From: Bacteriovoracaceae bacterium | Lineage (GTDB): Bacteria; Bdellovibrionota; Bacteriovoracia; Bacteriovoracales; Bacteriovoracaceae | DNA length: 64,000 nt | Assembly: GCA_016784965.1 (NCBI GenBank) | Contig: JADHTQ010000019.1 | Location: 1-64,000 of the forward strand | Direction: 5' to 3' | Part shown: in pieces, positions 1-64,000 of the stretch | Position numbering within the stretch: position 1 is the first letter of the stretch | Layout: each line of letters opens with the position of its first letter | Program-made: the position numbers and the translations under genes | The notes under the pieces: model-generated | Seen by the model: the letters and a program-made list of their open reading frames with translations, nothing else | Told to the model about the DNA's origin: nothing | The model's database searches: none

Positions 1-2
1 AC

Positions 3-383
3 TTTTCTTTGTATAATAGGCCAACATTTATTGTTTGCAGACTGCTTAAGGAAAAATATCGTAAAAATGACCATGTCAATGACCAGGACAGGTATTTGAA
101 GATCAGATCAAGTTTAGGATGAAAAATTCAGGTTAAAAATTATCAGGGCCAAAAGATTTATTCTACATTTTTATCTAAATTTACTAAGTACATTGAAAAA
201 CTTGGATATGAAAGGATTTCAAGTCAACACCATAGCGATAATACAAATATACTAGTACCTAAACTTAAAACTGGATTTATCATAACTGGTATGGAGAACC
301 ACGAAAATTGGGGAAATCTTATCAAAATTGTAAAACACCTCAAGAAAGACCGTAAGCTCCTCTATAGAAACAAATTTAACTAG
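3..383 (+). pseudogene. Remnant of an unknown gene with an in-frame stop, 5' end outside the window
   Basis: One reading frame stays open from the window edge to a TAG at 381-383 apart from a single TGA at 120-122. About 39 codons precede that stop and 86 follow it. Both parts look coding, with mixed charged and hydrophobic residues such as FTKYIEKLGYERIS and NLIKIVKHLKKDRKLL. No start codon with a ribosome site lies just after the TGA, so the downstream part is unlikely to be a separate gene. The simplest reading is a gene broken by a nonsense mutation. I do not recognise the family. A sequencing error at 120 is the alternative. Confidence 0.5.
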
Positions 384-505
384 AATTTCATCCCTGCCAT
401 AGTTGAGCTATTTAATAAAGAAAATTATATTTGGATAGCTAAGATCAGTGTATAATAATCACAGTTATTTCATATATTTTAACATCGAACCGTTTGGGAG
501 TAGAG

Positions 506-763
506 ATGAATTCAAAATTTAAAGAAGGTGATAGAGTAAAATTAATTCATGATGTAGACATTTGTGGAAAAAATACGGTTTTTCAAAATATATTACCAAA
601 AGGAGCAGTGATTAAATTTGAGAAAAACTCTGAATTCGACGTTGCCGATGCTACTTTCTCAAATGAGGTTTTAATTAAAAATTATTATATTGAAACTGGA
701 ATAATCATTTTAAATATCCCAGAAATTAAAATTGGTAATGACCTCCTAGAGAAGGTTGAATAA
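506..763 (+). CDS. Small protein of unknown function, 85 aa
   Basis: I chose the ATG at 506 because GGGAG at 496-500 lies five bases upstream; a TTG at 494 in the same frame would overlap that site. The N-terminus (FKEGDRVKLIHDVD) resembles the first strands of a small SH3/KOW-like beta barrel. The rest alternates charged residues with beta-prone stretches. There is no signal peptide or membrane segment, so it is probably cytoplasmic. It converges on the XRE-type regulator that follows. Family unknown. Confidence 0.6.
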   Translation: MNSKFKEGDRVKLIHDVDICGKNTVFQNILPKGAVIKFEKNSEFDVADATFSNEVLIKNYYIETGIIILNIPEIKIGNDLLEKVE

Positions 764-777
764 TTGCCGTTCTTTCT

Positions 778-819
778 GACACATAGGTAACTCCAGCAAA
801 AAAGTGTTACCCATGTGTC
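778..819. repeat. Inverted repeat between convergent genes (GACACATAGGTAAC / GTTACCCATGTGTC)
   Basis: Arms at 778-791 and 806-819 pair at 13 of 14 positions across a 14-base loop. The element lies between two converging genes and could act as a terminator, although no long T-run follows. The right arm and its flank (GTTACCCATGTGTCCAGAAT) closely match sequence at 28611-28630, which suggests debris of a mobile-element end instead. Confidence 0.6.
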
Positions 820-830
820 CAGAATGGACC

Positions 831-1163
831 CTAAAAATTGGTCAACAAATTATAAATAACACCCAGCTTCTGCTTATCCATATTCTCAATTATTGTTATA
901 CAGGCAGAACGTAGATCCGTTTGAATCTCCTTCCCTTCCAAATAATTATTCCAATCTGTCCAAGAATAACCCAGCCCGTTAATAAATTTTCTGACATACT
1001 CTTCCTTAATATAGGCCCTTCCATTCTCGGTATGATTAATCGTTGTGGAAGGAACACCTACCAGATTGGCAGCAGTTCTTTGAGAAAGGCCCTTTGCTTC
1101 TCTCATTGCTTTTAAGGCCTTTGACTCTTTTGTAACTTTTTTTATTCTACTTCTTTTTGGCAT
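831..1163 (-). CDS. XRE-family helix-turn-helix protein, 110 aa
   Basis: Residues about 14-65 form a Cro/C1-type helix-turn-helix: ALKAMREAKGLSQRTAANLV, then PSTTINHTENGR as the recognition helix. A basic N-terminus (MPKRSRIKK) may add DNA contacts. The C-terminal 45 residues have no motif I recognise. The ATG is preceded by AGGAG at a good distance. Upstream, at 1195-1272, lie several GTGGTCC half-sites and palindromes that could be its own operators. It is likely a small transcription regulator, autoregulated by inference. It sits near a tRNA gene and gene debris, as regulators from mobile elements often do. Confidence 0.75.
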   Translation of the reverse strand: MPKRSRIKKVTKESKALKAMREAKGLSQRTAANLVGVPSTTINHTENGRAYIKEEYVRKFINGLGYSWTDWNNYLEGKEIQTDLRSACITIIENMDKQKLGVIYNLLTNF

Positions 1164-1194
1164 AATCTCATCTCCTAATAGTTAAAATTCAGGC

Positions 1195-1272
1195 CGCGTG
1201 GTCCATAAAAGTGGTCTTTGGACCACCACGCGTGTCCCTTTCTTTTTAGGGGCAACGTGCATTAGTGGTCCA
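1195..1272 (-). promoter_or_regulatory. Operator-like cluster of GTGGTCC sites upstream of the XRE gene
   Basis: GTGGTCCA occurs at 1198-1205 and 1265-1272. The palindrome GTGGTCTTTGGACCAC spans 1211-1226. CGCGTGGTCC at 1195 is partly mirrored by GGACCACCACGCG at 1220-1232. Repeated dyads just upstream of a helix-turn-helix gene fit an autoregulatory operator; this is inference. Confidence 0.45.
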
Positions 1273-1308
1273 AAAACCGACCATAATATGACTAAGAGCA
1301 ATAAGAAA

Positions 1309-1348
1309 TTTGGCTACACTTTGAAACTGTAGCCAAAGTGTAGCCAAA
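1309..1348. repeat. Perfect 15-bp inverted repeat with extra TAGCCAA copies
   Basis: TTTGGCTACACTTTG (1309-1323) is the exact reverse complement of CAAAGTGTAGCCAAA (1334-1348), with a 10-base spacer. The spacer and right flank add further copies of TAGCCAA (1330-1336 and 1352-1358). It lies between the XRE regulator and tRNA-Cys in a spacer with no gene. It could be an operator, a terminator-like hairpin or an integrase arm-site cluster. Confidence 0.6.
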
Positions 1349-1453
1349 AAATAGCCAATTCAGGAAATTTCGGGAAATCTCAGGAAATGTTGATGAAGCG
1401 CTTAAACGTCCTAACCTCGATGAACTCTACTGGTTGAACCTCTTGAAATTAAA

Positions 1454-1498
1454 TAAAAAAAACCGCATTCGGCCATTTCTGGCAAAATGCGGCTTTTC
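1454..1498 (-). terminator. Rho-independent terminator of tRNA-Cys
   Basis: Stem CCGCATT (1463-1469) pairs with AATGCGG (1486-1492), extended by inner GGCC/TGGC pairing. A run of A on the plus strand before the stem gives a U-run on the minus-strand transcript. It lies just past the 3' end of the tRNA. T residues on the other side make it potentially bidirectional. Confidence 0.75.
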
Positions 1499-1502
1499 TA
1501 TG

Positions 1503-1580
1503 TGGAGGTGACGAGCGGATTTGAACCGCTGGCTGTACGGTTTTGCAAACCGTTCCTTTGGACCACTCAGGCACGTCACC
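1503..1580 (-). tRNA. tRNA-Cys (anticodon GCA)
   Basis: Read on the minus strand, the acceptor stem GGTGACG (1580-1574) pairs with CGTCACC, followed by T and an encoded CCA. The anticodon arm ACGGT-TTGCAAA-ACCGT gives anticodon GCA. The T-arm contains GGTTCAAATCC. A Rho-independent terminator follows directly. The surrounding gene debris and XRE regulator suggest this tRNA may have served as an integration target, but I found no duplicated tRNA end in the window. Confidence 0.95.
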
Positions 1581-1964
1581 TTTAAATCCAATGAATCCCA
1601 TGCATTTACAACCCACCAATATTGTATGAATTGGCCAAAATTGTCAATAAATATCCTTGGAATAGAAGATCACTCACACTAGACACAAGCACAGAATCCT
1701 CTCTAGATCTGCCCAAAGGCACCTCTGAATCAAGCTAAATCCTGTTCAAACAAAAAATGCTGTACAGATCACACATCCATACCCTACCACCAAGATACAA
1801 AAATATTTGAGATCGCAGCATTTTCGCCGCAAAAGTCCCCACCAAACCATTCTCAACAGTAGACCTAAAATCCATATAATTATCCAATTTCTTAATTATC
1901 AAAATATGTAATAATAATATGGAGCAAAACAAACTAACCAGCAATAACTAACAAGGATTAACAA
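1581..1964. other. Spacer without a recognisable gene
   Basis: AT-rich stretch between tRNA-Cys and the next gene. An open frame on the minus strand (1735-1944) has no ribosome site and an unconvincing composition. It presumably holds the promoter of tRNA-Cys and of the gene starting at 1965, but I could not pick out clear -35/-10 pairs. Confidence 0.5.
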
Positions 1965-3293
1965 ATAACAAAGTCAAAACGTAACATAATTTATGGAGTA
2001 GTCGCTTTTTGCACTTTATTTTTTGCGCTGATATGGCATGACTTTTATGAATTGAGCAATTTTGAGTCTGCCCTAGCTGCTGCAGGGTATAAAAAGGTTC
2101 CCGGAAAGGATCAACCCTCCTTTATAATGGATGGGCTGTTTTATTTTGCGACTAAAGGTAGAAGAAAACACTTTAACCGCTATCTTGCTCAGACAGATGA
2201 TATCAAAATTGAAATTAAGTACTATATAAGTTCTGCTTCAAGGTCTGGCAGCTCTAGCACCTTCTTTTCCAACATCAATATTGAAATTTCTCTGCGTGGT
2301 AGAAGAGATCGTTTTGATCGAATTAAAGACTATCAATGCCCCAGTGGCGTCTGGAAGCAAAACCAAGAATTTGATAAGAGGAAAACTTTTTTGTATGGAG
2401 CTTATTTTGACAATGGTATTGAAATTGAGCGCTGCTTTAGTCAAAACGTTATTGATGCGCTGAGTGACTTAGAGATACCTGCCAAAAAAGTTTACCTACG
2501 AGGAATCCTCCATCCACATAATGGTCAGATGTCGGCAAGTCTTGAATATGTTCTAGATTTTGATGAATTCGAAACACAGCTCAATTCGCTTGTTGTGATG
2601 TATACTGCTTTAACTGACAGTTGGGATAAAAAGCGAGTGGTCAAAAAAAGACAAATTGAACAAAAACGAGTTAAACACAGACAAGTTGAGCGCAAAAAAC
2701 CAGTCACAATACTTCTACTAAGTGACACCATTAACCCAGACCCAAAAGCAACAAATAACAAAAATGAAAGTAATAGAGACAGTAAAAGTGCAAGTGCGAC
2801 CTTTATATCCCATCAAACTTGCCTTCTGCGCTTTACAAACGGAGTTATTACCAAACAAGGTGCAGACTGCTTAAGCTTCCAAGAGATCAGTAAATATTAC
2901 GATGAAACAACGGCAATACCACAGAAGCCAATAAAACTAATTCAGCCATTTGAACAAGAAATTTACAAAAGGGTGTTTGGTACGTGGTATAAGGAGATCC
3001 CAGCGAGCAAATACTTAGTGCTTCTTGATGGCGTCGAAGGATCTCCATTTTTGGCCACTCCCGTTTATTCAGTAGTAACTTATGAAGGTAAACAGTATTA
3101 CCTAATAAAAAATACTCGCCATCCAGCTGTGAGTTCAAAGAGTCCCCAAATTGACGATCATAAAAAATGGACCATCCACCTCGTTCTTGTCGATAAAAAT
3201 CAACAGACCGATTTATTGCGCAAGCAATCTGAAAAGATTTTGAGGGACCTTATCCAAAATAGTGGCAAATATAAAAAAGCGGCCCGTGAGTAA
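1965..3293 (+). CDS. Membrane-anchored protein of unknown function, apparent ATA start, 442 aa
   Basis: The first ordinary start in frame is a TTG at 2052, but it has no ribosome site and would cut off a good membrane anchor. The frame is open back to a TAA at 1959. An ATA at 1965 lies seven bases after AAGGA (1953-1957) and gives TKSKRN followed by IIYGVVAFCTLFFALIW, a textbook positive-then-hydrophobic anchor. The soluble part has a beta-rich region (about 60-200), a Lys/Arg-rich linker (about 215-250) and a second folded region (about 285-410). It is probably anchored in the inner membrane and faces the periplasm. Family not recognised. Confidence 0.65.
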   Translation: MTKSKRNIIYGVVAFCTLFFALIWHDFYELSNFESALAAAGYKKVPGKDQPSFIMDGLFYFATKGRRKHFNRYLAQTDDIKIEIKYYISSASRSGSSSTFFSNINIEISLRGRRDRFDRIKDYQCPSGVWKQNQEFDKRKTFLYGAYFDNGIEIERCFSQNVIDALSDLEIPAKKVYLRGILHPHNGQMSASLEYVLDFDEFETQLNSLVVMYTALTDSWDKKRVVKKRQIEQKRVKHRQVERKKPVTILLLSDTINPDPKATNNKNESNRDSKSASATFISHQTCLLRFTNGVITKQGADCLSFQEISKYYDETTAIPQKPIKLIQPFEQEIYKRVFGTWYKEIPASKYLVLLDGVEGSPFLATPVYSVVTYEGKQYYLIKNTRHPAVSSKSPQIDDHKKWTIHLVLVDKNQQTDLLRKQSEKILRDLIQNSGKYKKAARE

Positions 3294-3324
3294 ATATCTG
3301 AATTCCAGCCACTTATAGCAGCGT

Positions 3325-3353
3325 TTGACACCTAAAGTTATTACTGCAATAAT
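3325..3353 (+). promoter_or_regulatory. Candidate sigma-70 promoter for the lipoprotein gene at 3404
   Basis: A consensus -35 TTGACA (3325-3330) and AATAAT (3348-3353) are separated by 17 bases, about 50 bases upstream of the start codon, in the gap after the preceding gene. Confidence 0.55.
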
Positions 3354-3403
3354 CGCCCGCAGTGCTATCCACCTTAACCTTAACTATTTGGAGACCACAT
3401 ACT

Positions 3404-4147
3404 ATGAAACAATCTTCACTTGTATTAATCACTGGCCTTTTATTTTTTTTACTTTCATGCGGAGACGGCAAATCCCCAGGAGCTCTACATGGAACCAATT
3501 GGCCTTTGGAGGGTGAGCAGCAGATCTCATTAGCTGAAGCTAAAAACCTCATGAGAGCACACAGTGCAACCTTAAAAAAGGTTCAAGAGGGGATGAGTTA
3601 TTTAAAAACTGGTAGTGGTATGAGCGTTCATAGCTCTCGCGCACAAGGGGAAGCGCAGAGGACTCGGATCGAATGTAATTATAATTACAAAACCACTCAT
3701 ACCATTGTTGAGGTTAACGGTGACAAGTATCTCGATTTGCAAAAAGAAACCAGCATAAACGTTGAAGCCGCATGTAAAAAATACGACGAATTGGACGAAA
3801 AAACCCTATATGAAAAATTGATCAGCAGAGAAATAGACACTGACATTGAAGGTGGTCTAGACCAGCTTCCAAACGTTCCAAGCCTTCAGTTTTATAAAGG
3901 GGTTTTCTCGGGCGAGCAAGTTATTAAGGCACATTTGTCCGTTGTTGGAGACCAGGGGAAAAAGGCCAAAATTACTGTGTTGGTCAGTCTAAACAGATCC
4001 ATGCTTATGAATCCCATGCTTTCAAAAGCAAATATGGGTGGTGTTGAACAAATTAGCTCCATCACTCCGCTTAAACAGGTTGACCCAACAAGCTTGGATT
4101 ATTCTGACCTGACAGTTGTCCCTGTGAAATATTCAGATTCTAATTGA
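3404..4147 (+). CDS. Secreted lipoprotein of unknown function, 247 aa
   Basis: The frame extends upstream to 3362, but the ATG at 3404 follows GGAG (3391-3394) and begins a lipoprotein signal: MKQSSLVLITGLLFFLLSCG, with lipobox LLSC and Cys at about residue 19. The mature part is mostly beta/alpha mixed with two further Cys (in ECNYNY and EAACKKYDE). I recognise no domain. It has its own candidate promoter and converges on the minus-strand gene ending at 4155. It is likely anchored to the outer or inner membrane facing the periplasm. Confidence 0.8.
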   Translation: MKQSSLVLITGLLFFLLSCGDGKSPGALHGTNWPLEGEQQISLAEAKNLMRAHSATLKKVQEGMSYLKTGSGMSVHSSRAQGEAQRTRIECNYNYKTTHTIVEVNGDKYLDLQKETSINVEAACKKYDELDEKTLYEKLISREIDTDIEGGLDQLPNVPSLQFYKGVFSGEQVIKAHLSVVGDQGKKAKITVLVSLNRSMLMNPMLSKANMGGVEQISSITPLKQVDPTSLDYSDLTVVPVKYSDSN

Positions 4148-4154
4148 TTTTACC

Positions 4155-6347
4155 TTAAGATTTCACACACGTAATTGGAAACTCCCTAAACACTCTCTTA
4201 TAGTGATAACCTTCAATCTGGTTTTGTAATGCTGAAACTTCTGAATCATCAGCACCGCTATCTTTTAGCTCTTTCAATGTTGTAAGAAAGCCTAGGACTT
4301 TTTTAGCAGTGGATTCATACCTTCTAATCATTGAGTTAAGTGAGAGCAATTTTCTTTTAAGTACCCACTTACTGGCCGGGCCTTCTGAATCAAAAATCCA
4401 AGAAAGCTGCATGCGAATGTAAGTTATGGCCCAATCGTGCAAAGAAAAAAACCTATCTGCCCGAGTTAGATTCCATGCCTCAGAGTATGCACTTGTGCCA
4501 TTAAAGGTTTCTCTTACGTGCCTAGTATACCATTTAACAGTTCTTTCATATTTTAAAACTCTATCATAAACCTGGTCCCCTGCTACTGTTGGTCTGTCGC
4601 CACAAACATCATCACTAATAACATTAATCACCTCAAAAGTTGTTGTTGCGAGTGGTTTGGCATCCTCAGGTTTTTCAAACAAAACGAATTTGTACCGGCC
4701 TGGTTTGGTGGGGGCCTTAAACTTTGAAGTTCCTTGCTTGTAGTATTTAAACTCTTCACTGAATTTAAAAAGACCCTGCTTTTGGATTATGTTGGAGTCT
4801 TGCCAGGAAGCTGTTGTTATCAATTCATCTGCTTTATAAAGACCTATCCATGAATCATTTAATTTGGGAATTAAAAAATTAACTTCAACTTCTTCTTCAG
4901 TAAGATACTTTTGTTTTAATAACCAAAGCTTGGTGCCAAAGTAGCAGCTTGGGTTTACTTTGCCCTCATCTATCATCTCGGTTATTAATGAGCGAAGATC
5001 TTCATGGATACTATCTGTCCACCCAGGAGCATCTGAGTCGTGACCTCCGCCTCCAAATTTTTTGCCGGCGCTACATTCAGTTTTGATACACATTTTCATC
5101 TTTTCTAAATATACTTGCCTGGTGGCATCTGCTAATGATCTTGCCTCATTTGCTTTTGATTTATTTTCATCATATGAGCTCTTCCAAACACTCGCGCTTT
5201 GCCTCCATTTTTTTGCGCTATTTAGATAGGCTTGAATTCTTGCCGGATTTGTTTCTTGTTCGGCCTTTGCTTGATAATCTTTTGCTTTTTGAATGCTATA
5301 TAAATACGAATCATTATCTTTTTTTGCCTGTTGATCATAAAATGTGGCAACTGTTCTGCGAGAATCTTCAAGGGAGTTAAGGTCATAACCAATCTTTGAA
5401 CAAAAGAGATCACTGTCAGTAAATGCATCGGTAGCAACAAACTCATCCTGGGGTTTTGGCGGTTCAATGGGATCGTTTTCTTCTTTATTGCATCTTGCGG
5501 CCACTTCCCACGTGCCTGAGTCGGGAATATCAAAAACGGTCATGGCCTGATAGTCTCCCACAGTTCTTCTTTCCATATTTAGCTGAAAGCGTCCGTGAAC
5601 TTGAAAAAGTCCCAAGGTGGCTCCTCCATATTGTTCCTGATAGCCACAATCACCGACTGCCACAGCGTGAAGTTCGATCCCTTGCTCATTGGTAGAAATA
5701 TAAAAGTTAGTCTCGACATCGCCACAGCCAGGATAACTAAATCGCCCCTTTGCAAATGGAGCATCCCCCGAACTTAGCAGTTTTCTAAATGCATACTTGG
5801 CGCTCTCTGAAGTTGATTTAGTAAATACGTAGGAACCAGTAACCGCCTTTGCTGCCTCTTTTAGCTGCGTGCCGGTTTTTCCAATCTTTGGCCCGATAAA
5901 GCCAACTGCTTTATCAGATAACTTGCCCGTGACAAATTCACCAGTTTTTTTGGCAAAATCTCCAGGATTATCTGACTCTAGATACCTGATAAACATATCA
6001 GCGATATCTCCTGCAAATTTCACCCCATAAACTAGCTTCACTACTTCTTTGGCAACTTTAAAAGTTATCTTAAATGACTTCCAGGCCCCTGCAAAAGTCT
6101 CATTCACTTTCATAGTTTTAGCTGAAATTCTAAGTGCGGTATTTCCACACTCAGGACTAATCTTGGCATCATCAAATCCAACAACATTACCCGAGTTCAT
6201 CTGTTGAGGCATATTAATCGCTATGGTGTAGGTGTCGCCTTGACTTAGCTCCCACTTAATCGTTGGAGTCACACCTGCAAACAAAGACCCCGATGTAAAG
6301 ACTATAAAGATTATAAGGACCAATAAAATTTTTAATTGTTTAGTCAT
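4155..6347 (-). CDS. Large secreted protein of unknown function, 730 aa
   Basis: An N-terminal signal peptide (LKILLVLIIFIVFTSGSLFAG) indicates export. Residues about 30-300 are beta-rich with paired Cys. Residues about 320-420 are strongly helical and rich in Ala/Gln/Lys, a coiled-coil candidate (YLYSIQKAKDYQAKAEQ). A Gly/His/Asp-rich link near 440 leads to another helical C-terminus ending in CVKS. Its start overlaps the end of the upstream 6340-7071 gene by eight bases, so the two are very likely co-transcribed and translationally coupled. No family recognised. Confidence 0.8.
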   Translation of the reverse strand: MTKQLKILLVLIIFIVFTSGSLFAGVTPTIKWELSQGDTYTIAINMPQQMNSGNVVGFDDAKISPECGNTALRISAKTMKVNETFAGAWKSFKITFKVAKEVVKLVYGVKFAGDIADMFIRYLESDNPGDFAKKTGEFVTGKLSDKAVGFIGPKIGKTGTQLKEAAKAVTGSYVFTKSTSESAKYAFRKLLSSGDAPFAKGRFSYPGCGDVETNFYISTNEQGIELHAVAVGDCGYQEQYGGATLGLFQVHGRFQLNMERRTVGDYQAMTVFDIPDSGTWEVAARCNKEENDPIEPPKPQDEFVATDAFTDSDLFCSKIGYDLNSLEDSRRTVATFYDQQAKKDNDSYLYSIQKAKDYQAKAEQETNPARIQAYLNSAKKWRQSASVWKSSYDENKSKANEARSLADATRQVYLEKMKMCIKTECSAGKKFGGGGHDSDAPGWTDSIHEDLRSLITEMIDEGKVNPSCYFGTKLWLLKQKYLTEEEVEVNFLIPKLNDSWIGLYKADELITTASWQDSNIIQKQGLFKFSEEFKYYKQGTSKFKAPTKPGRYKFVLFEKPEDAKPLATTTFEVINVISDDVCGDRPTVAGDQVYDRVLKYERTVKWYTRHVRETFNGTSAYSEAWNLTRADRFFSLHDWAITYIRMQLSWIFDSEGPASKWVLKRKLLSLNSMIRRYESTAKKVLGFLTTLKELKDSGADDSEVSALQNQIEGYHYKRVFREFPITCVKS

Positions 6348-7071
6348 TTAAAGCTCCTGCATCTTTTAAAATATTGATGAGTTCTTCATTTTGTAATTTG
6401 TTTGCTTCTGCAAGTGCTGACTCACCAAGCTCATTTTGATAATTTACATCCACCTTACAAAAAATTAAGCGCTTTACTTCAGCTACATCTTCTTTTTTTG
6501 TGGAATAAATTAAGTAGCGTCCATCAATAGCTAGTTTTTGATCAACAGGCGCTCCAAGAGGTGAAAACAGCTCTACCCCATAAAGTGTTTCAAGTTTTTT
6601 CATCATCTCATTTTCAGCTTGCAAGTCCCCATTTGTTCTGGCAGCAGAGAGCTTTGCAAATGTATCTTTTGCAACAGCATGATAGCTTGCAAAAAGATTC
6701 ATTCCCCGCTGTACATAATCATACTCTGCAAATGGAATTGAAAACTTCTCACCAACCCAAATTGAAGTATCAAAGATTGCAAAGCTATGATACGGATAAA
6801 ACCCATCAAAGGCAGGAAACCCTTCTTCGTCATAAAAATACCACTGAATCTCATCGGCCACATTTGAGTCCTCGTAAGCATCGAGCAACTCTTCACCGGC
6901 CACTTGCACTTCATCGACAAACATATCAATAAAAGGTCCAGGCATTGCCATATCACCAGACTTGGTGCACTCATAGGTTTCATTGGCCAAAATGCCTACA
7001 TTTAACAACATCAAACATGTTACTATCGCTGAAATAAAAAATGTCTTTTTAAGTGTTCTTAGATTTAACAT
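6340..7071 (-). CDS. Secreted protein with a C-terminal ankyrin-like repeat, 243 aa
   Basis: The ATG at 7071 is preferred over the one at 7107 because GGGAG stands just upstream and a signal peptide then follows directly (LKKTFFISAIVTCLMLLNVGILA). The last 35 residues read VDVNYQNELGESALAEANKL then ELINILKDAGA, which matches one ankyrin repeat. The middle part is unknown. It overlaps the next gene (4155-6347) by eight bases, so the pair forms an operon and the proteins may act together in the periplasm. Confidence 0.75.
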   Translation of the reverse strand: MLNLRTLKKTFFISAIVTCLMLLNVGILANETYECTKSGDMAMPGPFIDMFVDEVQVAGEELLDAYEDSNVADEIQWYFYDEEGFPAFDGFYPYHSFAIFDTSIWVGEKFSIPFAEYDYVQRGMNLFASYHAVAKDTFAKLSAARTNGDLQAENEMMKKLETLYGVELFSPLGAPVDQKLAIDGRYLIYSTKKEDVAEVKRLIFCKVDVNYQNELGESALAEANKLQNEELINILKDAGALND

Positions 7072-7217
7072 CTGTTTCTCCCATTTTATAAAAAATAATT
7101 TAATCACAAGTTGATCACATGGAAATAATTATCACACAATTTCAAATGTAGTAAATTTAATAGATATTAATTTTTGGTATTTTGTTTACAAAATGTTAAC
7201 TTTTTGAAGGTCTTTAA

Positions 7218-7862
7218 TTATTTTTGAGGAACAATTGTGCATCCCAACCACTTCCAAGAACTCATTGGGCTAGAGAAAGTTACATAAACACTTCCTGCAT
7301 TTTGCGCATAAACAGGAAACAATACATAACCACGATTGCTATCAGTATAACTATCAGCAGTAATATCCATATTTCCGCTACCTGGAAGTTGTATATGAGC
7401 TGAATACTGTCGCCCAGCACTACCGCCTACTTCACATTCAACTACATATGCTTTTGATGCTTGAGCAACGAATTTAAATTGAATAAAATGTTCCCCATCA
7501 TTTCCAGGCACATTGTATCTGACAACATATTTTCCAGTCTCTGTCGTCAAATTGAATGACTTTGCCCGTGAAATACTCAGCACATATCCCCTACTGCCGG
7601 CAAAAAGATTTGTCGGATCTAAGACAAAGGCACTCGTTGGACTTGGTAGTGGTCTGTATCTTAGATTCAAGCTATTAAAGGCATGTTGAATTTTAGTTAA
7701 TCTTCTTGGCGTAAAGCTAATAATCCGCCGAGTGGGTAATGTTGGCCTAACAACTGCAAGCGGTGGTGCAGCGCTAACTTTAGTTGCTAAAGTTATAAAA
7801 CTGATAACAATCAGCGCGACTGCGCTTATCATGATATTGTGGTTTTGCTTTAAGTTGTGCAC
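7218..7862 (-). CDS. Secreted beta-rich protein of unknown function, 214 aa
   Basis: Residues 10-32 (IMISAVALIVISFITLATKVSAA) form a signal peptide with an AxA-like cleavage site. The mature chain begins with a Pro/Arg-rich stretch (RPTLPTRRIISFTPRR) followed by about 140 residues of alternating beta strands. The single Cys pair (EC and GC) could form a disulphide. It looks like a small jelly-roll or Ig-like domain, but this is only a shape impression. It stands alone between the 6340-7071 gene and the MATE exporter. Confidence 0.7.
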   Translation of the reverse strand: MHNLKQNHNIMISAVALIVISFITLATKVSAAPPLAVVRPTLPTRRIISFTPRRLTKIQHAFNSLNLRYRPLPSPTSAFVLDPTNLFAGSRGYVLSISRAKSFNLTTETGKYVVRYNVPGNDGEHFIQFKFVAQASKAYVVECEVGGSAGRQYSAHIQLPGSGNMDITADSYTDSNRGYVLFPVYAQNAGSVYVTFSSPMSSWKWLGCTIVPQK

Positions 7863-7960
7863 AGTGTCTCCAATGTTTTTTATCTACCTGAATCAATTAA
7901 AATTACACTTAGCACAGTAGATTGTGTAGTCAACTTAAAAACATTTATAAGGCGTATATT

Positions 7961-9271
7961 TCAAAGATCAACAAGCTCAAGCTTAATTTTCCGATAAAGA
8001 ATCCCCCCCAAAATAACCGCCGCCAAAGTCAGCGCCACCGCCAATCCAATCCAAATCCCTTTGGCATCATACTTACCCGGAATTGCCAGATAGACCCCCA
8101 AGGGAACTCCAATAATCCAGTAACAAATTAGTGCCACCACAGACACACTTTTGCTGATTTTCATTCCTCGCAAAATTCCCGATATGGTTACTTGGAAGCC
8201 ATCGCTTAGTTGAAATAAAGCGACAATGTACAAAAGAGGAACGACCACTTCTATGACTGATTCATCTGCGGTAAATAGTTTGGCATATAGTTGTGGGATT
8301 AAAAGATAGGTAAGTGCAGTGAAGCTCATAAATGAGATGGAGAGGAAGTGTCCGCTTTTAATAAGTTCGATGATTCTGTGAATGTTTTTGGTGCCGTAGG
8401 CGAAGCCTACCTTTACAGATAAGGCGCTGGAGATGGCCAGTGGAACCATGAAGGTAACACCTGTAAGGGTTAAAACTATGTTGTGGGCAGCGACTTGGAG
8501 GGTGCTAATTAGGCCCACTACTAGTGTTCCGACAAAGAAGGCACTTACTTCTAAAAAAACACTTATTGAGATCGGTACACTCAGTTTAATTAGTTCGCTC
8601 AAGTATGACATATCGATGATTTTTTTGCCCCGTAACTCTTTCCAGACAAAGGGGATTAGGGTCAGCGCCATGATGGTTCTGGTGGTGATGCTGGCGTAGG
8701 CGAGTCCTATGAATCCGAAACTTGGCAAAGGGCCGATGCCGAAAACTAGGCAGTAGTTTAGGGCGATGTTAAAAAACACGGCGATGATTGAGATGGTATT
8801 GGGGACAATTACCAACTCATATGACTGCAAGTACTCTTTGATGGCGTGGAATATAAAGCTTCCCAGGTAGGAAAAGCCAATTAGAAACATATAGTCTTGA
8901 ATCATGGGGATGAGTTTTGCTTCAAAATTAAATAGTGCAATGGCCGGAATTATCGCCCAGGTCAAAAGAGCGAACATTACAGACAGAACTGTTACATAAA
9001 CTAGACTGCTCCAGAGGTAGACGCTGACATCCTCACCGGTACCTCTTTTATTTGATAAAATGGGAGACATGCCAAAGGCCAACGCTAGTCCTGAGATAAA
9101 TAGCGGCGAGAGTACTCCGTTTGCCAGACCAATTGCTGCGAGGGTATCAGTTCCGTGATGTCCGGCAATTAGGATATCTCCGGCACCGATTAGCATCTGT
9201 CCGAGCTGCCCTAAAATAATGGGGACTGCAAAAAGAATTAATTCTTTTGTGGAGATTACAAATACTTTCAT
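7961..9271 (-). CDS. MATE-family multidrug/Na+ exporter, 436 aa
   Basis: About twelve hydrophobic segments fill the protein, and the length is normal for MATE (NorM-like) cation-coupled drug exporters. The N-terminus ELILFAVPIILGQLGQMLIG followed by AGDILIAGHHGTDTLAAIGLA is the family's typical first two helices. An internal repeat of the same pattern starts near residue 225 (LIKLSVPISISVFLEVSAF). It acts in the inner membrane. It follows batE by only 12 bases, so it may be the last gene of the Bat operon. I see no good ribosome site at the ATG. The substrate cannot be told from sequence. Confidence 0.9.
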   Translation of the reverse strand: MKVFVISTKELILFAVPIILGQLGQMLIGAGDILIAGHHGTDTLAAIGLANGVLSPLFISGLALAFGMSPILSNKRGTGEDVSVYLWSSLVYVTVLSVMFALLTWAIIPAIALFNFEAKLIPMIQDYMFLIGFSYLGSFIFHAIKEYLQSYELVIVPNTISIIAVFFNIALNYCLVFGIGPLPSFGFIGLAYASITTRTIMALTLIPFVWKELRGKKIIDMSYLSELIKLSVPISISVFLEVSAFFVGTLVVGLISTLQVAAHNIVLTLTGVTFMVPLAISSALSVKVGFAYGTKNIHRIIELIKSGHFLSISFMSFTALTYLLIPQLYAKLFTADESVIEVVVPLLYIVALFQLSDGFQVTISGILRGMKISKSVSVVALICYWIIGVPLGVYLAIPGKYDAKGIWIGLAVALTLAAVILGGILYRKIKLELVDL

Positions 9272-9283
9272 TTATTGAATCAT

Positions 9284-10039
9284 CTAAAAGACTGCCCGCT
9301 TGGATTCAATCCAGCCCTTTTTCCCGTCTCTAAGAGTAATTTGCAACCATTTATCTTGCACGGAGCTAGTGACAAAAAACTCGTGACCTTCACTTAAAGA
9401 AAATAACACCACATTATCTTTACCGATTGCTGAATACACTTTTGCTTGTTCGGAGGTTATGACACCAATTTTGTGGTCTTGTAAATAATCTTTACCGGCC
9501 ACCACAATCGAAAGTAACAAACAAAACAGTGTTATTTTTTGTACCCATATGCCCCACTCACTTCTTCTAATTAGTATCAACAGCACGGTGATAATCCAAA
9601 AAAGAAGTGACAAGGCCGAGACAAAATACAAGCTCTCCTTGCTATTTAAAAAAGTAGATAGGGTGATAAAGTCGCTCCAGGATTTCACCGGCTCCAACTT
9701 GTCAATGGTTTTACCCCTGGCGTATTCTAAATTAAACTTCACATCGGGATCGCGCGGTAGATGCTTTTGGGCCTGTAGGTAGTAAAAAATGGAGTGACCT
9801 AGCTGTTCATTGCGAAAATAGAAATTTCCAAGATTAAAGTAAAGTGTACCGGAGCTAAGTTCACCGCCCTTTGGCAGTACTTGCTTATAAGCCTTGATTG
9901 CTTCTTCGTAGCTGCTCTTATCGTATAGGGCATGGGCCTTTGTTAAGTGCTCTGTGATATTTGTTGCACAATGTGTATAGTTTGCGGTGATCACTAAAAC
10001 TGTCACAGAGGCCAAAAAAGATATAAAGTATCTCATCAC
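9284..10039 (-). CDS. batE: BatE-like TPR/SH3 protein
   Basis: A signal peptide (FISFLASVTVLVITANYTHCA) is followed by two TPR-like repeats (about 30-105: ALYDKSSYEEAIKAYKQVL and GTLYFNLGNFYFRNEQLGHS). Two membrane segments lie near 135-185, and the C-terminal domain ends in WLQITLRDGKKGWIESKRA, an SH3b-like fold. This is the standard BatE architecture. GTG at 10039 and ATG at 10036 are both reachable from the GGAG inside the end of batD; the start overlaps the batD stop, so translation is coupled. It is likely a periplasmic partner of the BatA/BatB von Willebrand proteins. Confidence 0.85.
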   Translation of the reverse strand: MMRYFISFLASVTVLVITANYTHCATNITEHLTKAHALYDKSSYEEAIKAYKQVLPKGGELSSGTLYFNLGNFYFRNEQLGHSIFYYLQAQKHLPRDPDVKFNLEYARGKTIDKLEPVKSWSDFITLSTFLNSKESLYFVSALSLLFWIITVLLILIRRSEWGIWVQKITLFCLLLSIVVAGKDYLQDHKIGVITSEQAKVYSAIGKDNVVLFSLSEGHEFFVTSSVQDKWLQITLRDGKKGWIESKRAVF

Positions 10040-11817
10040 CTAATCTCCTTTTCAGCTCTTTTAATAAGCAGAGATAACTGCTCCTTCAAGGCATTGATAG
10101 TAACAGCATCAACTCCTCCCCCACTATAGGTTCCCATCTCGCAGGTGCGCAGGAAGTTTTTTACTTCTACGGTTAACTCCTGTGAGACATTTTTTAAACT
10201 TAGCCGTCTTTCGACATCAATGGGGGTTAAGGCCAGACCATCGATGTTTAATTTATCTCCCACGTATTGCCTTAGGGTGTTGGAGTATTTTTCTAACACT
10301 TTGGGGTCATCAGTTTTTAATCCTTTGGAGTTTTTTAGGTATTTTTTATAGGCAACACTGCGCCGCTGATGTCCGATATCATTTTTGAATCGCTGGTGTC
10401 TTTGCATGAGAACGAAAGTAATTAGATAAATTATTGGTATAAAAAAAACAGCGATTGCAAAGATTATTTTATCAACTAGCGTTACGCGATCGTTGGTTAG
10501 GTTGTAGACATCCCTCTTTATAGGCATCAGGTCTTGGCCCAACACTTTAATTTTTTTCTTTTTCCTCCTCGCACTCACATCAGTGCCTTTGACGTGGGCT
10601 ATATCTTTGTCATCACTACTGGGGGAGACTTGAATTTGCAACGCTTGAGTGCTTACAACTTCATATTTTTTCGTTTGTGGATTGAAGTAGTGAAGTTTAA
10701 TGGGGGCAATGGTGTTTAGCCCTTGAGTTTGTGGTACCAGGGCCATTTTGAAGACCTTGCGACCAAATATGCTGTCACCTTGGGCATGCAGAGTAAATTG
10801 TGGTTTGTCGGCATATACTTTAAAACCATCTAGGTTAATTTTTGGTAGTTTGACATCTCTAACATTTCCTTTGCCGGTAACCTCTAAGGTTAAAGTGGTC
10901 GACTCGCCAACGGTTGCAATATTTTTACTCAAACTGCCTTTGATTTTGTAAAGGCCAACTCCGTTTGAGAAGTTGGGTGGTTTGCCTTCAGTGGGTAGGG
11001 GTAAAACTGTCATCTTAATCGGTTGAGAAGTTAAGCGGATTCTTTTGGTCCGCACAATATTGCCCAAAAACGAATCTAAAAAGAAGTTGCCCCTCCTTCT
11101 TCTTCTTTTTTCTGATACGGGGACGTTTGTAATAAGTGAAGCCTTGCCGATAGTCAACTCTCCAGCAGCGTTGGGAAAAAGTGCTTTTTTAAATTCGGTT
11201 ACTTCATAGAGTTGTCCATTGATTCTCTTAGTACGCTCTTTAGTATTGCCAAGATCCTCTTTCCAAAACCCCTTAAAGTCAGGACTCTCTTCAAGGCCAG
11301 CTCCTTGAACATCTACCCTCGTAAAAAACTGAAAATGATATATAACTTGCTCACCCACATAAGGAGACTTGTTACTAACTGTGGTCATAATGAAATATTT
11401 TCTATTTTTATCAACAGTACCAGTGTTTCCGCTTCCGTTATCTACGTAGCCTTTACCCACTGAAATACTTAGCTTATTACTTGTGAGTTTTCTACCTCGA
11501 TAATCTAGCGTCACAGGCCCAAGCTCAAACTTCCCCATTTTTTTGGGCACAAGAGAGTAGGTAATCTGACGACTTACTTGTATATTAGTATTTACAATAC
11601 TGATGCTGCTTGAGGAATTTGTTCCACGCATCTCAAAGTTCTCTATACCACTAATTTTTGGAGCATGGTTGGTATCCTTAATCCCCTGCAGAGTTATCAC
11701 CAATCTCAATTCATCATCCATGGTAATAGTGGTTGAGTCTGTGGATATACTAATACCCACTGCACGGGCAGAAGACATAAAAAGCATCACTATTGTAAAA
11801 TATATTATCTTTTTCAT
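10036..11817 (-). CDS. batD: BatD, Ig-like repeat membrane protein, 593 aa
   Basis: The ATG at 11817 (MKKIIYFTIVMLFMSSARA) follows GGTGA and gives a clean signal peptide; an upstream start at 11835 would run into the previous gene. The long periplasmic part carries repeated Ig-like beta domains, including KNRKYFIMTTVSNKSPYVGE and the SPDFKGFWKEDL stretch typical of BatD. A membrane helix at about 455-475 (IIFAIAVFFIPIIYLITFVL) precedes a cytoplasmic helical tail. It lies between batBC and batE. BatD is proposed to scaffold the Bat complex in the envelope. Confidence 0.9.
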   Translation of the reverse strand: MKKIIYFTIVMLFMSSARAVGISISTDSTTITMDDELRLVITLQGIKDTNHAPKISGIENFEMRGTNSSSSISIVNTNIQVSRQITYSLVPKKMGKFELGPVTLDYRGRKLTSNKLSISVGKGYVDNGSGNTGTVDKNRKYFIMTTVSNKSPYVGEQVIYHFQFFTRVDVQGAGLEESPDFKGFWKEDLGNTKERTKRINGQLYEVTEFKKALFPNAAGELTIGKASLITNVPVSEKRRRRRGNFFLDSFLGNIVRTKRIRLTSQPIKMTVLPLPTEGKPPNFSNGVGLYKIKGSLSKNIATVGESTTLTLEVTGKGNVRDVKLPKINLDGFKVYADKPQFTLHAQGDSIFGRKVFKMALVPQTQGLNTIAPIKLHYFNPQTKKYEVVSTQALQIQVSPSSDDKDIAHVKGTDVSARRKKKKIKVLGQDLMPIKRDVYNLTNDRVTLVDKIIFAIAVFFIPIIYLITFVLMQRHQRFKNDIGHQRRSVAYKKYLKNSKGLKTDDPKVLEKYSNTLRQYVGDKLNIDGLALTPIDVERRLSLKNVSQELTVEVKNFLRTCEMGTYSGGGVDAVTINALKEQLSLLIKRAEKEIR

Positions 11818-11828
11818 TGTCACCTTAT

Positions 11829-13709
11829 TTACCAATCCTTCTCGACTCTACGGGGTCCTCCCCCTTGTTGCATCTGCCTTCTTAGATGTTTCTTGCGATC
11901 TTCATCCAAGGTGTCAAGCCACCTTTGGGCCTCTTCCTTGCTCATTTTATGGGCCTTTTTCTCGCCTTGCTTTTTTTGATCTTTGTCTTCCTCTTTGCTT
12001 TTTTGCTGACCCTGTTTGGCAGATCCCCCCTCTTGTTTTTTGTCTTTATCTTTTTGTTTGCCTTTATCTCCCTCTTTATCCTTATCCCCTTGTTTTTTGT
12101 CCTGTTTATCATCGGGTTTTGGCTTTTGCCCCTGCTGCTTTTGTCCCTGTTGCTGCTGCTGTTGTTGTTGATTTGGATCTTGTTGCTGCTGCTGTTGATT
12201 TGGATCTTGCTGTTGGTTTTGCTGATTTTGCTGCTTCTGTTTTTGCTGCCTCTTTTTATTCTCCTCAATTCTTCTTTTAATCTCTTCGCGTACAAACTCT
12301 AAGTTGTGCTGGGTATCTTCATCGGTAGGATCAAGATCCAAGGCCTTCTTATAAAAATCCACCGCCTCTTGTAATTTCCCCAAGCGATATGCCACATTTC
12401 CTAGATTATAGTAGGATTTTTGAGCGAGAGCATTGTCGCCTTTAAATGCCGTTTGTTGATAGGCCGTTTTGGCCTTATCATATTGCTTCATTTTATAATA
12501 GGTATTTGCCATATTGTACTGCAGGTCCAGGTTGCCTGGCTGCTCGATCTGCTCGTCGATGAAATCCTTTAGCGCATCTGAATAATTCTCTTTAGCGTAC
12601 AGCTCCTCTGCCTCATTTTTGGCAAATGTTACAATGGGAAGTATTAAAATCAGAAGTAGTAGGGCAGTGGTGTGTTTTGATCTAAATAAAAACTTCCACC
12701 ATCTTCTTTTTAATTTGTGTCTATTGCTTTTTTCACCGTAGAGTGCCTCAAAAATTAAAAGCATAATCGCTATAAACAAAGGCCACTGAAAGCGCATCTC
12801 AAATCGTTTTCTTCTGCCGCTTTTTAGTTCCTTGTCTTCTACATTTTTGGTGATATCTTCATAAATTTTTTCTAAATCCAAGTCTCCGGTAACTGAGCGA
12901 ACGTAGCTGCCACCAGTGCCTAGAGCTATCTTTTGCAGTGTCTCTTCGTCCAGGTGGGTAATGATTACTTCGCCAGCTCTATTTTTTTTAAATCCACCTC
13001 CCTTTTTGAGTGGGATTGGGGCCCCACCCTCTTTTCCAATTCCGATGGTGTAAATTTTAACTCCTGCCTCTGCGGCAGCTTTGGCCGCCTCAACTGGCTT
13101 TTGGCCGTGATCTTCACCATCGGTAATCAAAATTAAAACTCGCGATTTTTTGTCATTTTGATCGAAGCTTTTAACCGCCATCTCAATTGCTTCCCCAATG
13201 GCCGTACCTGGAACGGGGATTAGGTCAGTTGACAAATCGTCTAAAAATATTTGAACAGCTCCATAGTCTAAAGTTAGCGGGCTTTGTAAAAAACTGCTTC
13301 CTGCAAAGGCGATCAGACCCACGCGATCTCCCTGCATAATATTTAAAAGATCCATGATCTCGCGCTTTGCTCGCTCTAGGCGGTTCGGGGATACATCTTG
13401 GGCCAACATACTGCCAGATACATCTAAGGCCACTAAAACATCAACCCCGCGCCGTTTTACCTCTTCCCAGTGAAATCCCCATTTGGGCCCAATTAACGAT
13501 AAGATGGCAAAAAGGACACATAGAATTAAGGCAATTGACTTTACCTTCTGCCGGGCAAAAGAGACGTGTTGCAACAGACGCTCTTTAAGCTCAGCTCCCA
13601 GGAACTGGTCGATTAAAACTTGTTTTTTCTTATGGGCCCAGACATAGAAAATCACAAGAGCTGGGATTAACCATAATAACCATATAAATTGTAGATTCCC
13701 ATATTTCAT
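11829..13709 (-). CDS. batB: BatB-BatC fusion: vWA domain plus TPR and Q/K-rich tail, 626 aa
   Basis: Two N-terminal helices (about 8-25 and 58-75) are followed by a von Willebrand A domain with the metal-binding motif DVSGS at 96-100 and later TDGEDHG. A membrane helix near 310 and a second one near 345 lead to three TPR-like units (about 365-460: DALKDFIDEQIEQPGNLDLQ, AQKSYYNLGNVAYRLGKLQE). The last 165 residues are Gln-, Lys- and Asp-rich with runs of Q, ending in basic residues. In many genomes BatB and BatC are separate; here they are one chain. The tail is low-complexity and probably disordered. Confidence 0.9.
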   Translation of the reverse strand: MKYGNLQFIWLLWLIPALVIFYVWAHKKKQVLIDQFLGAELKERLLQHVSFARQKVKSIALILCVLFAILSLIGPKWGFHWEEVKRRGVDVLVALDVSGSMLAQDVSPNRLERAKREIMDLLNIMQGDRVGLIAFAGSSFLQSPLTLDYGAVQIFLDDLSTDLIPVPGTAIGEAIEMAVKSFDQNDKKSRVLILITDGEDHGQKPVEAAKAAAEAGVKIYTIGIGKEGGAPIPLKKGGGFKKNRAGEVIITHLDEETLQKIALGTGGSYVRSVTGDLDLEKIYEDITKNVEDKELKSGRRKRFEMRFQWPLFIAIMLLIFEALYGEKSNRHKLKRRWWKFLFRSKHTTALLLLILILPIVTFAKNEAEELYAKENYSDALKDFIDEQIEQPGNLDLQYNMANTYYKMKQYDKAKTAYQQTAFKGDNALAQKSYYNLGNVAYRLGKLQEAVDFYKKALDLDPTDEDTQHNLEFVREEIKRRIEENKKRQQKQKQQNQQNQQQDPNQQQQQQDPNQQQQQQQQGQKQQGQKPKPDDKQDKKQGDKDKEGDKGKQKDKDKKQEGGSAKQGQQKSKEEDKDQKKQGEKKAHKMSKEEAQRWLDTLDEDRKKHLRRQMQQGGGPRRVEKDW

Positions 13710-13735
13710 GGAAAAACTCTCCTGCTTCTTTTGCT

Positions 13736-14725
13736 TTAAGGAATTTTTCTAAGCCTAGTGTTGGCCAGTAAAATTTCTAACAGCAGTATCATTAATGCTG
13801 GTATCAAAAACCAATGAAACAATTCATTATATTGTGTATATTGCTTTACTTTAACCTCTCTAGTTTCAAGCTTATCAATCTCATCATAAATGCGGGCCAG
13901 CTCATCTTCATCGTTAGCGCGATAATATTTGCCACCGGTGATTGTGGCTACATTCGTCAGTGTTTTTTCATCTAAAATTACCCGGCGATAATTTAGGCGC
14001 CTTCCAAAAATGGTGTCTTCAAGAAATGGAGCTTGCCCCGAGGTGCCAACACCAATGGTGTAGATTTTAATTCCGTAGGTTTTGGCAATTTCAGCTGCCT
14101 TGGTGGGCAAAATCCTGCCGGCCGTATTTTCTCCATCTGTTAGTAAAATGATTATTTTAGACTTTGCTTTTAACTCTTTGATGCGGTTAACACTAACCCC
14201 AATCGCCGAACCAATGGCAGTGGCCATTCCGGCCATCCCAATTTCTAATTTAGTTAAAAAATCGACGACAATTCCATGATCTAAAGTTAGCGGACATTGG
14301 GTATATGCCTCTTCTCCAAATACCACTAGTCCCAAGCGGTCTGCAGGTCTTTTTTTAACAAATTGGGTAACAACTTTTTTAACAATGGTTAAGCGGTTCA
14401 CTCGCTTTCCATCCATTTTAAAATCTAAGGCCTCCATACTACCCGAGGTATCAAGTGCCAAAACTATATCTATTCCTTCAGAGGAAACCTCGGAAAAAAC
14501 CCTGCCCTTTTGAGGTCTGGCTATTGACATAATAAATAAAATGAGTGCTACGACTCTTAAAAAGGTTAGGATCATGCGGGGGTGAATTCCTGGGCCTTTA
14601 GTCACTTGTTTTAAGATGACCAAGCTGGAAAAGCGTATCCGCCCGCCGCTGCTGCTACTGAAAAACAAAATGGGGATTATAAAACCTAGCAATAAAAAAA
14701 ACCAGGGATCTGCAAACCTCATCAT
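13736..14725 (-). CDS. batA: BatA, von Willebrand factor A membrane protein, 329 aa
   Basis: Membrane helices flank a vWA domain: one at about 10-24, one at about 53-68 and one at the C-terminus (about 305-322). The metal-ion-dependent adhesion site starts with ALDTSGSM (D92) and continues with TDGEN. The start ATG overlaps the stop of the upstream gene (ATGA), indicating translational coupling. The protein most likely forms the Bat complex with BatB, with the vWA domain in the periplasm or cytoplasm depending on topology. Confidence 0.92.
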   Translation of the reverse strand: MMRFADPWFFLLLGFIIPILFFSSSSGGRIRFSSLVILKQVTKGPGIHPRMILTFLRVVALILFIMSIARPQKGRVFSEVSSEGIDIVLALDTSGSMEALDFKMDGKRVNRLTIVKKVVTQFVKKRPADRLGLVVFGEEAYTQCPLTLDHGIVVDFLTKLEIGMAGMATAIGSAIGVSVNRIKELKAKSKIIILLTDGENTAGRILPTKAAEIAKTYGIKIYTIGVGTSGQAPFLEDTIFGRRLNYRRVILDEKTLTNVATITGGKYYRANDEDELARIYDEIDKLETREVKVKQYTQYNELFHWFLIPALMILLLEILLANTRLRKIP

Positions 14726-15678
14726 ATGACAGAATCCTCCTCAACTTGCTCATCTGGCTTTGTTAGTGCAACAAAATCAAAAGCTTGATCTAAAATATCA
14801 TTACTTCTTTTTTGGGATATGGTCATGTCGGTAAACTTCACCAAATCGGTGTCTTTCATTATTTCTAAAAAGGATGCTTTTAAATCATCATTAATCTCAT
14901 TAAAAGAGGTAAATTCAGACTTGATCTCTTCAAAGGTCATATCGGTAGCAGTAACCTTAAACATTCCTTCAAAATACTCCCTGATTATATCAGAAAGGGT
15001 AAAGTGAAAATACTTATCATCTCCGATGCTTAGTGGATCGTCTTCTTTAAGCTGGGTCAGCCTCTCTAAAGCAACCTCGTGTACAGGTCTTGGGGGTACT
15101 ATTGTCTTTTTTGGTCTTCTTAAAAAATATATAAGCACTCCAAATGCCACCACAATCAAAAGACAGATTATCAGTGTTACAATTTCCCAAGTCTTCCATT
15201 TTTTGGGGATCTTGATCAACCCCTTAATATCGCGAATATCTTTTGATTTTTCTCCATCCTTTTGTAGAACACTTGTTACCTCTACAAAAATCTCGGAAGT
15301 CTTAATTGATTTTTCAGCGCCCTCTTGATCTTTATAGCGTATTTCAATTGCTGGTAAAATATATGATCCCGTTATATCAGCACGAAGTTTATACCATCTT
15401 TTGGAGACAATATAATCTTCATCCCTAACCGGTCCTTCCTCGCCAGAATCAATAACTCTAAACCCCTCAATGGCGCCCCCAATCTCGGGTAGGTCCAACT
15501 TTATTTCTTTTTTAACTTTAATCTCAACCGTAAAGGTTAGCTCGTCACTCGTGGTAATCTGGGCCTTATCGATACTACTAGTTGCGATTATTGGTGGAGC
15601 CTCTGCCTCATCTTCACTCAAGGCAAAGGGTGAAATAACTAAAAGTTGAATTATTAAAATTAATAGATAGTGCTTCAT
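14722..15678 (-). CDS. BatD-like / DUF4381-like membrane protein, 318 aa
   Basis: After a signal peptide (HYLLILIIQLLVISPFALS), residues about 30-140 form one Ig-like domain like those of BatD (IDKAQITTSDELTFTVEI). A membrane helix at about 168-188 (IVTLIICLLIVVAFGVLIYF) is followed by a cytoplasmic helical domain of about 120 residues (HFTLSDIIREYFEGMFKVTA), the pattern seen in DUF4381 and short BatD-like proteins. Both ends overlap neighbours by four bases. It likely links the periplasmic and cytoplasmic parts of the MoxR-Bat machinery. Confidence 0.75.
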   Translation of the reverse strand: MKHYLLILIIQLLVISPFALSEDEAEAPPIIATSSIDKAQITTSDELTFTVEIKVKKEIKLDLPEIGGAIEGFRVIDSGEEGPVRDEDYIVSKRWYKLRADITGSYILPAIEIRYKDQEGAEKSIKTSEIFVEVTSVLQKDGEKSKDIRDIKGLIKIPKKWKTWEIVTLIICLLIVVAFGVLIYFLRRPKKTIVPPRPVHEVALERLTQLKEDDPLSIGDDKYFHFTLSDIIREYFEGMFKVTATDMTFEEIKSEFTSFNEINDDLKASFLEIMKDTDLVKFTDMTISQKRSNDILDQAFDFVALTKPDEQVEEDSVI

Positions 15679-16931
15679 TTAACCTTATCCAAAAAAAGTT
15701 TTACATCTTCAGTTTTTACAATATCATCCATCAATTGTTTGTACTTATCCTGGGCCTTAAGGGTTTTATAATCTGATTCCACCCTGCTTTTTACTTGCTT
15801 GAAACTTGGCTCCACTCTTTGAAACAGCTCGTCTACAGAAAAAATATAGTAGTACCCTTGGCTTAAAAATGGCCCGGCCCACTTGCCCTGTTTGGTGTTT
15901 AAGATTTCATCAGTGACGTCTTTGACAAGACCCATAAATGGCTCACCTTTAAATACAAATTGTGGCGCCTTCCCACCTTGATCTTTTGTCGCCTCATCTA
16001 ATGAGTATTTTTTAACAAGCTTTGCAAAATTAACTTTGTTCTTTAGTTGCTTTTTGATCTCATTTGCCTTTTTCTTACCCTTTACTTTTATCAAAGATAC
16101 TTTGGCCCTCTCTTTGATCACGTAGCGCTGCTTATTGGCATCAAAGTAATTTTTAATATCAGATGCATCGGCAGTAATCTTGCTTTGCACCTGGGCTTCT
16201 ATAATCTTGGCAATTAACAGCTGCTTTTCTACTTGGGCCAGCTGTTTGATTATTTTTGGGTCTTTTTGATATTGCAACCGATGGGCCTTTGCAAGCAGAA
16301 GCTCATCAGCGACAAATTTTTTGACGAAGTTTTTCTTTGCCTCTTGGTTTTCTCCAAATTGTTTCTTATAAGCATCGGGAAGCATATCAAATTCTTCATT
16401 TACTTGATGCAAATAAATGGGCCGCCCCTCAATATTGGCAACGACTTGACCACCTTGCTTGGCACTGCCTTTGTTTAAACTAGTGGTCTGTTTTAAAGAG
16501 TACTTGGCAGCACTAAATTTTTTCAGCTTCTCCAAAAGGGCCACAATGCGCTTATTGGCATCTGCTGTATATTTAGATGCACTATCGATTAACTCCACCT
16601 GATAGTACCACGAAAGTGCTTGCTCCAATTTACCGGCCTCTTCACTTAAAGAGGCAATACTAAAAGCAACCTTTGAATGGGTACTACTATCTACCTGGGC
16701 CTTTTGTAGGTAATCAATGTATTGATTAATGGCCTGCTCAGTTAGACCTGCTGCTTGCAATTTATTGCCCGCTTGTCTTAAATAACTAAATTCAACCAAA
16801 CTGTCACTTGGTCCCTGTCCACTTTTAATGAAAATAAAAACCATTATAATTATGGCAGTTATTATTTGCGTCGCAAATAACACAAACATCCTTTTATCAA
16901 ACAATGGTTTTTTTACAACTTGTCCTACCAT
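15675..16931 (-). CDS. Parvulin-type peptidyl-prolyl isomerase with N-terminal anchor and TPR, 418 aa
   Basis: A cytoplasmic N-terminus and one membrane helix (FVLFATQIITAIIIMVFIFI, about 17-36) place the rest in the periplasm. Residues about 50-145 look like TPR helices. A SurA-N-like helical region (about 170-245) precedes a parvulin domain (about 255-365) with FAKLVKKYSLDEATKDQGG and ILNTKQGKWAGPF, the usual rotamase signatures. It resembles PrsA/SurA/PpiD chaperones. The end overlaps the next gene by four bases, so it belongs to the Bat operon. Likely job: folding exported Bat partners or clients (inference). Confidence 0.85.
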   Translation of the reverse strand: MVGQVVKKPLFDKRMFVLFATQIITAIIIMVFIFIKSGQGPSDSLVEFSYLRQAGNKLQAAGLTEQAINQYIDYLQKAQVDSSTHSKVAFSIASLSEEAGKLEQALSWYYQVELIDSASKYTADANKRIVALLEKLKKFSAAKYSLKQTTSLNKGSAKQGGQVVANIEGRPIYLHQVNEEFDMLPDAYKKQFGENQEAKKNFVKKFVADELLLAKAHRLQYQKDPKIIKQLAQVEKQLLIAKIIEAQVQSKITADASDIKNYFDANKQRYVIKERAKVSLIKVKGKKKANEIKKQLKNKVNFAKLVKKYSLDEATKDQGGKAPQFVFKGEPFMGLVKDVTDEILNTKQGKWAGPFLSQGYYYIFSVDELFQRVEPSFKQVKSRVESDYKTLKAQDKYKQLMDDIVKTEDVKLFLDKVK

Positions 16932-16939
16932 GATTTAAA

Positions 16940-17848
16940 CTACCTTCTTTTTTCGCGGGCCCTGAAAAATTCCACAATGGGCCTGACATAATTTCCTCCA
17001 GTATTAACTGAAATGTAATCTATCCCTATTGATTGAAAAAAATTCTTTTGATCTTTGATGGTTTTTTTTGCCTCCTTGGAGTAGTTTTTAAGCAGTCCCA
17101 AATTGGAAGTGTTGACTAAAATAAATTCACCGGTTTCGGCATCTTCAAGCTCAATATATCCGACATTGGGAAGCTTAAGCTCGCGGGGATCAACGACTGC
17201 AATTGCCGTTACATCATGTCTTCTAGATGTCACCTTCATCTGCTTTTCATGGCCGCTGCCTTGGAAGTCCGAAATTAAAAAGGTAATCGCCCGATGTTTT
17301 ATCACCCGATTTAAAAATTCTAAGGGCACATTTAAGTCCGTATTTCTGGCCTTTGATTTATAGGTCAAAATCTCTCTGATCAGACGCCAAACATGTCCTC
17401 GCCCCTTCTTGGGAGGTATGTAGTGCTCGACGTGATCAGAAAAAATAATCAAACCGACCTTATCATTATTTCGAAGGGCCAAGTAAGCAAGTAGGGCGGC
17501 GATCTCTGCTGAAATCTCATTTTTAAATTTGGAGACCGTTCCAAAGTGAGATGAGGCCGAAACGTCGACCATAAACATTACAGTCAATTCACGCTCATCT
17601 TTAAATATTTTTACATAAGGAGCATTTGCCCTGGCGGTTACGTTCCAGTCGATGCTTCTTATATCATCTCCCGGTGTGTACTCCCGTACTTCATCAAACT
17701 CCATACCTCGCCCCTTAAAGGCAGAGGCATACTCCCCGGCAAAGGTATTATTGACCAGGTGTTTTGCGCGGATCTGAATACCTTTTATCTGGGCAACCAG
17801 CTCTTCGTCTAACAAATTAGCAGTTTTTTTATCAGTAGTATCTGACAC
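16940..17848 (-). CDS. DUF58 (vWA-like) protein, 302 aa
   Basis: The DUF58 signature is clear: GRGMEFDEVREYTPGDDIRS followed by IDWNVTARANAPYVK (about 47-82). A degenerate vWA metal site, VDVSASSHFG (about 95-104), follows, then LIIFSDHVE. No signal or membrane segment, so it is cytoplasmic. GTG start with GGAG six bases upstream. It directly follows the MoxR ATPase gene, the near-universal arrangement of this family, and is presumed to be the ATPase's vWA partner or client. Confidence 0.92.
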   Translation of the reverse strand: MSDTTDKKTANLLDEELVAQIKGIQIRAKHLVNNTFAGEYASAFKGRGMEFDEVREYTPGDDIRSIDWNVTARANAPYVKIFKDERELTVMFMVDVSASSHFGTVSKFKNEISAEIAALLAYLALRNNDKVGLIIFSDHVEHYIPPKKGRGHVWRLIREILTYKSKARNTDLNVPLEFLNRVIKHRAITFLISDFQGSGHEKQMKVTSRRHDVTAIAVVDPRELKLPNVGYIELEDAETGEFILVNTSNLGLLKNYSKEAKKTIKDQKNFFQSIGIDYISVNTGGNYVRPIVEFFRAREKRR

Positions 17849-17867
17849 TTCTTACTCCTGCCTATAC

Positions 17868-18857
17868 CTATGGAACATCAACTTTATCAAAAATCTTAAT
17901 CAAAATATCATCAGATGTAAGATCTTGTGCTTCCGCTTCATAAGTAACAATCACTCTGTGTCTCATAACATCTGCACCAATGGATTTGATATCTTGAGGG
18001 GTCACATAACCTCGGCCTTGCAAAAAGGCATAGGACTTAGCTGCTTTGATCAAATTAATTGAGGCCCTGGGAGATGCACCATACTCAATAAAAGGAGTCA
18101 GATCTTTCATTCCAAATGCCTCTGGATCTCTAGTGGCAAATACCAAGTTTGCGACATAATCGTAGAGTTTTTCATCGACAAAAATCTGGTCGACTAATTT
18201 GCGCAGCTCTAAGATCTTTGCAGGTCGCAAGACTTTATTAATAGTCGCAATCACTGCCCCACTCATGCGCTTCATTATTTCAATCTCTTCATTTTTATTT
18301 GGATAGCCAATTGAGATTTTTAACATAAATCTATCAATTTGTGCCTCTGGCAGAGGATACGTCCCCTCCTGCTCAATGGGATTTTGGGTGGCCATAACCA
18401 AAAAAGGTGCTGGCAGCTCAAAAGTTTCAGGCCCAATTGTCACCTGTTTTTCCTGCATAGACTCAAGCAGGGCACTTTGTACTTTAGCAGGCGCTCTATT
18501 GATCTCATCAGCTAAAATAACATTGGCAAAAATTGGTCCTTTTTTAACGCTAAAGGTTCCCTCTTTTTGCGAGTAGATCTGAGTACCAATTAAATCTGCC
18601 GGCAGAAGATCTGGTGTAAACTGGATTCTACTAAAATCAGCACTAATTGCATCAGACAGCGCTTTTATGGCAGTGGTTTTAGCTAGTCCCGGAACCCCCT
18701 CAAGAAGTACATGTCCATCGGACAAAATTCCAATCAGTAACTTGTCAATTACATTGCGCTGACCAACCATCACCTTGCTTATCTCTTCAACCACGTGAGT
18801 CATAAGCGGAAATTCCTTATCAACCCTTTCAGTGACTTGTTGTACAGTTAAATTCAT
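17868..18857 (-). CDS. moxR: MoxR-family AAA+ ATPase, 329 aa
   Basis: Walker A GVPGLAKT (about 54-61), Walker B VILADEINRAP (about 112-122), sensor 1 ATQNP and an arginine-rich lid segment (EYGASPRASINLI) are all present. The length fits the family. The ATG follows GAGGATTGAGAA. MoxR ATPases act as chaperones for vWA-domain proteins; here the probable clients are the DUF58 protein, BatA and BatB encoded just downstream. Second gene of the operon, four bases after the TlpA-BatD fusion. Confidence 0.95.
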   Translation of the reverse strand: MNLTVQQVTERVDKEFPLMTHVVEEISKVMVGQRNVIDKLLIGILSDGHVLLEGVPGLAKTTAIKALSDAISADFSRIQFTPDLLPADLIGTQIYSQKEGTFSVKKGPIFANVILADEINRAPAKVQSALLESMQEKQVTIGPETFELPAPFLVMATQNPIEQEGTYPLPEAQIDRFMLKISIGYPNKNEEIEIMKRMSGAVIATINKVLRPAKILELRKLVDQIFVDEKLYDYVANLVFATRDPEAFGMKDLTPFIEYGASPRASINLIKAAKSYAFLQGRGYVTPQDIKSIGADVMRHRVIVTYEAEAQDLTSDDILIKIFDKVDVP

Positions 18858-18860
18858 TTC

Positions 18861-20219
18861 TCAATCCTCCAATTCGTCTTCTTCATCATCATATATTCCC
18901 AGTTTTTTCACATTCTTTTCATAGTAACTAATCTCTTCACTGCTGATGCGGTGACCTGCATACCTAGTTTGCTCAATTGCTCTTGTCACCTTATCCTGCT
19001 CTTGCTCATCAAGTTCTTTGTCTTTGATAATCTTCAAATACAACTCGAGCAACTTGACCTCATATTGATTGCCTTTTGAATTCATTTTACTAGCAAACAC
19101 CCATTGAATTTCACTGCTAAAGTCATGGTTTTGACTTGCATTCTCCTTTAAAGCATTATTCCTTTTTTTTGCCCTTTTGTAAAAAACGGCTCCACCCACT
19201 ATTAAAAGGACCATTAGGGCCCCAGCAGGCAAAATAACAGTGTATAAATAGGCAAAAACAAGGCCCTTTTCCACAGTAATTTTAACTACAGAGGCCCTGG
19301 AAAATTGCTCCGCTCCACCACTTCTGGATTTATAAGAAAGCTCCACGGGACCCAAACTATATTCACCACTTTTTTCAATAGTCAATGGAAACTTATAGCG
19401 CAAAGTGGCCTTTAAAATATTGCTGCTAGTTGAAGAAGATACTAATCCCAAACTTACCCCGTCTGGCAAAATCAACTTGGGGGTTTTAAGCACATACTGC
19501 CTGGCATCTCCCTCCCAGGATACGAGCACCTCAAGTGGAACCACTTCGCCGACAGTAAACAAATCTTTTTGCAAGTGAATCTCCACTTTGGGCGGCACCA
19601 AGTCCTTGGGAATATCAACGGCACCACCGCCTTGGCCACTTACCTGCCCCTTGGGTAGATCTTTGACCTCATTATATGTAATTAGTTTTTTAAGATTTTT
19701 TAAAACCACAGAAGATTCCCAATTGGCCGCTCCCCGAAAGAGTCCAACAAGCTTCCAATCTGGAGAAATCACATACATACTGGGAACAGAAGATGCCCTA
19801 TATTTAGAGGCAACTACATTTTGATCGTCCAGCAAAATGGGAAATGTCAATCCGCCTCTTCTTACAAACTTTTTAACCCCCGCTTTGCCACTAGTATCAA
19901 TCGACACTCCCAAAACGGCAAAGTTTTCATCCTTAAACTCTTGATATAGCCCCTCCAGAGACGGCATTTCCGTGCGACAGGGACCACACCAAGTGGCCCA
20001 GAAAGTGATAAAAATCCATTTTCCTCTGTAACTCTCTAAAGATACGTCAGCTCCATCGAGGTCTTTTAGTTCAAAATTAATAACTGGGGAGGTAAATACT
20101 GAAAATCCCATCTGCCGAAGAAGCTCAATGGGTGGCCCACTGGCGTGAAGGCGCACCGTTAACGCTGTAAGTAACAGCGTAATAAATATCATTTTAAACG
20201 CTATCTGTTTAGCTAACAC
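18861..20219 (-). CDS. Fusion of a TlpA-like thioredoxin domain and a BatD-like Ig domain, 452 aa
   Basis: A signal sequence (about 8-28) leads to a TlpA/ResA-type thioredoxin domain (about 45-180) with active site WCGPC at 77-81 and the SVPSMYVISPD cis-Pro loop. Residues about 215-320 are an Ig-like region similar to BatD (DLFTVGEVVPLEVLVSW, SGEYSLGPVELSYKSRS). A membrane helix at about 328-350 and a charged cytoplasmic tail follow. The GTG at 20219 has AGGTGG six bases upstream. First gene of the MoxR-Bat operon. The combination suggests a periplasmic redox function tied to the Bat complex. Confidence 0.85.
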   Translation of the reverse strand: MLAKQIAFKMIFITLLLTALTVRLHASGPPIELLRQMGFSVFTSPVINFELKDLDGADVSLESYRGKWIFITFWATWCGPCRTEMPSLEGLYQEFKDENFAVLGVSIDTSGKAGVKKFVRRGGLTFPILLDDQNVVASKYRASSVPSMYVISPDWKLVGLFRGAANWESSVVLKNLKKLITYNEVKDLPKGQVSGQGGGAVDIPKDLVPPKVEIHLQKDLFTVGEVVPLEVLVSWEGDARQYVLKTPKLILPDGVSLGLVSSSTSSNILKATLRYKFPLTIEKSGEYSLGPVELSYKSRSGGAEQFSRASVVKITVEKGLVFAYLYTVILPAGALMVLLIVGGAVFYKRAKKRNNALKENASQNHDFSSEIQWVFASKMNSKGNQYEVKLLELYLKIIKDKELDEQEQDKVTRAIEQTRYAGHRISSEEISYYEKNVKKLGIYDDEEDELED

Positions 20220-20284
20220 CTTGCGCCACCTGTTCTGTCTTGCCTGTTGCGAAAAAATACTTCACGCACCTTAAACAATGGAAT

Positions 20285-20312
20285 ATTATATTCATATGAA
20301 TCGATTCTGCAA
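20285..20312 (-). promoter_or_regulatory. Candidate sigma-70 promoter of the TlpA-MoxR-Bat operon
   Basis: On the minus strand TTGCAG (20312-20307) and TATAAT (20290-20285) are 16 bases apart, about 65 bases before the GTG at 20219. It is the only strong match in the gap between the divergent gene sets. Confidence 0.55.
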
Positions 20313-20350
20313 TACTTCAAGCAGAAAAAATTTAACTTAAGGAAGAGGCA

Positions 20351-21214
20351 GTGGGAAAGATTAAACTGAAGCAACTAGAGGGGGTGTCGCCATTTCGAAA
20401 GGTGGCAATGGGTACATGGTCAACTGCAAAAGACCCCTCTGTGTACGGCATTATAGAAGTTGACGTCGAGCCGACATTGGCCGCCATGGAGCAATATTCC
20501 AAAACACACAGTACAAAAATCACACTCAACCATGTAATCGGCAAAGCAACAGCATATTGTTTAAATAGAAGGCCAGAGCTAAACGGCATGATTAGAGGTA
20601 GTAAAATCTATCTTCGCCAGAGCGTCAAACTGAACTATCTGGTCAACATTCCAGGAGATGGCAGCAAAGATGATAAGGTAAAAAAAGCAACACTATCAAA
20701 TTGCTCCATAGACTTTGCAGAAAGAAAGTCGATTCTTGAAATTGCCAATGAGATGAAAGAAAAAGTTGAAAGGGTAAAAACCAAGCAAGACGACGAACTG
20801 GCCAAAAACTTGAATGCATTTGCCCTCATGCCTTGGTGGATGTCAAAGCATTATCTAAACCTAGCATCCTTTTTAATCTATGGACTAAACTTAGACTTAA
20901 GCTTTCTAGGAATTCCCAGTGATCCATTTGGTTCTGTTATGATAACTAACATCGGAAGCCTTGGCATTGATAAAGCTTGGGCACCAATCGTGCCATACTC
21001 TAGAGTTCCACTGCTTTTAACCGTTGGCGCAATTTCCAAAAGACCCTGGATTATCGACGATCAAATTGTGATCAGAAAAATACTCCCCATCTGTATTACC
21101 TACGACCATCGCTTTGTCGACGGTGTACATGCGGCCCAAATGTTCAAAGACTGCAAACAATGTTTTGCAGAACCTGATAAATATATTTTCCCTTCGGAGT
21201 CCCCCAATGAATGA
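20351..21214 (+). CDS. Stand-alone E2-type acyltransferase catalytic domain, 287 aa
   Basis: The chain matches only the catalytic (CAT-like) domain of 2-oxo acid dehydrogenase E2 subunits: an N-terminal SPFRKVAMGTW, the LNHVIGKATAYCLNRRPELN helix, and the active-site motif ITYDHRFVDGVHAAQMF near the C-terminus, where His is catalytic. There is no lipoyl or E1/E3-binding domain, so it is not a normal complex core. GTG start after GGAAGAGG. It overlaps the next gene by eight bases. A soluble trimeric acyl-CoA transferase acting on a small molecule or lipid is likely; substrate unknown. Confidence 0.85.
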   Translation: MGKIKLKQLEGVSPFRKVAMGTWSTAKDPSVYGIIEVDVEPTLAAMEQYSKTHSTKITLNHVIGKATAYCLNRRPELNGMIRGSKIYLRQSVKLNYLVNIPGDGSKDDKVKKATLSNCSIDFAERKSILEIANEMKEKVERVKTKQDDELAKNLNAFALMPWWMSKHYLNLASFLIYGLNLDLSFLGIPSDPFGSVMITNIGSLGIDKAWAPIVPYSRVPLLLTVGAISKRPWIIDDQIVIRKILPICITYDHRFVDGVHAAQMFKDCKQCFAEPDKYIFPSESPNE

Positions 21215-22055
21215 TGTTTCTGAACAACTTACCCTGCGAGATGGTACCAATCTCTACGTAAAAAAGAGGTACACAAAAGAAAAAACAAATAAATGGCTAA
21301 TTTGTACCCACGGAGTAGGAGAACACTGTGATCGGCATCAGTACCTCAATGAACTCTTTGACCAAAAGTACAATATTTTACAGTACGACTTAAGGGGACA
21401 TGGCAGAAGTGAAGGTAAAAGAGCATACATAGAAGACTTTTACACTTTCATGCAAGATTTATCAGAAGTTGTAAATCATGTTAAAAATACCTATGAAGGA
21501 TCAGAGTACTGTCTTTTTGCCCACTCTATGGGAGCTCTCATTAACTCTGGATATTTACAAAAGTTTGTAGACAGTGAATACTACCCCAAAAAAGTTTTTC
21601 TTTCAGCTCCGCCCATAGGTCTTCCTGGATTGTTAGGAGATGTTTATAATGTACTCCCAACCAGTGTTGTAAATGCTCTGGGATCTATGCCCGTAACAGT
21701 TGCACTAAAAGGCCTTGCGGACATAAACTATTTATCCCACAATGAATCCGTTAAGATTGACTACAATCAAGATGAGCTAACCATCTTAAAACTTCATACC
21801 AAATTAGTACTACAACTTCTAAAAGCATCAAGAGAAGTATTTTTGCACCCTCTCAACCTTAAGTGCCCCTCCTATTGCGCCATCGGTAGCGAAGATGGCA
21901 TTGTAGGATTTAACTATGTCAAAAACTACTTTGAAACAGTTGAGCGCCAAACTAACTTTAAAGTCATCGAGGGCGGCTACCACGAACTTCACAACGAAAT
22001 CGAGCTATATAAAAAACCATACTTTGCTTATTTAACCGAATCATTGACCCTTTAA
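21207..22055 (+). CDS. Alpha/beta hydrolase, monoacylglycerol-lipase-like, 282 aa
   Basis: The ATG at 21207 has GGAG upstream and overlaps the acyltransferase stop, so the two are coupled. The fold signs of the Hydrolase_4/S33 family are in order: oxyanion region THGVGEHCDRH, DLRGHGRSEG, nucleophile elbow AHSMGAL (Ser), acid in IGSEDGIVG, and catalytic His in EGGYHELHNE. The length and HGxGEHxxRY-like start fit bacterial monoglyceride lipases. No signal peptide. Pairing with an acyltransferase suggests lipid remodelling (inference). Confidence 0.9.
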   Translation: MNDVSEQLTLRDGTNLYVKKRYTKEKTNKWLICTHGVGEHCDRHQYLNELFDQKYNILQYDLRGHGRSEGKRAYIEDFYTFMQDLSEVVNHVKNTYEGSEYCLFAHSMGALINSGYLQKFVDSEYYPKKVFLSAPPIGLPGLLGDVYNVLPTSVVNALGSMPVTVALKGLADINYLSHNESVKIDYNQDELTILKLHTKLVLQLLKASREVFLHPLNLKCPSYCAIGSEDGIVGFNYVKNYFETVERQTNFKVIEGGYHELHNEIELYKKPYFAYLTESLTL

Positions 22056-22069
22056 CAAAGGATCTGATA

Positions 22070-23080
22070 CTGCACATATTTAACCTACTGCTTCTACCTA
22101 TTACCTTCATCCTTATCTCGTGTCCTTATTCACAGGGGCCAGTGGTCTACGATCAAAAAACTTCCATTTTAATGAAGGGAATCAATCGCTACCCACTCGA
22201 CGAAAATACCGATAAGTTCATGCAATGTATAAATCAGCCCATCATGACACCTTTAAAAGTAACTTCCAACTTGGACGACTTGAGTGATGCCCTCGGCTGC
22301 ACTAAAGACTGCCCCAGCAACTCCAGCATACTAGATAATACACCCCCCAAGCAAAATTACTTGGCCTTTTCTAACCTGACCTCCTGGGGAATTGGTCGCT
22401 GCAGAGGCCACAGCATTGTTACCCAACAATTTAATGCCCTGGCCATTTGGGACAAAGAAGGCAAACATGCCTCTGACTGTGGTCCACTCAATATGAGTAA
22501 AATTTGTAAGGCCTATTATAAACAAATAATTAAAGACATTATTAAATTTAAAGTTGCCTCCATCCCGGGCTTTAAAAACCTATATGAATTTAGCTCACAC
22601 CCAGACATTGCTCCCATGCTCAAAGACCACGTAAAAGCTGTACCACATACGTACTACAGCAACGGTGGATACCTATCAACACGAACCGGTAATAACCACT
22701 TGGATATTTTTTTAGAACTAAAACATCGAATTAAAAATTCCCAAGAACCCTCTATCGCCATCAAAAGCAGTGAAATCTCAGACCACGCCATCACCGCTTA
22801 CGACATCAAAAGCATTGGCGACAAAGACTACATCTGCATCAGAGACCCCAACGTCATGCCCTCACCGCGAGGAACTGATATCGCTTGTGATACTTACTTG
22901 CACTACGAAAACGGAAAGGTACTCTACAAAACAAGTGTTCCAAAAGGCGAACATAAACTGACAAAATTGATCTTGGCACAAGAAGAAGATTGGCGCACAG
23001 TAAAATATGTCGATGCCAGAAGAAAATACTGTATCGAAGAAAAACAAAAGGGCAACGAGTGCCCCTTTAGTGTCCTGTAA
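22070..23080 (+). CDS. Lipoprotein with a cysteine-peptidase-like pattern, apparent CTG start, 336 aa
   Basis: The first ordinary start codon (GTG at 22142) lies after a perfectly good lipoprotein signal encoded in frame: HIFNLLLLPITFILISC. A CTG at 22070 stands seven bases after AAAGGA (22057-22062) and would begin that signal; the lipobox is LISC. The mature protein holds WGIGRCRGHSIV (possible Cys nucleophile), ISDHAITAYDIKS (possible His) and ICIRDPN (possible Asn), in the order of papain-fold peptidases. This assignment is inference. It is 14 bases after the lipase gene and probably in the same operon. Confidence 0.65.
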   Translation: MHIFNLLLLPITFILISCPYSQGPVVYDQKTSILMKGINRYPLDENTDKFMQCINQPIMTPLKVTSNLDDLSDALGCTKDCPSNSSILDNTPPKQNYLAFSNLTSWGIGRCRGHSIVTQQFNALAIWDKEGKHASDCGPLNMSKICKAYYKQIIKDIIKFKVASIPGFKNLYEFSSHPDIAPMLKDHVKAVPHTYYSNGGYLSTRTGNNHLDIFLELKHRIKNSQEPSIAIKSSEISDHAITAYDIKSIGDKDYICIRDPNVMPSPRGTDIACDTYLHYENGKVLYKTSVPKGEHKLTKLILAQEEDWRTVKYVDARRKYCIEEKQKGNECPFSVL

Positions 23081-23105
23081 TTTACTTCTTAATGTCTGTT
23101 AGAAA

Positions 23106-23594
23106 TTAACTCTTCAAAAAACAGCACTTTTTATACTTTTTACCGCTACCACACAAGCAAGGATCATTTCGCCCAATCTTTTGTGTCGTACGCCTAAACC
23201 CCTGGTTTAGATTCTGCCCCTCTAAAAAGTACCAAACTCCATCTGTCTTTTTAAACGTACTCAACTCGTGATGCTGTTTATCAGCCCCGTCCATAGAATA
23301 ACTAGCAACAAATTCAACTGTCCCCTCTTCCTCTTCGCCCAGGCCACCAGAAGTTTTAACAATTTCCAGACCCTGCCAAGTAGAATTAGCCGACCACTCC
23401 CGAACTCCCTTTTCATCAAATTCAGATAATTTATCGGGGTGATAACTCTTTTTTATGAAATCGACTTCTCCGTTGGCATAAGCTGAATATCTTGCACGCA
23501 TCACAGTTTCAGGTGAAGGGGCCAAACGTTCTCCACTGATATAGGGGCCACAACAATTGTTATAATCTGCTCCACCGCAGGGACATTTTTTCAT
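23106..23594 (-). CDS. ychJ: YchJ-family SEC-C motif protein, 162 aa
   Basis: An N-terminal Cys cluster ([19 protein letters not shown]) and the C-terminal SEC-C zinc motif ([18 protein letters not shown]) flank the YchJ middle domain ([30 protein letters not shown]). This is the full-length UPF0225/YchJ layout, cytoplasmic, function not established. It converges on the lipoprotein gene ending at 23080. A block of short tandem repeats lies just upstream (23642-23746). Confidence 0.92.
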
Positions 23595-23641
23595 TTTTTG
23601 TTTACCGCCTGTTTTAAAAAAACTGTTTACTGTTACTGTTA

Positions 23642-23746
23642 CTGTTTACGTTAACTGTTCACGTAACCTGTTCACGTAATCTGTTCACGTTAACAGTTTT
23701 CAGTTTACCGTTTTCAGTTTACCGTTTTCAGTTTACCGTTTTACCG
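23642..23746. repeat. Two short tandem arrays: 13-bp unit x4 and 14-bp unit x3
   Basis: CTGTT(C/T)ACGT recurs at 23642, 23655, 23668 and 23681, a 13-bp period. TTTTCAGTTTACCG is then repeated perfectly at 23697, 23711 and 23725, with a partial copy TTTTACCG at 23739-23746. The last partial copy contains the stop codon of the gene ending at 23741, so the array reaches into that gene. Confidence 0.85.
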
Positions 23747-24199
23747 GAGACACTTTCTTTTAACATAGACTTTTTCTGGTGGAAATACAAGACCTGCACA
23801 ACCATCTTTTGGATCTTTATAGACTACAAAATTTATTATATCGAAGTGCTCTTTTTTACCTTCTTCTAACTTAAATTTCACCCCATAAAGTTGTGACCTT
23901 ATACTGAGTAAGGCGATATCACCAACAAGCTCCACCTTGACATCATCTTTCACCACTACATTAACAGGACGGGGGTTTTCATTAGAAGGATCGGGCCTTG
24001 CCACCACATATTTGAAATCACTCTGGGTCAAACACTTTGACTTAGGCGTTATAGATGCTCCTGACAATCCAAATACAATTAGCTCCTTGGCAATTTTTTG
24101 TAAATTGATATCCTTTACATTTTTAATTTTTGGACACTCAAATTTGGCTGCCACATTAAATGAGACAAAAAGTATCAAAACCATTAATTTAATTTTCAT
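23741..24199 (-). CDS. Small secreted protein of unknown function, 152 aa
   Basis: MKIKLMVLILFVSFNVAAKF is a signal peptide with an AxA-like cleavage site. The mature domain has four Cys (ECPKIK, SKCLTQ, DGCAGL, RKCLR), enough for two disulphides, and an alternating beta pattern. Its start overlaps the end of the large NlpC-like gene upstream by four bases, so they are co-translated. Its stop codon lies in a short tandem repeat. No family recognised; a periplasmic partner of the upstream protein is plausible. Confidence 0.8.
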   Translation of the reverse strand: MKIKLMVLILFVSFNVAAKFECPKIKNVKDINLQKIAKELIVFGLSGASITPKSKCLTQSDFKYVVARPDPSNENPRPVNVVVKDDVKVELVGDIALLSIRSQLYGVKFKLEEGKKEHFDIINFVVYKDPKDGCAGLVFPPEKVYVKRKCLR

Positions 24200-26838
24200 T
24201 TATATTCCGTTTTAAATTTTGCTTCTATACAGTTCTCAATGCACTCTTCGCCCAACAACTTAGGTTCCTTGCCCGGGGCATACCTACAGTCTTTATCACC
24301 TGAATTATGTCTCATGACTGCAAACTTGACTGTAGAGGCCCTACCCGCCTCTGGCATCTGTGTTGGCAACTCACCATCTTTTCGCAAAAGAGCAAGGTTT
24401 CCTACATTGAGACCTTTAAACTTCTTTTGTTTTTCTAGTTCACCAATTTGTTTTACGGCCTTATTATATAAAACCCCAAGGTTTTGCCCTTCATCATCTG
24501 GTGCCGCACATGCCTCTAATGCTAAAACATAGAGAGCATTAAACATATAACTACTTCCATTTTTGTAGTTAAACTTCAGCTGAGAAAAGCCAATTTCTTT
24601 TATCGATCCACTTTGAAGTATATTAAACTCAATATCTTTTTTATTCAACACGCGTTTTTTAGGATCATCACTCATTGCCCTACATCTTTTTATCCCCAAG
24701 GGATCAAAGCCAATTGGCTCAGGATGCTTGGGCATATTACCAATCATGAAAGTGTGATGCCCACGCATTGAGATAACATCACCGGGTTCTATACTTTTAT
24801 CCGCAGAAAATCGCACACTATTTAAGCACCTCTTATCCTTTACTGCCACTGCCTCATTAATCAATTGTCCAGTACTTAAATCTCTATTTTTCTTACCCGC
24901 AACTTCCAACCTCAATCCTGCTGCCTTTAGTGCACTCGACATGGCTCCAGAACAATCCACGGCCCTAACTGGTTTTGAATAACAACTAATCCCAGAGTTT
25001 CCAGTAGGATGTTTATCAGCACACAAATAGCTACCTTGCTGGCTCCTTTGAGGATTTATCCTATTGCCCCTAACTTGCAATTTAGAACCATAACCAAAAA
25101 CGACGGGCTGCTTTTTGACCTTATTACATTTTGGTCCTTTAGGATTATCCGGCCTATCTTTAAGATATGGGTGGTGCTGAATATATGCGGCAACATCTGT
25201 CACCTCGCGTACTTTAACTTTGCTAGCATCTCCTCGCCCCTTGCGAGCAACCTCATGGACATACAAGCCAGGATGTTTTGTTGAGGTAACATCACCTTTA
25301 TTACATTTCCCATTTGTGGGTACATAGTACTGTTTATTTTTCACATCGCTCTTTTTATAGCACCTCTTCTCCCCTGATGACAGCTCATCAATATCCGCCC
25401 TATCCAATGTTCTATCTAGCACAGCACAACTTTGATATAAGGTCGCCATAAGTTTTTTGGCCCCTTTAAGCGCAGGCGAATCTTCCTTTATTTCTAGTGC
25501 AACTTCGGGAGGTGGTGGTGCTGACTCTCCAGGAGGGCAGTCGGAACTTGGCTCCTTTAATGGTTGTGTGGCTACTGCGACTTGTTCTGTTACACATCCT
25601 AATGCCGCAGCAACTTCTTCTGGTGTATCTGCAGTACACTGTGGCTCCTCATCTACAACAGGTGCCCGGTTACCTTCTTCCATAGGTGCAGTGATTGCAA
25701 CCTCGACTTCTGGTTCAGGCTCCGCAACTTGCTCTGGCTCAGGCTCCGCAACTTGTTCTGGTTCAGGCTCCGCAACCTGTTCTGGCTCAGGCTCCGCAAC
25801 TTGCTCTGGCTCAGGCTCCGCAACCTGTTCTGGCTCAGGCTCCGCAACTTGCTCTGGCTCAGGCTCCGCAACTTGTTCTGGTTCAGGCTCCGCAACTTGT
25901 TCTGGTTCAGTAACCACATCGCTAGACTCTGTAAAATCATCATCTATAACGCCTTCTTCATCTTCATCCGATTCAAAGTCTGGCTCTGGTTCAGGTATTT
26001 GTTCAGGATCTGGTTCAGACACTGCTGGTTCCCGAAACTCATTATATCCCTCACCCTCAAGATCCCACTCATCCACAACTACAGGTTCTAAGACTGGCGG
26101 TGAAAAAATATCTGGTGCAGTAGGTGTTACTGAAATAACTGGTCCCGGAGTAACTGGAGGTGGTGCAGTGTTATTTCCTGAATCTTCCTCCCAGACATTA
26201 AAACCCGATCCTCCCGATGGACCAAGTGTTGGCGCCTGAGTATCTGGTCTATCTGAGACGTATTCGTTATCTCTAAATACTACGTGTCCACCAACTCTCC
26301 CACGATAATAACGTCTTCTTCTGCGCCTTCTACTAGGCCCTCGTCTTCTTCTATGGCGCCTATAATCGCCATAATAATCACGACGTCCGCGTCGATAACC
26401 CTGACCTCTGCCATGCCCCCCATGCCCCCTCGATGCAAACATACTTGCAATAGAAGCAGCTGCCCCCATACCTAAACCCATCATCGGCATCGCCATATTC
26501 CCTCTGAAGGAATAATTGTTCATCATCTGTGGGTAACATGGAGCCTGCGGCCTTGGCATATATGACATGGGTCTCATTTGGTAATTTGGCATGGCCCTAA
26601 AGCCGGGAGAATAGTTTTGAAATGAAAACTGCGGACCCGTTGGCCTGTAACCACCATAGTAAGGATTGCGGTTGACTGGATTAAAATAATTTGGCCTCAC
26701 GGTAACCGGATTTATGTAGCGCACGGGTGGCATCATACCACTGTAACCCATATTAAATGACGCCTGCATCGGCATGCAATTGGCATAAAGGTGGCCCGTA
26801 AAAGCAAAATAAAATATTATGCAAAGTAATCTCTTCAT
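24196..26838 (-). CDS. Secreted protein with RG-rich head, EP-repeat and NlpC/P60-like domain, 880 aa
   Basis: The ATG at 26838 follows GAGGAT and opens a signal peptide (KRLLCIIFYFAFTGHLYA). The next 100 residues are Met/Pro/Asn-rich, then comes an Arg/Tyr/Gly-rich basic stretch (about 145-180). A strongly acidic region follows with eight copies of VAEPEPE(Q) (about 315-380). The C-terminal 350 residues carry VDCSGAMSSAL and GDVISMRGHHTFMIG, the Cys and His sites expected of an NlpC/P60-like amidase or CHAP fold. Probable cell-wall hydrolase; a basic and an acidic low-complexity arm in one chain is unusual. Confidence 0.75.
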   Translation of the reverse strand: MKRLLCIIFYFAFTGHLYANCMPMQASFNMGYSGMMPPVRYINPVTVRPNYFNPVNRNPYYGGYRPTGPQFSFQNYSPGFRAMPNYQMRPMSYMPRPQAPCYPQMMNNYSFRGNMAMPMMGLGMGAAASIASMFASRGHGGHGRGQGYRRGRRDYYGDYRRHRRRRGPSRRRRRRRYYRGRVGGHVVFRDNEYVSDRPDTQAPTLGPSGGSGFNVWEEDSGNNTAPPPVTPGPVISVTPTAPDIFSPPVLEPVVVDEWDLEGEGYNEFREPAVSEPDPEQIPEPEPDFESDEDEEGVIDDDFTESSDVVTEPEQVAEPEPEQVAEPEPEQVAEPEPEQVAEPEPEQVAEPEPEQVAEPEPEQVAEPEPEQVAEPEPEVEVAITAPMEEGNRAPVVDEEPQCTADTPEEVAAALGCVTEQVAVATQPLKEPSSDCPPGESAPPPPEVALEIKEDSPALKGAKKLMATLYQSCAVLDRTLDRADIDELSSGEKRCYKKSDVKNKQYYVPTNGKCNKGDVTSTKHPGLYVHEVARKGRGDASKVKVREVTDVAAYIQHHPYLKDRPDNPKGPKCNKVKKQPVVFGYGSKLQVRGNRINPQRSQQGSYLCADKHPTGNSGISCYSKPVRAVDCSGAMSSALKAAGLRLEVAGKKNRDLSTGQLINEAVAVKDKRCLNSVRFSADKSIEPGDVISMRGHHTFMIGNMPKHPEPIGFDPLGIKRCRAMSDDPKKRVLNKKDIEFNILQSGSIKEIGFSQLKFNYKNGSSYMFNALYVLALEACAAPDDEGQNLGVLYNKAVKQIGELEKQKKFKGLNVGNLALLRKDGELPTQMPEAGRASTVKFAVMRHNSGDKDCRYAPGKEPKLLGEECIENCIEAKFKTEYK
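25718..25909 (-). repeat. 24-bp in-frame tandem repeat x8 encoding VAEPEPEQ
   Basis: Eight copies of a 24-base unit beginning GGCTCCGCAAC (plus strand) run without gaps. Three sequence variants differ at two silent or near-silent positions and occur in the order A-B-C-A-C-A-B-B, which implies copying of blocks of more than one unit. Copy number is likely variable between strains. Confidence 0.9.
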
Positions 26839-27084
26839 ATCCTCATTAATGATGTTAGCACGAACAAATTTGTAAAATATAGGGAGCAATTATTACTTAG
26901 TGATATGCAGAGTCTCCCACCTTTCGACCCAGTGCACCACCCGTCAATAACTTACATTATATTCTCACTATAGTAATTGTCTCTCAACTGTAAGTTTTTA
27001 TTAGTTTCCATAGTTGACATCTTCTGTCAAAAACAAGAAAATCAAATAAAATTAGGTATTTCTGTTGCGACAACCGGAGTCAAT

Positions 27085-27426
27085 GTGTATAAAGCTATGA
27101 TATTCATCTTTCTCATGGGCGGATGCACAACTGTAAACTATCAATCCAATAATACAATCCCTGTTTATATTTCTGGAAAAAAAGATTTTGTTAAAAAGGT
27201 CACCGTACACGGAACCCTAGATTACTACCTATGGGGCATGATACCTGACTCACACACTGTAAAAATCGACAAAGAGCTGCTGACCAATGGCCTAAAGTCA
27301 GCAAGCCAAATTGTTGTCGAAGAATATCAATCTATGAAAAATTTTTTAATCAGCATATTAATGTTCGGTGTTTATATGCCAATGAATTATAAAATCTCAG
27401 CAAGAGGAATCGGAGCAGCTTATTAA
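27085..27426 (+). CDS. Small lipoprotein, possibly Bor-like, 113 aa
   Basis: The GTG at 27085 has GGAG (27076-27079) five bases upstream and gives YKAMIFIFLMGGCTT, a short lipoprotein signal with lipobox MGGC; longer frames to 26977 lack a ribosome site. The mature part (YYLWGMIPDSHTVKIDKELL, then FLISILMFGVYMPMNY) has the shape of Bor/Iss-type lipoproteins, which end in a hydrophobic stretch near GIYTP. That match is from memory and moderate. The next lipoprotein gene overlaps its stop. Confidence 0.65.
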   Translation: MYKAMIFIFLMGGCTTVNYQSNNTIPVYISGKKDFVKKVTVHGTLDYYLWGMIPDSHTVKIDKELLTNGLKSASQIVVEEYQSMKNFLISILMFGVYMPMNYKISARGIGAAY

Positions 27427-27838
27427 AGCAAACGTTGCACTTTTATGTTCATCAGTTCTATTTTGCTCATGTGCCCAGCACATTGCCATAACTTCTTTTG
27501 GTTGTATAAACAATGGTCAATGGTCTAACCCTGACCACTTAGAATCTCCCACCGCTACCGCTAGTAACGCCAAAAAATTTTCCTTTACTAAAGAGGTCGT
27601 CAGTACTTCATTTTTCAAAACAAAAGTAAAATTACATACCATTTTTAATGAACAAAAAATACCCTGTAAAGCTTTGAAAACTATAACCGTACAAATGAAA
27701 AATACTAACCTTAATGTCATCGAAAGTATGCTTCCATTTTATTCCTCCAAAAGTTTAACTTTTTCTGGAACCATGATCGATGCATACGGTTTTTCCATCA
27801 AGGATGATGTAGCGACTAATTCCAAGGATGGTACCTAG
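27422..27838 (+). CDS. Small lipoprotein of unknown function, apparent ATT start, 138 aa
   Basis: A frame runs from inside the end of the previous gene to TAG at 27836-27838 and encodes KANVALLCSSVLFCSCA, a lipoprotein signal with lipobox FCSC. No ATG, GTG or TTG precedes the signal. An ATT at 27422 lies six bases after GGAG (27412-27415) and overlaps the previous stop, so a coupled ATT start is the best fit. The mature protein is rich in Ser/Thr/Lys with beta character (FFKTKVKLHTIFNEQKI). A strong terminator follows. No canonical start for this gene exists before mid-protein. Confidence 0.6.
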   Translation: MKANVALLCSSVLFCSCAQHIAITSFGCINNGQWSNPDHLESPTATASNAKKFSFTKEVVSTSFFKTKVKLHTIFNEQKIPCKALKTITVQMKNTNLNVIESMLPFYSSKSLTFSGTMIDAYGFSIKDDVATNSKDGT

Positions 27839-27864
27839 TCTAATTAATTCATGATGAGTTAATT

Positions 27865-27887
27865 AAGGCCAGGACGGCCTTTTTTTT
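27865..27887 (+). terminator. Rho-independent terminator
   Basis: AAGGCC (27865-27870) pairs with GGCCTT (27876-27881) over a five-base loop and runs into a stretch of T. It closes the two-lipoprotein unit 27085-27838. Confidence 0.85.
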
Positions 27888-27926
27888 ACAAACTAACTGC
27901 TCTACCTAAAGGAAGGAGTAATTCTT

Positions 27927-28493
27927 ATGAACAAGAATGATACTGATGTACCACTTCACGAATCCGATACTTTCGATCAAGTCGTCAAAAACATCAAGAG
28001 CAAAATTTCATACAATCAAAAAATCAGAGGCTTTTGCTACAAAACAGTAACCTCTCCGGCCATAAGTGACCGGCTACAATTTGAGGAAGTAGAAGATCTA
28101 TTTTTTGAAGAACTAATGCAAACAGCAGAATTAAACTGCGACGCAATCGGCGAAAAAGAATTCCAAAAACTACTAAACTACGGACTTCGTGCCCTCGACG
28201 ACAGCTCCATGATGGAAAACGAATCAACCAAGAAAACCAAAAAAACTACCAAAAGCAAAAAGCCCAAAGTAGAGGAAGAAGAATACATTGAAGTAGAAGG
28301 AGAAGAAGTGACAGAAGAAGAAGAAGAAACCGAAGAAGAGGGAGGCGAAACAGCTTACGACTCCTTTTTCGAACTAATAACAGAAGTTATAACCGAAGTA
28401 CAAGCCAACCCCACCTGCGAAGAAGATTACATTTACCAACGAATCAAAAATGGGATGGTAACTCGAGGACTAGAAGTAAATTTCAATTACTAA
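27927..28493 (+). CDS. Acidic protein of unknown function, 188 aa
   Basis: ATG after GGAAGGAG with good spacing. Residues 1-95 are a helical domain (FDQVVKNIKSKISYNQKIRG, FEEVEDLFFEELMQTAEL). A Lys/Thr-rich segment (about 101-113) is followed by an almost pure Glu stretch (about 115-142). A short helical C-terminal domain contains a Cys and ends in FNY. No signal peptide. The flip from basic to acidic low complexity suggests a flexible linker between two small domains. It has its own ribosome site and stands alone after a terminator. Family not recognised. Confidence 0.75.
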   Translation: MNKNDTDVPLHESDTFDQVVKNIKSKISYNQKIRGFCYKTVTSPAISDRLQFEEVEDLFFEELMQTAELNCDAIGEKEFQKLLNYGLRALDDSSMMENESTKKTKKTTKSKKPKVEEEEYIEVEGEEVTEEEEETEEEGGETAYDSFFELITEVITEVQANPTCEEDYIYQRIKNGMVTRGLEVNFNY

Positions 28494-28524
28494 CCTCAAA
28501 CAACACCAATAACAGTCCACTTTC

Positions 28525-28609
28525 AACAGTTAACCTGCAACTCCTAACTTTGAACCTCTGACTTTGAACCGTTTACTTAAACTGTTAACCTGAAACTCCA
28601 AACTTTAAC
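28525..28609. repeat. Imperfect direct repeat of about 30 bp in the spacer
   Basis: AACAGTTAACCTGCAACTCC at 28525 and AACTGTTAACCTGAAACTCC at 28580 begin two copies of about 30 bases (28525-28555 and 28580-28609) with only a few differences. The sequence between them (CTTTGAACC twice) is also repetitive. No gene overlaps. Confidence 0.7.
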
Positions 28610-28610
28610 T

Positions 28611-28650
28611 GTTACCCATGTCTCCAGAATAAAATGTAACCCATGTCTCG
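28611..28650. repeat. Two direct copies of GT(T/A)ACCCATGTCTC
   Basis: GTTACCCATGTCTCC (28611-28625) and GTAACCCATGTCTCG (28636-28650) stand in tandem. The first matches the right arm of the inverted repeat at 806-819 and its flank. Clustered short terminal repeats of this kind occur at the ends of some insertion sequences, so this may be IS debris; no transposase of that type lies nearby. Confidence 0.55.
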
Positions 28651-28681
28651 GGTTGCACACAATAAACTGAATTCTTTTCAG

Positions 28682-28775
28682 TTCCTGTTCCTGTTCCTGT
28701 TCCTGTTCCTGTTTCAGGTGATCAGGTTTGAAGTGATCATGTTTGAGGTGATCATGTTAGAGGTGATCAGGTTTG
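28682..28775 (-). repeat. Composite repeat, copy 1: (TTCCTG)x5 then four GTGATCA units
   Basis: TTCCTG is repeated five times without interruption (28682-28711). It is followed by units of 14-16 bp around GTGATCA at 28719, 28733, 28749 and 28764, each followed by (G/T)GTT(T/A)G(A). Two other copies, in the opposite orientation, lie at 30030-30120 and 31594-31645. This copy is directly downstream of the RAYT-like transposase gene. Confidence 0.85.
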
Positions 28776-28806
28776 ATGTGTGAAGTTAGCAGTTTGGTGT
28801 TTGAGG

Positions 28807-29388
28807 TTATAGGAGAGAAAGTTGTACTTCCTTTATAGCTGTCTTTTTATAATTCTGTTTTCGTTTGTAGCTATAGGGGGCTTTGCCGAGAAGGACTACA
28901 TCCTCGAACTTCTTCAATGAAGTACCGACACCAATTCTGTTGAGTATCATCCTAGGGATTGACTTACCATCACTCAAGGAACAAAAACGACAATGAAAGG
29001 GATTAATGCCCTTTATCTGGTTTGCAACATAATAAATTGCACGTCTAATTTCTTGAGCAGTAATTTTCACACTACTATAAAATCGATCTGCCCAAAACCT
29101 TCCTTTCCTCTTAAATCTTTTATTAAAATCTCGTGCCATCATCGAAGAAATATACCCGATAGAAAGCGACAGGTTTTTCTCAATGGGAGTTATAATTAAA
29201 AGGTGTATATGCGACTTATGCACGAAGTATTGGGCGACTGTTACACAATACTTTTTCTCAACAACCCCAACAAGCTTTTTAAACAATTTTACACAATGGC
29301 CACTTTGCAGTGAAAACTTAATATCCGTTTTCAAAATACAATGAATGGGAGTCTCTTTTAATACATTTCTTCGAATATGTTTAATCAT
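28807..29388 (-). CDS. REP-associated tyrosine transposase (RAYT / Y1 HUH family), 193 aa
   Basis: The HUH metal motif is HIH at residues 60-62, within VAQYFVHKSHIHLLIITP. The conserved FKRKGRFWADRFYS block (about 92-105) and the catalytic-Tyr helix RAIYYVANQIKG (Tyr about 119/120) follow, in RAYT order. The length is a little above the usual 150-180. RAYTs are single-copy, non-self-mobile relatives of IS200/IS605 transposases that process REP palindromes. Arrays with a TGATCA palindromic core lie within 20 bases downstream and 0.65 kb upstream. Confidence 0.88.
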   Translation of the reverse strand: MIKHIRRNVLKETPIHCILKTDIKFSLQSGHCVKLFKKLVGVVEKKYCVTVAQYFVHKSHIHLLIITPIEKNLSLSIGYISSMMARDFNKRFKRKGRFWADRFYSSVKITAQEIRRAIYYVANQIKGINPFHCRFCSLSDGKSIPRMILNRIGVGTSLKKFEDVVLLGKAPYSYKRKQNYKKTAIKEVQLSLL

Positions 29389-29589
29389 GGGGCTTTATAA
29401 CATACCCCAGAGCAACTATCAAATGTAAGAAAACCCTAAAGCTAATGCAACCCCCCTCTATATCGCCATCCTGGGCCCTGCCTGACACCCTCAATCTCCT
29501 CCTGTCCGCTCTACCCAACATTTTTTTCAAAATAGGTCAACAACGGGCCTTGTGGCCCTTCTTAAGAGATTAAAATAAATCATAAAAAA

Positions 29590-29619
29590 AATATTACACC
29601 GCCCCTCTAACAGGGGCGG
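29590..29619 (-). terminator. Rho-independent terminator overlapping the stop of the four-helix-bundle gene
   Basis: CCGCCCCT (29599-29606) and AGGGGCGG (29612-29619) form a perfect 8-bp stem with a five-base loop. On the minus-strand transcript the stem is followed within eight bases by a U-run. The stop codon of the gene lies in the loop. Confidence 0.75.
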
Positions 29620-29909
29620 CACAGTTTAAAAATGCAAGCACCAACATAACTTGCAAGCTGAATTAACTCTGGATTGGTATTACTAGAAAGATCCAAGATA
29701 GCCTGACATTCACGCAACGAACCCAAGCTAATAGAATAAAACTTCCTTTTATCATTCAAAGTCATCTTCCCAGACCCCTCCGCCAAATTCAGACACACGG
29801 ATGAACTTGCCCTATTCATCTGCTCCTTCAAATGCCTCGGAAGCGATAACCTCTGCGCCCGATGATAAAATTTAACTGAAAGTTGATAAGTCCTAAATTT
29901 CTCCAACAT
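29607..29909 (-). CDS. Four-helix-bundle protein (23S rRNA IVP / S23-like), 100 aa
   Basis: The ATG at 29909 follows GAGGAGAG at five bases. The chain (FRTYQLSVKFYHRAQRLSLP, EQMNRASSSVCLNLAEGSG, FYSISLGSLRECQAILDL) matches the small four-helix-bundle family found in 23S rRNA intervening sequences, next to diversity-generating elements and alone. Cytoplasmic, nucleic-acid-binding by family. Its leader is a 27-bp hairpin that contains the ribosome site, which would block translation unless opened. It lies between copies 1 and 2 of the composite repeat and beside the RAYT gene. Confidence 0.85.
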   Translation of the reverse strand: MLEKFRTYQLSVKFYHRAQRLSLPRHLKEQMNRASSSVCLNLAEGSGKMTLNDKRKFYSISLGSLRECQAILDLSSNTNPELIQLASYVGACIFKLCRPC

Positions 29910-29913
29910 ACTA

Positions 29914-29983
29914 GCTCTCCTCGGTTGGCAATTAATGGGGATTCGCGCGCATGGGGCCCCATTACTTGCCAACCGAGGAGAGC
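29914..29983 (-). repeat. 27-bp near-perfect inverted repeat in the leader of the four-helix-bundle gene
   Basis: Arms 29914-29940 and 29957-29983 pair at 26 of 27 positions, with a 16-base loop containing CGCGCG. Each arm includes CTCTCCTCGGTTGGCAA or its complement. On the minus strand the ribosome site GAGGAG lies in the 3' arm, five bases from the start codon. Confidence 0.92.
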
Positions 29984-30029
29984 GGTCTAGAAACCAAAAA
30001 CCACACAAACTAAAACCCACCCCTAAAAC

Positions 30030-30120
30030 CTGATCACTTCAAACCCGAAAACCTCAACCTGATCACCCAAACATGATCACCCAAACCTGATCACACCAAA
30101 CCTGATCACCAGAAACAGAA
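30030..30120 (+). repeat. Composite repeat, copy 2: five TGATCAC units, then degenerate CAGAAACAG
   Basis: TGATCAC occurs at 30031, 30060, 30074, 30088 and 30103, most 14-15 bases apart, each in the context AAACCTGATCACC. AGAAACAGAACC follows at 30110, a degenerate counterpart of the TTCCTG run. The orientation is opposite to copy 1. Confidence 0.8.
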
Positions 30121-30233
30121 CCAAAAGAAAGTTGAATCTCCTAATTAATATATAGATATGACTTCCCGACCAGTCGCAGCAAAAAACATGCCTCTTTTTA
30201 AAAAAAATGCGTGTAGCAATACTCCAATCGGGA

Positions 30234-30239
30234 TATAAT
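30234..30239 (+). promoter_or_regulatory. Candidate -10 box (TATAAT) for the beta-barrel gene at 30284
   Basis: A consensus TATAAT lies 45 bases before the ATG, with no clear -35 at the right distance. It falls in the gap after the composite repeat. Confidence 0.35.
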
Positions 30240-30283
30240 ATTCTAATAATCATTAACTCTACCCCAAATCTACCGGAGACGAT

Positions 30284-31063
30284 ATGAAGATAATTTTACG
30301 TGTACTGCTCTTATGCATAACCTTGTTTCCTTTGTTGTCTTTACAAGCAACTGCTAAAACGAAAACTCAAACTAAAGTTAAAACCAAAACAAAGGTTAAA
30401 GCCAAAACTAAAACCAAAACTAAAACTAAGGTCAAAGCAAAAACTAAAGCTAAGATGAAAACCAAAGCCGAAAATAGTAAAAAATTCAAATATTTTGCAG
30501 AACCTTACCTTGGTATTGGTCTGGGATCTTTTGATCAGGATCTTGCGATTGAAGGTACTAATGACCAAGGAGTAACACTTGCGCAAACTGGCTCCGAAGG
30601 GGGGGTTGTATTAGGACTAATAGCGGGAACATACCTCGCTGTAAAATACGATCGCTATAGTGTTTTTTTAGATTTAAGGTTAGAGTCTGCAAATTACGAA
30701 GTTATGTCTGTATATACGGATGACTCTACCATCGATGGCCTTTCTATTGCCACAGCTATCAATTTTGCATTCAACCTGAGTGAATCATTTAGAGCTTCAG
30801 TTGGGTATAACTTTTGGGATTACTTAAACTTATCTTACAAGAACGTTTCAAACAAATACTACGGCTCTGGTTTTAAAGGATCTGTGAGTTACCAATTTAG
30901 CAGTGGATACGCATTAAACATTGAGTATTCGGAACATAAATATGACGAAAGAGATGGCCGCGATTTGCCAACAAGTTACTCTTCTGGACAGTTAAATATC
31001 GATGAAGGGCCAATGGATGTTAGCGAGTTATATATCTTTGTAAGTGTTCCGATAAATTTTTAG
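30284..31063 (+). CDS. Outer-membrane beta-barrel candidate with Lys/Thr-repeat head, 259 aa
   Basis: ATG after CGGAG. A signal peptide (about 1-24) is followed by about 40 residues made almost only of K, T, V and A (KTKTQTKVKTKTKVKAK...), then a domain of alternating strands (EPYLGIGLGSFDQDL, GFKGSVSYQFSSGYALNIEY) ending in Phe (SVPINF), as expected for an eight-stranded outer-membrane barrel. The end resembles that of the protein at 39232-39882 (SFPVNF), so both may be one family. The basic head may bind peptidoglycan, LPS or DNA (inference). Next gene 45 bases on. Confidence 0.75.
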   Translation: MKIILRVLLLCITLFPLLSLQATAKTKTQTKVKTKTKVKAKTKTKTKTKVKAKTKAKMKTKAENSKKFKYFAEPYLGIGLGSFDQDLAIEGTNDQGVTLAQTGSEGGVVLGLIAGTYLAVKYDRYSVFLDLRLESANYEVMSVYTDDSTIDGLSIATAINFAFNLSESFRASVGYNFWDYLNLSYKNVSNKYYGSGFKGSVSYQFSSGYALNIEYSEHKYDERDGRDLPTSYSSGQLNIDEGPMDVSELYIFVSVPINF

Positions 31064-31108
31064 TTTTTTAAATTTAATAACTTTAACTTAAAAAGAGGAA
31101 GGTCCTAA

Positions 31109-31582
31109 ATGAATAATAAATATCACACAAATTTTTTACTATTCTTATTATTTTTTCTCTCTGCTTGTTCTATGCTTCCGTCCAAAGAAGAAATGGAAAA
31201 ACAGTTAGTTAATTTTAAGCTTCCAAGCAAACCCAAAAAAAATAAATCCATGATTTATGTTGTTAGACCTAGCGCTCTTGGAGGGTTGATACGCTTCAAC
31301 GTTTTTTTGGATAATAAAAAGGACAGTTCCGAAAAGGGGTGGAATCGATCCATGCAACATATTTATTTTTCAGTAACTCCTGGAAAACATAAAATTTATT
31401 CAAAAGCAGAAAACTGGGCCGAAATTGATATTGAAGTTGCTAAGGGTCAAACCAAGTTTATCAAGCAAAACACAGAATTTGGAATTATTATGGCCCGCAA
31501 TTCATTGGAACACTTAGATGAACTTAATGGAAAATATTATGTTAAAAACACAAGCCAAGGAGAAATTCTAACAAAAAAATGA
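31109..31582 (+). CDS. DUF2846-like lipoprotein, 157 aa
   Basis: The lipoprotein signal NFLLFLLFFLSACS has lipobox LSAC. The mature part, MIYVVRPSALGGLIRFNVFL then YFSVTPGKHKIYSKAEN and IDIEVAKGQTKFIKQ, follows the DUF2846 pattern of a beta-sandwich with a G-x-H turn. Ribosome site AGAGGAAGG. It follows the beta-barrel gene by 45 bases and is probably co-transcribed. Envelope-anchored, function unknown. A third copy of the composite repeat begins just after its stop. Confidence 0.75.
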   Translation: MNNKYHTNFLLFLLFFLSACSMLPSKEEMEKQLVNFKLPSKPKKNKSMIYVVRPSALGGLIRFNVFLDNKKDSSEKGWNRSMQHIYFSVTPGKHKIYSKAENWAEIDIEVAKGQTKFIKQNTEFGIIMARNSLEHLDELNGKYYVKNTSQGEILTKK

Positions 31583-31593
31583 TTTTCAAAACC

Positions 31594-31645
31594 CGACCAC
31601 ACCAAACCTGATCACATCAAACCTGATCACCTCAAACAGGAACAG
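31594..31645 (+). repeat. Composite repeat, copy 3: TGATCAC units then CAGGAACAG
   Basis: CGACCAC (31594, degenerate), TGATCAC (31609) and TGATCAC (31624) are spaced by 15 bases in the context CAAACCTGATCAC. They are followed by AAACAGGAACAG, the complement of the TTCCTG run of copy 1. Same order and orientation as copy 2. Confidence 0.8.
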
Positions 31646-31703
31646 AAACATGCAACAAAAAACAAAAAAATAAAAAAGAAGTACTACCAGAAAACACTAC
31701 AAG

Positions 31704-31740
31704 AAACCAGTACCCGAAACCAGTACCATAAACCAGTACC
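31704..31740. repeat. 13-bp tandem repeat (AAACCAGTACC) x3
   Basis: AAACCAGTACC starts at 31704, 31717 and 31730. It lies between composite repeat copy 3 and the 3' end of the helicase gene. The unit sequence differs from the other arrays but the period is similar. Confidence 0.85.
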
Positions 31741-31748
31741 GCCCCCCC

Positions 31749-33821
31749 CTAAAGACTATCAATCAAACTAGCAAAAAAATTATCTTTATACTCCTCAGCC
31801 TCTTCCTCACTCAAATGCCCAAAAGTAGTCCTATCCTGCTCAACAAATAACTTACTATCCTTCAAACTATGCAAAAACCGCGACCGATGCCGAGGAACTT
31901 TCTTCCCATACATCGTCCTCTCCTTACAATATGTCATAATCAACTCTTCCCGCGCACGAGTCATACCGACATAACACAACCGCCGCTCCTCACTAATATC
32001 TTCCCCTTGCTCAATCGTTCTCTTATGGGGCAAACTCTCCTCTTCAACACCAATCAAAAAAACCGTATTAAACTCCAGCCCCTTAGAAGAATGCAAAGTC
32101 ATCAGCGAAACTTCATTTTTAGAATTAACCCCTTCACCATCTCCAGCACCATCACCAGCACCATCGTCATCACCATCATCATTACTATCCTGAGAATCCT
32201 GCAGCAACAACTTTTCCACAAAGTTCTTAAGTGACGTCTCCTCCTTCATATAATTTTGAAAACGAGTAGCGGCCTCCAAAAAATTGTAAACATCACCCTT
32301 TCTCCCCTCAATTTGTTTGGGCGTATCACTGTATTCTTTTTCAATGTATTTGAGGTAGTCAATCTGCTCAATCAGTGCCCCGATAGCTTCGCGAAGAGAC
32401 ATCATTTTAAAATTCTTAGAATTTACACTAATAATCTCAACAAAACTGCTAATCAAGTTGGCCCGAGAACCCGCAACCTGAGGGAAATTTTGCATAGTTT
32501 TAAATAAAGTCATTCCCTCACTTTTGGATTTATCCAAAAATTTATTTAAAGTCGTCTTGCCGATTCCTCGATTGGGAACGTTGATAATCCGCCGCAAGGC
32601 CACTTCATTTCGGGGATTTAAAATCAAAGATAGATAGGAAATCAAGTCTTTGATCTCTTTTTTATCATAAAATTTTTGGCCGCCAATGATTTTATAAGGA
32701 ATCGAAGAAAGCCGCAAAGCATCTTCTAGTGGTGGTGTCTGGGTATTACTGCGATAGAGCATGGCCACATTGGACAGATGCACACCACTCATTTGCATCT
32801 TAGCAATTTCTTCAGCGACAACATCCGCCTCATGTTCCGTATCTCCCATCGCCCACAAGATCGGTAATTTATTGGATTTTTTTTGGGTCCACAAAGTCTT
32901 ACTTGTCCTCTTTTTATTTTCCTTGATGACCGCATTTGCCAGATTTAAAATTGGAGCCGTCGATCTGTAGTTTTGCTCCAACTTAATGATAGTTGCCCCC
33001 TTAAATTGCCTTTCAAAACTTAAAATATTACCAATGTCCGCCCCTCTGAATGCATAAATCGACTGATCATCATCTCCCACCACACAGATATTATTATGAG
33101 TTGAAGTTAAAAACTGCACTAGTTGAAACTGTAAAGGATTCGTATCTTGGTATTCATCAATCATGATGTATTGAAAGCGCTTTGAATATTTTGTGGCAAT
33201 TTGAGGATTCTTCTTTAAAATTTGAACCGCAAGCAAAATGATATCATTAAAATCAATAGCATTATAAAACTCTAAGTTCTCTTGATAGTAGCGGTAACAA
33301 TACTCGGTTGCGTGGTCATAAGGATCTTCGGGGTCAAAATAAATAGAGTCTGCAAACTCGTTTTCACCAATTCCTAAGTTCTTTAGTTTTTCAATTTTAG
33401 AAATAACCGTTTTGCGATCAAAGCCCTTACCTGCATTAAAGTGCTTCAGCGCTCGCCTTAGTACTGACAACTGATCACTAGTATCAAAAATGGTAAAGTT
33501 TTTTCTGCGCCCAATGGAGTCGATATCCTGTCTTAAAATTTGGACACAAAGAGAATGAAAAGTACAAAGTGTTAAGTCTCGCCCAACCCGCCTACCCATC
33601 AAAGCATGCATCCGCTCTCTCATCTCTTTGGATGCTTTATTGGTAAAGCTCACTCCCAAAATCGAAGATGCAGGTATCCCTAAATTTCTAATCATGTGGG
33701 CCATGCGATAAATTATTGTTTTGGTTTTTCCACTGCCGGCTCCGGCAAGTATCAATAATGGGCCATCAATTTTTTTGGCCGCCAGGCGCTGCTGCGCATT
33801 CAACTCATCTAACATTATCAT
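31749..33821 (-). CDS. UvrD/Rep-family superfamily 1 DNA helicase, 690 aa
   Basis: SF1A motifs are complete: Q motif LNAQQRLAA, Walker A GAGSGKT (about 27-33), motif Ia SFTNKASKEMRERM, motif II DEYQDTN, motif III VVGDDDQSIYAFRGAD, motif IV EQNYRSTAPIL, and motifs V/VI TLHSSKGLEFNTVFLIGVEE and VGMTRAREEL. The length is near Rep (about 670). An acidic Asp/Gly-rich insert (about 550-565) sits in the 2B region. It lacks the C-terminal Tudor-like tail of PcrA/UvrD. Likely ATP-driven 3'-5' helicase in replication or repair. Confidence 0.93.
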   Translation of the reverse strand: MIMLDELNAQQRLAAKKIDGPLLILAGAGSGKTKTIIYRMAHMIRNLGIPASSILGVSFTNKASKEMRERMHALMGRRVGRDLTLCTFHSLCVQILRQDIDSIGRRKNFTIFDTSDQLSVLRRALKHFNAGKGFDRKTVISKIEKLKNLGIGENEFADSIYFDPEDPYDHATEYCYRYYQENLEFYNAIDFNDIILLAVQILKKNPQIATKYSKRFQYIMIDEYQDTNPLQFQLVQFLTSTHNNICVVGDDDQSIYAFRGADIGNILSFERQFKGATIIKLEQNYRSTAPILNLANAVIKENKKRTSKTLWTQKKSNKLPILWAMGDTEHEADVVAEEIAKMQMSGVHLSNVAMLYRSNTQTPPLEDALRLSSIPYKIIGGQKFYDKKEIKDLISYLSLILNPRNEVALRRIINVPNRGIGKTTLNKFLDKSKSEGMTLFKTMQNFPQVAGSRANLISSFVEIISVNSKNFKMMSLREAIGALIEQIDYLKYIEKEYSDTPKQIEGRKGDVYNFLEAATRFQNYMKEETSLKNFVEKLLLQDSQDSNDDGDDDGAGDGAGDGEGVNSKNEVSLMTLHSSKGLEFNTVFLIGVEEESLPHKRTIEQGEDISEERRLCYVGMTRAREELIMTYCKERTMYGKKVPRHRSRFLHSLKDSKLFVEQDRTTFGHLSEEEAEEYKDNFFASLIDSL

Positions 33822-33899
33822 CTTGAATATTACTCCTACTTCTTGGCTAAACTACATCAAAATGGGCAAAGTGTGCAAGTATCGATTTGGACTTTGACG

Positions 33900-33970
33900 T
33901 TGTGCTTGCACAAGTTGATTTTTTCATATACATAACCTGCAAAAAGAAAAGTTTTGGGCACATGCCCAAA
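33900..33970 (+). promoter_or_regulatory. Two palindromes upstream of the secreted protein gene at 33988
   Basis: TTGTGCTTGCACAA (33900-33913) is a perfect dyad, with a further half-site TGTGCAA at 33872-33878. TTTGGGCACATGCCCAAA (33953-33970) is a perfect 18-bp palindrome that ends 17 bases before the start codon. Either could be an operator; the second would fold close to the ribosome site. Confidence 0.45.
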
Positions 33971-33987
33971 CAGATGAAGGGGGAAAA

Positions 33988-35145
33988 ATGAACAAATTAC
34001 TTTTGAATATGGTCCTAATCGCTACCTTATCCATATTAGGTCAAAGCCCAGCCTTGGCATATCTTGTGGGCTCCACCAATGTTGATCGAATAGATTATAA
34101 CGCAAACACTCACTTACTACTAATTGGTGATGCCGGGGAACTTGGAAGTCAATTCCTTGAAGCTGCAGCGAGTAAGGCTGGTCGCATCAATAAGGCATTT
34201 CCCAATCGCCAAATCATATTTATTCAAAGTGATGAAGAAAATGCAAAGTACTTTTTTCGCCTATTTAAGATAAAACTATTAAAGGAATACTCTGCTTCTT
34301 TAAACGGCAAGCGCCTCGTTAAAAGACTCGATACGTTCAAGAAGATTGATGCTATCGAGATGTTTACTCACAGCAATGCACACACCGGTGCTAGATTTGA
34401 TAGATCTAGGGGCAAGGCCCGATTTAATTCTAAAACCCGTGGTGTTGAAAACCTAACCGATAATTTTACAAAAGATGCCTATGTCACTTTAAACGGTTGT
34501 AGTATGGGCTTTAACCAAGCTGCAAAGCTGTCTAGTATCTGGAAAATTCCAGTCAGAGGTGCATTTTCTTCCACTGACTTTCAACAGTTGCACGCAAATG
34601 GCAATTGGTACTTTAACAATCCTGGTCAATATCCAGCAGATGGTGGTTGGCGCAATACCAGAAGAAAAGCTATGCTCAGAATGAAACCCGACAATATGCC
34701 ATATACTGGATCTTGGGGAACATTTAGTGCAGGACTGCCATTTTTTAAATTTTTATGTAATAACAATGGCGACACTTCGCGCTGTAAGAGAGCTATGGCA
34801 CTTTCGATGTTCGGCTTTATGTCAAATGTCCCCCTCACTCTTAACAGCTCTTTTGAAGAATACAAGCAAGTAGTTAGAGATTTTTTATGTCCTATCAGTG
34901 CCCATAATGACATAAACAGCAAATGTATCCAGGAATTAATTGATGCTGAAACCACTGGAAACGAAGTGTATTCGCCCTTTAATGGCAAAATGTTAAATTG
35001 CAATATGAATAAGTGTCAATACCACTACAAATGTTCAGGGTTTTTGGGCAGGGGAAAATGCCAAGTATCGCAAACCGGCAATGCAGATAACAAAGCGTTA
35101 ATTCAAGAGTACTTTCGCTATTTACAGGGTTTTGAGCTTCTATAA
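33988..35145 (+). CDS. Secreted protein with a caspase-like (clan CD) His-Cys pattern, 385 aa
   Basis: A signal peptide (about 1-24) leads to HLLLIGDAGELGSQFLEAA and IIFIQSDEENA, a Rossmann-like start. IDAIEMFTHSN (His128) and AYVTLNGCSMG (Cys171) follow, a strand-His and strand-Cys order typical of caspase/gingipain/CHAT folds. After it WKIPVRGAFSSTDF fits the next strand. The C-terminal third has eight or more Cys (LCNNNGDTSRC, NCNMNKCQYHYKCSG) and may be a disulphide-rich domain. Peptidase activity is inference. Strong ribosome site (AAGGGGG). Divergent from the helicase gene. Confidence 0.7.
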   Translation: MNKLLLNMVLIATLSILGQSPALAYLVGSTNVDRIDYNANTHLLLIGDAGELGSQFLEAAASKAGRINKAFPNRQIIFIQSDEENAKYFFRLFKIKLLKEYSASLNGKRLVKRLDTFKKIDAIEMFTHSNAHTGARFDRSRGKARFNSKTRGVENLTDNFTKDAYVTLNGCSMGFNQAAKLSSIWKIPVRGAFSSTDFQQLHANGNWYFNNPGQYPADGGWRNTRRKAMLRMKPDNMPYTGSWGTFSAGLPFFKFLCNNNGDTSRCKRAMALSMFGFMSNVPLTLNSSFEEYKQVVRDFLCPISAHNDINSKCIQELIDAETTGNEVYSPFNGKMLNCNMNKCQYHYKCSGFLGRGKCQVSQTGNADNKALIQEYFRYLQGFELL

Positions 35146-35208
35146 AAAACTAACTGCATTAAGACCTCCACTTACTCACATTACTCGTAATTGTTCAAAT
35201 GAAATTAC

Positions 35209-35237
35209 TTGATTTTACTCGCTTGCAACTATATTAT
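35209..35237 (+). promoter_or_regulatory. Candidate promoter of the fumarase-metG operon
   Basis: TTGATT (35209-35214) and TATTAT (35232-35237) are 17 bases apart, about 50 bases before the ATG at 35287. Confidence 0.45.
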
Positions 35238-35286
35238 TCGTGTACAAAATATTAATAATCCAAACATAACAGATGAGGATAAGTGT

Positions 35287-36174
35287 ATGACAAATGAGGA
35301 AAATCTCAGTAAGTCGACCTTCGAATTATTGAAAAAGACAACTTCAGAATTACCAAGTGATGTCACCAAGGTAATAAAGGAGACCAAGGCTCGGGAAAAC
35401 GATGGATCTACTGCTCAATATGCGATGGATATCATTCAAAAAAACCTTGATCTGGCCTCTAGGAACCAGCGACCAATCTGCCAGGATACCGGAACAGTAT
35501 TGATTTATGTCGATCACCCAGTGGGTTTTTCTCAGAAAAAATTCACCCAAATTGCGGAAAAAGAAATCGTAAAAGCGACACAAGCAGGTTTTTTACGTCA
35601 AAATTCGGTGGACCCAATTACTGGACAAAACAAAGGCATGAACATCGGTCCGGGGCATCCGGCCATTCATTTCCACGAGCACGACAAAGATACCGTCACC
35701 ATCAAGATGATGTTAAAAGGTGGTGGTTGTGAAAATGTAGGCGCCCAGTATGCTCTTCCCTACACCACACTAAACGCTGGCCGAGATCTAAGTGGTGTGC
35801 GCAAAGTAATCTTAGAAGCCGTTTTAAAGGCCCAAGGCAAAGGATGTAGTCCTGGTGTTTTAGGCGTTTGTATCGGCGGTGATCGCGGCTCTAGTTTTAT
35901 GGAATCAAAAAATCAATTTTTGAGAAGACTAGATGATGTAAACGGCCATAAAGAGCTTAGAGACTTAGAAGAAGATATTCTTGAGTCTGCAAATAAGTTA
36001 GGGGTAGGACCTATGGGATTTAGTGGCAATACGACGCTACTTGGTTGCAAAATTGGAATGTTAAATAGGTTGCCAGCTAGCTATTATGTGTCCATCTCTT
36101 ATATGTGCTGGGCCTATCGAAGGCAAGGAGTCGAGCTTGCAAAAGATAATACTATTTCCAAATGGATCTACTAA
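35287..36174 (+). CDS. Class I fumarate hydratase, alpha subunit, 295 aa
   Basis: The ATG at 35287 follows GAGGAT; the frame runs farther upstream without a ribosome site. The chain matches the Fe-S (class I) fumarase/tartrate dehydratase N-terminal half: ARENDGSTAQYAMDIIQKNL, RPICQDTGTVLIYVDHP with the first cluster Cys, GCSPGVLGVCIGGDRGSS with the second, and LLGCKIGM with the third. It catalyses fumarate to malate in the TCA cycle together with the beta subunit encoded 12 bases downstream. Two-subunit forms are common outside Enterobacteria. Confidence 0.92.
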   Translation: MTNEENLSKSTFELLKKTTSELPSDVTKVIKETKARENDGSTAQYAMDIIQKNLDLASRNQRPICQDTGTVLIYVDHPVGFSQKKFTQIAEKEIVKATQAGFLRQNSVDPITGQNKGMNIGPGHPAIHFHEHDKDTVTIKMMLKGGGCENVGAQYALPYTTLNAGRDLSGVRKVILEAVLKAQGKGCSPGVLGVCIGGDRGSSFMESKNQFLRRLDDVNGHKELRDLEEDILESANKLGVGPMGFSGNTTLLGCKIGMLNRLPASYYVSISYMCWAYRRQGVELAKDNTISKWIY

Positions 36175-36186
36175 AAAGGAAGAAAC

Positions 36187-36765
36187 ATGAAGAGACTAAA
36201 TTATCCATTTACAAATGAAGCCGTCAGAGAGTTAAAAGTTGGAGATCAAGTTTTAATTAGCGGGACGATATATACAGGAAGAGACGCTGTTCATAAATAT
36301 TTGCACGATAAAAATGAATGCCCTGTAGACTTAAAAAACCAAATAATTTATCACTGCGGGCCAGTTATTGTTAAAAATGAAGAGACTGGCAAATATAAGG
36401 TTATGGCCGCAGGACCGACCACTTCTGCTCGCGAAGAGCCCTACCAGTGGGAAGTAATGAGAGATCACGGCATCGTGGGAGTTATTGGCAAAGGTGGTAT
36501 GGGACAAAAGACACTTGATGGTTGCCAAAAATATGGTTGTGTGTATTTACATGCCGTTGGGGGAGCGGCCCAAGTTCTTGCTGAGAATATCGATGAAGTG
36601 AAAAATGTTTACCTCGAAGAATTAGGAGCACCTGAGGCCATATGGGAGCTTGAAGTTACAGACTTTCCAGTCGTTGTAACTATGGATTCCCATGGAAACT
36701 CGCTCCACGCTGAAGTTTTAGATAGTAGTAGAAATATATTTGAAGAATTAATAAAGGATAAATAA
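36187..36765 (+). CDS. Class I fumarate hydratase, beta subunit, 192 aa
   Basis: Matches the C-terminal (beta) domain of class I fumarase: AVRELKVGDQVLISGTIYTG then RDAVHKYL, a YHCGPVIVK strand, and the substrate-loop MAAGPTTSAREEPYQWEVMR, followed by GVIGKGGMGQKTLDGCQKYG. Length is normal for the separate subunit. Starts 12 bases after the alpha subunit with AAGGAAG as ribosome site. metG follows 14 bases later, so the three genes form one operon. Confidence 0.92.
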   Translation: MKRLNYPFTNEAVRELKVGDQVLISGTIYTGRDAVHKYLHDKNECPVDLKNQIIYHCGPVIVKNEETGKYKVMAAGPTTSAREEPYQWEVMRDHGIVGVIGKGGMGQKTLDGCQKYGCVYLHAVGGAAQVLAENIDEVKNVYLEELGAPEAIWELEVTDFPVVVTMDSHGNSLHAEVLDSSRNIFEELIKDK

Positions 36766-36779
36766 AGGATTAAGTAACG

Positions 36780-38477
36780 ATGAGACATCTTATAACTTCT
36801 GCTCTACCCTACGCAAATGGCCCATTACATTTTGGACACCTTGTAGGAGCTTATCTTCCTGCCGATGTATATACCAGACACGTAAGGCAAAAAGGGGAAA
36901 AAGCTGTACACATCTGCGGAACCGATGAACACGGTGTAGCGATTATGCTTGGGGCCCAAAAGGAAAAAGAAGATTATAAAGCTTATGTCGATCGTTGGCA
37001 TAATTTTTTTAAAGAGCTGTTTCACCAATACCAAGTAGATTTTGATTTTTTCGGACAAACTTCGGCCGACTACCACAAGGAAGAGGTAGAGGCCTGGTTT
37101 AAACTGCTAAATGATCGAGAACTTATTAGTAAAAAAGATGACCAACAACTGTATTGCAACGATTGCAGCAATCACCTTCCAGATCGCTTTGTGGAGGGCA
37201 AATGTTATAAATGTGGTTATGAGGCAGCACGAGGAGATGAGTGCCCCAGTTGTGGCCTATGGGTAGAACCTTCAAAACTCATTGAACCAGTTTGCAAGAT
37301 TTGTAGTAGCCAAAATATCAAAGAGGTCACTAGTACTCAGTACTACCTGCTTCTTTCAAAATTTCATAGTGAGTTTCGCAACTGGCTTGAAACTAAAGAG
37401 GGAAAGTGGAGAAAGACTGTGTTTCCATTTGTCGACTCTCTCTCCAAAACAGAACTCCACGACCGAGCAATAAGCAGAGATCTAGATTGGGGAATCGATG
37501 TTCCGCTACCAGATGCAGATGGCAAAAAGCTGTATGTATGGTTTGATGCCCCTATTGGTTATGTAAGCAATTTAAAAGAATACCTAAAAAGCATAGATAG
37601 CAAAGAAGATTATCTTAAAGATTGGTGGAAAAATGATGACACCCAAATCGTAAACTTCATCGGAAAAGATAATATTATTTTTCACACCATCATCTTCCCC
37701 GTAATGTCTCTTGCTTCAGGACGTGTAAATCCAGTCACGAATGTTCCTGCAAACCAATTTCTAAATCTTGCAGGAAAGCCATTTTCCAAATCTTCTGGTT
37801 GGTATATCGATGCCCAGAAGGCAATATCTGATTTTGGAGCTGATGCTCTAAGATATTATCTAATTTCAATTATGCCCGAAAATCAAGACTCAAGCTTTAC
37901 CTGGGATCACTTTGCAGCAAGAGTTAACAATGAGTTAGCAAACAATATTGGAAACCTTATCAATCGCTGTTTGAAGTTTTGGGATAAAAATTGGAAAGAT
38001 GGCATTGAAGGCCAATTATTTAGCGGCTTTGCTGACAGCTCAGAAGGTTTAAAATTACAGCAAGGACTTACTGAACATTTGGAGTTATTAGATAGTATCC
38101 AAATTAGAAAAGCACTAGAGAAGGTCATGGCAATAGGCAACAATGCCAATACATTTTTTTCAGATCGAGAACCGTGGGCACAAATTAAAGAAGATCGCAA
38201 CAAGGCCGCAACGACCATTGCCTACACCACTCAATATATTTTAGCATTGGGAGTGTTGCTGACCCCCTATCTTCCGTCCTTAAGTAAAAGAATCTTAAGT
38301 TATTTTGACGATTTGCTAACACCAGAATTAAAAAGCAATATTTACAAGGGTAACCTCGATGTGATTGAGTCAATTTTCACCAGCAGAGAATTAGTTAAAC
38401 TCTCAGGAGAGCCTCAAGTTCTAGTTCCTAAAATTGATGAAGATTTGATAAAAAAATTATCAAGTGAATTACAGTAA
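36780..38477 (+). CDS. metG: Methionyl-tRNA synthetase, 565 aa
   Basis: Class I synthetase with the HIGH-like LPYANGPLHFGHLVGAYLP at the N-terminus. Two Cys-x2-Cys zinc knuckles follow (CNDCSNH, CYKCGYE and CPSCGLW, CKICSS). The catalytic signature is FIGKDNIIFHTIIFP, and the KMSKS loop reads GKPFSKSSGWYID, so the first Lys of KMSKS is Pro here. An anticodon-binding helical domain completes it. No C-terminal EMAP dimerisation domain, as in the short monomeric MetRS type. Charges tRNA-Met in the cytoplasm. Third gene of the fumarase operon. Confidence 0.95.
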   Translation: MRHLITSALPYANGPLHFGHLVGAYLPADVYTRHVRQKGEKAVHICGTDEHGVAIMLGAQKEKEDYKAYVDRWHNFFKELFHQYQVDFDFFGQTSADYHKEEVEAWFKLLNDRELISKKDDQQLYCNDCSNHLPDRFVEGKCYKCGYEAARGDECPSCGLWVEPSKLIEPVCKICSSQNIKEVTSTQYYLLLSKFHSEFRNWLETKEGKWRKTVFPFVDSLSKTELHDRAISRDLDWGIDVPLPDADGKKLYVWFDAPIGYVSNLKEYLKSIDSKEDYLKDWWKNDDTQIVNFIGKDNIIFHTIIFPVMSLASGRVNPVTNVPANQFLNLAGKPFSKSSGWYIDAQKAISDFGADALRYYLISIMPENQDSSFTWDHFAARVNNELANNIGNLINRCLKFWDKNWKDGIEGQLFSGFADSSEGLKLQQGLTEHLELLDSIQIRKALEKVMAIGNNANTFFSDREPWAQIKEDRNKAATTIAYTTQYILALGVLLTPYLPSLSKRILSYFDDLLTPELKSNIYKGNLDVIESIFTSRELVKLSGEPQVLVPKIDEDLIKKLSSELQ

Positions 38478-38506
38478 ATCCAAAATTATATTAAAGTAAA
38501 ATTAAA

Positions 38507-39034
38507 CTATTCACTAACTCTCTTAGATAAGCCGCGATAGGGCTTTCCAGTAATGTTAGTTATAGCAGCAGGAAAATGATCTAAAATAAATCTAAGAATG
38601 TTTTTAATCGAAATATTATGTATTGGCTTATTATTTTCATCGACAATGGGAACGTGACGATAACCACCAACATGCATATTGTTCATTACGTAGGCTATCA
38701 TATCTTCTTTCATTAAGCTTACAGGATCTTGAGTCATAATTTCAGATACATTTACCTTTGATAGATCACTAATAATACCCGTAACTTTATATAAAAGATC
38801 CCTTTCAGTTACAATCCCTTCTAATTGTCCATTCTTGGTAATTAAAACAGAGCCAACTCTCTTTTCTTGTAACAGTTTTACAGCTTCAGCAACAGAAGCG
38901 GAAATATCTAAAGTAAGAACAGGTCCCAACCCCAATTCTTTAATTGATAACTTAAAGGTATTACTACTTAGTACTGTTGGATCAGCATCTTGCTCGTGCA
39001 TAATTCTGATTTCATCGTCAATGTAACTTTCCAC
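38507..39034 (-). CDS. CBS-domain pair protein, 175 aa
   Basis: A GTG at 39034 has GGAGGT at ideal distance, whereas the in-frame ATG at 39046 would place that site inside the gene; I therefore prefer 39034. Two CBS domains are visible: LTLDISASVAEAVKLLQEKR then VGSVLITKNGQLEGIVTERDLL, and MTQDPVSLMKEDMIAYVMNN then YRHVPIVDENNKPIHNISIK. No catalytic domain is attached. Such proteins bind adenine nucleotides and regulate partners. It converges on metG and is otherwise alone; partner unknown. Confidence 0.9.
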   Translation of the reverse strand: MESYIDDEIRIMHEQDADPTVLSSNTFKLSIKELGLGPVLTLDISASVAEAVKLLQEKRVGSVLITKNGQLEGIVTERDLLYKVTGIISDLSKVNVSEIMTQDPVSLMKEDMIAYVMNNMHVGGYRHVPIVDENNKPIHNISIKNILRFILDHFPAAITNITGKPYRGLSKRVSE

Positions 39035-39231
39035 ATCTACCTCCATTACTTATGTAAAACCGAGTATACTGCCACTTGTCATATGAGTGGTCTATCATAT
39101 CAGCTGTGTAGCATATCACTTTTTTTTTAAAAGTGCTAGTTTACAACTTAGCAATTATGATAAAATACCTAACAAATGTAAATTATTTACGTGTAATTAA
39201 TGTAATTATTTAAAAAATGACTGGAGAAATT

Positions 39232-39882
39232 ATGTTTAAAGGCAATTTACTCAAAATTTTTTGGCTTTTTATTTTTTTAACCTTCGCCCCAGTAACCAAT
39301 GCGGGGTTCCTCTTAGAGCCGTTTTTTGGCTACGCAATCGGAACCATCGATACAAACTACGAGGTTCCATCAACTACTGAAACCCTTCGCTACCCTTTAA
39401 ATGGCGTGTTATTTGGAGGTAGAGTCGGTGCCACCTTTCTAGGCCTTCAAGCTGGCATCGAATATGGCGTGGCATCTTTGGGTACAGAGCTAAACTCTTC
39501 TGTTACAGGCTCTTTTGATCTTCTAGGCAATGCTGATTCCTCTTACCTTGGAGTTTTTGCAGGATACCAATTTCCAATGTTACTGAAAATTTGGGGCACC
39601 TACTATACTAACATCAGCTATACCTTTGGTGCTGACGGTGCATTTTCTGGAAAGGAAGCTGTAGGTTCCGGATACGGCGTAGGTATAGGCTTTCAACCAA
39701 TTCCCATTCCTGCTCCTTATGTAAGCCTTAGTTTTAATCTTGAGTACAGAACCTTCACAATGGACAAAGCAGATTTACTTGCAGCAAAATTTAATGAAGG
39801 TACAGGTGGCGGTATTTTTACATCTCAAGATTGGACCATCACTGAAATCTACGGCAGCATCAGCTTTCCCGTCAATTTTTAA
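39232..39882 (+). CDS. Outer-membrane beta-barrel candidate, 216 aa
   Basis: The ATG at 39232 follows GGAG and begins MFKGNLLKIFWLFIFLTFAP, a signal peptide cut near TNAG. The mature chain alternates strands and turns (LEPFFGYAIGTIDTNYEV, SYLGVFAGYQFPML, GSGYGVGIGFQPIP) and ends in IYGSISFPVNF with terminal Phe, the usual barrel signature. Similar ending and size to the barrel at 30284-31063, without the Lys/Thr head. Function unknown. Confidence 0.75.
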   Translation: MFKGNLLKIFWLFIFLTFAPVTNAGFLLEPFFGYAIGTIDTNYEVPSTTETLRYPLNGVLFGGRVGATFLGLQAGIEYGVASLGTELNSSVTGSFDLLGNADSSYLGVFAGYQFPMLLKIWGTYYTNISYTFGADGAFSGKEAVGSGYGVGIGFQPIPIPAPYVSLSFNLEYRTFTMDKADLLAAKFNEGTGGGIFTSQDWTITEIYGSISFPVNF

Positions 39883-39940
39883 ATATTAAAAAAACAACAA
39901 ACCCTGCCCCTGCCATCCCAGGAAACAAGGCTTGATGTTT

Positions 39941-39959
39941 AACTAACTAACTAACTAAC
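39941..39959. repeat. Tetranucleotide tandem repeat (AACT)
   Basis: AACTAACTAACTAACTAAC, nearly five copies of AACT, lies in the gap between two converging genes. Copy number may vary; there is no coding effect. Confidence 0.9.
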
Positions 39960-39977
39960 GGTCTATTTAATAGGGTA

Positions 39978-40418
39978 TTACCAGGGACGGTTACTTGATA
40001 CCACTTCTAAGTCACAGTACACAACTGCCATATATTTACCACTAAGGGCAACTGCTTGATCAAGGCCAACAATAACTTTTTGTCCACCTCTTACAACTTT
40101 TATTTTTTTGGGATTATCGAGATCTGAAGAACCACAGGCAACAACGGTATTACCTGCAACTTTGATATCACCTGACTCAAGAAATACTTCTCTATCTGCG
40201 CGATATCCATCACTACCACTTCTGGGTCCGTAATATGGGGTATTGTCTGAAAGCTTGGTGGGTCTTTTATTTCTGCTGCCATTATTGTAGTCACAACCAT
40301 GGCCGTAAGTATAAGAGTAGTTATACCCATAACCGTAACCACATTTATAAGCGGGCCCTGCAAAAAGGCTTGATACATTTACTGTAGCAAGCATCGTGAT
40401 AAGAATTAAGTATTTCAT
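39978..40418 (-). CDS. Small secreted Tyr/Gly-rich protein, 146 aa
   Basis: A signal peptide (KYLILITMLATVNVSSLFAG) is followed by a Tyr/Gly-rich head (YKCGYGYGYNYSYTYGHGCDY) and a Ser/Pro-rich link. The C-terminal 75 residues look like one beta-rich domain with two Cys (VVACGSS, VVYCDLE). Ribosome site GGGGAG. No family recognised. Probably periplasmic or surface-exposed. Confidence 0.75.
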   Translation of the reverse strand: MKYLILITMLATVNVSSLFAGPAYKCGYGYGYNYSYTYGHGCDYNNGSRNKRPTKLSDNTPYYGPRSGSDGYRADREVFLESGDIKVAGNTVVACGSSDLDNPKKIKVVRGGQKVIVGLDQAVALSGKYMAVVYCDLEVVSSNRPW

Positions 40419-40572
40419 ATTTCTCCCCTTTATTTATGATAGTCGCTTATTTTAGTGCAGAGTTCACTGAGCTGCAACAATAGATTCATTCCCAACATAT
40501 CACTATATTATAATTTGTCAATGTATTTTGAAAAAAAGTAACAATTAAGACTTAAAACCTAAAAAAAATAAC

Positions 40573-40601
40573 TTGACAGAATACTACAAATTTTGTCTAA
40601 G
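40573..40601 (+). promoter_or_regulatory. Candidate sigma-70 promoter for the gene at 40680
   Basis: Consensus TTGACA (40573-40578), 17-base spacer, TCTAAG (40596-40601). About 80 bases before the start codon in an AT-rich gap. Confidence 0.45.
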
Positions 40602-40679
40602 CACATCACAAACAGTACCAATGCAAACACAAGTCATAATTGCATTTTCGACCATAACTTAACCTGAAGGAGAACTCTA

Positions 40680-41531
40680 ATGAAGAAACTATTGTTGTTT
40701 ACACTCACTACGTTATTTCTAACGTCTAGCTTTGCATTTGCAAACACCGTTGAAGAAGCCGACGAACTACTCAGCAGACGCGGAGAAGGCGTGGAGCTTG
40801 CTGCCCAAGCTGCTGATATTTATGAAGCATTAGCTCAGCAAGAAACTGATGTACTTAAAAAGGCAGACCTATACATCTCTATGTCAGATGCTGTTTATTT
40901 TGTCGGAACAAGAACTGCCGATGAGCCTCAAGAAGCAAAACTTGCAGTATTTCAAAGAGGAATGGACGCAGCCAAAGAAGCATTTGCTCTTTTAGAACTA
41001 GAGCCTGGTGTTGCAAAGCTTGAAGAATATAAAACGCCACTATCTAGGGCCAATTATTTTTTCTCTGCAAACCTTGGGAAATGGGGTGAAACCAAAGGTA
41101 TCCTCGTTTCTTTAGGACAATGGCCAACACTTAAAAAACATCTAAACTACATGATTGCTCTTGATGAGACAGTTGAAAGTTATGGTGTTTATCGCGTATT
41201 AGGCCGTGCTTATATGAAAATACCTTTTGAGTCTAATCAACAAGGCTTAGATTACATGAAAAAAGCTTATGACAACACACTTGTTACAGTTTCTGACATC
41301 ACTCTAAGTAAAAACAGCACAACTGTTGTATACTACCTAGACCTATTAATGAAGCTTGGTAACGATGATGAAACGTTTTGTGAAGTATTTGAAAGCTTTT
41401 CTGACTTAGTAGACGGTGGCGAGGAACTATTACAGCTTTATGCTCCTGATCGTCTTCCAGAAACTAAAAAAGATGTTAATGATTTTGTTGGTAACGATAC
41501 AGTTTTAGAGTACTTTGACGAAAATTGTTAA
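40680..41531 (+). CDS. Periplasmic helical-repeat protein (TatT-like), 283 aa
   Basis: A signal peptide (KKLLLFTLTTLFLTSSFAFA) precedes an all-helical chain with TPR-like spacing (EEADELLSRRGEGVELAAQ, AADIYEALAQQETDVLKK, ESYGVYRVLGRAYMKIPFES). The GVYRVLGRAYMKIP stretch resembles the TatT/TRAP-associated helical family. Ribosome site GAAGGAG. A terminator-like hairpin separates it from the next gene, an outer-membrane barrel. A periplasmic binding or scaffolding role is likely. Confidence 0.75.
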   Translation: MKKLLLFTLTTLFLTSSFAFANTVEEADELLSRRGEGVELAAQAADIYEALAQQETDVLKKADLYISMSDAVYFVGTRTADEPQEAKLAVFQRGMDAAKEAFALLELEPGVAKLEEYKTPLSRANYFFSANLGKWGETKGILVSLGQWPTLKKHLNYMIALDETVESYGVYRVLGRAYMKIPFESNQQGLDYMKKAYDNTLVTVSDITLSKNSTTVVYYLDLLMKLGNDDETFCEVFESFSDLVDGGEELLQLYAPDRLPETKKDVNDFVGNDTVLEYFDENC

Positions 41532-41563
41532 TTATAAAATATATTGAATTAATATTTTTTAAG

Positions 41564-41596
41564 TACCCCCCTGGGAATTCAGGGGGGGTAACTTTT
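41564..41596 (+). terminator. Terminator or attenuator hairpin
   Basis: TACCCCCCTG (41564-41573) pairs with CAGGGGGGGTA (41580-41590), followed by ACTTTTT. It lies between the helical-repeat gene and the barrel gene whose start is only 14 bases on, so partial read-through may set the ratio of the two. Confidence 0.7.
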
Positions 41597-41609
41597 TGCA
41601 GGAGTTGTT

Positions 41610-42863
41610 ATGCCAAACACATTAAAAACTGTTTTCATATTGTGTATTGCCCTAAATTCAGCGGTTTTTGCTGGTGCTCTAAAGCCACCATTTTCTTTCC
41701 CCTCTGCCAAGGTTCTCCCAAAAGGAGTCAGAAACCTCAGCTATAAGGGACTGATGATAAATGCAAATACCAAATTTAACAACTCTGGACAAAGAGTTAC
41801 TGTTGGTGATCCATTTAACAAACGAATTACCTTCCAAGACATACTCGATGGAAAAGACAGCTATGTCGACAAAGCTGGCATCAAGCAGATGATGCACTCA
41901 ATTGGGGCCAGCGAACAAGACATGATTGCTCGAACTACAGGCCAGGTAAACATTGTGGCCGATGCACACATCCCTGTATTTGCTTATGGCCTGGGGAAAC
42001 GTTTGACAGTTGCAATTGCGATTCCTGTTGTCCACTCCAGCACCAATATTGACGTTGGAAATGTGCAGGCAAACCAAAATTTTATCAACGGCTTTAGAAA
42101 GGCCCTTAAAGACAAGGGTGCAGATGATAAAGTCGTAGAGTTTAACAAAAAAATGATTGATCCCATTTCAGAAAAAGTTAAAGAGGACAATTACCTCCAA
42201 ATGAACAATGAAAATAAAACCTTGCTTGGCGATATTAAACTTGTTAGTAAATACAATTTTTTTGAAAACGAAACGAATCGCCTAACGCTAAGCTTAGATA
42301 TATCGCTACCTACTGGTAAGCAAGCAGATGTTAACAAAGTTGTTGACATAAGTGGTGGAGATGGACAAACTGATGTTGGATTTGGACTCGCCCACGATTT
42401 GCAAGTTTTAAATATCTTAACCCTCTCATATGCAGCAGCTTATACTTTTCAATTTGCAGATCACACTGCCAAAAGAATTCCTACAAAAAGCACCAGCAGC
42501 CTATCACCCGACATAGATGATAATACATGGCGAGACTTGGGAGATAACTTCTTGATCCATCTTGCAACGAAGTTTCACTATCAAGGATTCCATTTTGATA
42601 CTGCCTATAGTTTTCAATATAAAGAAAGGGACGTATACGCAGGTAATAAATATGAAAAAGAGCGCTACGAGTGGTCCAGCAAAGACACAAGACAAAACAT
42701 GCACACAATTCAAGTTAGTCTTGGATACGACACCATAACACTTTATAAAAAGAAGCAGTTTGCTGCTCCTCTAAGTGTAACTCTCAACCATACTAGGGTT
42801 GTTGCCGGAAAAAATGTAGTAAATGATCCGCTAACGTCTTTAGATTTTTCAATGTTCTTTTAA
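41610..42863 (+). CDS. Outer-membrane beta-barrel candidate, 417 aa
   Basis: A signal peptide (about 1-22, ending SAVFAG) and a chain of amphipathic strands typical of larger barrels follow: GLGKRLTVAIAIPVVHSST, LTLSLDISLPTGKQADV, GGDGQTDVGFGLAHDLQVLN, FHFDTAYSFQYKERD. It ends in SLDFSMFF with terminal Phe. The LPTGKQ/DVGFGLA pattern resembles MetA-pathway/transporter-like barrels. Ribosome site CAGGAG. A lipoprotein gene starts 15 bases after the stop and is probably co-transcribed. Confidence 0.75.
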   Translation: MPNTLKTVFILCIALNSAVFAGALKPPFSFPSAKVLPKGVRNLSYKGLMINANTKFNNSGQRVTVGDPFNKRITFQDILDGKDSYVDKAGIKQMMHSIGASEQDMIARTTGQVNIVADAHIPVFAYGLGKRLTVAIAIPVVHSSTNIDVGNVQANQNFINGFRKALKDKGADDKVVEFNKKMIDPISEKVKEDNYLQMNNENKTLLGDIKLVSKYNFFENETNRLTLSLDISLPTGKQADVNKVVDISGGDGQTDVGFGLAHDLQVLNILTLSYAAAYTFQFADHTAKRIPTKSTSSLSPDIDDNTWRDLGDNFLIHLATKFHYQGFHFDTAYSFQYKERDVYAGNKYEKERYEWSSKDTRQNMHTIQVSLGYDTITLYKKKQFAAPLSVTLNHTRVVAGKNVVNDPLTSLDFSMFF

Positions 42864-42878
42864 TGATTTGGAGTATTA

Positions 42879-44024
42879 ATGAAAACTATAAAATTATTTA
42901 ATACCACTTTTTTGTTTGTTATACTTTTGCTTGCATCTTGTTCTCGGCAAGCTGATCTACTACAAGCAGATAAACATATATTTCCAGCTCCTACCTTTAT
43001 GGAGCTAAATGCTGAAAATCCAAGTGCCCCCATCCAATCTAAGATGCGTGGCGCGACCATCTTGGTTTTCCCTAACGAAGATGAAGTCGAAGAATACAGC
43101 TACATTTCAAAAGAGAGTGAAATCGGCGGTGCCAGCGACTTCGAACTGGTTACAAATCAGCTTTCATATAAGGATAAAATCCCAAGCCTAATAAAAAAAG
43201 ACCTAAGCGGTGGCAAAAAAATAGAAACCATGGCATTCATCATCTTTGCAACAGGATCAGTTAGAGATGATCTCTATGTAAAAATGCATGAAAACGATAA
43301 AAAGATGGATCTTCTTGATAAAAAATTAGAGCCGATTTTAAAAAAATATGTGTGTTACAATCCAGTAGCTGGCAGAAGACGCAGTTACACATGTTCATAC
43401 AAAGAAGTCGAATCAACCACTGGGCCAGTCATTGCTAAAAGTTGTCGAAGTCTTAAAAAGCTCACATTCACTGACTTTAATAGCGAACAAAAAACTACCT
43501 TCAAAGAAGATCTGAAGGTCTGTAATAAAATAAAGGCCGATAAAGAACAGATTAAAAAACAAAATAACTTGTACAGTGAAATTAGAGATAAGGCCAAAGG
43601 TCTAGTAGTAGACATTCTAGACACTCTAGGAAAAATCACCAACCTCTCCCACTTTAGTCCAGTTATTGGCCTTTCAGATGGCGACGATGAATCAAAGCGC
43701 TCAATCTTAAAACTAAGTGAAAAAAGAGACTCTATTGACCAGTTAAAACTATTTGTAGATTTTGGTCTATCAGGAGCAAACTCTGGCACCCAAGAGTACA
43801 GCTTGCAAAATGGTAAAATTGCCAACTTAGTATTTTTCAAAAATGAAAATAACGTTTACAAATTAGAATTTTCTATTGTCACCGAAAACTTCACCATCGA
43901 TGCCGACATGGCAATGTCAGATCATCGAGATTTTGATGTGCGCTTTGCAGGTAGCACAGAAGTTCACTACAACGATGGCACCCTAAGAAAAGGCCTAATC
44001 AAATTCGAACTGAACCACCTCTAG
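42879..44024 (+). CDS. Lipoprotein of unknown function, 381 aa
   Basis: The lipoprotein signal FLFVILLLASCS has lipobox LASC. An N-terminal stretch near residues 45-125 looks like a mixed fold. Residues about 130-240 are helical and Lys-rich (SCRSLKKLTFTDFNSEQK, LKVCNKIKADKEQIKKQ) with four Cys. The last 120 residues are beta-rich (LKLFVDFGLSGANSGTQEYS). It directly follows the barrel gene, so it may be the barrel's lipoprotein partner (inference). Confidence 0.75.
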   Translation: MKTIKLFNTTFLFVILLLASCSRQADLLQADKHIFPAPTFMELNAENPSAPIQSKMRGATILVFPNEDEVEEYSYISKESEIGGASDFELVTNQLSYKDKIPSLIKKDLSGGKKIETMAFIIFATGSVRDDLYVKMHENDKKMDLLDKKLEPILKKYVCYNPVAGRRRSYTCSYKEVESTTGPVIAKSCRSLKKLTFTDFNSEQKTTFKEDLKVCNKIKADKEQIKKQNNLYSEIRDKAKGLVVDILDTLGKITNLSHFSPVIGLSDGDDESKRSILKLSEKRDSIDQLKLFVDFGLSGANSGTQEYSLQNGKIANLVFFKNENNVYKLEFSIVTENFTIDADMAMSDHRDFDVRFAGSTEVHYNDGTLRKGLIKFELNHL

Positions 44025-44049
44025 TAAAGGGTATTAAAATCGACAATAC

Positions 44050-44072
44050 AAGTATTAAAAACGCAAATACTT
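44050..44072. terminator. Possible bidirectional terminator hairpin
   Basis: AAGTATT (44050-44056) pairs with AATACTT (44066-44072) with a nine-base loop, between converging genes. The stem is AT-rich and the T-run poor, so support is weak. Confidence 0.3.
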
Positions 44073-44074
44073 GG

Positions 44075-44662
44075 CTACCTTTTAAAAGTTAGAGAATACT
44101 TTTTTCTGTTTTCTGGAACACTTCTATTCCAAATCTTTATAATCTTTCCACTATCCGAGTCTACAAGCGCATTATATGAGCTGCGATACCCATCACTAAC
44201 AAAAAAGCTTACTTCTACAACCTCTACAAATTTAGCAGTGTTTTTACTTGTAACTTCAATCAAACTCTCGATGTTTTTAATTTTCACTTTAGTATCTTCT
44301 CTTTGAAACCGTTTGAGTTCTTTGTGAAGTTTGTCCTTCCATTTTGGATCTTCTTCATTCATCATCTGAAGTGAGCCTACGTCATATGAATTATAAAATG
44401 CCCCAGTTAAACGCCTTGTTGGAGGCAAGGGCATACCTTTTGATATGATTTCTGGTGACTTGATTTGCTTTTTGGGAGCAATCTTAAATCCTTTATCGGG
44501 TATCGGTTGCTGTTTTGGTGTTGGTTTTAGTGTTGGCCTTATTGATGCCGTTTCTCTTTTGGTTGGACCTTTTTGAGTTTCAAATTTGTTCAAATATTGC
44601 CAGTACAGCACACTGCCAATTACAGCAAATAAAAATGTCGCAATCAACGTCTTTTTTTTCAT
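44075..44662 (-). CDS. Anchored periplasmic protein with Pro/Lys-rich linker, 195 aa
   Basis: A single N-terminal helix (KKTLIATFLFAVIGSVLYW) without a cleavage site suggests an inner-membrane anchor. A Pro/Lys/Thr-rich linker (about 33-80) is followed by a small mixed domain (RLTGAFYNSYDVGSLQMMNE, KFVEVVEVSFFVSDGYRS, ALVDSDSGKIIKIWNRSVPE) that resembles a PepSY-like fold by its DSDSGKIIKIW ending. It starts eight bases after the M36-like metallopeptidase gene. PepSY-type domains often inhibit or chaperone such peptidases, so it may control its neighbour (inference). Confidence 0.7.
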   Translation of the reverse strand: MKKKTLIATFLFAVIGSVLYWQYLNKFETQKGPTKRETASIRPTLKPTPKQQPIPDKGFKIAPKKQIKSPEIISKGMPLPPTRRLTGAFYNSYDVGSLQMMNEEDPKWKDKLHKELKRFQREDTKVKIKNIESLIEVTSKNTAKFVEVVEVSFFVSDGYRSSYNALVDSDSGKIIKIWNRSVPENRKKYSLTFKR

Positions 44663-44669
44663 ATTCTAC

Positions 44670-47120
44670 TCAATCAATGACTATAAATTGATGGTGGAGA
44701 ATTTTAAACGGTTTGGGTCCACTATATTCATAGTCTAAATAGTCATCTGTATCTGCTGGGTCGCTGTAACAATCAGAGCAGTTACTAAACCGCACTCTGA
44801 AGCGACAGTTAAATGTTGTTCCCGGGGGTATCCAAGGGCTAACTTCAAAAAATATTAGGTTTGAGTGATGAAAGTCTGGGGCACCAGTTGATGTTGCTAA
44901 GGTTTCTCCCCAGGTTTTAAGAGGCTCAATTTTTGAAAAGAAAGAGTGATCAGCTCCGGGGATGGCACGGATAAAGCATGATTTTGTATCTTTAGTGCCG
45001 TCTGGGTTTAATCCCCCTAAGCAATTCATTTTCTCCAACATGATCTTTTCTCTAAAAACCTCTTGTGATGCCCACCTTGTCGAGTTGGCTTCATTAACCT
45101 GAACCATACAGATGGGATACAGAGGATCTTTAACATCATTTACATCACCAGTTTCACTTAACCCATTGTTTTGAGCAATATAATTACAATCACCCGGAGT
45201 CAAAGATGGTACACTCTCGCCCGCTACATTTGCGGCACCGGCTGAATCCAGGGGAAATTGATCAGCAAAGGTATTACAAGGCATTCCATTTTTAAAGTGA
45301 TCCCAATCGTTGGCCAAAACCTGCACACCTCCCAGTGTAGTGTTAGAGCTATTGTACAAGTTAAGACTGATCCCGATAAACTCCCCGGGGCTAATTTGTG
45401 AGTTGCCGTTGTTGTATGGTAAATCATTTTCAATCTGTGGTGATATACCTGTTATCACACCATCTCTAATCAAACTACCTAGTGCCTCTTTCATGTTTTT
45501 GCGATTATCAAAAATATAAATTTCAGAAGTGCTAGCTCCTTGAGCTAGCTGAATAAAGTCCTTGGAAACCAAAACAGTATGCAGGCGATTTGCAGTCAAA
45601 ACAGGGGTACTGGTTCCCGTGTGACCAGTGGTTTTGTCATTGCCATTTTCATTATATGATTTAAACAAAAGCAGGCCATACTGGTCTAGTAACTTCTCGA
45701 TATTATCGATTGGGTAGCTTGTGCCATTACACCTTGAGCCTTGATTGAAAACTAAAAAGAGGTACTTGGCAAACTTTTGAAAAAAGTTTCTGTAGGTTAT
45801 CTGGTTTACTTTTAAAATCCACTCCCTAGCATGCACCTCATTTAAGTTCACTGGATACTCACCAGCTGCAGTATAATCACTTCCCTTGGCGGTTAGGTCG
45901 CCAAGTTCAGCAAATGTTTCTGCCAAAAGGTTTACAACATAGGTGACGGCCAAATTGTGATTAGTTGTACTATCTGTAGAAAAATTGCAGGTGCTCTCTA
46001 AATCCATAGTTAGGGCGACTAAGTAATGTGAGACGATCTGTCCTGCCGCATGCACATCTTCTGTGTTACTAGTAGGATCGTTGGCATCATAGTTAACATA
46101 TCTGGGATATGAAAGCCTCGCATCGGGAGCCGTTGATATGCCAGTAGCATGAATGGGGTCATCTTCACTCATGGGTCTTGATAAAGAATTGAACCTACCA
46201 AGAGCCCACTCTCCAAAATGAGTCCTCCCATTTACAAAATAACTAAAGTAATCCGAGACACCTTCACCAATTGCATGTGCTTCATCGTAAAACAAAGTGC
46301 CCAGATCAACCCTGTTATCCTGTGCTAAGTTTGATGCCACATTCCTTAAATTTAACATAGTTTGGATAATTGCATGACCAACTTCATGATAAATAACTGA
46401 TGGATCCTGTACCCACCACATATTAGAATATTGTGAATCATAACCAAAACAAAGCGCAAACTTCGACGGTGAAAAGTAAGCGTTATCTTTGGCATCACAA
46501 TGAGAAAATACTCTTAAATTTTTATCGCTGTCACTCCACCAATTCTTCTCACCGCTAATTAGAGTTGCAGGAATTGCTGTTTTATAATTCATACCTGCAG
46601 GTGCTGTTGGCTGGGCCATTAAATATAGATCATTCATATTATTTACAAACTTAGAGACGACCCGGTCCATATGATAATAGGTATTCACCTGCCAAAACTC
46701 TGTCGTGGATGGCTCATAAGTCCACCTGCCTCCCACTGAGCTAATTTTTGTGGCATACTCATTTTGCAGAATTGAAAAACATTCACGATTTATTGAGGCA
46801 TATGTACAGTTGGTATCACTTGGATTTTCTATGCATACCCGCTGACTTGGTAAAATTGCACAACCGCCCTCAAGAAATTGTCCTTTGGTAATGTCATAGG
46901 GATCAACCGAAAGCAACCTAGACAAATTATAAGTGCGACTCAAGCTCGCTTTGCCTGTTAAAATAATAGGATTATCTAGAATGACACGGCTTTGTCCTAG
47001 ACCGATATCATCACCTGAATTCAAATACTCCTGGACGTCTGTGCGAGGGCTAAGGTTGCTCCCCATATCACAGGCAGATAGTAAAAATAAAATGCTCAAC
47101 ATACGTACAATTTTTTTCAT
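44670..47120 (-). CDS. Lipoprotein metallopeptidase, fungalysin/M36-like, 816 aa
   Basis: Signal KIVRMLSILFLLSACD with lipobox LSAC. The zinc site IYHEVGHAIIQTM (HExxH, about 245-249) and GEGVSDYFSYF about 40 residues later (third ligand Glu) match the gluzincin pattern of M36 fungalysins (HExxH and GExxSD). The C-terminal 350 residues are beta-rich with many Cys and two long Ser/Asn-rich loops, probably substrate or surface modules. Chosen start is the ATG at 47120 rather than a TTG three bases earlier. Likely an envelope-anchored or surface protease. The small PepSY-like gene follows. Confidence 0.8.
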   Translation of the reverse strand: MKKIVRMLSILFLLSACDMGSNLSPRTDVQEYLNSGDDIGLGQSRVILDNPIILTGKASLSRTYNLSRLLSVDPYDITKGQFLEGGCAILPSQRVCIENPSDTNCTYASINRECFSILQNEYATKISSVGGRWTYEPSTTEFWQVNTYYHMDRVVSKFVNNMNDLYLMAQPTAPAGMNYKTAIPATLISGEKNWWSDSDKNLRVFSHCDAKDNAYFSPSKFALCFGYDSQYSNMWWVQDPSVIYHEVGHAIIQTMLNLRNVASNLAQDNRVDLGTLFYDEAHAIGEGVSDYFSYFVNGRTHFGEWALGRFNSLSRPMSEDDPIHATGISTAPDARLSYPRYVNYDANDPTSNTEDVHAAGQIVSHYLVALTMDLESTCNFSTDSTTNHNLAVTYVVNLLAETFAELGDLTAKGSDYTAAGEYPVNLNEVHAREWILKVNQITYRNFFQKFAKYLFLVFNQGSRCNGTSYPIDNIEKLLDQYGLLLFKSYNENGNDKTTGHTGTSTPVLTANRLHTVLVSKDFIQLAQGASTSEIYIFDNRKNMKEALGSLIRDGVITGISPQIENDLPYNNGNSQISPGEFIGISLNLYNSSNTTLGGVQVLANDWDHFKNGMPCNTFADQFPLDSAGAANVAGESVPSLTPGDCNYIAQNNGLSETGDVNDVKDPLYPICMVQVNEANSTRWASQEVFREKIMLEKMNCLGGLNPDGTKDTKSCFIRAIPGADHSFFSKIEPLKTWGETLATSTGAPDFHHSNLIFFEVSPWIPPGTTFNCRFRVRFSNCSDCYSDPADTDDYLDYEYSGPKPFKILHHQFIVID

Positions 47121-47142
47121 CAATAATTTATTCCTTCATCGC

Positions 47143-50100
47143 TTAACGTCCCATAGAGTTGTTGTACATGCCTTGGTTCAACATATTCATATAATCACCA
47201 CTTCCACCGGGCATCATCATCTGTCTTCCAGAACCTGCTCTGCCACTACAGTAAGTTTGTTTTCCCTCGCCTACTTTTGACCAGGGGTTATCAATAGCTT
47301 GTTTTGATTTTGTTTTTGCTAAAATCCTTTTTACATGGTTGTTTATAATCCGAGACCTCTTGGCCTTAGAGTCAATTTTTTCATCCTCAAGATCAATATC
47401 ACAATCACCTTTACACGTTTTAGAACTTACCTCTTCATCTACTTTAATAAACTGACAAATGTCATCTGTGTCATTAACCTTTTTCTTCAAATCATCTAAA
47501 GCATCTTGTTGATCTTTTATTTTCTTTGCGTCACCTGTAGGGTTACCAATGCTTGCCTGCGCACTTGCTATAATGCTGTTTTGTTCAACTATCTTTTCAT
47601 TACGCTCTATTTGCGCTGTCTCAATTTTTCTAATCTCCTTTTCCTGTGCTTCTATCCTTATCTCAAGTTTAGCAATCTCTGGATTTGGAGGTGTAAGTGC
47701 TTTTTTTTGCTTCTTTAGATCAACTAGCTTCCGGTTATCCTCTTTTAATATTTGCTCTGCTCTTTTTATTGCATTTTGCAAATTTTTCTTTTCCCTTTCA
47801 GCCGCTTCTTTTTTGTCAACAACATCTCTCTGAAACCCATTTAGTTCTCCGCCCAACTCTTTGACCTTATCACCAATCTTTTTTATCAACTTCTTTTTGT
47901 AAATGTCATCAAACTCTGGAATTTTTTCCAATTGCTTAGCAACTTTTTCTTTAACTTCATCATCAGAGATCCCTTCCACTGAACTTGTAAGCTCTGCTTT
48001 AACTGAACCCCAATCGTCATTATCCTTACACATCTTTAAAAGCGGATACTTTTTACTCTCATCACCATCCATCTCATCTTCTTGCTCGCCTATAGTTCTA
48101 CAAAGACTTTCATATTCACGCAAGTTCCCCATCACACTGGGATTAAGCTGTCCTGCAATCGCCATGGCTTCACCAGTTAGTGTGCTCGCTGAATAATCGC
48201 CATCACACCCAGGTCCAGGTCCCCTAGGCCCTAGCCCACCATACTTAGAACAAAACTCCTGTACTTTTGCTTGCCCCTCTTTCTCTGCCTGATTTTGTGC
48301 TTGTTTCATGGCAGCCATATCACTATTAAACTTAGTAGCAGTAGCTTGACATTTTTCAAACAAGCGCACCCACTTTTTCCGGTTATTTTTCATAACCTTT
48401 TTTTGCTTTTTGATATAGGCGCCAACTGCTGAGTTAATGTCTTCCTTTTGTGCTTGTAGCATTGCTTGAAGTTTTTTAACTTGCTTGGGGAAGCTGCCTG
48501 AACTACTTTGGTTTAAAAGTGCTGCTAAGTTGCCTGCTCCAAGAAGCTCTACGCCATGCTTGCCTGACTTTGCCAGCTCTGGCATTTTCACAAAGAGGTT
48601 TTCTTTAAGAGAATATGCGGAGTTTGGAAAATATTTTTTGAACCACTCCATATCTGCAAACACTTGATTTTTAATTTGTTTCAGGTAGAGCTCTTGAGAC
48701 GTTATCAGGTCTCTAACATTTTTGTTAAAAGCGTGTGCTCTGACTTTGATATTTTGCTCGCGATCTTTAACTAATGATCTGGCCCTAGCCACACATGACT
48801 CAATATTGTTAGCACACGTTACAGCTGCCTTAAGACAGAAGTTTTTGCTGGTTGGCTCCAGAGCATCCTTTCCGTTACAGCTGCTTGATGAGTCAACTGC
48901 TCGATCTCCACAGTTTAGAATATCATTTTTAATGTCACGGACGAGATCTGTAGAGAAGTTTCTCTCGGCTTCTTTGATCTCTGCAATATATTTTTTTGCT
49001 TCTGCAACTTCTTGTTTAACAGATCTGCCCAGTGGGCTTAATAAACTATTCTCTTGATACTTTTTTTCACAGCGCTTGATAGTTTTGCGATAGAGAGTAT
49101 TGGGATTCATGGTCTTATTGCCAGTAGAGGTGTCAAGTGTGATGATGATAGCATTATTGAACTTTTTATCTAGAGCCGCTATAGATTGAATCTTTTTATC
49201 GATGTATGCCTGTGACTCTAAAATTGCTTGCAAGGCCTTGCGATAAGCTCGAACCGTTGTTCCCCGCTTTACTCCTTTTTGTCTCAGTCCACCTAAAACG
49301 TCCTTATTAGTCAGTCCAAGCCCTCCGGAAGCAGTCACACAATTATTGACAAAACTTTGCTTAAAAAAATAGGTCGCCTTTTTTTCAAACTTACTGATAT
49401 TGCTGTTGAAGTGTTTATCAAATTCAGGAATTAGTGATTTATTAAGACCCAGTTGAGTAAACTTCTTTTGCGACCGACCTTTTATTTCTTCTAAATCAGC
49501 TCTTTTTCTTTTGATGATCTCACCCATTGATCTAAACTTGGTCAACCCCCCACTGGTAAGATGCCCCAAGACACCCTTGTCTAGGCTATCAATTCCAGTT
49601 TTTGCAATTTTATTTTGCAACCTCTTGATCTGTGTATTGATTCCCCTTTCTATGTGTTTTTTATCATGCAGGAGGTTTTGAGCACTTTTTCCTAGTGATT
49701 TATTGCCTTCAGTTAAGGTGTTAACCACAGTCCTAAGTCCATCTTGCGCGCGAAACGAAACTGAAGAGAGTGCCTGTTTACAAGCATCATCCTGAAAGTA
49801 CTTATTGACGTCTCTAGACTTGTTGGAAGTTGTACCTCCATCGAGGTCACCGCTGATATCATCCATCTCTGAAATAATTGCTTGATTTTGCGCTTTAAAA
49901 AGCTGCATCTTTTTATTCATTTCAGTGATTTTATTTTCTAGAAAATTTAGTTTATCCTGGATCTGTGTCATTAAACGATCATTGGCTTTATGCAAACACT
50001 GGAGACCAACTGGAGTTTGGGTATTTTGTGCTAAACTCGTTGCATCTTCATAGAAGTTTTTGTTGGTGTTTGCTAGTTTCATGTATGAGTATACTTTTTG

Positions 50101-50433
50101 CAAGCCCCCCATGTCCCCAGGGGCCAAAGTAGAACAAGCTGTCTCATTAAAGGCAGACCTTCTAAGTGGTACTTTACAATGAGGAAAATACATCGCAGGC
50201 ATAACTTTTGGTGAAAGTGCTTGCATTTCAGCAGGACTCAGTTGCTGATTCATGGCATTCATCTGTGCATTCATCGATTGCATCATTTGACCTGTTTGGT
50301 TTATAGAGGTTGCAAGCTGGTTCACAACAGCTCCCATTTGGTCGTTGGCGTAAGCTAAGGGATGAATAACTAGTGAAATACAGATAACTTCAATCAAAAT
50401 CGTCTTCAGTAGTGGCCCAGTTTTATTTCTCAT
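47143..50433 (-). CDS. Very large secreted helical/coiled-coil protein, 1096 aa
   Basis: The ATG at 50433 follows a purine-rich GAGAG site; a signal peptide (LKTILIEVICISLVIHPLAYA) follows. Residues 30-70 are Gln/Met/Asn-rich. Most of the rest is long helices with Lys/Glu/Gln heptads, strongest at about 870-960 (KEAAEREKKNLQNAIKRAE, EIAKLEIRIEAQEKEIRKIE). Cys are scattered in pairs, and the C-terminus is Gly/Met-rich. I recognise no catalytic motif. It lies 22 bases before the metallopeptidase gene, so the two are likely one operon and the protein may be its structural partner or substrate. Confidence 0.75.
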   Translation of the reverse strand: MRNKTGPLLKTILIEVICISLVIHPLAYANDQMGAVVNQLATSINQTGQMMQSMNAQMNAMNQQLSPAEMQALSPKVMPAMYFPHCKVPLRRSAFNETACSTLAPGDMGGLQKVYSYMKLANTNKNFYEDATSLAQNTQTPVGLQCLHKANDRLMTQIQDKLNFLENKITEMNKKMQLFKAQNQAIISEMDDISGDLDGGTTSNKSRDVNKYFQDDACKQALSSVSFRAQDGLRTVVNTLTEGNKSLGKSAQNLLHDKKHIERGINTQIKRLQNKIAKTGIDSLDKGVLGHLTSGGLTKFRSMGEIIKRKRADLEEIKGRSQKKFTQLGLNKSLIPEFDKHFNSNISKFEKKATYFFKQSFVNNCVTASGGLGLTNKDVLGGLRQKGVKRGTTVRAYRKALQAILESQAYIDKKIQSIAALDKKFNNAIIITLDTSTGNKTMNPNTLYRKTIKRCEKKYQENSLLSPLGRSVKQEVAEAKKYIAEIKEAERNFSTDLVRDIKNDILNCGDRAVDSSSSCNGKDALEPTSKNFCLKAAVTCANNIESCVARARSLVKDREQNIKVRAHAFNKNVRDLITSQELYLKQIKNQVFADMEWFKKYFPNSAYSLKENLFVKMPELAKSGKHGVELLGAGNLAALLNQSSSGSFPKQVKKLQAMLQAQKEDINSAVGAYIKKQKKVMKNNRKKWVRLFEKCQATATKFNSDMAAMKQAQNQAEKEGQAKVQEFCSKYGGLGPRGPGPGCDGDYSASTLTGEAMAIAGQLNPSVMGNLREYESLCRTIGEQEDEMDGDESKKYPLLKMCKDNDDWGSVKAELTSSVEGISDDEVKEKVAKQLEKIPEFDDIYKKKLIKKIGDKVKELGGELNGFQRDVVDKKEAAEREKKNLQNAIKRAEQILKEDNRKLVDLKKQKKALTPPNPEIAKLEIRIEAQEKEIRKIETAQIERNEKIVEQNSIIASAQASIGNPTGDAKKIKDQQDALDDLKKKVNDTDDICQFIKVDEEVSSKTCKGDCDIDLEDEKIDSKAKRSRIINNHVKRILAKTKSKQAIDNPWSKVGEGKQTYCSGRAGSGRQMMMPGGSGDYMNMLNQGMYNNSMGR

Positions 50434-50618
50434 TTTCTCTCTACTCTCTTTTTTTAGTGAACACATCAATTTATCGGTGCTTTTGTTAATAAAATTAAGT
50501 TACTATGCACTATGCTTTGATTTTAATACCCGACCATATTAGTCGCAACAATTGATTAAATTAAAGATATGCCTTTGGCATAATTTGAAGAAGTTGTACA
50601 ATAATATTGAGGCTTTAT

Positions 50619-52298
50619 GTGTATAGAAAGCTTGTTTGTGAGGCGTTTGTACTTAAGGCCCAAGGTTTTAAATGTGCCAATAATTATTGGCAATTTGCTA
50701 AATTAAAGGAAACAAACATCTCTGGCAATATAAAGAAAGTACTTATTAGATTATTAGCAGTAATAGGCGATGTTGCCATTTCATACGCTGTTTACTTTTT
50801 TTTGCTCTCTTTTGAATGGTTTAGAAGTTTTGAAAGCTCTTTAAATGCTCCAGCACCACTGCCAAAAATTTTAATGATTTACTCAGCTTATATGGTTATA
50901 CGATTCTACTTTACACTTGTATTTAGTGTGAGCCTGTCTCAAGCACTAATAGGTATCAAAAGTGAAGGCGAGTTTGTTTGGAAGAGAGTTGGAGGGGGAA
51001 TTAGGGTAGTATTTGAGTCCATCTTTTCTCCCATCTTACTTTTTGACCTTCCACATTTAGGTGGTAGAAAAACTTTAAAGGAGGTCATCAGTTTCACAAC
51101 TTTATCAAGTAAGGGAAGAGTTCTACCCATTATCTTCTGCGTCTTATTCATCCCAATTTTATCGATTCTTATAGTTGCTTCACCACTTCTTCAAAATTTA
51201 AACTTATTTGATCAAGTAGAGTTTGTAAAAACAAAAAATCGCAAAGAAAAACTAACTAAAGATGAAGACTTTGAAAAATTTAAGCACTACACCTCTGACT
51301 TTCTAGGTTTTTCCTCATTTAGCTCTCTTGCCCGTGGAAGGTTTCTGCTTCTGCCCTCATTTGATTTTCAGATGATAGGCAAAAATAAGACTGCTGTGCC
51401 TGTACTTACAATATATGATCTCAAAACCAAGGCCCTTGGCAAATTTAAAAAAGCCAAATATTTTGACTTCCTTGAGCAAATCAGAGTATTTAAACAAGGA
51501 CACTCAATATTTACTACTAAATATAAATTATTAAACAAACTCACAAAGCTTGCTCCAAGTACTTTTAATAAAAAAAAATATACCGGCCCACTTGTGTCGA
51601 GACCACTGCTTAACAACAAAACCACAGAGCAGTTAGCAGCACTAGTTAGCTCTGCATTTAAAATAAACCTATTCACTTTGTTTGATCATATTAGACAGGA
51701 CAGTTTAAACATAGAAAATTATCTAGCACTAAAGAAGGAGATTTTAAACACCATAGGTCGCGACTATTCACTGGAGGTCAGCACCACTCAAATGGGCATT
51801 CGGACTATTTTAGTTCTTAAGGAGGCTTCTAAAGAGTACTGGTTACCTCTTGCTACTATGAAAGCCCCAATCTTTGAGATATCGTTTGAGGGAAGTGCAA
51901 ATGATAAATTAGTCTTGGATGATTTTGTAAAAACCTTTTTTAGCTCTGTCGACTGGTATTTTGACTATGATGAGGTTTTTAGATTTCCCCCAAATAAACA
52001 AGATTTCTCTGCCCTCACAATTATTGACTACTTACCAAAAGCTACATTAAGTAAGGACAGGGCCAAGGGCCTAACAATATATATTTACCATTACTTTTTT
52101 GATATCTGTGCTGATGCCATTTTCAAAAAAGATGTAAGGCTACAAGAGTTATTGGACAAAACTTTACAAAGGTATTTAACCTACACAAAGTTCTTAAATA
52201 AAGGCAAGTTAAAGCACTTTAGTAGTGACTTTAGAAGTCTTTTAAAAACTTTAAAGTCCGCCTTGCAAAACAAAGATCGGAAGTATTTTAATAAATAA
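50619..52298 (+). CDS. RDD-like membrane protein with a large C-terminal soluble part, 559 aa
   Basis: The GTG at 50619 has GAGG (50609-50612) six bases upstream; an in-frame TTG at 50607 would overlap that site. Residues about 35-190 hold four or five hydrophobic segments, beginning KVLIRLLAVIGDVAISYAVY, the Arg-then-Asp pattern of RDD domains. The remaining 350 residues are soluble (FLLLPSFDFQMIGKNKTA and onward) with no domain I know. It is divergent from the giant coiled-coil gene. Function unknown. Confidence 0.7.
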   Translation: MYRKLVCEAFVLKAQGFKCANNYWQFAKLKETNISGNIKKVLIRLLAVIGDVAISYAVYFFLLSFEWFRSFESSLNAPAPLPKILMIYSAYMVIRFYFTLVFSVSLSQALIGIKSEGEFVWKRVGGGIRVVFESIFSPILLFDLPHLGGRKTLKEVISFTTLSSKGRVLPIIFCVLFIPILSILIVASPLLQNLNLFDQVEFVKTKNRKEKLTKDEDFEKFKHYTSDFLGFSSFSSLARGRFLLLPSFDFQMIGKNKTAVPVLTIYDLKTKALGKFKKAKYFDFLEQIRVFKQGHSIFTTKYKLLNKLTKLAPSTFNKKKYTGPLVSRPLLNNKTTEQLAALVSSAFKINLFTLFDHIRQDSLNIENYLALKKEILNTIGRDYSLEVSTTQMGIRTILVLKEASKEYWLPLATMKAPIFEISFEGSANDKLVLDDFVKTFFSSVDWYFDYDEVFRFPPNKQDFSALTIIDYLPKATLSKDRAKGLTIYIYHYFFDICADAIFKKDVRLQELLDKTLQRYLTYTKFLNKGKLKHFSSDFRSLLKTLKSALQNKDRKYFNK

Positions 52299-52402
52299 TC
52301 TCAACATTAATTATTCTTAACATTTACAACATAATTACTAAATGTATTCTTGTGATATTAATCACTATAGCCAATACCAATAAGTGTACTTAAGGATTAC
52401 AT

Positions 52403-53239
52403 ATGAAAATAATAGTTTCCATTTGGATATGCCTTTTAATATCTACGAGTGTATTTGCAGAAAAACAGATACTTTTTGGCGTATACGCCTTTGATAACCC
52501 TATTGAAATCATCAAGAAGTTCAGACCACTACTCGATATCATAGAGTCTAAGCTGCAAACTGTGCTCAAAGAAGACATTAAGATAAAAATTCACGTAAAT
52601 AAAAGTTACGAGGGTGGCATCGATGATTTAGTAAATGGAATTATACATTTTTCAAGACTTGGGCCAGTTTCATATGTAAAAGCAAAAAAGAAAAATCCAA
52701 AGTTAAAAATTTTAGCAGTTGAGAGCAAAAAGGGATCAAAAAACTTCAGCGGTATTATCGCTGTAAAAAGTAATGCAAAAATTTATAAAATTTCAGATTT
52801 GAATGGAAAGCGATTCGCTTTTGGCAATAAATTATCAACAATAGGACGATATCTATCACAACAAATTCTTCTAAAAAATGGGATTAGAGCAAAAAACTTG
52901 AGCAGTTACAGTTATCTTGGCAGACATGATAAAGTCGGAATATCTGTGGCCAGTGGTGAATATGATGCTGGAGCATTGAAAGAAAACACCTATAACAAAT
53001 TGATCAAAAAAGGCCGCAAACTCAAAACATTAAGCAAATTTTCTTGTGCCACAAATCCTTGGGTTGCCAGTACTTCTTTAAGCCCAAAGATTGCTGATGC
53101 CTTGAGACAGATACTTTTAGAATTCAATGATCCAATTTTACAAAAGAACTTCAAAAAAGACGGCTTCCTTACTGGTAGTGATAAAGACTTTCAAAAAATC
53201 AGATATGCAATTCGGAACAACAATGCGTTCTTTTTATAA
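52403..53239 (+). CDS. PhnD-like periplasmic substrate-binding protein, 278 aa
   Basis: Signal peptide (about 1-19, ending SVFAE). The PhnD/phosphonate-binding pattern is clear: QILFGVYAFDNPIEIIKKF, then FSRLGPVSYVKAKKK, AVKSNAKIYKISDLNGKRFA and FGNKLSTIGRYLSQQILLKN. No transporter genes are next to it. Instead its 3' end overlaps a hybrid histidine kinase gene, so it is probably the sensing protein for that kinase rather than part of an importer. Ligand unknown. Confidence 0.85.
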   Translation: MKIIVSIWICLLISTSVFAEKQILFGVYAFDNPIEIIKKFRPLLDIIESKLQTVLKEDIKIKIHVNKSYEGGIDDLVNGIIHFSRLGPVSYVKAKKKNPKLKILAVESKKGSKNFSGIIAVKSNAKIYKISDLNGKRFAFGNKLSTIGRYLSQQILLKNGIRAKNLSSYSYLGRHDKVGISVASGEYDAGALKENTYNKLIKKGRKLKTLSKFSCATNPWVASTSLSPKIADALRQILLEFNDPILQKNFKKDGFLTGSDKDFQKIRYAIRNNNAFFL

Positions 53240-55133
53240 TCTACTCCAACTCAGACAAAAAATTAGTATCAAGCAGCAACTGTTAGTTCTACTTGTATCC
53301 TCTACAATCATAATCTCTTTATTCACCTATATTATAATATACCGCCAAGAAAAACAGTACCTCTACAATAAACTACTAAGTCAAGTCAACCATGAAGCTG
53401 AACAGTTAAGTGAATTTTTAAAAGGTGCTGTCATCACTAGAGACGTTGCTGCTATTGATGAGGTCATTGAAAAATATGCCAACAGCACAAAAGACCTCAA
53501 ACTAATTGCTGTCTCAGATGAAAAAAATAAAGTTCTCTCCTCAATATCTTTCTCTAAAGTTCACGACCCTACAGACATTACTTTATATAGGAATATAGTT
53601 GTTGCCAAAGATAAATTTGGCTCTATTAAAATAATATTTAACTTATCAAAACTAAAAGACCACTCTTTGGAGTTAACTCTTTACACATTTATGCTGCTTA
53701 CAATTTTGCTCATACTCACAACTATCATTGTTAACTACATTGTAATTAATCCAATTCAGTATTTAAACAAAAAGTTGGTCAAACTTAATAAGGGTGATTA
53801 TTCTTTTGCCTTCAAGTGCATCAACAACTCAAAAGAGTTATCAAATTTATCCACAACAGTTTACAAAACTGTAAACTTGATGAAAGAAATAAATAATGAA
53901 AACAAGTCAAAAGAAAAGGCCAGACAAAAGTATCTTGCTATTAATAAACAATTAGAAGTAGCCAATAAACATAACAAAGAATTTGTATCTAATATGAGTC
54001 ACGAACTTAGAACGCCACTAAATGCCATACTTGGCTTTTCAGAGCTGCTCGACGAAATTGTTGACGCCCCGGAGGCCCGGGAATACCTTCAACATATAAA
54101 CACAAGTGGAAAAACATTACTTCGCTTAATAAATGACATCTTAGATCTATCCAAAATTGATGCAGGTAAACTAAGTTTTGAATATGTTGCCACATCAATA
54201 CATACCTTGAGTGAAGAAGCAAAGTGCATCTTTAATCACCAGCTCAAAGAAAATAATATAGAATTCATTAACAATATACTGGTCCCAGAAGACCTGTTGA
54301 TTATAATAGACGAAGTAAGGATCAGACAGGTATTGCTTAATTTATTGGGAAATGCCATTAAGTTTACACATGATGGTAGTATTTCAATATCTGCAAAAAT
54401 CTTATCGAGAGAGCTTGATTCAGTACATTTACAACTAAGTGTAGTTGATAGTGGTATAGGAATTTCACAAAAAGAGCTTACCACCATCTTTGAACCATTT
54501 ACCCAAACGGCTCAAGGTAAAAAAGTATCGTCTGGTGTCGGCATAGGTTTGACAATTACCAAAAAGCTGGTTGAGTTAATGTCAGGTACAATTAATGTGA
54601 CCTCAACAGAAGGGGTTGGTACAAGCTTTATAATAGATTTTAGAAATATTAAAACCGTTAGAGCACAAAATTCTTTCATCAACGTTAAACAAGTAGAATT
54701 TCACAATTCTTACCCAGATAAAAATCTACTAATTGTCGATGATGTTAAAAATAATATAATCGTTGTGCAAAACCTTTTAAAAGATCACTTTCAAAATATT
54801 TACGGGGCCCAAAGTGCAAAGGAAACTATTGAGGTGCTCAGAAAAAAAGATATAGATATTATAATTGTTGATCTTAGAATGCCTGAGGTTGACGGAATAG
54901 ATCTTGCCAAATTGTTAAATAAAACCTCCAAATACCGCTGCATACCTCGCATCCTTTTTTCTGCCATGAAGGTAGAGGCAAAACTGCTTGCAGAAGTAGA
55001 TGATCTATTTGTTGACTATCTTTTAAAACCAGCAGATAAAGCAAAAATTCTAAAATCAATTGACCGGTCGATAAATAGGGCACCTAAAACACAAATCCAA
55101 AACACACATAGAGCGTCAATCAATACTAGTTAA
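53205..55133 (+). CDS. Hybrid sensor histidine kinase with receiver domain, 642 aa
   Basis: The ATG at 53205 (or 53223) lies inside the end of the PhnD-like gene; overlap implies coupling. Two membrane helices (about 23-45 and 155-178) enclose a periplasmic sensor of about 110 residues. A HAMP-like link and coiled coil lead to HisKA with FVSNMSHELRTPLNA (phospho-His), the N box NAIKFTHDG, G1 DSGIGIS and G2 GVGIGLTI. A C-terminal receiver domain has LLIVDDVKNN, phospho-acceptor Asp in IIIVDLRMPEVDG and Lys in DYLLKPADK. No output regulator is encoded next to it. Confidence 0.92.
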   Translation: MQFGTTMRSFYNLLQLRQKISIKQQLLVLLVSSTIIISLFTYIIIYRQEKQYLYNKLLSQVNHEAEQLSEFLKGAVITRDVAAIDEVIEKYANSTKDLKLIAVSDEKNKVLSSISFSKVHDPTDITLYRNIVVAKDKFGSIKIIFNLSKLKDHSLELTLYTFMLLTILLILTTIIVNYIVINPIQYLNKKLVKLNKGDYSFAFKCINNSKELSNLSTTVYKTVNLMKEINNENKSKEKARQKYLAINKQLEVANKHNKEFVSNMSHELRTPLNAILGFSELLDEIVDAPEAREYLQHINTSGKTLLRLINDILDLSKIDAGKLSFEYVATSIHTLSEEAKCIFNHQLKENNIEFINNILVPEDLLIIIDEVRIRQVLLNLLGNAIKFTHDGSISISAKILSRELDSVHLQLSVVDSGIGISQKELTTIFEPFTQTAQGKKVSSGVGIGLTITKKLVELMSGTINVTSTEGVGTSFIIDFRNIKTVRAQNSFINVKQVEFHNSYPDKNLLIVDDVKNNIIVVQNLLKDHFQNIYGAQSAKETIEVLRKKDIDIIIVDLRMPEVDGIDLAKLLNKTSKYRCIPRILFSAMKVEAKLLAEVDDLFVDYLLKPADKAKILKSIDRSINRAPKTQIQNTHRASINTS

Positions 55134-55180
55134 AAAAAACTGGCAAATAAAAATTAAATGATGTAAAAGTATAGGTGACC

Positions 55181-55996
55181 ATGGACATATATTCATCAAT
55201 AATTTATGGAACGATACAAGGAATAACCGAATTTCTTCCAGTCAGTAGCAGCGGGCATCTTGCCCTACTACCCACTTTTTTAAAAATAGAAGATCCAGGT
55301 CTTATCTTTGATTTAACGATGCATGTTGGCACTGCCTTGGCCGTTTTATGCTATTTCTATCGAGATGTCATAACATTGCTACATGAGCTTTTGGCACTTG
55401 TAATACCTAGCATGAAAGGCAGTAATAAACGATACTTTGTAATCAACCTGATTATTTCAACCATCACTACTGCCATTTTTGGATATGTTTTAAAAAACTG
55501 GTCTGAGGACTATGGTCGAAATAATCTATTTATAGGTGCCAACTTAGTTATTTTTGGCCTGTTAATGTTACTTGCTGATAGAAAAAAAACAAATCAAAGC
55601 AATCTTCCTATTATGGAGAATTCATCTAGACCTAAAATGGCATTTTGGATTGGCGTTTGGCAAACCTTAGCAGTCTTTCCCGGAGTAAGTCGCTCAGGGG
55701 TGACCCTAACAATTTCCCGTTTTATGGGATTAAGCAGAAATGAAGCTGCAAGATACTCTTTTTTAATGTCCCTTCCTGTCATCTTTGGAGCATTTATTCT
55801 AAAGTTTTCTGATTTTTATAAAGATGGCAATAGCTTTGATCTGACCTCATGTTTAGTAGGAGGAGTGACCTCTTTTGTTGTAGGGATTTTTACAATTCAT
55901 TTCTTTATAAAACTACTGGAAAAAATTGGCCTAATTTACTTTTCTATTTACCGATTCATTTTGGCCTTGCTACTGTGGTGGTACCTAGTACTTTAA
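55181..55996 (+). CDS. uppP: Undecaprenyl-diphosphatase (BacA/UppP), 271 aa
   Basis: Multi-helix membrane protein with both UppP catalytic motifs: GITEFLPVSSSGHLALLP near the N-terminus and FPGVSRSGVTLTISRFMGLS in the middle. The length is normal. The ATG at 55181 is chosen over a GTG at 55175, which falls in the ribosome site AGGTGA. It dephosphorylates undecaprenyl-PP in the inner membrane to recycle the lipid carrier for peptidoglycan and O-antigen. A BamE-like lipoprotein gene follows by 19 bases. Confidence 0.96.
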   Translation: MDIYSSIIYGTIQGITEFLPVSSSGHLALLPTFLKIEDPGLIFDLTMHVGTALAVLCYFYRDVITLLHELLALVIPSMKGSNKRYFVINLIISTITTAIFGYVLKNWSEDYGRNNLFIGANLVIFGLLMLLADRKKTNQSNLPIMENSSRPKMAFWIGVWQTLAVFPGVSRSGVTLTISRFMGLSRNEAARYSFLMSLPVIFGAFILKFSDFYKDGNSFDLTSCLVGGVTSFVVGIFTIHFFIKLLEKIGLIYFSIYRFILALLLWWYLVL

Positions 55997-56015
55997 ATTT
56001 TCAAAAGGATATTTT

Positions 56016-56360
56016 ATGAAAGCAAAATTGTATTTGCCCTCACTAATTGTATTTTTAACGCTGGTGTTAAGCTCGTGCGCAACTGTTGGAAATGAATTTA
56101 GCTATTTAGGATCATCTAGCATAACAATTGACAAAACGACCAAACAAGATGTTTTTAAAATGTATGGTGAACCATTTCGAGTAGGGCATGACAATGGCGA
56201 TATGAGATGGACATATGGCCTTTATAAGTATCGAGTTTTCGGAGAAACTGAAACCAAGGACTTAATAATAACTTTTGATCATGATGGAATTGTTAAATCT
56301 TACACTTACAACTCCTCCTTTAAGCAAGATAAATCAAAGTTCTTACACGTAAATGATTGA
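56016..56360 (+). CDS. BamE/SmpA-like lipoprotein, 114 aa
   Basis: Lipoprotein signal LIVFLTLVLSSCA with lipobox LSSC. The mature domain fits the SmpA/OmlA (BamE) fold: TKQDVFKMYGEPFRVGHDNG followed by MRWTYGLYKY and DLIITFDHDGIVKSYTYNS. In BamE proteins this small alpha-beta domain helps the beta-barrel assembly machine. Several BamE-like lipoproteins exist in many genomes, so I do not assign bamE itself. Starts 19 bases after uppP; probably co-transcribed. Confidence 0.8.
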   Translation: MKAKLYLPSLIVFLTLVLSSCATVGNEFSYLGSSSITIDKTTKQDVFKMYGEPFRVGHDNGDMRWTYGLYKYRVFGETETKDLIITFDHDGIVKSYTYNSSFKQDKSKFLHVND

Positions 56361-56420
56361 AAATTTAGCCACACCCCCAATGATGCACTCAGCCATGTAA
56401 GTAATTATTACTTTTTTTCT

Positions 56421-56450
56421 TTGACAGATATTTTTTAAATTTGAAACAAT
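56421..56450 (+). promoter_or_regulatory. Candidate promoter for the crotonase gene
   Basis: TTGACA (56421-56426) with AACAAT (56445-56450) 18 bases on, about 85 bases before the ATG at 56536. The -10 is weak. Confidence 0.3.
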
Positions 56451-56535
56451 AGTCAGTAACAGAGATTTGACATGGATTGGTTTTAAATCTCAAACACAAA
56501 AGAATTTTGTGCAACAAAATACCAAGGAAGGTACA

Positions 56536-57393
56536 ATGTCCACACTTTTTAACTACAAGACACTTAAAGTCTCTCTAAAACAAGAAACAAGGACTTTAGT
56601 CGTCTCGCTAAATCGTTTTGAATCCAGCAATAAGATTGACACCGAGATGATTAATGAGCTCGAAACACTTTTTAATTGGGCCAGCAACCACTTAGAAATT
56701 CACTCAATCCTATTAACAGGTGAAGGAAGCTTATTTTCAGAAGGGCTTGATTATGAGGACTTTTCGCAACACCCTGAAAAGCAAGTTGTCTCTACACTTT
56801 CAAAACTACAAAAAGTAATTTATTCAATGTTCTTTTTACCTCAAACAATTATCATCGACTTAAAAGAGGGAGCAAAAGGAGTTGCCCTTGAGTTGGCAGC
56901 CGGTGCAGACATTCGAGTTGCACAAAAGGGGGCAATCCTCCATTTCAATCACCTAAATGAAGGTATCGCTCCTATGTGTGGAGGAGTTGGCTTTCTCGGT
57001 GAAATGATTCCCAAGGCAATGGCAAAAAACTGGATACTCTCATCCATTCCCATCACGGAGTCTTCTCTTACTGGCAGTGGTTTTTTGCTTGAACTATATG
57101 ATGAAGGCAGTGATGAATTAATATCATATCTGCTAGAAAACATTTCACTCCAAGCTCCCGTACAACGCATCCAGGCCAAAAGATCAATGCTTGAATCAAT
57201 TATGCCCGGTATTGACCGCGCTTTAGAGTATGAGAAAACTTTTGCGGTGGCAGGTATGGCATGCCTAGATTGGAGAAAAGCGCTTTATGCAAAAAATACA
57301 AATACAAATATCGAATTTACTAATCCAAGAGCACTGGCATCACACTTAAAGAAACAAAAAAATGCAGCATTAAAACAACAAGCAAACCATTAG
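56536..57393 (+). CDS. Enoyl-CoA hydratase/isomerase (crotonase) family protein, 285 aa
   Basis: The ATG at 56536 follows AAGGAAGG; the frame reaches back to 56467 without a ribosome site. Crotonase-fold landmarks are HSILLTGEGSLFSEGLDYED (oxyanion hole 1), IIDLKEGAKGVALELAAGAD (hole 2) and RVAQKGAILHFNHLNEGIAP then GGVGFLGEMI. The usual CSGGD and PE pairs are altered (SEGLD, NEG), so its exact reaction is uncertain and it may be an atypical member. Cytoplasmic. Confidence 0.85.
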   Translation: MSTLFNYKTLKVSLKQETRTLVVSLNRFESSNKIDTEMINELETLFNWASNHLEIHSILLTGEGSLFSEGLDYEDFSQHPEKQVVSTLSKLQKVIYSMFFLPQTIIIDLKEGAKGVALELAAGADIRVAQKGAILHFNHLNEGIAPMCGGVGFLGEMIPKAMAKNWILSSIPITESSLTGSGFLLELYDEGSDELISYLLENISLQAPVQRIQAKRSMLESIMPGIDRALEYEKTFAVAGMACLDWRKALYAKNTNTNIEFTNPRALASHLKKQKNAALKQQANH

Positions 57394-57418
57394 TTAGCCA
57401 AACACAACAATTTAAATT

Positions 57419-57805
57419 TTAATCTTTGATTTTAGAAAAATCTATATACTGAGCTTTTATCAGTACGATATCCTGCTCACCAATAATTTTATAATACTTA
57501 TCTTCAAACAAACCAGGGCGATAGATCACATTACTGATAAGACACAAGTTCCTACTTTTTGGCGCATGTTTTATTGTAATCTGTGGAATCAAATTAAATT
57601 TACACACCTTCTGCTTTAGAAGTAATGTAGCAAGCACCTGTTCATCTAAAAACAATACACGACCTATTCGGTAAATTCCAAATAACAAAACAATTATGGG
57701 CATAGTCCAAACTGCAATAAAACGTATCCTAACTTTTCTTCTCTTGAGTCTTTTTCTCTTATTACTTTGCTGCTCTAATTCGTTTTGATCATTATCTTCA
57801 CTCAT
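57419..57805 (-). CDS. Small single-span membrane protein, 128 aa
   Basis: A charged, Lys/Arg-rich N-terminus (NKRKRLKRRKVRIR) precedes one membrane helix (about 29-50, FIAVWTMPIIVLLFGIYRIG), so the N-terminus is cytoplasmic. About 75 residues with two Cys then face the periplasm (VCKFNLIPQITIKHAPK, LCLISNVIYRPGLFED). No family recognised. It converges on the crotonase gene. Confidence 0.7.
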   Translation of the reverse strand: MSEDNDQNELEQQSNKRKRLKRRKVRIRFIAVWTMPIIVLLFGIYRIGRVLFLDEQVLATLLLKQKVCKFNLIPQITIKHAPKSRNLCLISNVIYRPGLFEDKYYKIIGEQDIVLIKAQYIDFSKIKD

Positions 57806-58069
57806 ACTTACATTGACCCTTGTATTAAAATAGTAATATTGAGATTAAGTATGTGACTCAGGTATTCTTACACAAACGTTTTAATTGACCAACAGAAAAT
57901 GAGTTTTGCTGCTGTATTTTCTAATGGATTTTCATTACTTTAGAGTGGATTGTCGTATAGCGCTGTACATTTTTTCTATCTATTAAAAAATAATAATATA
58001 AGTATCATAGTATTAGTACCGATACTTTTTATATCCTTAAGTTAAAACTAATAAAAAGGAGAATACAGG

Positions 58070-58213
58070 ATGGGTAGTAAAAACAACTCAAAATCAAGCA
58101 AAAAAAAATTGACTAAAAAAGAAAAAAAGGCACGCAACCACCTAACATTAGTAAAGTCAAAGAATACAAAAGCTGAAGTCCCTGTTGATAAGAATAACAA
58201 AAAAGCTGCCTAG
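58070..58213 (+). CDS. Very small Lys-rich protein, 47 aa
   Basis: ATG with AAAAAGGAG upstream. The sequence is almost half Lys plus Asn/Ser (SKNNSKSSKKKLTKKEKKA) with a short central hydrophobic patch (NHLTLVK) and ends in NNKKAA. The clear ribosome site and open frame to TAG at 58211-58213 argue that it is a gene. Small, very basic proteins often bind nucleic acid or ribosomes; that is inference. It converges on the HD-like gene, eleven bases away. Confidence 0.6.
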   Translation: MGSKNNSKSSKKKLTKKEKKARNHLTLVKSKNTKAEVPVDKNNKKAA

Positions 58214-58224
58214 ATTAACAACTC

Positions 58225-59670
58225 TTACAAGCTAGTCCCTCTGATTGAAAATGATGGAAAATAATTACTTAAGAAATGCTCAGTCATAATTTGCATACAT
58301 TCACCTACATGTCTTTCAAACCTCTTGCCGGCACTATCCCATTTATGTCGTTTCAAAGCCAGTCTCATTAGAGGAACATTATCTAAATATTCATCACCAC
58401 TAACAATTTTCTTATAATTGTATTCCAAAACTGCCGCATATGTTGCTGACTCAAAGTCCTTTAAGGCTTTGATAAAGAAAGTGTGAGCCGGAATCATGGC
58501 ACGCCCAAACTCTTCTTTAGTTACCGGGGAACTTCCTCTATCAACTAAATCAGCGATCTTTTCTATGTGTAAATATTTTTGCACTAAAGCATTGTTTTCA
58601 ATACTTTCACTTGCACCCAGGAGACCTTTTTTGCGAAAAAAATCAATCGCAACTTGTTGATCAATTGCATTTAAATGATCTACCAGTTCACTCGTCTCTT
58701 TTTTCCAATCATCTGGAATTGCAGTAAAGTCTATTCCATAATTTTGATATAACCTAGAAGATACTGTTTCTGATTTAAAAATATTATGTCTTGTTGAAAA
58801 TTCATGGGAGTAATTTATTTTAGATTGATCATGAAGCAGCAAAAATTCTTCAAGTATTTTTGGATCTATATCTGCAAAGCTGTCATTTTTTTCTCCTTCC
58901 CACAAAGACATCCCAAGGCGTGTAACTCTCAATATATGTGTGAAATTATAAAGTCGATACTCATCATATGACCTAACAAACCTTGGAGCCTCACTCTGAT
59001 CAGCATCAGTTGTATAGTATTCATACTGGAGCCGAAGGGCCAATTTTGCAGAGTCACGATCTTTTTTAACTTGATCAAAATAACTATGACCAGGCATTAC
59101 AGATCTTCCAAACTCTATTACTGTTAAACGAGAACGTCCCCTTTCAACCGTATTGGCGATCCTCTCTATTCTAAGATATTTTTGTACTAGCGGATTGTTT
59201 TCTAGTACTTCGTTTGGACCAAGAATCCCTTCTTCCCTAAAAAACTCAGTTGCAACATCTCTATCGGACTCTTCAAAAAAGTTCAAAAAGTTTATAGCCA
59301 CATCATATTCAGCTTTTGAAAGTGTCGTAACATCTGTTTTAAAAATACTATAGGAGTTATAAAATGGATGATCTTTTTTAATTGTAATACCGCTTTGATC
59401 ACCCGATAAGAAATTTCTCTTACTTATTTGATGAAGGTATAAAAACCTATTTAGTACCTCTGGATCAACCTCACCAAATTGGTCAGAAAGCTTTACCAAG
59501 GCCATCCCAAGCTTTCTAACATGAAAAGCATGTTCAGTATGAAATTTTAAAAGTAGTTCTCTTTCTGCATCTTCTTCAGAAAAACTAATCGCCGAAGTGA
59601 ATATTAAGCTTAAAAAGATCAGACAGTAGACAATAACTATAAACAAGAGACCATTTTTTTGAATCTTCAT
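58225..59670 (-). CDS. Periplasmic protein with two duplicated HD-like domains, 481 aa
   Basis: A signal peptide (about 6-31) is followed by two repeats of about 205 residues. Corresponding parts are EHAFHVRKLGMALVKLSDQ / HILRVTRLGMSLWEGEKND, FLYLHQISKRNF / FLLLHDQSKINY, and VQKYLRIERIANTVERG / VQKYLHIEKIADLVDRG. The H...HD..K spacing resembles metal-dependent HD phosphohydrolases: repeat 2 keeps HD, repeat 1 has HQ. An exported HD-like protein would be unusual. Activity is inference; an all-helical scaffold is the alternative. Confidence 0.7.
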   Translation of the reverse strand: MKIQKNGLLFIVIVYCLIFLSLIFTSAISFSEEDAERELLLKFHTEHAFHVRKLGMALVKLSDQFGEVDPEVLNRFLYLHQISKRNFLSGDQSGITIKKDHPFYNSYSIFKTDVTTLSKAEYDVAINFLNFFEESDRDVATEFFREEGILGPNEVLENNPLVQKYLRIERIANTVERGRSRLTVIEFGRSVMPGHSYFDQVKKDRDSAKLALRLQYEYYTTDADQSEAPRFVRSYDEYRLYNFTHILRVTRLGMSLWEGEKNDSFADIDPKILEEFLLLHDQSKINYSHEFSTRHNIFKSETVSSRLYQNYGIDFTAIPDDWKKETSELVDHLNAIDQQVAIDFFRKKGLLGASESIENNALVQKYLHIEKIADLVDRGSSPVTKEEFGRAMIPAHTFFIKALKDFESATYAAVLEYNYKKIVSGDEYLDNVPLMRLALKRHKWDSAGKRFERHVGECMQIMTEHFLSNYFPSFSIRGTSL

Positions 59671-59932
59671 CTTAAATAACTACTCACAAGAAAAGTTTCT
59701 ATACTTTTTTATGTCTGACTAAATTTGACCCTTACCGATTCTTACAACACTGTGGTGTTTATCATACAACTATGTATTAATGATGATTTTTCTTGGAAAA
59801 AACTTAATAATCTGATTATGGCACCACCGCTGTGTTACAGCAAACACTATGTGCCTACAGCATCTCATGATAATTTGTGATACTTTTTTTATCTAGGAGT
59901 TCAAGAATACTTTAAAATCAAACGCAAAGATT

Positions 59933-60307
59933 TTAAAGGTCGCTGAAATCAACTACCCACTCATATTTTGTATCTTCACTAACACCTAAGATAGTTAGAT
60001 CAATCGGAGTAAATGTAGTAACTGAAAACATAAATGTTTCATCATGAGGCATGGCTAAACAATAAACAGGAGTATTTGGCAGAAGCACACCAATTGTAGC
60101 TGTCGAGCTTGCAAAATCTTCCTCTTCAAATTTTTCAGCTTGAAGCCCACAAGGCACTTTTACTGTTAGACGAATTGTTTCTACAGGAAACATTTGATTA
60201 CTTTCTACCTTAATTACTTGTGCAGGGATGAAGTCTACATCTTGATTGGCAAAAAGCGAGTTTGAAAAAAAGGAAATAAATAGTAAAGCGGTCAGTAAGT
60301 GTTTCAT
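59933..60307 (-). CDS. Small secreted protein, 124 aa
   Basis: The ATG at 60307 has GGGGGA just upstream and starts a signal peptide (KHLLTALLFISFFSNSLFAN). The mature domain is about 100 residues of beta character with two Cys (VPCGLQ, VYCLAM) that could pair, and ends in YEWVVDFSDL. Family not recognised. No operon partner is close; the gap to the HD-like gene on its downstream side is 262 bases. Confidence 0.72.
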   Translation of the reverse strand: MKHLLTALLFISFFSNSLFANQDVDFIPAQVIKVESNQMFPVETIRLTVKVPCGLQAEKFEEEDFASSTATIGVLLPNTPVYCLAMPHDETFMFSVTTFTPIDLTILGVSEDTKYEWVVDFSDL

Positions 60308-60459
60308 GGTTTCCCCCAATTGGTGTGCTTATTTTTATATAAGTATTAACTTATATCTCAAGCTAATAGCTAACATAGGTTTTACTAAAACAAAAATTAT
60401 TCATTCTAACTTTTTGAATTAGTGAAAGTAATCTTAAGTGGGAAAAAGTGAGCTATGTG

Positions 60460-60822
60460 CTATAACTTAGAAACGGATATGCCTCCAGATGAAACACCTT
60501 TTAAGACTGTAATTACCACACCCCTGTTTTTATCAACAATATTACAAAGTAGCGACTCACCGAGCAGTGGCCTATCTTCGAGAGCAGATACAAAATCTAT
60601 CTGCCCGGCTTCTAGGGCAAGCTCGCTTTTGTTTTCTACCCTTATAGAGGCAACATCAAAGTCGTATTGTCCTCGATAACTATACATGAACAGATCGCGC
60701 CCCTCATCATATGTAACATCTATTTGATCTTTACCAGGAATTAGCATATCAAATATCCAACCGCCTACAGTTGATGTTGTCTTGTCAAATTTAAAGGTCT
60801 GTATATGCTTGATGTTCTCCAT
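60460..60822 (-). CDS. Small cytoplasmic protein of unknown function, 120 aa
   Basis: A short soluble chain with no signal peptide or membrane segment: FDKTTSTVGGWIFDMLIPGK, FMYSYRGQYDFDVASIRVEN and RPLLGESLLCNIVDKNRGVV. It has a plausible ribosome site (GGGAG) before the ATG. The pattern is mixed alpha-beta. I do not recognise it. It lies between recX and a small secreted protein, all on the minus strand, with 150-base gaps, so it is probably its own unit. Confidence 0.65.
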   Translation of the reverse strand: MENIKHIQTFKFDKTTSTVGGWIFDMLIPGKDQIDVTYDEGRDLFMYSYRGQYDFDVASIRVENKSELALEAGQIDFVSALEDRPLLGESLLCNIVDKNRGVVITVLKGVSSGGISVSKL

Positions 60823-60934
60823 TTTTAAAACTCCCGGTTAAATTTATTAAGTAAGTTAATAGAAGGATTATATCAGATTCAAAAAAGTTATCAAATTTCA
60901 CCACGGATTGAAATAGGTGCCCAAAAAACTTTAG

Positions 60935-61414
60935 TCATCTATTGTGTGTACTGCTTAATATTGACGAAACTAAATCAAAAGCAACAGAGCAATCATGTCC
61001 CTTACTGGCCAAAAACAGTAAGAGCTTACTTTTAATTTTTGTTATTTCTGGAATACTCATGGCTTCTAGGTTTGCATATTTTTGTAGTTTTTTCACCACA
61101 AGTTCCTGCATTTGACTGGCCTGGGTCACACCGAACTCACTAAAAACATCCTCAATCGCTTGCCTAGATACTTGAACATCTTCTTGCTGTAGCTTTTGTT
61201 GAATGAAATATATCGAGCAATTTTTGCGCATTAGTCCCTTGATTCTTGCGTATACATATCTGCTTTCACAAAAATATTTTTTAGCCTCTAGTTTTGTAAT
61301 TGCATCTTCAGCATCATATTGCAAAAACCCGTGTTTTTGCAATAACTGCATTAATTTTGCTTTTGAATAATCTCTTTTGGTAATCAATTTTAAGGCACAA
61401 CTGTATGCAGACAT
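60935..61414 (-). CDS. recX: RecX-family regulator of RecA, 159 aa
   Basis: RecX three-helix repeats are visible: CALKLITKRDYSKAKLMQLL, then YVYARIKGLMRKNCSIYFIQ and KLQQEDVQVSRQAIEDVFSE. Length and layout are standard. It sits 81 bases downstream of recA on the same strand, the classical recA-recX order. RecX binds RecA filaments and tempers strand exchange and the SOS response in the cytoplasm. Confidence 0.9.
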   Translation of the reverse strand: MSAYSCALKLITKRDYSKAKLMQLLQKHGFLQYDAEDAITKLEAKKYFCESRYVYARIKGLMRKNCSIYFIQQKLQQEDVQVSRQAIEDVFSEFGVTQASQMQELVVKKLQKYANLEAMSIPEITKIKSKLLLFLASKGHDCSVAFDLVSSILSSTHNR

Positions 61415-61495
61415 CTTATGTCATCCACTTGTAGGGGACCTCTTCTAAAGCATCTATTGATTCCAGCAAATACCAAAAAGAGGGCCCATATTCTT

Positions 61496-62629
61496 CTACT
61501 GTAGTGTTGTTTGTGTATTTTTGCTCGCCGTATTATTTTTACCGGCTTTGTGTTGGACTACTTCGTTTACTTTTTGCGTGGCAGCAGCATTCTTTTGATC
61601 GTTGATAATTCCGTATTTAACAAGAATTTTGTGTTGAATCTCATTCATGATGTTTGTATGTTCTGCCAAAAAGCGCTTGGAATTTTCTCGCCCTTGGCCC
61701 ACCTTAGAGTTGTTGTAGGAAAACCAAGAACCGGCCTTTTCAATTAGCCCATTGGTAACCGCAAGGTCTAAGAGATCTCCCGTTTTGGAAATACCTTCGC
61801 CAAACATAATATCAAATTCTACACTTTTAAATGGTGGGGCCACTTTATTTTTAGCAATTTTAACTCTGGTACGGTTACCAATAATATTGTCTCCATCTTT
61901 AATGGCACCAATTCTGCGAATATCAACTCTCACTGAGGAGTAAAACTTAAGGGCATTACCACCAGTAGTCGTCTCTGGATTGCCAAACATAACACCAATT
62001 TTCATTCTTAGTTGATTGATAAATATAACAGTAGTATTAGAGCGCGAAATAGAACTGGTAAGCTTTCTTAAAGCTTGAGACATTAGCCTGGCCTGAAGTC
62101 CCATGTGCGAATCTCCCATATCTCCCTCTAACTCTGCTCTAGGAGTTAGTGCAGCAACAGAGTCAATAACAAGCAGGTCTACAGCTCCAGAGCGCACGAG
62201 CATGTCAGTAATTTCTAAGGCCTGTTCCCCACTATCAGGTTGAGAGATGAGCAAATTGGGGATATCTACCCCTAAATCAGAAGCATAGGAGGTATCCAGC
62301 GCGTGTTCTGCATCTATGAAGGCAACAGTGCCCCCTTGCTTTTGGCACTCCGCTGCCACATGTAGTGTAAGTGTGGTCTTGCCCGAAGATTCAGGGCCAT
62401 AAACTTCAACAATTCTCCCTTTGGGAATCCCTCCAATTCCTAGTGCCAGGTCTAGTCCCAAACACCCAGTCGAAATAACGGGAATTTTTTCTTGGTTTTT
62501 TTTATCGCCAAGTTTCATTATTGCACCCTTACCAAACTGCTTTTCAATACCGGAAAGGGCAAGGTCTAATGCCTTGACTCGATTTGCATTTACATTCTGC
62601 GATGATGAAGAAAGTCCCGTTGTTGCCAT
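61496..62629 (-). CDS. recA: RecA recombinase, 377 aa
   Basis: Walker [11 protein letters not shown] (about 78-87), [11 protein letters not shown], Walker [20 protein letters not shown] and the L2 loop [20 protein letters not shown] are all present. The N-terminus has about 14 extra residues ([13 protein letters not shown]) and the C-terminus a Lys/Asn/Thr-rich tail (about 345-377). RecA forms the ssDNA filament for homologous recombination and SOS induction. I found no E. coli-type or TTAC-N3-GTAA LexA box in the 220 bases upstream. Confidence 0.99.
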
Positions 62630-62851
62630 TTCTTTTAACTCCTATCTAAATTGTTATCTTTTATGCAGACAAAAACTTATCATGTCCTTGACTGCCTTGG
62701 TAACCCATTATTGCCTAAAAGTGTTCAAAACTATTATTATCAACACCTTGAAATTATTGCTCATCCTGTCAGCAATGATCAAAAATTGAGTTCGCAATAG
62801 TCAAATTTTTACTGCAGCCATAAGAACATGTTAGCGTAAGTTGTGCGTAAG

Positions 62852-63328
62852 TCAAGAAAAATTATATTTTTCCCAAAGAAAAATGATTAGCAGGAATGTC
62901 GCTCCTGAATATAGTCCTGCTACGACATCATCGAGAATGGTACCGGCACCATGCTTTATCTGTTTATCAAAATAAATAGCAGGCCACAATTTTGAAATAT
63001 CAAAAAAGCGAAAAAGTAAAAATTGAATAAACAGGTAGCCAAAATCAGCAGTGGGAAAAAAGGACCAAGTCAAAACCATGCCCAAAACTTCGTCCATCAC
63101 GATCCATGAAGGATCATGTACCTGGTACTGCTGCTGCATAGACTCTGCGATGAAACATGCTGCAATCACTGATATGACGATTAACGGCCAAACGACGTAC
63201 ATGTTCACATGAAGTAGGGCCAACAAGTACAAAAATGGTAAAGTAAAAAAACTACCAACAGTTCCTGGAGCAAAGGGCGCAAAGCCTATCCCAAAAAAAG
63301 TTAAAAACAATATCTGAGGTCGCTTCAA
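62852..63328 (-). CDS. pgpA: Phosphatidylglycerophosphatase A, 158 aa
   Basis: Four hydrophobic helices and the PgpA signatures GFAPFAPGTVGSFFTLPF near the N-terminus, DPSWIVMDEVLGM in the middle and HGAGTILDDVVAGLYSG near the C-terminus, the latter holding catalytic Asp residues. It makes phosphatidylglycerol from PG-phosphate in the inner membrane. It is 222 bases upstream of recA on the same strand. A divergent gene begins at 63416. Confidence 0.95.
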   Translation of the reverse strand: MKRPQILFLTFFGIGFAPFAPGTVGSFFTLPFLYLLALLHVNMYVVWPLIVISVIAACFIAESMQQQYQVHDPSWIVMDEVLGMVLTWSFFPTADFGYLFIQFLLFRFFDISKLWPAIYFDKQIKHGAGTILDDVVAGLYSGATFLLIIFLWEKYNFS

Positions 63329-63415
63329 GCTCGGTTTAGGCGATTTAGAGTTATTTATTTGTTTTATGAATTTTTTCTCCTAGTTTTTATTGTAATTTTA
63401 GTGTATTTACAATTG

Positions 63416-64000
63416 ATGGAAAGACCAAGCTATTTATCAAAATATCTTTTTGATTGGCAATTATTAGACGTCATCATCGGGGGAAAGTCCCCTCTTGATT
63501 CGAAGGTCTTTGTCGGCGCGTCAATAGATAAGGAACAGGTATATTCATTTTTACATACATATGGTCTAAGTCCCGAGGACCCCGTTTCCAAAGCTGAAAT
63601 ATTTGGTAACTTTCAAGAAGCACTTCAATTTATAAAGAGATATTTTTTAAAAGAGGGCAACCCAGACGGGCTGGATATAAAAATACCTAATTCACTCTAC
63701 ATGATAAATGAAATCAGCGATTTGTTTCTAATGGCGTCTGTTAATTCTTCTAACATTGAAGAACAACTTTGGGCCGAAGTTATATTTAAAGTAATGCACA
63801 CGATATTACATGCTGACAAAGATCTCAGATCCAATTATTTTTCTGTAATCCAAACCCAAATTTTTGACAAATTTTATAAATATATTTCTAGAGATAACAA
63901 CCAAAAGCTAGTGTTGGGTAAAACGAGTTCCGGAGTCGGTATCTCTTTAGTTGACTTTCAGACTAAGGCCAAAAAAACCAGAAACAGCATAATTATTAAA
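63416..64000 (+). CDS. Conserved hypothetical protein, cut by the window edge
   Basis: An ATG at 63416 (with an in-frame TTG just before it) opens a frame to the end of the window, 195 codons. Typical pieces are FDWQLLDVIIGGKSPLDSK, AEVIFKVMHTILHADKDLR, NYFSVIQTQIFDKFYKYISR and VDFQTKAKKTRNSIIIK. From memory this resembles the TIGR04552/TIGR04562-type proteins of Myxococcota and Bdellovibrionota, function unknown. No strong ribosome site is visible, so the start is uncertain. Divergent from pgpA. Cytoplasmic, no signal peptide. Confidence 0.7.
   Translation, partial: MERPSYLSKYLFDWQLLDVIIGGKSPLDSKVFVGASIDKEQVYSFLHTYGLSPEDPVSKAEIFGNFQEALQFIKRYFLKEGNPDGLDIKIPNSLYMINEISDLFLMASVNSSNIEEQLWAEVIFKVMHTILHADKDLRSNYFSVIQTQIFDKFYKYISRDNNQKLVLGKTSSGVGISLVDFQTKAKKTRNSIIIK

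Follow-up and report, generated by a model that had tools for sequence, protein, structure and literature searches.

The DNA examined, here called the window, comprises positions 1-64,000 of contig JADHTQ010000019.1 from a Bacteriovoracaceae bacterium (assembly GCA_016784965.1). It contains a Y1 transposase gene and an ivp gene, accompanied by short tandem arrays in the following arrangement.

28682..28775, minus strand: array A1, the end of the element 3' of the transposase, with hexamers outside and units inside
28807..29388, minus strand: Y1 HUH transposase, 193 aa (Pfam PF01797, E=2.9e-10)
29595..29623, minus strand: 12-pair terminator-like hairpin that overlaps the ivp stop codon and has a T run
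29607..29909, minus strand: ivp, 100 aa, 23S_rRNA_IVP / four helix bundle protein (PF05635, TIGR02436)
29914..29983, minus strand: near-perfect palindrome of ~70 bp, just upstream of ivp
30025..30120, plus strand: array A2, the end next to the palindrome, with 14-15-bp units followed by AAACAGAACC
31589..31645, plus strand: array A3, a lone copy of the composite seen in A2, in the same orientation
31685..31740, plus strand: array A4, 13-bp unit AAACCAGTACCNN, at the 3' end of a UvrD-type helicase gene

An initial annotation of this DNA had placed three arrays at 28682-28775, 30030-30120 and 31594-31645. They are present there with TRF scores of 98, 103 and 70. Forty dinucleotide shuffles of the window gave at most 58 at periods 12-16, which excludes a chance origin and confirms them as real tandem repeats. 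As the annotation also stated, A1 (minus strand) runs opposite to A2 and A3 (plus strand), and a transposase with an HIH motif lies between the first two. A1 holds four CAAACCTGATCACCT-type units (28719-28775, 15 bp spacing, minus strand), A2 five recognisable units (30025-30110, spacing 14, 15 and 29 bp, plus strand), and A3 two well-preserved units plus a degenerate one (31589-31632, plus strand). The hexamer run ascribed to each locus stands only in part: the junction GATCACCnnAAACAG is common to all three arrays, but a true tract, (TTCCTG)x5 at 28682-28711, exists only in A1, and A2 and A3 carry one or two hexamers only (AAACAGAACC, AAACAGGAACAG). A4, the ivp gene and the palindrome were absent from that annotation.

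The transposase has the HUH motif (H60-I-H62) and the catalytic tyrosine of the Y1 family (in the context Y120-xx-N123-Q124), and scores above the PF01797 cut-off. In the family alignment H60-I-H62 and Y120 are conserved and Q124 is invariant. The protein had been taken for a REP-associated tyrosine transposase (RAYT), a class that does not fit by the tests applied here: it scores 28.8 bits with the NCBIfam RAYT model (NF047646, REP_Tyr_transpos), whose cut-off is 80. The corresponding IS200 model (NF033573) is not reached either (23.7 against 55 bits). The residue four positions after the tyrosine is presumably diagnostic, with N read as RAYT and Q (YxxNQ) as IS200 TnpA; RAYT-like paralogues from other lineages of this genome have YxxxN, the window transposase has Q there. 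A profile search matches IS200-type TnpA (E 0.0026-0.024), and the top Foldseek matches, obtained with a low-confidence query model (pLDDT 52), are TnpA proteins of IS200/IS605 (IS608/ISDra2). Sequence and predicted fold thus suggest that the transposase is IS200-like, and closest to the IS608/ISDra2 TnpA. Its C-terminal tail ends in VQLSLL, a predicted beta-clamp motif. Y1_Tnp is the only match in Pfam, and a C-terminal HTH was not matched there.

The arrays had likewise been set beside REP palindromes, though as an unusual form. Pattern searches over 4.59 Mb find the exact unit CAAACCTGATCA seven times, six of them in the window, so that it is essentially confined to the three sites, an outcome that the annotation had named as counting against its reading, and a 400-kb genome sample contains no array similar to those of the window. 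The units fold no better than shuffles (z about -1.2), and the array units at paralogous transposase copies lack the TGATCA palindrome. A dispersed REP family is therefore not supported. If the gene were a true RAYT and the arrays its ordinary REP/BIME repeats, a Y1 HUH gene between inverted repeats would be expected, and the locus resembles a REPtron (a RAYT with REP or REPIN sequences) in having a Y1 transposase between inverted intergenic repeats. It differs in lacking a REP hairpin, a dispersed unit family and a score that reaches the RAYT model. With Q in place of N after the tyrosine, a model score below cut-off, and units neither folded nor dispersed, we consider the REP/BIME explanation very improbable.

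The ivp product is well above both family cut-offs (PF05635, 58.1 against 33.8 bits; TIGR02436, 53.7 against 24 bits), and its neighbourhood in the window is protein-coding, which argues against a position inside a 23S rRNA gene. The palindrome folds strongly, both as DNA (-32.7 kcal/mol, z=-8.2) and as RNA (-52.7, z=-7.0), and the ivp Shine-Dalgarno sequence (AGGAG) lies inside its 3' arm, a few nucleotides before the ATG. Identical palindrome sequences are found at loci C48 and C78, and sequence similar to the hairpin at 29595..29623 also occurs at C48 and C94. Intervening sequences of 23S rRNA with S23p/IVP are found in Coxiella and Leptospira, and tandem heptamers precede the S23p ORF in Coxiella (PMC4990558). 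The window locus shares with them the PF05635 family and a long stem adjoining the ORF, and differs in being dispersed and outside rRNA, with a stem that is wholly upstream and holds the Shine-Dalgarno sequence.

Between the mutually inverted A1 and A2 lie the palindrome, ivp and the transposase. Read in the direction of the transposase, the order is G-rich array, palindrome, ivp, spacer, transposase, C-rich array, and because of this inverted order the two arrays are terminal inverted repeats of tandem units. The palindrome lies inside the left end, and no counterpart hairpin is seen at the right end. The G-rich strand carries two-tetrad motifs, but a G-quadruplex role is unsupported.

Three transposase paralogues (73-86% aa identity) occur in the same genome, at loci C48, C94 and C9:96k; the window copy is C51. 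Across paralogous copies the palindrome-ivp-transposase core is ~82% identical in DNA, and homology fades at the arrays, which bound the shared core. The palindrome and the first half of ivp are nearly identical between C51 and C48 and the remainder is ~80% identical; therefore, the copies may have undergone conversion, or parts may have moved separately. Two of the three paralogues also have arrays, built from a different 13-bp unit and located on both sides at C48 and on the right side at C94. The arrays at C48 are mutually inverted, like those at C51, so the element cannot have inserted into a single tandem array that was already there. Neither a target-site duplication nor an empty site came to light. 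Comparison of the copies indicates that the element is small, multi-copy and probably mobile.

The arrays had further been proposed to be substrates of the transposase. Their recurrence at C48 and C94, inverted at the former as in the window, shows that the association with the transposase is not accidental. However, C9:96k, an old transposase copy, and the examined transposase copies in relatives are without arrays, and arrays also occur without the transposase. The palindrome and ivp are found at five further loci of the same genome that lack a transposase, and at four of these (C108, C21, C9:86.8k and C63) an array adjoins the palindrome; the palindrome at C102 has none. Overall, an array lies upstream of seven of the eight palindromes in this genome, compared with 0.57% of 100-bp windows in the 400-kb sample (binomial P=1.5e-15; P=5e-9 for the transposase-less loci alone, four of five). 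This distribution weakens the substrate reading. In its fuller form, the Y1 transposase would recognise the arrays, multiplying or moving them, with each copy having its own unit as in RAYT/REP pairs. This would suit the presence of arrays at the ends of three of the four transposase copies, the use of short DNA sites by Y1 enzymes, and a unit type that differs between copies but is the same at both ends and in the solitary A3 of one locus. Given the transposase-less copies with arrays, the array-less transposase copies, and units that are not dispersed and fold no better than shuffles, we regard it as unlikely.

Among relatives, the palindrome-ivp cassette is dispersed in transposase-free copies. 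Seven IVP matches in genome G021 and 18 in G049 are accompanied by no Y1_Tnp match. Together with the array-bearing cassettes that lack a transposase, these genomes argue that arrays go more closely with the IVP cassette than with the transposase, and the arrays appear to belong mainly to the palindrome-ivp cassette; they are not shown to be transposase targets. The relatives' IVP units (~0.73 kb) are 89-96% alike at different sites, and ivp often occurs as divergent pairs. Strong palindromes adjoin ivp in G015, G021, G038, G022, G018 and G005. Short CAGAAY tracts of varying length are found at the left end of the G021 units, and (GGGCAATC)5 is found upstream of the palindrome in G016; in most relatives arrays are rare next to ivp, and so do not characterise the cassette in general. 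Members of the close transposase family turned up in three genomes only, so that genomes of the same genus could not be compared; a single-protein search of contigs gave no match, and an alignment-based search gave two relatives only.

At C108, C9 and C21 a hexamer array is followed by GTTTGGG, the palindrome and ivp, and C108 and C21 also have an inverted CCCAAAC-hexamer stretch on their far side; C63 lacks the GTTTGGG boundary. The hexamer tract is not specific to the transposase, since it forms an intergenic family of its own, with solitary copies numbering at least about 15. The idea that these hexamer hairpins flank RAYT-like paralogues of other lineages was rejected upon inspection. The arrays may be minisatellites that arose from a (hexamer)n-CAGTTTGGG boundary by tandem amplification of its GTTTGGG part; position and motif point to this origin of the 13-15-bp units, with no traceable series. 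Neutral minisatellites, generated by slippage beside a fork-stalling palindrome and with no role in movement or expression, would explain why unit sequence and length vary between loci (6, 8, 13, 14 and 15 bp), why copy number differs among copies of one element, and why most relatives' palindromes are without arrays. Slippage accounts poorly for the consistent inverted orientation, with the GTTTGGG side toward the palindrome at several loci, for an array at the opposite end of the element, some 1.2 kb away from the palindrome, and for one unit type shared by the two ends of a locus, and we doubt that the arrays are purely neutral.

The explanation we lean towards is a TIRtron-like composite that joins an IVP cassette to an IS200-like transposase and has fast-evolving minisatellites as its ends. 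A1 and A2 would be terminal copies, and A3 a solitary copy, of the element's end sequence, and sameness of the arrays within a locus could be kept by copying between them. The palindrome and ivp also make up a dispersed cassette by themselves, and one lineage in this genome has the transposase in addition. The palindrome would sequester the ivp Shine-Dalgarno sequence, and at the left end of sister copies a hexamer hairpin and its T run would serve as a terminator, so that the cassette would be silent under read-through, following the logic of IS200, where the Shine-Dalgarno sequence is inside a hairpin. Such insulation from read-through is what the analogy suggests. The transposase may be tethered to the replication clamp via its QLxLF-like tail, the predicted motif, and would act on single-stranded ends, for which the palindrome is a likelier hairpin substrate than the arrays.

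TIRtrons (TIRYT) have a RAYT-like Y1 gene with TIRs rather than REPs, and some of these TIRs recur elsewhere in the genome (Di Nocera et al. 2013, PMC3733652; subclass 2.1, Quentin et al. 2018, PMC6006769). A GGGGWSAS motif marks the TIRYT repeats. C51 and C48 are alike in combining a RAYT-like Y1 gene with terminal inverted repeats unrelated to REPs. They differ in that the TIRs are tandem arrays with a unit that changes from copy to copy, ivp and a long palindrome lie inside the element, the transposase has an IS200-type YxxNQ, and the C-terminal HTH, a signature of subclass 2.1, is unmatched in Pfam. With IS200/IS605 the element shares a Y1 HUH transposase of related sequence and fold, a subterminal palindrome, and a Shine-Dalgarno sequence buried in it, comparable to the IS200 hairpin. 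Here, however, the accessory gene is ivp instead of tnpB, the ends carry tandem arrays, the NCBIfam IS200 cut-off is missed, and the C-terminal tail is QLSLF-like, a feature not conserved in TnpA IS200 (Quentin et al., PMC6006769).

More tentatively, the palindrome-ivp cassettes may be a mobile class of their own that encodes no transposase, with the IVP protein and the palindrome as the mobile module; the window lineage would then have acquired a clamp-tethered IS200-like transposase and array ends. A partial coverage of the literature revealed no paper describing palindrome-ivp mobile cassettes. The IVP/S23 proteins of 23S rRNA intervening sequences are long known and, to our knowledge, have no function assigned. 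The occurrence of ivp cassettes with a buried Shine-Dalgarno sequence, in high copy and without a detectable Y1 transposase, makes the mover of IVP elements a testable question. Combined with an IS200-like transposase and minisatellite ends, the cassettes offer a natural case of end units that change in concert.

The initial annotation had placed three arrays around a transposase gene. Its positions were correct, and a fourth array was found, so that the locus is laid out as follows:

28682-28775, tandem array A1
28807-29388, minus strand, transposase
29607-29909, minus strand, ivp
29914-29983, palindrome
30025-30120, tandem array A2
31589-31645, tandem array A3
31685-31740, tandem array A4, unit AAACCAGTACCNN

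TRF-type tandem scores (period 12-16) were 98, 103 and 70 for A1 to A3, and the best of 40 dinucleotide shuffles of the window scored 58. Where the 14-15-bp units meet the hexamer side, A1, A2 and A3 have the junction GATCACCnnAAACAG in common, and the three are therefore copies of one composite. The long hexamer tract is present in A1 only. A further intergenic array, of GTTAACTGTTCAC and TTCAGTTTACCGTT units, lies at 23622-23742; it resembles the hexamer/CAGTTTGGG family and has no adjoining ivp. A predicted secreted protein of no recognised family has a Lys/Thr-rich segment (KTKTKVKAKTK) close to its N-terminus, encoded by a low-complexity AAAACYAAA tract at 30354-30453.

The exact unit CAAACCTGATCA occurs 7 times in the 4.59-Mb assembly, 6 of them inside the window arrays. 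The variant CAAACCGCTCACNC has 33 matches at up to 3 mismatches in the same genome, all at loci C48, C94 and C78 except one at C84, and none in 58 other genomes or in the reversed control. As 400 kb sampled from other stretches of the contigs also contained no 13-15-bp AAACC array, the unit is not a dispersed REP.

The transposase matches Y1_Tnp (PF01797, E=2.9e-10). Its assignment as a RAYT was not borne out, since it scores far under the NCBIfam RAYT cut-off and has the tyrosine motif YxxNQ, as does every family member, in contrast to the YxxxN seen in this genome's RAYT-like genes from other lineages. In profile and fold searches, the latter with a low-confidence model, IS200-type TnpA (IS608, ISDra2) came out on top, ahead of the RAYT structure 4er8. 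The C-terminal linker is variable, but most members end in VQLSLL, IQLSFF, VQLVLF, IQLTLF, MQLSLF or QLSLPF, which fit the beta-clamp consensus QL[SD]LF; some members in genome G019 end in ILPLFP instead. Quentin et al. 2018 (PMC6006769), who cite this consensus, describe it as lacking conservation in TnpA IS200. Clamp binding is predicted. RAYT-like proteins of other lineages (L016, L017, L019, L049, L039) have QLQLN, QIDLF or QLSLL near the N-terminus, which also resemble the clamp motif.

Paralogues with 73-86% amino acid identity are found at C94, C48 and C9. Arrays of 13-bp units lie on both sides of the C48 copy and on the right of the C94 copy; the most diverged copy (C9:96k) has none. 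At C48 and in the window, the arrays are mutually inverted around the core, in identical orientation relative to the genes. Homology between copies spans palindrome, ivp, spacer and transposase, and fades at the arrays. C78 corresponds to the left portion of a copy that is cut by another insertion sequence, presumably IS66 judging from its ORF ends, and C84 is an array next to an end of that insertion sequence. In the window locus, the array type changed in concert at both ends and in A3, suggesting that arrays are copied from one another, either by conversion or in the course of transposition. Paired sequences of about 18 bp, TGTTACCCATGTCTCCGG / TGTAACCCATGTCTCGGG, occur at 28610-28652 of the window, C21:46750-47096, C15:78053-78158 and C81:131620, with few other matches in the genome. 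They directly adjoin three IVP-element loci and one RAYT-like gene, and resemble the ends of an insertion sequence, IS481-like.

Upstream of the transposase, the IVP gene (PF05635) is immediately preceded by the palindrome (DNA folding z-score -8.2), which contains the Shine-Dalgarno sequence. The palindrome is identical in the window, C48 and C78, 78-86% alike at C108, C21, C9:86.8k and C102, and partially matched at C63. Five of the palindrome loci lack a transposase, and in four of these a tandem array lies directly upstream. Overall, an array lies no more than about 100 bp upstream of 7 of the 8 palindromes in this genome; in the 400-kb sample, 0.57% of 100-bp windows touch one. C108, C9 and C21 are all arranged as hexamer array, GTTTGGG, palindrome, ivp; on the far side of ivp, an inverted CCCAAAC-hexamer stretch follows at C108 and C21. 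Hexamer hairpins bearing the same tail also stand alone at scattered places in the genome. Judging from order and motif, the 13-15-bp units may have arisen by amplification of the GTTTGGG boundary; a graded series between the two was missing among the loci compared.

The anatomy suggests insulation of the IS200 type, in which a left-end hairpin with a T run (fold z=-3.8 at C108) would act together with the Shine-Dalgarno sequence buried in the palindrome. In anatomy, the element comes nearest to TIRtrons (PMC3733652), with which it shares flanking TIRs; its accessory gene places it closest to 23S rRNA intervening sequences (PMC4990558), and its protein to IS200/IS605, although its transposase is far under the cut-off of the curated NCBIfam IS200 model. 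It does not fit RAYT or REP features. A partial literature search found no description of ivp, palindrome, Y1 transposase and array ends in combination.

The transposase family has close members in only three of 129 genomes of the class: this genome, G019 and G025. In the latter two, both Oligoflexia MAGs, the gene is multi-copy and its neighbours include neither IVP nor such arrays. In one Oligoflexia MAG sequence (L155, JADGAN01), the noncoding 5' portion of the transposase unit has a second, inverted copy of 399 bp (3608-4006 and 6438-6836, 93% identical), resembling a non-autonomous derivative.

Palindromes adjoin ivp in G015, G021, G038, G022, G018 and G005, and at several sites in relatives divergent ivp pairs have one common palindrome. 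In G016, an imperfect palindrome has (GGGCAATC)5 on its upstream side. Many relatives' contigs end within the palindrome or early ivp (L161-L164, L167-L169, L172, L180-L182), and short-read assemblies therefore probably undercount the cassettes. The IVP units of G021 (about 0.73 kb) are 89-96% alike in differing flanks, with left-end CAGAAY tracts of variable length. Family-model searches of G021 and G049 (99-100% complete) gave 7 and 18 IVP matches, respectively, and no Y1_Tnp match. The initial annotation took the arrays as possible substrates of the transposase, which may use the arrays, the palindrome or neither; the transposase alone cannot explain the arrays, given the cassettes without Y1_Tnp. 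We infer that the palindrome-ivp cassette spreads without a Y1 transposase.
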